A stretch of DNA of 26,725 bases from a virus, in IMG/VR virus record IMGVR_UViG_3300025102_000236, positions 1 through 26,725 of that record; one strand, written 5' to 3'. Positions 1 to 26,725 of the stretch are shown in pieces (position 1 is the stretch's first letter; the number at the start of each line of letters is the position of its first letter). The notes below the pieces were generated by a model. It made no database searches. It was not told where the DNA came from and saw only the letters and a program-made list of their open reading frames with translations. Position numbers and translations under genes: made by a program.

Positions 1-1
1 T

Positions 2-3000
2 AATGGTGGTACTATTACTATGGGTGATGCAGCTACAGATAATGTAGTCTTTGGAGCTGATGTAGACTCTAACATTATTCCAGATGATGATAACACATAT
101 GACCTAGGTAGCTCTTCACAACAATGGAAAGATATTTATATTGATGGTGTAGCTTACTTAGATGCAATAGACTTTAACGGAACAACAATTACAGCAACTG
201 CTGCTGAATTAAATATTATGGATGGTGTTACATCTACTGCAGCCGAACTTAATATCCTTGATGGCGTAACAGCTACTGCTGCTGAAATAAATACTCTTGA
301 TGGTATTACTTCAACAGTTGCAGAACTTAATATTCTAGATGGTGTTACAGCTAGTGCAACAGACATTAATCTTATAGATGGTATTACAAATGGAACAGTT
401 ATAGCAAGTAAAGCTATTATAACAGATTCAAACAAAGACATTACTGGTGGTAGAAACATAACCATTAGTGGTGAATTAGATGCAGCTACACTAGATATTA
501 GTGGCGATGCAGATATTGATGGTACTTTAGAAACTGATGCACTTTCAATAAATGGTACAACAGTAACAAGTACTGCTGCAGAACTTAATATCCTTGATGG
601 TGTTACAAGTACTGCAGCAGAGTTAAACATTTTAGATGGTGTAACTTCAACAGCTACAGAACTTAATTTACTTGATGGTGTTACAGCAACTACAACAGAA
701 CTTAACTATGTAGATGTAGCTACAGCAGGAACTGTAGAAGCTTCAAAAGCTATAGTAGTAGATAGTAATAAAGATTTTACTGGTGCAAGAAACATAACAA
801 TTACAGGCGAACTTGATGCAGCTACATTAGATGTATCAGGAGATGTAGATATTGATGGTACTTTAGAAGCTGATGCAATTACAGTAAATGGTTCAACACT
901 AGCAGAAACAATTAGTGATACTGTAGGAGCTATGGTAGGTTCTAATACTGAAACAGGTATTACAGTAACTTACGATGATTCAGATAATACTTTAGACTTT
1001 GTTATAGGTTCAGGAGTTATTACTAATGCTATGTTAGCAGGTTCTATTGCTAATAGTAAATTATCAAATTCAAGTATAACAATTAGTGATGGTTCAAATA
1101 CTACTGCTGTTTCATTAGGTGGTACATTAACATTCTCTGGAACTTCTAACGAAGTAGAAGTAGCAGAAAGTTCAGGTACAGTAACAATAGGTTTACCAGC
1201 AGCTACACAAATAACAACTTCATTAGGAGTCGGTGGTGGCTCTACAAATGGAGTACAGATTTCTCAAGGTGCTATTGCAATTAAAAATGGTGGCACTCAA
1301 TCATATGTAGATTTTTATTGTGAGTCTTCAAATGCTCACTATGCAAGATTACAAGCTCCTGCTCATAGTGCATTTAGTGGTAATATAACTGCAACATTAC
1401 CTGCAACTACAGGTACAATAGCTTTAACATCAAGTGATATTACAGGTAATGCAGCAACAGCTACAGCTTTAGCAACAGCTAGAACTATTGGTGGTACAAG
1501 CTTTGATGGTACAGCAAATATTTCTGTAGCTTTAGCAGATACAGCTACAGCATTAGCTACAGCAAGAACAATACATGGTGTATCTTTTGATGGTACAGCA
1601 AACATAGACCTAACAGAAGTTATTCAAGATACTGTAGGAGCTATGGTAACTGGTAATACAGAATCTAATGTTACTGTTACTTATGAAGACTCAGATGGAA
1701 CATTAGACTTTAATGTTACAGGTGGTGGTTCAGTAGGAGAAGCATTTAAAACAATATCTGTATCTGGACAAGATGATGTAGTAGCCGATTCTGCTACTGA
1801 TACTCTTACTTTTGTAGCTGGAAGTAATATGACTATTACTACAAATGCCTCTGGAGATACTGTAACTTTTACATCTTCAGGTAGTGGTGGTAGTGGTGGA
1901 AGCAGCTCTAGTTTTGCTAAGAATACTTTTGCTGGAGATGGTTCTACAACAGCCTTTACATTATCTACAACTATGACCAACGAAGATGGTTTAATTGTAT
2001 TTATAGATGGTGTTTATCAAGCTGATAATGTTTATACAGTTTCAGGAACTACTTTAACATTTGCAACAGCTCCTGCTAATAGTAGAGTTATTGAAGTATT
2101 CCAATTAGAAGGTGGTATTGTTGGTACAGCTCCAAGTGTAGATACTATGACTGGAGATGGCTCAGATACTACATTAGCTTTAAGTGTAACTCCTTCATCT
2201 GAAAATCAAACATTTGTAACCATTGATGGTGTTGTTCAGCACAAAGATACTTATTCAATATCAGGTAGCACACTAACATTTAGTGCTGCTCCTCCTACTG
2301 GTACAAAAGTAGAATGTGTAACATTTAGTAATGTAGCTGTTACAACTTTTCAAGATGCTGACAACGATACTAAGATACAAGTAGAAGAATCAAGTGATGA
2401 AGATAAAATAAGATTTGATACTGGTGGTACTGAACGAATGATAATCGACAGTACTGGTGTTGGAATTGGTGTTAGTCCTTCATCAGAGTTACATGTAAAA
2501 AGTTCAGGAACTTCATCAGATACTTTAACGATTGAAAATTCAACAGGTAATGGTAGTTGGAGAGTTAAAGAGGGTGGTAGTAGTAATGCTTTGTTTCAAG
2601 GTTATAACGCAAGTAATTCTGAAACAATTAGATTAGACCCAACTTCAGATACATATTTTAATAATGGCAATGTTGGGATTGGCACAAATTCGCCAAATTC
2701 ATATAGTAATGTAACTACATTAACAATAAATGGAACTAATCAAGGTAGAGTAGATTTAGAATATGGAGGAACTTTAGGATTATCAATATTAGCTGTCTCA
2801 GGAGAATCACAAATAAAAGCTAGTGGTTCTTCAAATGTTATGACTTTTGAAGTAAATAATTCAGAAAGAATGCGTATTCAAACAGGTGGTGGAATATCAT
2901 TTAACGGAGATACAGCAGCAGCTAACGCACTTGATGATTATGAAGAAGGTACTTGGACTCCAACAATTAATGATGGAGTTATAACTAGTCCAGTTGGCTA

Positions 3001-3316
3001 TTATACAAAAATAGGCAGACAAGTTACTGTTATTTATTATATAAATTTAACTACTCTGGGAAGTAGTACTACGCAAGTTCAAGTTGGTGGGTTACCATTT
3101 ACTTCTGCCAATGTTACTAATTTAGCAGGTGCAGGTAGTTTAGTTTGTAGATTTTTTACAGGAAATCAAATAGTATCTTTAGTTGGTACTGCTAGTTCTA
3201 ATATAGTTTACTACGATAATACAAGTGCTGATTTTGACGAAATAAGTTTTGGAGAAATAGAAGCAACGCATGATAATGATTTTATAGCATACGGAACACA
3301 TACATATTTCGTTTAA
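2..3316 (+). CDS. Tail fibre / receptor-binding structural protein, 5' partial
   Basis: The frame is open to the left edge (codons for NGGTIT precede the Met at 20), so this is the C-terminal part, at least 1,104 residues, of a longer protein. Counting from the Met at 20, residues 58-122 and 183-234 are 13-residue repeats of the type TAAELNILDGV, each block followed by a similar ~60-residue segment (SKAI...DSNKD...GELDAATLD). A Gly/Ser-rich linker lies near residue 630. It is followed by two similar ~70-residue modules, each beginning GDGS and containing IDGV and S(G)xTLTF, the style of phage fibre beta-modules. A VGIGxxSP-type motif occurs twice (about residues 813 and 890). The end carries EEGTWTP (about residue 975) and a beta-rich tip. 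I see no peptidase S74 chaperone triad. Known: repetitive beta-structured proteins of this kind are tail fibres in marine phages. Inferred: adsorption to the host surface. Exact placement (fibre or fibre-associated) is not certain. Confidence 0.82.
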   Translation, partial: NGGTITMGDAATDNVVFGADVDSNIIPDDDNTYDLGSSSQQWKDIYIDGVAYLDAIDFNGTTITATAAELNIMDGVTSTAAELNILDGVTATAAEINTLDGITSTVAELNILDGVTASATDINLIDGITNGTVIASKAIITDSNKDITGGRNITISGELDAATLDISGDADIDGTLETDALSINGTTVTSTAAELNILDGVTSTAAELNILDGVTSTATELNLLDGVTATTTELNYVDVATAGTVEASKAIVVDSNKDFTGARNITITGELDAATLDVSGDVDIDGTLEADAITVNGSTLAETISDTVGAMVGSNTETGITVTYDDSDNTLDFVIGSGVITNAMLAGSIANSKLSNSSITISDGSNTTAVSLGGTLTFSGTSNEVEVAESSGTVTIGLPAATQITTSLGVGGGSTNGVQISQGAIAIKNGGTQSYVDFYCESSNAHYARLQAPAHSAFSGNITATLPATTGTIALTSSDITGNAATATALATARTIGGTSFDGTANISVALADTATALATARTIHGVSFDGTANIDLTEVIQDTVGAMVTGNTESNVTVTYEDSDGTLDFNVTGGGSVGEAFKTISVSGQDDVVADSATDTLTFVAGSNMTITTNASGDTVTFTSSGSGGSGGSSSSFAKNTFAGDGSTTAFTLSTTMTNEDGLIVFIDGVYQADNVYTVSGTTLTFATAPANSRVIEVFQLEGGIVGTAPSVDTMTGDGSDTTLALSVTPSSENQTFVTIDGVVQHKDTYSISGSTLTFSAAPPTGTKVECVTFSNVAVTTFQDADNDTKIQVEESSDEDKIRFDTGGTERMIIDSTGVGIGVSPSSELHVKSSGTSSDTLTIENSTGNGSWRVKEGGSSNALFQGYNASNSETIRLDPTSDTYFNNGNVGIGTNSPNSYSNVTTLTINGTNQGRVDLEYGGTLGLSILAVSGESQIKASGSSNVMTFEVNNSERMRIQTGGGISFNGDTAAANALDDYEEGTWTPTINDGVITSPVGYYTKIGRQVTVIYYINLTTLGSSTTQVQVGGLPFTSANVTNLAGAGSLVCRFFTGNQIVSLVGTASSNIVYYDNTSADFDEISFGEIEATHDNDFIAYGTHTYFV
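191..385 (+). repeat. 39-bp (13-residue) tandem coding repeats, block 1 of the tail fibre
   Basis: Five consecutive 13-codon units with consensus T-x-T-A-A-E-L-N-I-L-D-G-V. Protein sequence is better conserved than DNA, because synonymous codons differ between units. This points to purifying selection on a structural repeat and not to a recent expansion. Confidence 0.8.
566..721 (+). repeat. 39-bp (13-residue) tandem coding repeats, block 2 of the tail fibre
   Basis: Four further units of the same 13-residue motif, the last degenerate (TELNYVDVA). Blocks 1 and 2 are each followed by a similar segment containing SKAI, DSNKD and GELDAATLD, so 191-565 and 566-898 form a higher-order duplication. 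Confidence 0.78.
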
Positions 3317-3328
3317 TAATAATTAATA

Positions 3329-3348
3329 TACCTAGTGGATTCTAGGTA
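3329..3348 (+). promoter_or_regulatory. Intergenic hairpin downstream of the tail fibre gene
   Basis: A perfect 7-bp inverted repeat (TACCTAG, six-base loop, CTAGGTA) sits between the fibre stop codon and the AAGGAG ribosome-binding site of the next gene. No T run follows, so it is not a standard intrinsic terminator. It may be an mRNA processing or stability element. Function is inferred. Confidence 0.45.
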
Positions 3349-3369
3349 CAGACCATAAGGAGAAAAAAA

Positions 3370-3657
3370 ATGGCAATAACAAAAGAAATAGTCGAAGATA
3401 AAATAGAAATTGTTGGAGACTATAAAAATGTACAAGTAAGAACAGCTACAGTTATCAAAGAAGATGGTGCAGAACTTACAAGGTCTTTTCATAGAAAAAC
3501 TCTTGAGTGTGTATCATCTGTAAAGAATGAAGATAACAGTTGGACGCATACTGATACAGATGTATCTGGAGAGTCTACAGAAGTTCAAGGTATTTGTAAT
3601 GCAGTCTGGACTACTACAGTTAAGAATGCTAAGAAAGCTGCTAACGAAGCAGCATAA
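3370..3657 (+). CDS. Hypothetical protein, 95 aa
   Basis: A small soluble protein just downstream of the tail fibre, with a good ribosome-binding site (AAGGAG at 3357-3362, 7 bases before the ATG). It has an acidic/basic mixed N-terminal half, predicted beta-type segments (VQVRTATVIK), two cysteines (residues 48 and 78) and an Ala/Lys-rich helical C-terminus. I recognise no domain, signal peptide or membrane segment. Its place directly after the fibre would fit a fibre-associated or chaperone-like role, but nothing in the sequence shows this. Confidence 0.75.
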   Translation: MAITKEIVEDKIEIVGDYKNVQVRTATVIKEDGAELTRSFHRKTLECVSSVKNEDNSWTHTDTDVSGESTEVQGICNAVWTTTVKNAKKAANEAA

Positions 3658-3663
3658 TATATA

Positions 3664-3906
3664 ATGGAAATAACACCTTATTTATTTTGGAACATCTTTA
3701 TAACATTGGTGTTAGCTCCCATACTCTATGGTATTCGTGGTAATACTGCAGAGGCTAAAAGAATTGACATACTCTTAAACAAAACTCGTGAAGAGATTGC
3801 AAAGGACTATGTAACTAAACAAGAATTAAAAGATGACATGAATACTCTAATGGATAGAGTAGAAAAATTACATGAAAAGGTTGACAAACTCTTTGAAGTA
3901 AAGTAA
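3664..3906 (+). CDS. Small membrane-anchored coiled-coil protein, 80 aa
   Basis: One hydrophobic segment lies at residues 5-24 (LFWNIFITLVLAPILYGI), followed by a charged helix with heptad-like leucine/valine spacing to the C-terminus (LKDDMNTLMDRVEKLHEKVD). That is an N-terminal anchor with a coiled-coil tail. It begins 6 bases after the preceding stop with no clear Shine-Dalgarno, so translation may be coupled. The shape resembles small phage membrane proteins of lysis modules (i-spanin-like or holin accessory), but the lysis genes lie about 10 kb away, so this is only a shape match. No catalytic motif is visible. Confidence 0.7.
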   Translation: MEITPYLFWNIFITLVLAPILYGIRGNTAEAKRIDILLNKTREEIAKDYVTKQELKDDMNTLMDRVEKLHEKVDKLFEVK

Positions 3907-3919
3907 AATAGGAAAAGCT

Positions 3920-6232
3920 ATGGCTAAAAAGAAAAAGAAAAAATATCAACAAAAGTATTATACTGGTGGTAGAGTAGATTATAGAAAAGGTGGCAGAGTT
4001 TCTAAAGCTCATGGTGGTCCTCATGGATTACAAAAAATGGATGAAGTACCTGAAAGAGAAGATATGTCTATACAAAGAGAAGACACACCTCAAGTTAATC
4101 GTTCTCCAGAAGTAACAGAAAAAACTGTAAGAACTGTTGACCCCAAAGACAGACCAAATCAACCAATGAGAAGAATACCGAACGAATCTAAACCTAGAGA
4201 AGGAATGGTATTTGCTGATAATATGCAGTCAGTATCTAAGGGTATAGATGATGTTATGGGAGGAAGAGAACCTAATGACCCTCCAAATGGTGAAGCTACA
4301 ATAGTAAGAAATGGTACTATTCACACATGGAATGGTTTTAGATATATAGACACAGGACAAAAAGCAAAACCTCCTAAAGAAACAGATACTCCTCCTGATG
4401 AATTTGAAGGAATGTCAGACAAACAAAAAAAAGAGTTGTTTGAAGATGAAAGAAGAAAAAGAATAATTCAGTCTGGTAGAACTGTAGATGATATAGCTGC
4501 TGGTATACTTCCAGACTTACCAGAAGCAGAAGTAGAAAAAGTTTCTCAAGAAGGAACTACAGCATCTACAGTTCAAATGGATGCTACTACACCTGCAGAA
4601 GCTTCAACTATAGCTCAAACTGCTCCTGAACAAGTAACTGAAGCAGCTACAGCTACTGCTCAAACTCCAGAACAAATAAGAGCTTCACAAATGGAAGCAG
4701 CTACAGTAGATACTCAAGCTCAAGTAGATGCAGCACAAGGACAAGTATCAGACCAATCTATAGCACAAGCAGCTAAAGTAGATAGAGTAGCACCTATAGA
4801 AGGAGCTGAAGTTGAAATACCTGAAGGTGCTTTGGTTGATAGAGTTGTTGGTAGTATTAGCGAAGGAGCTAAAGCTATTGCAGTACAAAACGCAGGAACA
4901 AGTTTATCTAGAATTACAAGAGCTAAAAAACAATTAAGTAAGGCTGGTTTATCTGATTCAGACATACAAGAAATAGGTAATGACCCTGAAGCTTTAGAAG
5001 ATAGACTTGCAGATTTTAGTGAACAAGAAAGAGGTATTATTGCAGGATTACCTGAAGAAGCATTAGTATCTACACAATTAAATGGTTTATTAGAAGGTAT
5101 GGAAAATGGTGAAATACCACTATGGGCTAAACCTGCTGTAACACAAGTAGAGCAAATGTTAGCTTCTAGAGGTTTAAGTGCTTCTAGTGTTGGTAGAGAT
5201 GGTTTATTTAATGCTATTATACAAAGTGCTTTACCTATAGCTCAAAGTAATGCACAAGCTATTCAACAAAGTGTAAGTCAGCAACGAAATATTGAAGCAC
5301 AAGAAGCAGAAGCAAATGCACAAAGAATGCAACAAACAGCTTTAACAAATGCTAGTAATGTATTTCAAATGGATATGGCTCAATTTAGTTCTGACCAACA
5401 AATAGCATTATCTAATAGTAAATTTTTACAAACTGTAGGTTTAACAGAAGCTAGTAATGAACAACAATCTACTATACAAAACGCTGCTTTAATGTCACAA
5501 GCAAATTTAACAGAAGCTGATTTTAATCAAAGAAGTCAAATACAAAATGCTCAAGCTTTTTTACAAATGGATATGGCTAATTTAACTAACCAACAACAAT
5601 CAAATGTTTTAAAAGCACAACAAGAACAACAGCGTATATTATCTAATCAATCAGCAACAAATGCTGCAAGACAATTTAATTCTGCAAGTGAAAATCAAAC
5701 TAATCAATTTATGGCTTCTTTAGAAGCAAACATGAATCAATTTAATACAGCTCAAATGAATGCTAATAGTCAGTTTAATGCTCAGTCTAGGAATGCTGCT
5801 GCTGCTAGAGATGCTAATAGAGTAGCAGATGTAAATAAAGCTAATGCTGCAATACTAAATCAAGTTAGTCAATTTAATGCTCAACTAGATTTTAATAGAG
5901 AACAATGGAACTCTGCTAACGAACAAGCTATAGTCAACTCAAATATAAATTGGAGAAGACAGTCAAACTTAGCAGATACTGCAGCACAGAATGCAGTTAA
6001 TCAACAAAACGCACAAAATGCTTTTGGTCTAACACAAGCTGCACAATCATTTTTATGGCAAGAGTTAAGAGACCAAGCAGACTATGATTTTAAATGGGCT
6101 ACAGATACAGCTAATAGAAAATTAAATGCTATGATAGCTGCAGCTAGTTCAGAAGGAGACGCTGCTAAAAATTGGACAACTAATTTTGATAGAGCCTCAA
6201 TAACAGTAGATAGAATATTCGGAGACACATAA
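3920..6232 (+). CDS. Putative virion protein with basic GGR N-terminus and Gln/Asn/Ala-rich helical region, 770 aa
   Basis: The first ~35 residues are strongly basic and glycine-rich (MAKKKKKKYQQKYYTGGR, then KGGR and HGG), followed by a proline/charged, probably disordered stretch to about residue 190. Residues ~215-290 are Ala/Thr/Gln-rich. From about 430 to 720 the protein is a long Gln/Asn/Ala helix with recurring FQMDMA / FLQMDMA and QFN elements, suggesting an extended alpha-helical bundle or coiled coil. No enzyme motif or membrane segment is seen. The ribosome-binding site is AGGAAA at 3910-3915. It heads a run of five large proteins between the fibre and the lysozyme, the position expected for internal core or ejection proteins in podoviruses. 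The N-terminus could bind DNA. Family not identified; the role is inferred from context and composition. Confidence 0.68.
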   Translation: MAKKKKKKYQQKYYTGGRVDYRKGGRVSKAHGGPHGLQKMDEVPEREDMSIQREDTPQVNRSPEVTEKTVRTVDPKDRPNQPMRRIPNESKPREGMVFADNMQSVSKGIDDVMGGREPNDPPNGEATIVRNGTIHTWNGFRYIDTGQKAKPPKETDTPPDEFEGMSDKQKKELFEDERRKRIIQSGRTVDDIAAGILPDLPEAEVEKVSQEGTTASTVQMDATTPAEASTIAQTAPEQVTEAATATAQTPEQIRASQMEAATVDTQAQVDAAQGQVSDQSIAQAAKVDRVAPIEGAEVEIPEGALVDRVVGSISEGAKAIAVQNAGTSLSRITRAKKQLSKAGLSDSDIQEIGNDPEALEDRLADFSEQERGIIAGLPEEALVSTQLNGLLEGMENGEIPLWAKPAVTQVEQMLASRGLSASSVGRDGLFNAIIQSALPIAQSNAQAIQQSVSQQRNIEAQEAEANAQRMQQTALTNASNVFQMDMAQFSSDQQIALSNSKFLQTVGLTEASNEQQSTIQNAALMSQANLTEADFNQRSQIQNAQAFLQMDMANLTNQQQSNVLKAQQEQQRILSNQSATNAARQFNSASENQTNQFMASLEANMNQFNTAQMNANSQFNAQSRNAAAARDANRVADVNKANAAILNQVSQFNAQLDFNREQWNSANEQAIVNSNINWRRQSNLADTAAQNAVNQQNAQNAFGLTQAAQSFLWQELRDQADYDFKWATDTANRKLNAMIAAASSEGDAAKNWTTNFDRASITVDRIFGDT

Positions 6233-6233
6233 T

Positions 6234-7298
6234 ATGGGATTATTAAGTAAAGCATGGAAAGGTCTTAAAAAGACTGTAAAAAAAATAGGTAAAGGAGTTA
6301 AAAAAGTATTTAAAAAAGTAGGAGCAGCTATAGGTAAACTAGGTATAGTTGGTCAGATTGGTATGATGTTTTTAATGCCTTACGCTACTTCAGCTCTTGG
6401 AAGTTTTTTTGGAGCTACGGGTAAGTTAGCTACTTGGTCTGCTAATTTACTTAGTAAATCAGGTATAGGTGCAAAAGCTTTAGGACATACTTTAAATTTA
6501 ATTAATAAAGCTGGTACTTTTGTTGGTAATGCTTATAATAAAGTAAGTACAACTATTAGCAATGCAGTAGATAAAACAGGTAACTTTTTAAAAGGTAGAG
6601 GTTTTAAACTTACTGATGATATAGCTGCAGAAGCTTTTATAAAAGAAAAAGGTTTAAATATAGATTATGATGCTATGAAAAAATCAGGACTTAAATTAGA
6701 TGTAGAAGGTTCTAAAGCTTTTGAAAAAGCAATAGCAGACTCTACTCCTAAAATAAGTTTAGAAAATATTAATAAATCATTAGGGCTAGAAGTTCCTAAA
6801 GTAGATAAAGTAGGAGAATTGTTAGATTTAGGAACAAAAGATTATAATAATATTTTAAAGTTTGACCCAAAAAATATTGAAGTTGATACAAGTAATTTAT
6901 TAGAAGGAATGAAAATACCAGAAGTTGATACTTCTATATTATCAAAACCTAAAAATAAATTTCCTCAACTTGCTGATACAGCTCAAGATTATATTGAAGG
7001 TGAATTAAAAAGTGGAGCTAAAGCTTTAGCTAAACAAGAAACATTAAAAGCTTTTGGTGTTGAACAATCTGGTGGAGATTACAATGCATATACATTTAAT
7101 CTACCCGGAGTAGTTGATAGAGCTTCAACAGATAATAGTGTTTATGAAAGTGCAGATTTTGCATTACAAAAAACAGGTAATAATTATTTAGTTAATAATA
7201 TACAAAATTCTAATTACTTAAATAGTTTAATAGATGATTCAAATACTTACAAACAACACATGTCACAATTTTCAGGTGGAATGTATTCATTTGGTTAA
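6234..7298 (+). CDS. Putative virion protein with cationic amphipathic N-terminus, 354 aa
   Basis: The first ~35 residues are a Lys-rich amphipathic stretch in which KK and hydrophobic residues alternate (LLSKAWKGLKKTVKKIGKGV, then KKVFKKVG). A Gly/Met/Phe-rich hydrophobic segment follows at about 38-62 (QIGMMFLMPYATSALGSFFG). Residues 70-125 are weakly hydrophobic and helical, and the C-terminal half is polar and probably partly disordered. It begins 1 base after the stop of the 770-aa gene, with GGAG nine bases before its ATG. No catalytic motif is visible. A cationic amphipathic helix next to a hydrophobic hairpin is what one expects of a protein that inserts into a membrane, so a part in DNA delivery is plausible. 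That role is inference, and the family is not identified. Confidence 0.66.
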   Translation: MGLLSKAWKGLKKTVKKIGKGVKKVFKKVGAAIGKLGIVGQIGMMFLMPYATSALGSFFGATGKLATWSANLLSKSGIGAKALGHTLNLINKAGTFVGNAYNKVSTTISNAVDKTGNFLKGRGFKLTDDIAAEAFIKEKGLNIDYDAMKKSGLKLDVEGSKAFEKAIADSTPKISLENINKSLGLEVPKVDKVGELLDLGTKDYNNILKFDPKNIEVDTSNLLEGMKIPEVDTSILSKPKNKFPQLADTAQDYIEGELKSGAKALAKQETLKAFGVEQSGGDYNAYTFNLPGVVDRASTDNSVYESADFALQKTGNNYLVNNIQNSNYLNSLIDDSNTYKQHMSQFSGGMYSFG

Positions 7299-7311
7299 GG
7301 AGTAATTTTAT

Positions 7312-7920
7312 ATGGAACAATACAATCAAGAAGCAGTAGATGCATTTGCTAATACAGGTAGACCAATACCCGGTCAATCTTTAACATCTAATCCAGATGA
7401 GCCTAGACCTTTTGAAGGTCCACCAGATTTTGTAAATTTTAAAGAAGCTTTAGACTACATTGCTGGTGAATTATTATTAGAAGAAAATTATATGCCTATG
7501 ATGGCAGCTATAGCAGATGGAGTACCTATTACAGACTTAGCAATGCAAATAGGATATGTAGGATTTAGAGAAGGAAAATTTAATCCTGACTTAATGATGA
7601 TGTTAATGGAACCTCTTATGTATTTATTAATGGCATTAGCAGAAAAAGCTGGTATTGAATATAGAATTGATGATGAAGATGATGATGAAGATGATGATTC
7701 TTTGTTTGAAGAAAAAGCTAAAAATATAGCAGATACTGTTAAACAAAATGTAAATACAGGAAAAATACCTAGTGGTGTTTTACCAACTAATATAGTAGAA
7801 CAAATAGAAGAACTACAAGTACCAAAACAAAATTTATTAGATAGACCACAAGAAGAAGTACAACCAGAAATGCAACCAGAAATGCAACAAAGTTTATTAG
7901 ATAGAGGAGAGAATAAATAA
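7312..7920 (+). CDS. Putative virion-associated protein, 202 aa, acidic
   Basis: The N-terminal ~45 residues are Pro-rich. Residues ~45-120 form a compact, Met-rich helical core (ALDYIAGELLLEENYMPMMA ... PDLMMMLMEPLMYLLMALAE), then a very acidic patch at ~122-132 (DDEDDDEDDD) and a Gln/Pro-rich C-terminal tail with the near-repeats LLDRPQEEVQPEMQPEM and LLDRGE. The Met-rich helices are hydrophobic, but charged residues break them up, so I do not call a membrane segment. The ribosome-binding site is AAGGAG at about 7297. The stop and the next start share one base (TAATG), which indicates translational coupling with the 536-aa gene. No recognised domain; a structural or assembly role is inferred from position. 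Confidence 0.68.
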   Translation: MEQYNQEAVDAFANTGRPIPGQSLTSNPDEPRPFEGPPDFVNFKEALDYIAGELLLEENYMPMMAAIADGVPITDLAMQIGYVGFREGKFNPDLMMMLMEPLMYLLMALAEKAGIEYRIDDEDDDEDDDSLFEEKAKNIADTVKQNVNTGKIPSGVLPTNIVEQIEELQVPKQNLLDRPQEEVQPEMQPEMQQSLLDRGENK

Positions 7921-9530
7921 TGGGATTATATGATGATGGAGGAATACAATTTGCAGAAGATACATTTGCTAAATCTCGTGCTTATAAAGAAAAAATAGCT
8001 AAAGACCAAGACAATTTTACAAAAAATCTTTTTGGTATTGATAAGTTAGTTCAAGGAGCTAGTTTTTTAATTAATCAAAGAGCAGAAGAAGCTGATAATA
8101 AGATGCTTCCTCAAAAAGCAAAGTATCAAGCTTTAAATACAAGTGCTGAAAATTGGAGAACTACAGAACAGGAAAGGATTAAATCAGGTAAAAGTGTTCA
8201 AGACTATTTATCTGATATGTATTACGAAAATTTAGAAACACAAGCAAAGGAAGATTATAGTTATTTAAATAAAAATCAATATGCAAAAGCATTAAGAAAA
8301 CAAGCTGATACACTTGCTATAGCTAATGTTAGTACATACCAAGATTTAATAGAAGCTGCAAATAATATACCTACCTTTGAAGACTTTACAGAGTTTTATG
8401 AAGACCAAGCAGATATACCTAGAAATTTATTTAGTTGGGTTACTAAAGGAGCTAAAAAAGTATTTAAAAGAGAAACAGAAGAAACTTTAAAAATTAAAAA
8501 TGCAAAAGCTAACGATGCTTTATATGGAACTAAAATGTTTGATAAGTATGAAAGTTTATCAAGTGCTATTCATGCTTATGAACTTGTAACAGGTAAAGGT
8601 AAAGAACTTACTGACATTATAGATAACTTACTTTTAAAAACTGGTGGAGCTATGCCAGAGTTTAGTAAACAAATAGATGGTTCTGCTGTTTATGATTATG
8701 ATAAAGGAACTATAACAAAAGAAAAATATTTATGGGTAGCTACTGCTAAACCAAATGGAACTCCTGAATATTTACCAAAAAATAAACATCTTGTATCAAC
8801 ATCAGTAAAATTAATGACTGATGATGAACAAGGATTTTTATCTGAAGATGCTATAAAGAATCTTTTAAGTGAAGTAAAAGTAAAATATAGAGGAAGAATT
8901 ACTGACATACTTTATCCTGATGATGATGGAAAAGTTACTTCTGCTGAAGTAGCTATGGCAAGAAAATACTTAGGAGAAAATACACATATGTATGATATAG
9001 ACGGTAGTAATATGAAATCTATAGAAGATGGTTTTGAAAAATATCAGTCTAGTAGAATTATGTTTATGAAAATAGATGATAATGGTATTATGAATTATCA
9101 AAAAGGATATGATGAAAGTACTGGAGCAAGAATTGCTATAGACCCAGATATGGATGGTATATATTCATTTGACCCTTCTTTAAGAGATAGAGCAGAAGAT
9201 GCAGGACTTACTTCTGATTCATTAAGAAGTGAATTTACAAACCAAGTATTAAGTGCAAATGCTTCACCTAATGTAGACCCTTTTATGAACTCTACAGATA
9301 TAGTTACTTTATTAGATGATAAAAATCAAAATTTATTTAATGACTTTGTAAACTTAGACCCAAATGGTGATTTTTACGATACATTTAAAAGTAAATTAGA
9401 AGCAGATGATAGTAATTTTGTAAATTTAGGTACATATGATTTATCTCAAATGTTTAGTGACTTTGGATTTCCTAAACAAACTAATACTATATTTTATGAT
9501 AGACAAAATAATAGAGTAATTTTTAAATAA
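7920..9530 (+). CDS. Putative virion protein, 536 aa
   Basis: A large soluble, charged protein with helical N-terminal third (residues ~10-160, many Glu/Lys/Gln) and a more mixed, Asp-rich C-terminal two thirds. I see no signal peptide, membrane segment, Walker motif or peptidoglycan-hydrolase motif. One stretch near residues 338-353 (DILYPDDDGKVTSAEV) looks superficially like a DxDxDG calcium loop (DDDGKVT..E), and another near 402-407 reads DPDMDG. Neither is enough to call an EF-hand. It starts inside the TAATG overlap with the preceding gene, with GAGGAG upstream. Its place between the acidic 202-aa protein and the 1375-aa protein suggests a component of the same internal or tail assembly. 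Family not identified. Confidence 0.68.
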   Translation: MGLYDDGGIQFAEDTFAKSRAYKEKIAKDQDNFTKNLFGIDKLVQGASFLINQRAEEADNKMLPQKAKYQALNTSAENWRTTEQERIKSGKSVQDYLSDMYYENLETQAKEDYSYLNKNQYAKALRKQADTLAIANVSTYQDLIEAANNIPTFEDFTEFYEDQADIPRNLFSWVTKGAKKVFKRETEETLKIKNAKANDALYGTKMFDKYESLSSAIHAYELVTGKGKELTDIIDNLLLKTGGAMPEFSKQIDGSAVYDYDKGTITKEKYLWVATAKPNGTPEYLPKNKHLVSTSVKLMTDDEQGFLSEDAIKNLLSEVKVKYRGRITDILYPDDDGKVTSAEVAMARKYLGENTHMYDIDGSNMKSIEDGFEKYQSSRIMFMKIDDNGIMNYQKGYDESTGARIAIDPDMDGIYSFDPSLRDRAEDAGLTSDSLRSEFTNQVLSANASPNVDPFMNSTDIVTLLDDKNQNLFNDFVNLDPNGDFYDTFKSKLEADDSNFVNLGTYDLSQMFSDFGFPKQTNTIFYDRQNNRVIFK

Positions 9531-9535
9531 AAATT

Positions 9536-12500
9536 ATGTCAGACTTTAAAGATACTTTTAATAAATATCTAGAAACTGTTGGTTTATTTAACCCTGCTGT
9601 AAAATTAGTACAGCCATATGCTAATTCATTAATACCAGATGAAGTAAGTCCTTTTACTTTTATTGATGAACAAACAGAATATCGTAGACAAAATATAGAC
9701 CCTTTATATAAAGTAAGTGAAAGAGAAGCTATGTTATATGCAGCAGAAATGGGAGCATCTGATAGTATTCGAGGTATAGCTCAAGGTATAGGAAAAACAT
9801 TTGGAGCTGATGAATATTTAGAAGCACTTGCAGAAAAAGATAACACTCTTAATTCTATTTTAAATCATCCTGAATGGGGTACAAAAGGAATGACAGCATT
9901 TTTAGGTTCTGCTATTGCATTAGACCCTGTTACTTATGCACCTATAGTAGGGTGGTTAAGTAAAGGTAAGAAAGCTAAAAATTTAATGGAACTTACTAAG
10001 TATGGAACTATGGCTGGAGCTGCTGTATCTTCTCTTGGTTATACTCCAGAAGATAGAGGTATAATCTTTACAGATGAAGACTCATCTTTCGTAGCTAAAA
10101 AATTTGAACAAACTGGAATAGGTGCTACTGCAGGTGCTGTTCTTTCTGCTGGTGGTGGTGCTATAGTAGATGTAGTGCAAAAAGCTAGAGGTAAAGGAAG
10201 TATCTTTGCAGGACCAGATGAAATTGATTCTAAAGCTTTTGCAGATGATATAATTGATGAAGGAGATTTAGATGCTCCAATAGATATTGGAAGTAGAATT
10301 AGAGCTAAAGATAGAAAAAATATAGGAGTAGTTACAGACTTAGATGAAGAAAAAGGAATAGCTACTGTACAGTTTGTAAATAAAAAAACAGGTAAGACAG
10401 CTACAAAAAGATTTATATTAAATGATATTCAACCTGAAAAACCCGGACAACCTAAAAGAAAAACTTTAGGAAAAGAACTATCTTATTCTCCTACAGAAGT
10501 AACTTTTATATTAGATAAATCTGTAAAAGGAAGCACTAAATATATAACAGGACATAATGATGATGTTTATATTATTAGTAAAGCACTTGACCCAGATACT
10601 AAGAAACCTTTAAAGGGTGCTTGGACTATAAACAAAAATACAAGAAAAAGAAATCCTCTTAGCGATGACCCAGATACTTTAAGTTTTCCTGATGTTGAAA
10701 AAACAATTAACTTAGGAACTTTTAATAAATTAAAAGATGCAAAAGATTTTGTAAAAAGTAAAATTTATAAAAGACCTACTCCTAAAAATAAAAAAGAAAC
10801 TGTTGAAAACATAGCTGATGATTTAACTAATTCAGCAAATACTCCATATAGAACTTCTAATCCAGTTTTAAAATTTTATCAAGATAAATTAGGAATACCT
10901 TTAAAGAATTTAATATTTAATAATCCAGCAGAAGCAATAGGTGGTGTTGTAGGTTATAACTACGGAGCAACTTATGATGACCCTAATGCTACTTTTGCAC
11001 AAAAACTTACTAATCGTTTAATAGGTACAATAGCTGGTACAGGTGGTGTTAAAGGAACTAGATATGGTATAAACAAAGCTTATCAAGTAGGAAATGGTTT
11101 AGAAACATATGAAGATGTAATAGGTAAAACTATGGGAAGACTTATTATATCTGACTATGGTTTAAAACCAGAATACTTAGCAACTAAACAAAACTTTAGA
11201 ACAAGTAAAAATGAAATAGGATTAATCTTTTATGACATTGTAGAAAAAGCTAGTAAAGAATTAAATGAAGAACAAAGAAAGTTATTATACTTTTTAATGA
11301 ACGGAGACCAAGTAGAGCTATCAAAATTAAGTCCAGAGGCACTAGCAATAAATGCAGAAGCAAGAAGTTTAATTATAAAGTATGGTCAAGAGTTAGTTGA
11401 TAGAGGTTTATTAGATGAAAAAATATTTAGAAAAAATATAAATACTTATATAAAAAGAACTTATAATAAACCTAGAAAAGAAAATGACAAAACATTTTTT
11501 GAAACTCATAGACAAATAAGAATTATAGGAGATGAATTAAAACCTAGAGGCATAGTTGAAACTACAACTAAAAAAACTTTTAATAGAAAAAATTCACAAT
11601 ATAAAAAATCAGATGGTTGGGAAATATTAGAAGATTTAGGAAAAGGTAAAATAAAAATAAGAAGACAATATACTACAGCAGAAAGAAAAGGATTAGAAGA
11701 AATAGAAGATGCTGCATTTGCTCTAAAAGAAACAGGAAGGTTATTTGCTAACGATATAGCTACTGCTAGATTTTTTGATGACTTATCTAAAATGGATGAT
11801 TTAGTAATGGATGAAGCAGCTTATAAGGCATTACCTAAAAGTCAACAAGATAATTTTAAATTGATGCCTAGCACTAAAATAGGTGAAACAAATAAATTAA
11901 AATATGGTGAGCTTTCAGGTAAATATGTAGATGTAGATGTGCTTAGAGATATAAGACATACTTTTGGTTTTGATACAACATCTAAAATTCTTGAGCCTTC
12001 TAATCCAATACTTAGATTTTTTGCAAAAGGTATAGATGGTTTACAAACTCTTTGGAAAAAAACAAAAACAGCTTGGTCTTTACCAACTCATGTAGGTAAC
12101 TTTAATTCTAATATAGTCTTAGCAGACTTTGCAGACATGAAAGGTGGTATTAGTGGTACTCTTAAAGAGTTACCAAGTGTAATGAAAATAATGAGAGATA
12201 AAAAAAATCCTATGTATAAACAAGCTGTTATAGATGGTATTTTTGATGTAGACATGGTTTCTAAAGATTTAAGAAACTTAGACCATATAGAACAATCTTT
12301 TAATATAGTAGCAAAAGCAGATAATATAGGAGAAGGTTTAGCTAATGCTGCTAAATATAGATTAAAAGCTTTTAAAGGTATGACAGTCGATGAAATGGAA
12401 AGACTTTATCAGTTAGAAGACCAATGGTTTAGAATGATGATTTATATGGACAGAATAAATAATAAAGGTATGTCTAGAACTGAAGCAGCTTTAGATGCTC

Positions 12501-13663
12501 GTAAATGGTTTATTGATTATGATATTAATGCTCCTTTAATTAAAGCTCTTAAAAGAACTGCAGTACCTTTTATAAGTTATACTTACAGAGTTATACCATT
12601 AATAGCAGAGGCTGCTGCTTTAAGACCTCACAAGTTTGCTAAGTGGGGAGCATTAGGTTATGCACTTGACAATTCTGGGCAATATTTAACAGATGACAAA
12701 ACAGGAACAGAGTTAGATAGACTTACAGTTAGAGAAGATTTAAGTAGAAATATGTTTGGAGCAGTTCCAGTTATAGGAGACTTAATGCCAAACACTAATT
12801 TAAGAATGCCTGTAAATGATAAAAATGGAAACGCTTTATATTGGGATGTTGCTAGGTGGTTGCCTGGAGGTGACATTTTTGAGCAAAGAGCTACTGGTTC
12901 AGGTTTTCCCGGAATACCCGGAAACTTTCAACCCGGTGGTATTTACTATGATTTATTTGTAAATTTAGCAACTAAAACAGACCCTTTTACTGGACAAAAT
13001 TTAGAAGACATGGGAGTTGATACAGAAAGTGGATTGGCAATAATTAGCCACTATTTAAAAAATCAAGTACCTAACCTTCCCGGTCTTGGTTACTTTGATA
13101 TTTTACCTAAGTCTTATGGTATGAAAAAATATGAGTTAGCTAAAAGAGTAGATGAAGGAGAGTTAGATGCAGAGCAAATTTATTCTAGAAAGTTTGTTAC
13201 TAAAGACACTCCTCATGTAGCTTTAGCTTATATGTTTGGTATTAGATTAAGACCTCAAGATGTAAATATAAATAAACAATCTAGACAAGCTGCATATGAA
13301 AGAGAGTTAGCTGATAATAGAGAACAAATTGATAAAATAGAAAAAAACTTTAGGACAGGTAAAATTAAAACTAGAAAAGAAGCAGATAAACAAAGAGCTT
13401 ATTGGGAAGAAAAATTAATACAACTTAATGCAGAAAAAGAAATATATGATATAGAAGTAAATAGATTAGAAAGTAAAATAGGTCGTGAAGAATTACAAAA
13501 ACAAAGAAAAAGAAATAAAAAATTTGAAGGTGGTCCAATATCAGAAAACTTTCCAGTATCTGATGTAAAAGAAACAGCAGCAGATAGAGTTGACCCTTTT
13601 ACAGGACAACCTTACTCTGACCAGATGGAGGAATTAGGATTAAATGTTTTTCAAGAAAGATAA
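9536..13663 (+). CDS. Giant virion protein, likely large internal / DNA-ejection protein, 1375 aa
   Basis: This is the longest complete gene in the window, in the place and size range of the large internal virion protein of podoviruses (T7 gp16 is about 1,300 residues). Gly/Ala-rich hydrophobic stretches lie near 155-170 and 193-213. Residues ~248-300 resemble a small beta-barrel inserted in the chain (IDIGSRIRAKD...GVVTDLDEEKGIATVQF). A helical core follows, with AWSLPTHVGNFNSN near 845, VPFISYTYRVIPLIAEAAAL near 1010 and a charged coiled coil at ~1255-1330. I could not find the ExxH- or SLT-type catalytic signature of lytic transglycosylases. The two core motifs recall phage large polyvalent proteins, but I cannot confirm a family. 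There is no clear Shine-Dalgarno. The last 20 bases overlap the lysozyme gene. Confidence 0.72.
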   Translation: MSDFKDTFNKYLETVGLFNPAVKLVQPYANSLIPDEVSPFTFIDEQTEYRRQNIDPLYKVSEREAMLYAAEMGASDSIRGIAQGIGKTFGADEYLEALAEKDNTLNSILNHPEWGTKGMTAFLGSAIALDPVTYAPIVGWLSKGKKAKNLMELTKYGTMAGAAVSSLGYTPEDRGIIFTDEDSSFVAKKFEQTGIGATAGAVLSAGGGAIVDVVQKARGKGSIFAGPDEIDSKAFADDIIDEGDLDAPIDIGSRIRAKDRKNIGVVTDLDEEKGIATVQFVNKKTGKTATKRFILNDIQPEKPGQPKRKTLGKELSYSPTEVTFILDKSVKGSTKYITGHNDDVYIISKALDPDTKKPLKGAWTINKNTRKRNPLSDDPDTLSFPDVEKTINLGTFNKLKDAKDFVKSKIYKRPTPKNKKETVENIADDLTNSANTPYRTSNPVLKFYQDKLGIPLKNLIFNNPAEAIGGVVGYNYGATYDDPNATFAQKLTNRLIGTIAGTGGVKGTRYGINKAYQVGNGLETYEDVIGKTMGRLIISDYGLKPEYLATKQNFRTSKNEIGLIFYDIVEKASKELNEEQRKLLYFLMNGDQVELSKLSPEALAINAEARSLIIKYGQELVDRGLLDEKIFRKNINTYIKRTYNKPRKENDKTFFETHRQIRIIGDELKPRGIVETTTKKTFNRKNSQYKKSDGWEILEDLGKGKIKIRRQYTTAERKGLEEIEDAAFALKETGRLFANDIATARFFDDLSKMDDLVMDEAAYKALPKSQQDNFKLMPSTKIGETNKLKYGELSGKYVDVDVLRDIRHTFGFDTTSKILEPSNPILRFFAKGIDGLQTLWKKTKTAWSLPTHVGNFNSNIVLADFADMKGGISGTLKELPSVMKIMRDKKNPMYKQAVIDGIFDVDMVSKDLRNLDHIEQSFNIVAKADNIGEGLANAAKYRLKAFKGMTVDEMERLYQLEDQWFRMMIYMDRINNKGMSRTEAALDARKWFIDYDINAPLIKALKRTAVPFISYTYRVIPLIAEAAALRPHKFAKWGALGYALDNSGQYLTDDKTGTELDRLTVREDLSRNMFGAVPVIGDLMPNTNLRMPVNDKNGNALYWDVARWLPGGDIFEQRATGSGFPGIPGNFQPGGIYYDLFVNLATKTDPFTGQNLEDMGVDTESGLAIISHYLKNQVPNLPGLGYFDILPKSYGMKKYELAKRVDEGELDAEQIYSRKFVTKDTPHVALAYMFGIRLRPQDVNINKQSRQAAYERELADNREQIDKIEKNFRTGKIKTRKEADKQRAYWEEKLIQLNAEKEIYDIEVNRLESKIGREELQKQRKRNKKFEGGPISENFPVSDVKETAADRVDPFTGQPYSDQMEELGLNVFQER

Positions 13664-14117
13664 TAAATTAGATATAGAACTTTGCAAAGCTGAAATAAAA
13701 AGACACGAAGGAGAAGTGTTAGAGATTTACGAAGATAGTTTAGGATATAAAACTTTAGGTATAGGGCATTTATGCCAACCTCAAGACCCTGAATATTCTT
13801 GGGAAGTAGGAACTAAAGTATCTCAGGAAGTTGTTGATATGTATTATGAACAAGACTTTGAAAAACATTATCAAGAAACAATACATGTCTTTGGTAGCGA
13901 GGAAGACTTTGAAAACTTACCAGAACCTATACAAAGAGTGTTAGTTAATATGTGTTTTAACCTAGGAGGTACAAGACTTTCAAAGTTTCGTAACATGTTA
14001 AAAGCTTGTAAAGAACATAACTGGGATGAGATGGCTAGACAAATGGAAGATAGCCGTTGGTTTAGGCAAGTAGGTAGAAGAAGTAAAGAATTACAAGATA
14101 TAGTATTAGGAGTATAA
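13644..14117 (+). CDS. T4-type lysozyme (endolysin, GH24)
   Basis: An N-acetylmuramidase that cleaves the MurNAc-GlcNAc bond of peptidoglycan at lysis. The catalytic Glu-Asp-Thr triad of T4 lysozyme is present with exact spacing: E22 in KRHEGEVLEIYED, D31 in EDSLG and T37 in YKTLGIGHL (T4: 11/20/26). The C-terminal part carries the family's NLGG...F..M and W..Q.. positions (SRWFRQVGRRSKEL). At 157 residues it is close to T4 lysozyme (164). There is no N-terminal signal or SAR segment, so release should depend on the holin encoded next. The start lies 20 bases inside the 1375-aa gene, preceded by GGAGG at 13627. The holin gene follows after one base. Confidence 0.95.
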   Translation: MFFKKDNKLDIELCKAEIKRHEGEVLEIYEDSLGYKTLGIGHLCQPQDPEYSWEVGTKVSQEVVDMYYEQDFEKHYQETIHVFGSEEDFENLPEPIQRVLVNMCFNLGGTRLSKFRNMLKACKEHNWDEMARQMEDSRWFRQVGRRSKELQDIVLGV

Positions 14118-14118
14118 A

Positions 14119-14592
14119 ATGAAAGGATTACTAAAAAATATAGTTGGAGCTGTTGCACCTACATTAGGAACTGCATTAGGTGGACCGATGGGAGGAATGG
14201 CAGCTAACATGATATCAGAAGTGTTAGGTGTTCCTAATACTCCAAAAGCTATAGAGAAAGGAATAGCAGAAGCTACACCTGAACAAATGTTAGAACTTAA
14301 AAAAGCTGAACAAGCTTTTGAAGTTCAGATGAAAGAGCTTGATGTTGATGTATTTAAATTAGAAGTATCTGATGGTCAAGATGCTAGAAGTAAATTTAGT
14401 AAAGACTGGACAGCTCGTATCATGGGTATAGCTGTAGTAGGTGGATTTATGGGTTATATTTTTCTTGTTACTTTACAACCACCAGAACAAAACTCTGAAG
14501 CTCTTATAAATTTAGTATTAGGTTATCTTGGTGGTTTAGCTAGTGCTGTTATTAGTTTTTACTTTGGAGCTTCCAACACAAAAGATAAATAA
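14119..14592 (+). CDS. Holin, GTA_holin_3TM-like
   Basis: A small inner-membrane protein that permeabilises the membrane to release the endolysin. The N-terminus is hydrophobic and Gly-rich (residues 4-32), followed by a charged helix (52-82), the polar motif DGQDARSKFSKDWTARIMG (85-103), then two clear membrane segments at about 100-119 (IMGIAVVGGFMGYIFLVTL) and 128-150 (ALINLVLGYLGGLASAVISF). The hydrophobic N-terminus / Glu-Lys helix / D..AR...W / two-helix order matches the 3-TM holin family first described for gene transfer agents. It lies directly after the lysozyme, with AGGAG upstream, forming the lysis pair. The exact family assignment needs a profile search; a holin role is well supported by context. 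Confidence 0.82.
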   Translation: MKGLLKNIVGAVAPTLGTALGGPMGGMAANMISEVLGVPNTPKAIEKGIAEATPEQMLELKKAEQAFEVQMKELDVDVFKLEVSDGQDARSKFSKDWTARIMGIAVVGGFMGYIFLVTLQPPEQNSEALINLVLGYLGGLASAVISFYFGASNTKDK

Positions 14593-14604
14593 AAAGGAGA
14601 TGAA

Positions 14605-15684
14605 ATGTTATCAAAAGGGGAGATAAATAGAAAATTTTTTGGACCATTACTTATATTAAGTTTAATGGCAATGTCGTTTGCTGCAAGTGCAGATGACTGT
14701 GATGCTGGTACACAGTATTGTGAAGATAATAATTTAACTACCACTAATAATACGACTACTACAAATACTAACACCAATAATAATACTAATAATAATACAA
14801 ATACTAATACAAATACTAATACGAATACTAATAATAATACAAATACAAATACTAATACTAACACTAATAATAATACATCAACTAACACAAATAACAATAC
14901 TAATAATTCTACATCTACCAGTACTAATACCAATACTAACAACAATAATAATACTTCTACCTCTACCTCTACATCTACTGTAAACTCTACAGTAAATCAA
15001 AATGTAAACAATAATAGTAATTCTACTAGTAATAATACAAATACTAATAACAATACTAATGTTAATCAATCTACTTCAGATTCTAATGTTACTACTGATA
15101 ATACTAATACCAATAATAATAATACAAAGTCTGATAATACTAATAGAAATATTAACGAGTCTAATTCAACACAAACAATAAGACAAGAAATAAAAAGTAA
15201 AGCACCTCCTGCTTCTGCTATAGCACCTAGTATTATGTCTTATTCACAAGACCTTTGTACTGTAGGTCGTTCTGGTGCTTATCAAGGACAAGTATTTGGT
15301 ATCTCTACAGGTCGGACAGTTACTGATACTAATTGTGAACGCTTAAAACTTTCTAAGTATCTTTACGATACTGGTATGAAAGTAGCTTCAGTTTCAATAT
15401 TATGTCAAGACCCTAGAGTATTTAAGGCTATGGAAATGGCAGGTACTCCTTGTCCTTATCAAGGTCAGATAGGTAAAGAAGCTGCTAAAGCTTGGTCAGA
15501 AAATAAATCTAAAAGACCTGATGCTAAAGAACAATTAAAACTTTTTATAGAAGAATGTACTTACGATAAAAATCCTAACAGAAATAATATAAATAAAGAT
15601 GTAGTTGGGTTAGTAAAGAAAACCTATACAGCTAAAACTAAAACTAAAAGACAATGCAAAAAAGAATTTTATGCTACGCAGTAG
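14605..15684 (+). CDS. Exported protein with Asn/Thr-rich linker and Cys-containing C-terminal domain, 359 aa
   Basis: Residues 1-29 look like a signal peptide: a Lys/Arg region, the core PLLILSLMAMSFAA and an A-S-A cleavage site before Asp30. Residues ~43-190 are almost pure Asn/Thr with some Ser, typical of a flexible, possibly glycosylatable extracellular linker. The C-terminal domain (~190-359) is ordinary sequence with several cysteines (e.g. C218) and motifs such as GAYQGQVFGIS, NCERLKLSKYLYDTGMKVAS and AGTPCPYQGQIG. The Shine-Dalgarno is strong (AAGGAG). It follows the holin and its last 31 bases overlap the next exported protein, so the two are probably co-produced. Function unknown. 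Options are a periplasmic or outer-membrane lysis factor, a surface exclusion protein or a virion decoration. Confidence 0.72.
   Translation: MLSKGEINRKFFGPLLILSLMAMSFAASADDCDAGTQYCEDNNLTTTNNTTTTNTNTNNNTNNNTNTNTNTNTNTNNNTNTNTNTNTNNNTSTNTNNNTNNSTSTSTNTNTNNNNNTSTSTSTSTVNSTVNQNVNNNSNSTSNNTNTNNNTNVNQSTSDSNVTTDNTNTNNNNTKSDNTNRNINESNSTQTIRQEIKSKAPPASAIAPSIMSYSQDLCTVGRSGAYQGQVFGISTGRTVTDTNCERLKLSKYLYDTGMKVASVSILCQDPRVFKAMEMAGTPCPYQGQIGKEAAKAWSENKSKRPDAKEQLKLFIEECTYDKNPNRNNINKDVVGLVKKTYTAKTKTKRQCKKEFYATQ
14731..15174 (+). repeat. Low-complexity AAT/ACT-type codon repeat (poly Asn-Thr)
   Basis: About 440 bases made nearly entirely of AAY and ACN codons, with short direct repeats (AATACTAATAC and variants). 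Synonymous codons are mixed (AAT/AAC, ACT/ACA/ACC/ACG), so this is not a pure microsatellite. It should be prone to length change by slippage. Confidence 0.85.
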
Positions 15685-17657
15685 CGTGTCTCTTAAGTCT
15701 TAATGTCTTTAGTCAATATATCTACGAAGGCAATCAGTCTTTAATAGACCTTACCAATCAATCAGGTACAACCAATCTAAACTCTGGAGACGACCAAGTT
15801 TCTAATGCTTTTAATCTAGGGTTTAACTTTGATTTTTATAATCAAACTTTTAGCTCTGCTAGAATGGCTACCAATGGTTGTCTACATTTTAAAACCTCTG
15901 GAGCTTACTGTAACGACTACACACCAGACCCTTTAGCAAATAAAGCATATACTTATACTATGCTACCTTTTTGGACTGACTTAATACGAGATAATGGTTC
16001 AAAGATGTTAGCTAAAAATTTTAATGATATGACAGTCTTTGGTTGGTATAATATGCGTGAGTATAATCGTGCATCTGATAACAGTTTTGAAGTTATACTT
16101 TGGACTAACAATACTTTTGAGTATAGGTATGGTGCATTAGATATAATTAATCACGATGTTTTAATTGGTGAAGTAGGTAGTGGTAGCTCTGAAATATATC
16201 AATATTTATTTCACGATGAATGTAATACAGGCTCTACTAACTCTAGTAGTTGTGTAAATACTAACTGGAACGACACATCATTTAATGATATGTTAGAGAA
16301 TGGTGGTTCGTTATATGGTTCTGGTAGTGGTAATAATATTGATTGTAGTAATCCCCTAAACAATTCAAGCTGTTCTGGTTATGCAGCAGCTTATCAAACA
16401 CAACAATGTGATATAGACCAGTTATACTCTGAGTCATGTCCTTACTATTGGGATGCTTATGATGACCTTCAATGTGATTTAGACCCACAGTATGCTCCAT
16501 TCTGTCAAGGTTATAGCCAAGAAAATTCAGTAGCTTATTTTGAAGAAGAATTTGATTATGGTTATCAAGAAGAGTATGACATGTATGACACTTTTGAAGA
16601 ACCTGAAATGTTTGAAGAGTTTGTATTTGACTTTGAGTATGATTTTTTTGAAGAGCCTGAGTTAATATTTACAGAAGAAATAATCTTTGAACAACTACAA
16701 CCACTTGATGAATTTATAGAACCTCTTCCATTTATACGAGAAGAAGAAATATTTTTACCTATTGAAGATTTAATGATTGAGGAGTTTGTATTTCAAGAAA
16801 CATTTATTGAAGAAATGGAGGAGTGGTTTGAGGAAGAAGCAATTATTGAAGAAGAACTTGCGTATGCAGAGGAGTCGGAGGAAGAACTTATTGAGGAACT
16901 TATTGAGGAAGAAGAAGAAGTTATAGAAGAAGAAATACAAGAAGATGAAGAATTAGTTATTGCTGAAGAAACATCTGAAGGTAAGAGTTCAATAAGTAGA
17001 GAAATGGCATTAAACATTATCTCTTCTACTTTAAATACAGCTCAGTCTAGTGTTAGTGGTACTACATCAGGAAACTCTATACACTCTACAGGTGGCACGA
17101 CAGGAGCTTCTAGCGTATCATCATCTAATTCTGGTGGTGTAAGCATTAGTAATTCGCCTAGTATATCAGAACAATTTGCATCTTCTACTGCACAAAATAA
17201 TCAAGTGTTAGCTATGAGTTCTAATATTACAAGCTCTACAAGTACAGAAGTTGAGACAGTTGAGACAACGAGTGTCGCAGTTGATACAACATCTACTCAA
17301 ACTTTACAAAGTCAAATAGATGTATCAGTTTCTACAGATGCATCAGCTACAGAGACAGAACAAACTGTAGCCAATGTTATAGCTCAGAACTTACAAGATG
17401 CTCAAGATGATGTTGAAGCTAAACAAGAAGAGACAGGTGAGTATGGGTCAGAGAATACTATTATAGCTTATATGGGATTTGTACCTAACTTTAATAAATA
17501 TAGATTAGTTACATTACCGGACCAAGATATATGGTATGAGTCTACAGATATCTACGCAAACAATATGCTGTCAGATAACATTGAAGGCTTTTACCAAATG
17601 GCAGGTCAGAGTTTAGAAACTTTGATTAAAATAAAAGAACTAGAACCAAAATTATAG
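15654..17657 (+). CDS. Exported NIDO-like protein with Cys repeats and Glu-rich domain, 667 aa
   Basis: Residues 1-20 form a signal peptide (MQKRILCYAVACLLSLNVFS). Residues ~48-185 resemble a nidogen-type (NIDO) extracellular beta-domain, with N-A-F-N-L-G-F-N-F-D-F-Y, MATNGCLHF, LPFWTDL, VFGWYNM and FEVILWTNNTFEYRYG in the family's order. Residues 231-287 hold three ~22-residue repeats with Cys pairs (231/240, 252/262, 274/284), each pair followed by x-G/Y-Y. Residues ~297-441 are extremely Glu-rich with Phe/Tyr/Ile. A Ser/Thr-rich linker (~445-600) leads to a short conserved-looking C-terminal domain (IAYMGFVPNFNKYRL...). The start lies inside the preceding gene with no good Shine-Dalgarno, suggesting coupling. 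Likely surface or periplasmic; function unknown. A late-gene adhesion or superinfection role is possible but not shown. Confidence 0.72.
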   Translation: MQKRILCYAVACLLSLNVFSQYIYEGNQSLIDLTNQSGTTNLNSGDDQVSNAFNLGFNFDFYNQTFSSARMATNGCLHFKTSGAYCNDYTPDPLANKAYTYTMLPFWTDLIRDNGSKMLAKNFNDMTVFGWYNMREYNRASDNSFEVILWTNNTFEYRYGALDIINHDVLIGEVGSGSSEIYQYLFHDECNTGSTNSSSCVNTNWNDTSFNDMLENGGSLYGSGSGNNIDCSNPLNNSSCSGYAAAYQTQQCDIDQLYSESCPYYWDAYDDLQCDLDPQYAPFCQGYSQENSVAYFEEEFDYGYQEEYDMYDTFEEPEMFEEFVFDFEYDFFEEPELIFTEEIIFEQLQPLDEFIEPLPFIREEEIFLPIEDLMIEEFVFQETFIEEMEEWFEEEAIIEEELAYAEESEEELIEELIEEEEEVIEEEIQEDEELVIAEETSEGKSSISREMALNIISSTLNTAQSSVSGTTSGNSIHSTGGTTGASSVSSSNSGGVSISNSPSISEQFASSTAQNNQVLAMSSNITSSTSTEVETVETTSVAVDTTSTQTLQSQIDVSVSTDASATETEQTVANVIAQNLQDAQDDVEAKQEETGEYGSENTIIAYMGFVPNFNKYRLVTLPDQDIWYESTDIYANNMLSDNIEGFYQMAGQSLETLIKIKELEPKL

Positions 17658-17666
17658 GAGAACATT

Positions 17667-18008
17667 ATGGATTGGTTACAAAATAAAACAACACAGTTTA
17701 TTGCATTGATAGGTATTATTGGAACTCTGGCAGGGTTTGGATATCAAGGAGCAGAGTATGTTAATAGATTAGAAAATCTTGAAGCTGCTGTTGGTGGTAT
17801 CGCAGATACCGAAGATGCTCAAAAAATAATTGAAGAAAGGTTTGCTAAGATAGAAACATCAGTTCAATTTTTAGAAAAAGAAATAGACAATATATCTATT
17901 CCTGATGTAACTGAAATTAAAACCGACATTGCTACAATTAAAGCAGACCTTGAAACTTTAACTAAAGATATATCTAGACTAGAAAGTGGTAATCCTTTAG
18001 CTGGTTAA
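17667..18008 (+). CDS. Membrane-anchored coiled-coil protein, 113 aa
   Basis: One hydrophobic segment lies at about residues 9-30 (TQFIALIGIIGTLAGFGYQG). The rest is a charged helix with heptad spacing (VNRLENLEAAVGG, IETSVQFLEKEIDNI, IKTDIATIKADLETLTKDIS), predicting a parallel coiled coil. The Shine-Dalgarno AGGAGA lies 9 bases upstream. It follows the NIDO-like gene and abuts the 60-aa gene (TAA then ATG). N-terminal anchor plus periplasmic or cytoplasmic coiled coil is the shape of i-spanins and several phage lysis accessory proteins. No lipobox partner (o-spanin) is recognised nearby, so a spanin role is only a possibility. Confidence 0.72.
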   Translation: MDWLQNKTTQFIALIGIIGTLAGFGYQGAEYVNRLENLEAAVGGIADTEDAQKIIEERFAKIETSVQFLEKEIDNISIPDVTEIKTDIATIKADLETLTKDISRLESGNPLAG

Positions 18009-18191
18009 ATGAAAAAAGAAATAGAAAAGAAAATACTTCAAGCAGCTAATCTTTCTCCAAGTGAAGATTGGATAGAAAAAATTGTAGAAGTACACCCGAT
18101 GAAACAAGTAACTATTATGTCTGTTGTGCAAGTTAGTGTATTTATGTTTATGTTACTATCTTTTCACATAATATCATCTTTATTTGGTTAA
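18009..18191 (+). CDS. Small C-terminally anchored membrane protein, 60 aa
   Basis: The N-terminal ~33 residues are charged and amphipathic (MKKEIEKKILQAANLSPSED). The C-terminal ~25 residues are hydrophobic (TIMSVVQVSVFMFMLLSFHI), indicating a single membrane anchor. The ATG directly follows the stop of the 113-aa gene, so translation is probably coupled. It is the last gene of the + strand module and stops one base before the convergent non-coding gap. No family recognised. Confidence 0.66.
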   Translation: MKKEIEKKILQAANLSPSEDWIEKIVEVHPMKQVTIMSVVQVSVFMFMLLSFHIISSLFG

Positions 18192-18314
18192 AAATAGATA
18201 AATCCTCTCAGAGGCATGGAGAAGCCCGTAGTTAAATAATAGGTCTTTTTGAAGCCAAGGTATTAACTACCTTCCAAATGTTTAAGCATGGGCTTTAGGT
18301 GTTGAAAATTTTTT
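18192..18314. other. Convergent intergenic gap with structured-RNA / terminator candidate
   Basis: The gap between the two converging modules contains several inverted repeats. On the + strand GAAGCCC (18221-18227) can pair with GGGCTTT (18290-18296). Immediately inside it, GTAGTTAA (18228-18235) pairs perfectly with TTAACTAC (18263-18270). A competing hairpin, AAGGTA (18257-18262) with TACCTT (18268-18273), uses overlapping bases, so the two folds exclude each other. A short CCTC/GAGG hairpin stands at 18204-18214. An AT-only hairpin (TTGAAAA, loop, TTTTCAA, 18302-18318) with a T run overlaps the stop codon of the - strand gene. I recognise no known RNA family. A bidirectional terminator is the simplest reading; a stable small RNA is possible on either strand. 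Confidence 0.5.
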
Positions 18315-18318
18315 TCAA
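18302..18318. terminator. Weak AT-only terminator-like hairpin
   Basis: A seven-base inverted repeat TTGAAAA / TTTTCAA around three T residues. The run of seven T on the + strand (18309-18315) follows the larger paired region at 18221-18296. It lacks G-C pairs, so on its own it would be a poor intrinsic terminator. Together with the upstream stems it could end + strand transcripts. Confidence 0.35.
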
Positions 18319-18536
18319 TCGGACATTATTCGTGCATTTAAATTATTTTCTAAATAATTATGTATGTTATCTAACTTTTGAGTGCATTCTCTTATGAGAG
18401 TATTTAATATTGAATAATCTTCTTCACTAAAATAAGGTTTTAGTTTTTTTATATCTGTTGATATTCTTTCTGTAACTAATTTACCTGACCTGTCATATAA
18501 TAAAGTATATTGTAATAATTTTGCTTCTTGTTTCAT
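18315..18536 (-). CDS. Hypothetical protein, 73 aa
   Basis: A small charged, helical protein: an N-terminal part with a beta-like segment (KLLQYTLLYDRSGKLVTERI), then helices rich in Leu, Ile, Asn and Glu (EEDYSILNTLIRECTQKLDN). No membrane segment or motif is seen. It is the last gene of the - strand module. Its start overlaps the stop of the 99-aa gene by four bases (ATGA), so it is translated as part of the operon. No family recognised. The + strand reading of the neighbouring stretch also gives an open frame, but that is a shadow. Confidence 0.62.
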   Translation of the reverse strand: MKQEAKLLQYTLLYDRSGKLVTERISTDIKKLKPYFSEEDYSILNTLIRECTQKLDNIHNYLENNLNARIMSD

Positions 18537-18832
18537 ATTAAAAATTCCAGTAATAAATTTTTGATTAAAAGAAAAAGACCAACAGCATTTAGAATAATTA
18601 ATGCTCTATCTTTCCAAATCAACCCAACCCATAACCAACCAGCTACTCCAAGTATAGATAGAATTAAATCTATAAATTGTAATCCTTCTATACCTCTTAT
18701 AGACATAGCACATACAATAATAGAACTTGAAATCCATTTTACATACCATGATATATCTCCTTTAGGAGTTGCTGATTTAAAAATTCTTTTTGAATTAATA
18801 ATTTCTTTTGGGTCAAACTTTGGTTTATTCAT
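18533..18832 (-). CDS. Small multi-spanning membrane protein (DUF6552-like), 99 aa
   Basis: Residues ~1-28 are soluble and basic, followed by the motif SWYVKWISSSIIVCAMSIRG (27-46) and three hydrophobic stretches at about 32-44, 52-70 (FIDLILSILGVAGWLWVGLI) and 75-95 (ALIILNAVGLFLLIKNLLLE). The YVKW..S.I...MSIR ... DLILSI.GV.GW ... ALI.LN.VGL order recalls a small uncharacterised membrane family of marine phages that I associate with DUF6552. That name is from memory and should be checked. The start overlaps the 3' end of nrdB by 8 bases. A role linked to RNR is unlikely; it is probably simply the next gene in the polycistron. Confidence 0.68.
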   Translation of the reverse strand: MNKPKFDPKEIINSKRIFKSATPKGDISWYVKWISSSIIVCAMSIRGIEGLQFIDLILSILGVAGWLWVGLIWKDRALIILNAVGLFLLIKNLLLEFLI

Positions 18833-19799
18833 TTAAATCACTAAATGTTATATTGTCTTGTCTTCCTCTTAGTCCTGCTTTCATGTATGTTGTTGCTCTA
18901 CCTTCAAAAAAGTTTTGATGCTCAACACCCATGACTTCATCAATCCAACCAAGTGGATTTTCTCTTTGGTCATAATTAGTTTTAAGACCAAGTTGTAGTA
19001 GTCTTCTATCGGCTATATATCTATTGTAAGCATACATATCTTTCTTAGTTAGTCCTTGTAAGTCTCCCATTTCAAACACTAAATCTAAAAATTTATCTTC
19101 AAGTGTAACCATTTGTCTACAAATTTCATATAGTTCTTTCTTAAAATCATCTGTCCATATTTCTATGTTTTCTTTGATAAATTCTCTAAATAGTTTAGTC
19201 ATAGCTTCTACATGCATAGACTCATCACGAATAGAATAGGTTACTATTTGACCCATACCTTTCATGCGACCAAACCTAGGGAAGTTTAACAAGATTGCAA
19301 AGCTACTAAAGAGTTGTAGTCCTTCTGTAAAGGCTGAATAAACTGCTAAAGTTTTAGCAATAGTTTCTTTCTTAGCTTTACTAGGTTTAAAGTTACCAAC
19401 ATAGTCATGCTTGTCTGCCATTTCTTCATAGTCAGCAAATGCTTTGTATTCTATTTCAGGCATACCTACTGTATCAAGTAGTAAGCTGTAGGCATGTTGA
19501 TGTATTGATTCCATGTTAGCAAAAGATGACATCATCATTCTTGCTTCTGGCTTTTTAAATATAGGCATATACTTATCTATATATCCTGATGCTACATCTA
19601 CATCTGATTGAGTAAACAATCTAAATATTTGTGTAAGTAAATTCTTTTCTTTATCTGAAAGTTCTTGCCAGTCTTTTACATCTGTATGTAATGGTACAGA
19701 CTCTGGCATCCAATGCATTTGATTTTGTAATACATAGTAATCAAACATCCATGGATATTCAAATGGTTTATAATAATCTCTATTGCCCAGTAAGCTCAT
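18825..19799 (-). CDS. nrdB: Ribonucleoside-diphosphate reductase class Ia, beta subunit (NrdB)
   Basis: The diiron-tyrosyl radical subunit that activates NrdA for reduction of ribonucleotides. All metal ligands are present with E. coli spacing: D66, E97 and H100 (NMESIHQHAY), E159 (FTEGLQLF), E193 and H196 (RDESMH). The radical tyrosine is Y104, seven residues after E97 as in E. coli (E115/Y122). The RDESMH helix and the C-terminal tail (ITFSDLNE), which in this family docks on NrdA, are intact. At 324 residues it is slightly shorter than E. coli NrdB (376) and otherwise complete. The Shine-Dalgarno GGGAGAG lies just upstream, inside the preceding small gene. It is transcribed with nrdA. Confidence 0.97.
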   Translation of the reverse strand: MSLLGNRDYYKPFEYPWMFDYYVLQNQMHWMPESVPLHTDVKDWQELSDKEKNLLTQIFRLFTQSDVDVASGYIDKYMPIFKKPEARMMMSSFANMESIHQHAYSLLLDTVGMPEIEYKAFADYEEMADKHDYVGNFKPSKAKKETIAKTLAVYSAFTEGLQLFSSFAILLNFPRFGRMKGMGQIVTYSIRDESMHVEAMTKLFREFIKENIEIWTDDFKKELYEICRQMVTLEDKFLDLVFEMGDLQGLTKKDMYAYNRYIADRRLLQLGLKTNYDQRENPLGWIDEVMGVEHQNFFEGRATTYMKAGLRGRQDNITFSDLNE

Positions 19800-19998
19800 G
19801 TCTACTCTCCCTTAATCCTTTTAAATATTCTGTTGCTTCTATATATTCTTCAAATAATTTAGCTACTGTATCTACAGTATTAGGATGGTCAGCCACCCCA
19901 ACTCCTTCTAAACAATACATTTGAAGATTACATAAAGCTTCTTGTTGTTTTGCTTTATATCTATTATACAAAGCATCATATATAATTTCTACTTTCAT
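19780..19998 (-). CDS. Small protein encoded between nrdA and nrdB, 72 aa
   Basis: A short helical protein (MKVEIIYDALYNRYKAKQQE ... VDTVAKLFEEYIEATEYLKG) with two cysteines (CNLQMYC). I chose the ATG at 19998 over an in-frame GTG at 20010: GAGGG lies about 6 bases before this ATG, and the start then sits just past the nrdA stop. Its 3' end overlaps nrdB by 20 bases. Function is not recognised. Its position suggests either a helper of the reductase or simply a small filler gene kept by translational coupling. The sequence lacks the CxxC active site of glutaredoxin or thioredoxin (its cysteines are spaced C-x5-C). Confidence 0.7.
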   Translation of the reverse strand: MKVEIIYDALYNRYKAKQQEALCNLQMYCLEGVGVADHPNTVDTVAKLFEEYIEATEYLKGLRESRHELTGQ

Positions 19999-19999
19999 T

Positions 20000-21895
20000 T
20001 TATCCCTCACAGGCTATGCATTCCACATCATCTAACTTGATTCTTGGAACTTTAATGTTTACATTTTCTACATTTCTAGCTGCGTTAGACCTAAAATAGT
20101 AGAGTGATTTTAATTTATTCATACCATACCAATGCACATCATTGACGTACTGCATGTATTCATCATGTTTGTCTTGGTCTTCAGTTGCTTTTGGTAAAGT
20201 AAAGAATAAGTTTACGGATTGTGCTTGACATATAAATTGTTGTCTTTGATATGCATGTTCCACTACCCATATTTGATTTATTTCATTTGCTGTTTTAAAT
20301 ATTTCTTTTTCATTATCAGTAAGTATGTCTAAGTGTTGTACTGAACCATCTTTACCTGCTATATCTTTCCAAATATTTTCTAGCTCTTTAACTTTTAAAC
20401 CTTTAGACTTTAAAATCTTTTCAAGAAATTTGTTTTTAACTTGATAGCTCCCTGATAAAGTTTTGTGGGTATAGCAATTAGCCCTATAAGGCTCAATACT
20501 AGGGGAAGTGCCACTACATATAATGCCACTACTAGCATTAGGAGCAACAGCAAGGAGATTAGCATTTCGCTTACCCGAACCATGGATATCAGGAGCTTCG
20601 CCCCTTTCTTTAGCCAACTCTTTACTTGCTGCCAAAGCTCTTGATTTAATAAAAGTAAATGCTTTATGATTAAAACCAGTTGCGAATATCCCTTCAAAAG
20701 GTATTCCCCTAGATTGTAGATAAGCATGAAAACCCATCGCACCCAACCCGAGACTCCTCTCTCTATACGCCGAATACGCAGATTTAGTATATCCTTCTTT
20801 ACCTTCTCTAACATATTTTTGAAAGCGTTTAAAATTTGCATTATATCCTCCCAGTTGTGATGTATCTATTGCATTTTCTATGTAATGTTCTATAACATTA
20901 TCTAGCATTGTTATTAAATCTGATATGAAGTTATCTTCTTTTGACCAGTCATCAAAGTGTTCTAAGTTTACAGAAGACAAGCAACATACTGCTGTTCTTT
21001 CTTCATCAGTAGGTAAAGTTATTTCAGAACATAAGTTGCTTTGTCTAATCTTTAAACCTAAATCTTTTTGTTCTCTTGATAAATATTTATTACAGGTATC
21101 TATGTTTATCATATATGGTTCGCCTGTCTCAGCTCTAGCATGAATAATCTGCCACCATAAATCTCTAGCGTTAATAATCTTAACAGCCTCTTGAGTTTTA
21201 GGGTCAATCAATCTCCAGTCTTCATCATTTTTTACTGCATCCAAAAAAGCATTAGTTATATTAATACCATTGTGTAGGTTTAAACACTTTCTGTTTATGT
21301 CTCCACCAGATTCTTTACGCATGTTTATAAATTCTTCTATCTCCGGATGGCTTATATCCATGTATGCTGCATAAGAACCTCTTCTAGTTGTGCCTTGATT
21401 AAAGGCTAACATTTGAGAATCTACAACATGCATGAATGGAATTGAACCAGTAGAACGACTGCCATGAGCAGTAGAAATACCGTTGCTCCTAATATCGCCC
21501 CAATATCCACCAATGCCTCCACCTGAACTTGCCAACCAAATGTTCTCATCGTAGTGATTAGATAAACCATGGCGACTGTCAGGAACATAATTAAGGAAAC
21601 AAGAGATAGGTAGCCCACGACTGGTTCCCCCGTTACTAAGTATAGGAGTGCTAAACATGAACCAACGAGAGGAACTGTAGTTGTAAAGTCTTTGAGCCAG
21701 TTCAAAATCTGTCTCCCCTTTGTAAGTAGCCCCGAAGACTGAGGCTCTTGCGAATGCTTCTTGTGCATGTGTTTCTCCTTCCCAGAAATATCTATCTCTG
21801 AGTGTATCTAGACTAAATTTATCAAACTCTTTTTCTTTATCGTAGTCTATTTCAATTCCTAAGTAAGGCTTAGTTCCTATTTTATCATCAACCAT
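20000..21895 (-). CDS. nrdA: Ribonucleoside-diphosphate reductase class Ia, alpha subunit (NrdA), compact form
   Basis: The catalytic subunit, converting ribonucleoside diphosphates to deoxy forms. Active-site residues are visible: C99 (LPISCF), N287/C289/E291 (NLCSE), C304 (AVCCLSS), the radical-transfer pair Y599-Y600 (SLYYFRS) and the C-terminal redox pair C626/C629 (ECIACEG). Substrate-loop sequences FSTPILSNGGT and GTSPSIEP are also present. At 631 residues it lacks the ~100-residue N-terminal ATP-cone of E. coli NrdA (761), so the overall-activity site for dATP inhibition is missing. The start shares one base with the stop of the DUF3310 gene (TAATG), with GGAG upstream. It forms a unit with nrdB. 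No thioredoxin or glutaredoxin gene is visible, so reduction probably uses host proteins. Confidence 0.97.
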   Translation of the reverse strand: MVDDKIGTKPYLGIEIDYDKEKEFDKFSLDTLRDRYFWEGETHAQEAFARASVFGATYKGETDFELAQRLYNYSSSRWFMFSTPILSNGGTSRGLPISCFLNYVPDSRHGLSNHYDENIWLASSGGGIGGYWGDIRSNGISTAHGSRSTGSIPFMHVVDSQMLAFNQGTTRRGSYAAYMDISHPEIEEFINMRKESGGDINRKCLNLHNGINITNAFLDAVKNDEDWRLIDPKTQEAVKIINARDLWWQIIHARAETGEPYMINIDTCNKYLSREQKDLGLKIRQSNLCSEITLPTDEERTAVCCLSSVNLEHFDDWSKEDNFISDLITMLDNVIEHYIENAIDTSQLGGYNANFKRFQKYVREGKEGYTKSAYSAYRERSLGLGAMGFHAYLQSRGIPFEGIFATGFNHKAFTFIKSRALAASKELAKERGEAPDIHGSGKRNANLLAVAPNASSGIICSGTSPSIEPYRANCYTHKTLSGSYQVKNKFLEKILKSKGLKVKELENIWKDIAGKDGSVQHLDILTDNEKEIFKTANEINQIWVVEHAYQRQQFICQAQSVNLFFTLPKATEDQDKHDEYMQYVNDVHWYGMNKLKSLYYFRSNAARNVENVNIKVPRIKLDDVECIACEG

Positions 21896-22161
21896 TATTT
21901 ATTCTCCAAGTCATGTATGTTTAACATAATAATACCATAGTGTAACATTTTTAATAAATCTTTTTTATTCTTTCCTTCTTTGTTTCCATATCTTTTTGCA
22001 TACTTCATAATGTTTCCAATACAAAAACCTTCTCCATGTCCTGCATCTACAATTACATCTGTTGCTTGATACTTATCCGAAGCATAATGTTGTCCATATG
22101 TGTTATATATATATTTTTTTAATTCTACTAATAATTTATCTTCATTAAATTTATATTTCAT
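21895..22161 (-). CDS. DUF3310-like protein, 88 aa
   Basis: A small protein with a core typical of the phage DUF3310 group: YQATDVIVDAGHGEGFCIGN, then IMKYAKRYGNKEGKNKKDLL and KMLHYGIIML. The GN(I)xKYxxRxxxKxxxxxDLxK arrangement is that family's signature; the family is often misannotated as nucleotide kinase, but it has no P-loop. I prefer the ATG at 22161 to the one at 22167: GAGGA lies 6 bases before the former and directly against the latter, and this start gives the usual ATGA overlap with the endonuclease stop. Role unknown; it is a frequent passenger of phage replication modules. Confidence 0.75.
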   Translation of the reverse strand: MKYKFNEDKLLVELKKYIYNTYGQHYASDKYQATDVIVDAGHGEGFCIGNIMKYAKRYGNKEGKNKKDLLKMLHYGIIMLNIHDLENK

Positions 22162-22595
22162 TTCCATTCCTCTGGTAAGTTATCTTCATTATACCATACA
22201 AAATTGTTTTTGTCAGCCCATTCTGCATGACTTCTTTTAGTTCCGTCCTTTCTTCTTTTAGCTTGTGGCATAGGAGAATGTGGACTAGAAAATAAAAACA
22301 CTAACTCAAATTCTCCTACTGCTTCTTTTAAAGCCTCTCTTATCCAAATATATTTACTGTATTCAGCGTAATCCCAGAACCTACCTTTAGCTTCTAGTAA
22401 TATTGTTTGTCCATTAATAACTTTTGTAAAGTCTGGTTCATATGTATGTTCAACAACATAATCTATTTTTTCATTATGATGTTCCCAATCTTTTAAAACT
22501 GTAGTGTGTAGTTTATGTTCCCATTTAGAATCATATCCTTTAGGTACATTTTTTTCTTTTGGTCTTATTATCCTTGGCTTTCTATATCCTGCCAT
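22158..22595 (-). CDS. Endonuclease I / Holliday-junction resolvase, T7 gp3-like
   Basis: A structure-specific DNA endonuclease that in T7 resolves branched DNA and breaks down the host chromosome to supply nucleotides. The N-terminus begins MAGY as in T7 gp3. The catalytic set of the PD-(D/E)XK fold is present: E26 (SKWEHKL), D55 (TYEPDF), E68 and K70 (LLEAKG), corresponding to T7 E20, D55, E65 and K67. The IREAL, VFLFSS and PEEW segments also align with T7. At 145 residues it is the same size as the T7 enzyme (149). It overlaps the 87-aa gene by 28 bases and the next gene by four. Pairing with RNR fits nucleotide salvage from host DNA. Confidence 0.93.
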   Translation of the reverse strand: MAGYRKPRIIRPKEKNVPKGYDSKWEHKLHTTVLKDWEHHNEKIDYVVEHTYEPDFTKVINGQTILLEAKGRFWDYAEYSKYIWIREALKEAVGEFELVFLFSSPHSPMPQAKRRKDGTKRSHAEWADKNNFVWYNEDNLPEEWK

Positions 22596-22831
22596 GTAAT
22601 ATCCTTTAATTTTTTATTAGACTTTTTAATTTTTTGTGCAAACCATCTAGGTGTGTACGCAGAAAGCATAACTTTTTTATTCATATAAACATGTGTTTGC
22701 TCTGGTAAATATTTTTTAATATTATTTACAGACACTTTTTCTTTTTCTTCATCTACTAACATAGTCTTTAACCAGTCAACAACTAAATGATTTGCTTTCT
22801 TTCTTATTTGTTTTGATTTTTTTCCGTTCAT
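22568..22831 (-). CDS. Hypothetical protein, 87 aa
   Basis: A very basic helical protein (MNGKKSKQIRKKANHLVVDW at the N-terminus, KIKKSNKKLKDITWQDIESQ at the C-terminus) with a central SAYTPRWFAQK segment. No catalytic or membrane feature is visible. High Lys content and the position between exonuclease and endonuclease I suggest nucleic-acid binding, but that is inference. The start overlaps the exonuclease stop as ATGA and has no clear Shine-Dalgarno, so it depends on translational coupling. The 3' end overlaps the endonuclease gene by 28 bases. Confidence 0.7.
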   Translation of the reverse strand: MNGKKSKQIRKKANHLVVDWLKTMLVDEEKEKVSVNNIKKYLPEQTHVYMNKKVMLSAYTPRWFAQKIKKSNKKLKDITWQDIESQG

Positions 22832-23583
22832 AATACTGTTGAGTCATAATTTTTAACAAGCTTCCAATAATTTAGTAAGCTGTTAAACATTTCTTTGTGT
22901 TTATAATGTGTGTCTTTATCCCATATATGAGTTAAAACTAATTCTGTATCTGCTCTGTCAACAAATATAGATATTCTTTCAGGTTCTTCTATGTTACAAC
23001 CTTGGGCATAAGCTGATAGTTGCATTCCATGTTCATCATATACTAATTTACTAGAGTCTTTTCCTTTTAAGTTGTCTTTAGTTTTAAAGTCTATAAATAT
23101 ACCAGACTTAGAATACAAATCTATCTTACCACCATAACCCTCGTTAGCACAGAAAGAATCTTCTGCTATCCATTCTTCGTTAGGATAGTTTGCATCTAAC
23201 CAAGACCTAATAACTTTGTAAGGTTTTGTTTTAGCTCCACCCAGAAATCCTTTTTCTATTTGTGCATGAATTTTTGTACCTTGTTTAGCAGCATTCATTC
23301 CTACTTCTTTACCTGCATACTTACATTTGTTTACATACTCTGGGTCATCTTGATTTACATTTAAAGATGCCTCTAAAGCTTGTGTAATCTTCCAGTTTTC
23401 TAGTGAAGGTTTAGCTGCTATGCCTATAATAGTAGTAACAGAGGGAACAAATCCTTCTTTCTTAGCATCACGAAGAGTAGTGTTTCTTTCTTTACCATTA
23501 GCACCAACAATAGTATACATAGGTTTACCCTCATGGTCATACCAATGTCCTGCTTCTGATTTATAATCTTTACTCTGTGTCAT
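22828..23583 (-). CDS. PD-(D/E)XK exonuclease, RecB/Cas4-type
   Basis: A nuclease of the RecB-like branch. Motifs in order: a QGTKIHAQIE helix with H106, D155 in GGKIDLY, D165-x-K167 in IDFKTKD, and the Q188...Y192 helix (MQLSAYAQG) that typifies this branch. At 251 residues it is a single nuclease domain without helicase motifs. It follows the polymerase in the transcript, the place of the gp6 5'-3' exonuclease in T7. I therefore infer that it does gp6's job (primer removal, host DNA degradation, recombination) using an unrelated fold. The start lies inside the 3' end of the 139-aa gene (14-base overlap), with GAGGA upstream. Confidence 0.87.
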   Translation of the reverse strand: MTQSKDYKSEAGHWYDHEGKPMYTIVGANGKERNTTLRDAKKEGFVPSVTTIIGIAAKPSLENWKITQALEASLNVNQDDPEYVNKCKYAGKEVGMNAAKQGTKIHAQIEKGFLGGAKTKPYKVIRSWLDANYPNEEWIAEDSFCANEGYGGKIDLYSKSGIFIDFKTKDNLKGKDSSKLVYDEHGMQLSAYAQGCNIEEPERISIFVDRADTELVLTHIWDKDTHYKHKEMFNSLLNYWKLVKNYDSTVL

Positions 23584-23989
23584 TATCTAAGTCCTCAAAT
23601 GTTTTGTATACATCAGATGTAAATAGTTTTTGTATATTTACTAACCACATTCTACTTGCGTTATGGTCTCCACCACTTACAGATTTTTTAAAGTCTAACT
23701 TTTCTATAAGCTGTTTAAGTTTTGGAACATCAAATATAAATGTGCAAAATATATCATCGCCAATACAAAGATTGTGAAACCAATAATCTGCTTCTGTTAC
23801 TGCTATACCAGAAGGTTTACCATATGATTGATATTCAATACATATGTTACCTGTTTTCATCCACATACCTCTTTCAGATTTTACTTCTATTTTTTTATCT
23901 GTAAGCATATCTGCTATTTTATCTTCTCTTATTTGACCATACTGTAAATCAAGGTCAAACTTTTTCATATCTTTTTTAATGGGTTTCAT
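23570..23989 (-). CDS. Small PD-(D/E)XK-like nuclease or nuclease accessory, 139 aa
   Basis: Residues ~12-70 contain FDLDLQYGQIREDKIADML, IEVKSERG, NICIEYQS and ITEADYW-like SGIAVTEADYW. The pattern E/D in the first helix, then E-x-K on a central strand (IEVKSE), then IEY.. with a following helix is what a minimal restriction-endonuclease-like fold would show. I cannot tell from one sequence whether the active site is complete. It overlaps the polymerase gene by 14 bases and the exonuclease gene by 14, so the three are co-translated. GGAGAC precedes the start. It may help the adjacent exonuclease or the polymerase. Moderate certainty on fold, low on role. Confidence 0.72.
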   Translation of the reverse strand: MKPIKKDMKKFDLDLQYGQIREDKIADMLTDKKIEVKSERGMWMKTGNICIEYQSYGKPSGIAVTEADYWFHNLCIGDDIFCTFIFDVPKLKQLIEKLDFKKSVSGGDHNASRMWLVNIQKLFTSDVYKTFEDLDNDTE

Positions 23990-25712
23990 ACCAACTGTCT
24001 CCTATTTTGTATTCGCCATCTAAAGGACAACGCATTTTATAATATTCACTTGCATCTTTTATAGCTTGAACTCCTGCTCTACCTACATAATCTGCTTGTG
24101 ATTCCTTCACTTCTATTTGCCATTCATCGTGTATATTGGCTACTATTTTAGCATCAATAGTATTTAATTTCAAATCTAAATTTAATAAAGTTAATGCTTT
24201 TTTCATTACGATAGCACCACCACCTTGTAATAAACTATTAAGTGCAGCGTGTCTATGTCTAATTAATATCTTTCTTCCGTCTAAACCTTTTAAGTATTTC
24301 TTTTCCGAAGCTCTATCAACTCGTTGTTTAAGAGTTCTAAGTGTTGGTAGACTAGCAAGAAAGCGTTCTCGCAGTTGTTTACCTGCATCCCTGCTTCCCT
24401 TAATGATTCTTCCAATCTTTTCATCTCCAGCTCCGTAAACGAGTGCATAGATGAAAGTTTTCGCCTCATCTCTTGATTTAAGTCCAGCAAATCTTTGGTT
24501 AGCTGTATGAATGTCTCCGTTAATAATTTCATTTATGTATTCCTCGTCAGCCATATAGTGTGCTAACATTCTTAATTCTAATCCACTTGCATCTATACCT
24601 ACAAGTTTATAACCTTCTGGTACTGACCAACAAGACCTACATTCTTTACCATAAGGACTATAAACTGCAGGTACTTGTGCCATGTTAGGGCTTCTATGAG
24701 CCATTCTACCAGTAATAGCTCCAGTACATATGACTGACCCATGAACTCTATTGTCTTGTTTATCTACAGCATCTATCCAAGAATGAACTTGTGCTAATCT
24801 TTTTTGATACAACAAAAAGTCTGCTATAAGTTGAGCTTCTTTAATGTGTGTAATCTTTTTGAGTGTAGTCTCATCTACAATGGCTTGACCAGTTGGAGTA
24901 AACTTATTTGGTTTCCAACCTAACTCTTGTAGTCTTTGACCTATCTGCTTTCTTGAACCTAAATTAAACTCTTGAAGAGTCTTTCTCATGAAAGGTTTTT
25001 GTTCAAGCGTACCCTCTATTATATCATTGTACTCTTGTTCTGTCAATCCCTGTTTAGAAAGTTGTCCATCTTTTTTTAGTTTAGGTGTAATTAATTTGTC
25101 ATCTATCCAGATAGGTTTAAATGTTTCGTGTACTTTATCTTCTGTTTCTTTTAATTTAGAACTTAAAACAGAAGTAAGCATCATAGCTTTTTCATCATCA
25201 AATAAAAATCCATTTCTTTTTTGTTCTTCTAAAAGATATGTAACTTCATGTTCTAAATTTATTGATTCTTTTGAAAATCCAATAGATTCTTTTTTCAAAT
25301 AATTAAATAATTTATTATTTATTACAACATCTTGTTCGCAATAATCTAACATTTCTTTAGTAAAACAAGTCCATTCTGGAGAATCTTTTTTAGGTAAACC
25401 TAATTTATATCCCCACTTAGCTATACTATGACCACCTTCTCTTGTAGGATTAAATAATCTGGAAAGAACTAAAGTGTCTACAACTTTATCTGCATCATAT
25501 AAATCTATACCTTTTAATTTTTTAATTACTGGTATGTCATATCCTATGATATTGTGTCCTATAATTTTATCTGCTTCCTGCAAAAGTTTTATACCTTCAT
25601 CTAAAGTATCTTCGTAATATCTATAAACATCTCCTGTTTCATCTACTGCTACTAGACACCAAATGACTGTAGGATTTAACCCATCTGTTTCTATATCAAA
25701 TACTAATTCCAT
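23976..25712 (-). CDS. DNA polymerase, family A, T7 gp5-like, with 3'-5' exonuclease domain
   Basis: The replicative polymerase. The proofreading domain has all three exo motifs: D6/E8 in FDIETDGL, D59 in GHNIIGYDIP, and Y124/D128 in YCEQDV. The polymerase domain has motif A (GIDASGLELRMLAHYM, D374/E379), motif B (RDEAKTFIYALVYGAG, R414/K418/Y422) and motif C (IHDEW, H528-D529-E530), almost as in T7. The dNTP-selection position (E. coli 762) is Tyr422, the form associated with lytic phages. At 578 residues it is shorter than T7 gp5 (704). The segment matching the thioredoxin-binding loop (about 200-245, after FKPIW) is clearly reduced. It overlaps the helicase gene by 17 bases; GAGGAAG precedes the start. 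Confidence 0.96.
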   Translation of the reverse strand: MELVFDIETDGLNPTVIWCLVAVDETGDVYRYYEDTLDEGIKLLQEADKIIGHNIIGYDIPVIKKLKGIDLYDADKVVDTLVLSRLFNPTREGGHSIAKWGYKLGLPKKDSPEWTCFTKEMLDYCEQDVVINNKLFNYLKKESIGFSKESINLEHEVTYLLEEQKRNGFLFDDEKAMMLTSVLSSKLKETEDKVHETFKPIWIDDKLITPKLKKDGQLSKQGLTEQEYNDIIEGTLEQKPFMRKTLQEFNLGSRKQIGQRLQELGWKPNKFTPTGQAIVDETTLKKITHIKEAQLIADFLLYQKRLAQVHSWIDAVDKQDNRVHGSVICTGAITGRMAHRSPNMAQVPAVYSPYGKECRSCWSVPEGYKLVGIDASGLELRMLAHYMADEEYINEIINGDIHTANQRFAGLKSRDEAKTFIYALVYGAGDEKIGRIIKGSRDAGKQLRERFLASLPTLRTLKQRVDRASEKKYLKGLDGRKILIRHRHAALNSLLQGGGAIVMKKALTLLNLDLKLNTIDAKIVANIHDEWQIEVKESQADYVGRAGVQAIKDASEYYKMRCPLDGEYKIGDSWYETH

Positions 25713-26725
25713 CTTCCTCTACCTCAAATTCTGTCATGTCTTCTTCTGCTAATCTACCTGTGTCTTTATCATATACTAATGAACTTGCCATGCCTACATC
25801 TCCTGTGTATCTTGATTTCAATACACGAAGCTTTGTTGTTCTTGCTTCAAGTTCATCATCTGATTGTTGATTTCTTTCTAATGCTATCACACAATCACTT
25901 AATTGTCCAATACTATTTGACCCACGAAGATGTGATAAAGAAACTTCTACACCATTTTCATGTCCTTTGTTTCCGTCAACTCTGCGTAAGTGTGATACTA
26001 ATATTAATCCTGCTCCTGTTTCTTCAACTAAACTACGAAGCCTAGTCATGATAGAGTCTATAGCTCTTCTTTCATCGCCTTCATGCACAGCACTAACAAG
26101 CATATGTAAATGGTCTACCACAACCCACTTACAATCACAACCAACTATAAGATATCTAAGCTTTGCAAAGATGTCATCTATCTCGTTAGTGCCAAAGTGT
26201 GCATGAATGAAAACTCTATCCTCTTCAAATACTTTATCAAACATTTGCATGATAGTATCTCTATCAAACTTTTCTCTTTCTTGGTCAATGTATAATCTTG
26301 CATTAGCTTCAATAGAAAGTATACCATCAACTGTTCTTTTCCAATCTTCTTCCAATGCAATCACACCTACATTATCTTCTGTCTGATTAATAAGCCAATG
26401 CTCTAGCTCTCTAGTTACACTAGACTTACCAAGACCTGTGCCACCTGTTAAGGTAACAAGCTCTCCTTGTCGTAAGCCATAAAGCTTTTTGTTTAATCCT
26501 TCCCAAGGAAAAGGTATGCTTTCTTTTTTCTTTCTGTTTAAATAAGAATCTTTCTTATCAGAAACTTGTATGATACCACTAGGAGTATATACCTTTGCAT
26601 CCCACCATGCTCTTGTAAACTCTTGATGCTTACCTTGTTTGAGCATATCGTTTGCATCTTTGTAACCATTTGGTAGTGTTACAATCTTTGCTTTTCCGGG
26701 TTTTAAAATTGTTGCTACTTTTTGT
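25696..26725 (-). CDS. Primase-helicase, T7 gp4-like, 5' partial
   Basis: The hexameric replicative helicase. The frame stays open to the right edge: codons upstream of the Met at 26646 read KPGKAKIVTLPNGYKDAND, which looks like the end of a TOPRIM primase domain, so the gene is a primase-helicase fusion cut by the window and the internal Met is not the start. Counted from that Met: Walker A GGTGLGKSS (68-76), catalytic Glu in ALEED (99), Walker B WVVVDHLHM (D178), H219 in LVSHL, LRGSNSIGQLSD (239-251), and the arginine finger region LKSRYTGDVG (R279). All follow T7 gp4 order. The C-terminus is acidic, as in T7, where the tail contacts the polymerase; the polymerase gene follows directly with a 17-base overlap. 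Confidence 0.95.
   Translation of the reverse strand, partial: QKVATILKPGKAKIVTLPNGYKDANDMLKQGKHQEFTRAWWDAKVYTPSGIIQVSDKKDSYLNRKKKESIPFPWEGLNKKLYGLRQGELVTLTGGTGLGKSSVTRELEHWLINQTEDNVGVIALEEDWKRTVDGILSIEANARLYIDQEREKFDRDTIMQMFDKVFEEDRVFIHAHFGTNEIDDIFAKLRYLIVGCDCKWVVVDHLHMLVSAVHEGDERRAIDSIMTRLRSLVEETGAGLILVSHLRRVDGNKGHENGVEVSLSHLRGSNSIGQLSDCVIALERNQQSDDELEARTTKLRVLKSRYTGDVGMASSLVYDKDTGRLAEEDMTEFEVEEDGISI

Follow-up and report, generated by a model that had tools for sequence, protein, structure and literature searches.

Gene B, at positions 15654-17657 of the 26.7-kb virus record analysed here (the window, i.e. the whole stretch of DNA), is the middle gene of a three-gene cassette, A-B-C, and does not encode a stand-alone protein. 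The anatomy of this late cassette is well supported; for its function, we infer with a probability of about 0.4 that B is the exported target-binding subunit and that its most likely role is to mask receptors. The gene order, the nearness to lysis genes, the homology of A and C, the adhesin-type head of B and the mosaicism of this head support the proposal through analyses, and the signal peptides of A and B, as well as the transmembrane segment and coiled coil of C, were recognised by inspection only. The original prediction described B as an exported protein of the late module, encoded after the holin. Its export, its head shared with bacterial surface proteins and its position in the lysis module stood; however, the gene for another exported protein, A, lies between the holin-like gene and B, and the cassette had been missed (Table 1). 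Adhesion, surface masking or release from the cell, which were also suggested there, are putative roles of B.

Table 1. Coordinates of the lysis genes, the A-B-C cassette and the regions of proteins A and B in the window.
Feature	Position	Strand	Description or basis
Phage lysozyme (endolysin)	13644..14117	+	Pfam PF00959, 1.4e-9; PHROG endolysin, 9.5e-18
Holin-like membrane protein	14119..14592	+	phrog_1544 (function unknown), 2e-24
Gene A	14605..15684	+	signal peptide (by eye), Asn/Thr-rich linker, Cys domain
A, conserved domain with four invariant Cys	15196..15522	+	alignment
Gene B	15654..17657	+	667 aa, ATG start; family of 135 stretches
B, signal peptide	15654..15713	+	by eye; in relatives, leader replaced and cleavage context kept
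B, NIDO-like beta-sandwich head	15714..16223	+	residues 21-190; profile matches and AF2 model
B, three Cys-pair repeats	16344..16505	+	residues 231-284
B, Glu-rich belt	16545..16973	+	residues 298-440; net charge -62
B, Ser/Thr-rich linker	16974..17453	+	residues 441-600; 37 Ser, 23 Thr
B, C-terminal region	17454..17654	+	slow evolution; dN/dS 0.05-0.14 (residues 591-667)
Gene C	17667..18008	+	N-terminal transmembrane segment and coiled coil (both by eye), C-terminal NPLAG tail

In IMG/VR, 135 stretches encode relatives of B and 145 encode relatives of a divergent head; the two sets overlap and duplicates were removed. Loci were picked by similarity to B or A, and their counts, which describe the B family and not all phages, show gene A directly upstream of B in 117 of the 117 distinct loci with enough upstream DNA, gene C no more than 500 bases downstream of B in 86 of 99 distinct loci, and a lysis gene at most about 4.5 kb from the cassette in 34 of the 38 loci with long flanks. 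Three layouts were distinguished among these 38 loci: endolysin and/or holin followed by A-B-C (21 loci), A-B-C with Rz-Rz1 behind it and, in most cases, an endolysin (seven loci), and endolysin and/or holin downstream of A-B-C (six loci). No lysis gene was found near the cassette in the other four. The cassette of a near-relative, L076 (4555-7950), lies amid small unknown genes and no lysis gene was found nearby. In L054, a gene encoding a NifU-N/IscU-like Fe-S scaffold protein (10168-10551; PF01592, 1.7e-38) is located between B and C, and similar genes are found downstream of B in L025, L028 and L017.

L054 also shows a GTA_holin_3TM gene at the place of the holin-like gene of the window which, by this indirect positional evidence, is a candidate holin. 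Gene C is followed by a gene encoding a 60-amino acid membrane protein and then by genes on the opposite strand, including one for a ribonucleotide reductase. A small membrane protein encoded at 18533-18832, on the minus strand, matches DUF6552 (8.5e-18). Rfam and tRNA scans of the window gave nothing, and the matches of a promoter scan were no more frequent than chance. The window PolA is nearest to those of the cultured SAR11 phages HTVC115P, HTVC103P and HTVC104P (about 52% identity), and the large protein encoded at 3920-6232 is common to HMO-2011-type phages. PolA and the relatives of the cassette point to SAR11-like hosts; nevertheless, gene A is also found in phage-like contigs of metagenome-assembled genomes (MAGs) labelled Bacteroidota, Gammaproteobacteria and others, and therefore the host assignment is tentative. 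The B head resembles Bacteroidota proteins.

The start codon of B falls within the last 31 nucleotides of A, so that part of the B signal peptide is encoded in two frames. The N-terminus of B consists of MQKR, about 15 hydrophobic residues and VFS/Q (the slash marks the presumed cleavage site), which by eye is a signal peptide. Its relatives show quite different hydrophobic leaders, each with a small residue in last place directly before [QETSD]YIYE: the leader of L033 is MGEYFKVLLGLSLL..TCA/E, and those of L047 and L075 are likewise swapped. The B leader thus appears to be conserved in function rather than in sequence. The remaining architecture was also as originally proposed. The three Cys pairs are C231-x8-C240, C252-x9-C262 and C274-x9-C284, with zero to five copies of the motif among B relatives; the belt is dominated by Glu, Phe and Ile (55, 17 and 16 residues, respectively) and precedes the Ser/Thr linker. 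Neither the Cys repeat nor the C-terminal region found a match in the phage collection. All regions of B are under purifying selection, with dN/dS values of 0.06-0.23 in the head and 0.23-0.37 in the belt, in addition to the low values of the C-terminus. The AF2 model of full-length B has a mean pLDDT of 43, with only the beta region usable, and a Foldseek search with it gave nothing.

The NIDO-type beta-sandwich of the original prediction was upheld at the level of the family. Pfam PF06119 (NIDO) matches 21 of 50 B family members (best E-value 4.2e-5), and a search with the family profile retrieved residues 45-172 of Flavobacterium johnsoniae RemA (PDB 8gl6; E-value 4.7e-9), results that place the family in homology with NIDO/RemA-type domains. 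The window head itself has no PF06119 match at E-values up to 10 and is therefore termed NIDO-like and not a NIDO member. An AF2 model of B residues 21-230, built from 50 homologues, is nearly all beta (pLDDT 86.7, pTM 0.89). Neither Foldseek nor VIA gave a convincing match to the head alone among PDB structures, a comparison set that may lack a solved NIDO domain, and in BFVD an uncharacterised phage protein was found to be folded similarly (E-value 2e-10, TM 0.71). The head profile matches proteins in 15 of 149 genomes of the Flavobacteriaceae, the family of Salinimicrobium, with E-values below 1e-5, and in none of 142 genomes from the class of the MAG labelled Maricaulis. The matching Flavobacteriaceae proteins are large; of the three that were scanned, the first carries HYR domains, Ig-like domains and a type IX secretion signal, the second an HYR domain and the third a laminin-G/lectin-like domain. 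Profile matches, the AlphaFold model and homology to Flavobacteriaceae surface proteins support the prediction of a NIDO-like head. As in the N-terminal domain of RemA and in NIDO domains, the head is profile-matched, mostly beta and carried by an exported protein; in contrast, B is phage-encoded, has a single head on an acidic stalk and shows no type IX secretion domain. Furthermore, L011 and window B differ by a dS of 0.97 in the head and 0.19 in the belt, in an informal comparison of this single pair, a mosaic that is consistent with head exchange within the NIDO family.

Gene A of the window contains a long, low-complexity Asn/Thr-rich stretch whose length varies among its relatives. Its Cys domain gave nothing against PDB sequences. 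Among 50,697 phage records, 11 encode this domain; they belong to six SAR11 phages (one of them the T4-like Mosig), two roseophages and three phages that are uncultured. Seven records were inspected closely: homologues of A in the SAR11 phages HTVC115P, HTVC033P, HTVC023P, HTVC202P, Baldr and Mosig, and in an uncultured autographivirus, are followed by a gene for an exported Glu-rich protein, B', and then by a C-like gene with an NPL tail, which in HTVC115P lies about 0.7 kb further on. The window C has no match in phages by tblastn, and its homology appears only by profile comparison: hhalign of the window-family C against the C of other phages gave 2.2e-15, and the window C scored 47 bits against a maximum of 25 in 2000 shuffles. 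On this comparison, the C proteins of the window family and of these other phages are judged homologous. The "lysozyme" genes downstream of A in CRP-810 (L089, 6162-6584) and CRP-207 (L090, 3292-3873) show NPL-type tails like that of C; the CRP-207 product has no lysozyme Pfam match and looks coiled-coil, a possible misannotation. A gene annotated as toxin-activating lysine-acyltransferase (HTVC115P gp46; L082, 12243-12692) is found a few kb from the cassette.

The heads differ between these sets, being NIDO-like in the window family and of an 'NGNFE..GW' type or other beta-rich-looking types in B'. No significant sequence similarity was found between B and B' (the C-terminal parts gave an hhalign P of 0.004, and HMM scores fell below those of shuffled controls). 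Homology of their C-terminal parts was thus unsupported, despite a by-eye resemblance in aromatic spacing. The link between B and B' rests on position, export, composition and partners.

According to the proposed mechanism, Sec would export A and B late in infection, A would fold with disulphides in the periplasm, and C would be an inner-membrane anchor whose coiled coil and NPL tail extend into the periplasm. The three proteins would form a complex in which the acidic belt of B acts as an extended spacer or stalk and its head attaches to some constituent of the host envelope. Masking of receptor-bearing envelope, in late infection and on lysis debris, would leave late-coming phages and released progeny uncaptured. 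Masking of receptors or debris is preferred because it best accounts for a binding head that is exchanged while its partners stay constant. Since B has no known outer-membrane exporter, it may remain periplasmic and would then be unable to mask surface receptors before lysis. Most superinfection-exclusion proteins are small, which counts against masking by a 667-amino acid protein. The missing sequence similarity between B and B' and the four loci with no lysis gene found nearby also count against the proposal. Exported phage proteins that mask receptors do exist, e.g. Llp of T5. Proteins of the Llp type are, like B, exported and proposed to work at the host envelope; in contrast, A-B-C has three genes, a 667-amino acid subunit and an exchangeable head, and its masking activity is a prediction.

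The closest rival is that A-B-C is a lysis accessory which opens or loosens the outer envelope besides Rz/Rz1 or, in some phages, instead of them; C would then be an anchor resembling an i-spanin, and B would form the bridge to the outer membrane. We consider this rival unlikely, despite a cassette located after endolysin and holin or directly 5' of Rz-Rz1, a C protein laid out by eye like an i-spanin, with a weak match to phrog_739 (0.0055), and one B-like protein (L202) that starts with a lipoprotein signal. No o-spanin was picked up by a strict lipobox scan of the window, of 24 NIDO loci or of the cultured-phage loci scanned, a result that also agrees with this rival; the scan is insensitive, since it also missed the L075 o-spanin. 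With two-component spanins the cassette shares the lysis-module position and, as far as C can be judged by eye, the N-terminal transmembrane segment and coiled coil; however, neither A nor B of the window has the lipobox of an o-spanin partner, and B is no lipoprotein. Furthermore, Rz/Rz1 pairs adjoin the cassette in seven of the 38 loci and in contig L206, and A-B-C can therefore not simply be equated with the spanin; where such pairs are present, the original suggestion of envelope disruption, taken to mean that the cassette is the spanin of the phage, is rejected. Lysis alone also leaves the changing heads unexplained, and most phages must lyse without A, which occurs in only 11 of the 50,697 phage records.

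Surface remodelling, in which an adhesin displayed by B would glue infected cells or debris to other cells, as has been suggested for phage curli, is less probable again. The head of B is homologous to bacterial surface proteins, and curli operons (T8SS), likewise exported multi-gene modules, are described from unrelated SAR11 phages (PMC9599517). The A-B-C genes differ from those described there, the CsgG pore was found in none of 22 cassette-bearing records (four control genomes were positive), and no other outer-membrane exporter was recognised beside the cassette. Since the searched records lack CsgG, identity with phage curli was rejected. An exchangeable adhesin-like head, a long stalk and the late position would also suit a protein that joins the particles once it has passed or met the periplasm, for instance as a decoration or as a fibre for host recognition. 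This is the least probable of the readings, as signal peptides are kept functionally despite replacement of their sequence and the cassette is found in phages of unrelated types, among them the T4-like Mosig; no virion proteomics of cassette-bearing phages was found in the literature searched.

Beyond receptor masking by B, a broader and tentative proposal is that A-B-C may be an undescribed envelope-spanning apparatus of marine phages, shared between unrelated phages. In it, a coiled-coil protein would be anchored in the inner membrane, a subunit with disulphide bonds would sit in the periplasm and an adhesin with an acidic stalk would carry interchangeable heads; the whole would be made together with the lysis proteins and decide what the envelope of the dying cell binds. 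A term search within the open-licence marine-phage papers examined gave no mention of the cassette. The transcriptome study PMC12753301 gives no direct help, since the two phages that it followed, HTVC022P and HTVC027P, are absent from the set of records that carry gene A. Phage proteins that are exported and act at the host envelope are already known; no description of this three-gene form, with its exchangeable heads, was found in the literature covered.

Viruses that infect SAR11 and related bacteria are among the most numerous in the sea, and little is known of their exit from the cell and their competition at its envelope. One common group of marine bacterial viruses carries, beside its lysis genes, a three-gene set for proteins predicted to be directed to the envelope, and this conserved exported cassette with exchangeable heads provides a concrete entry point for tests in the cultured phages that carry it.
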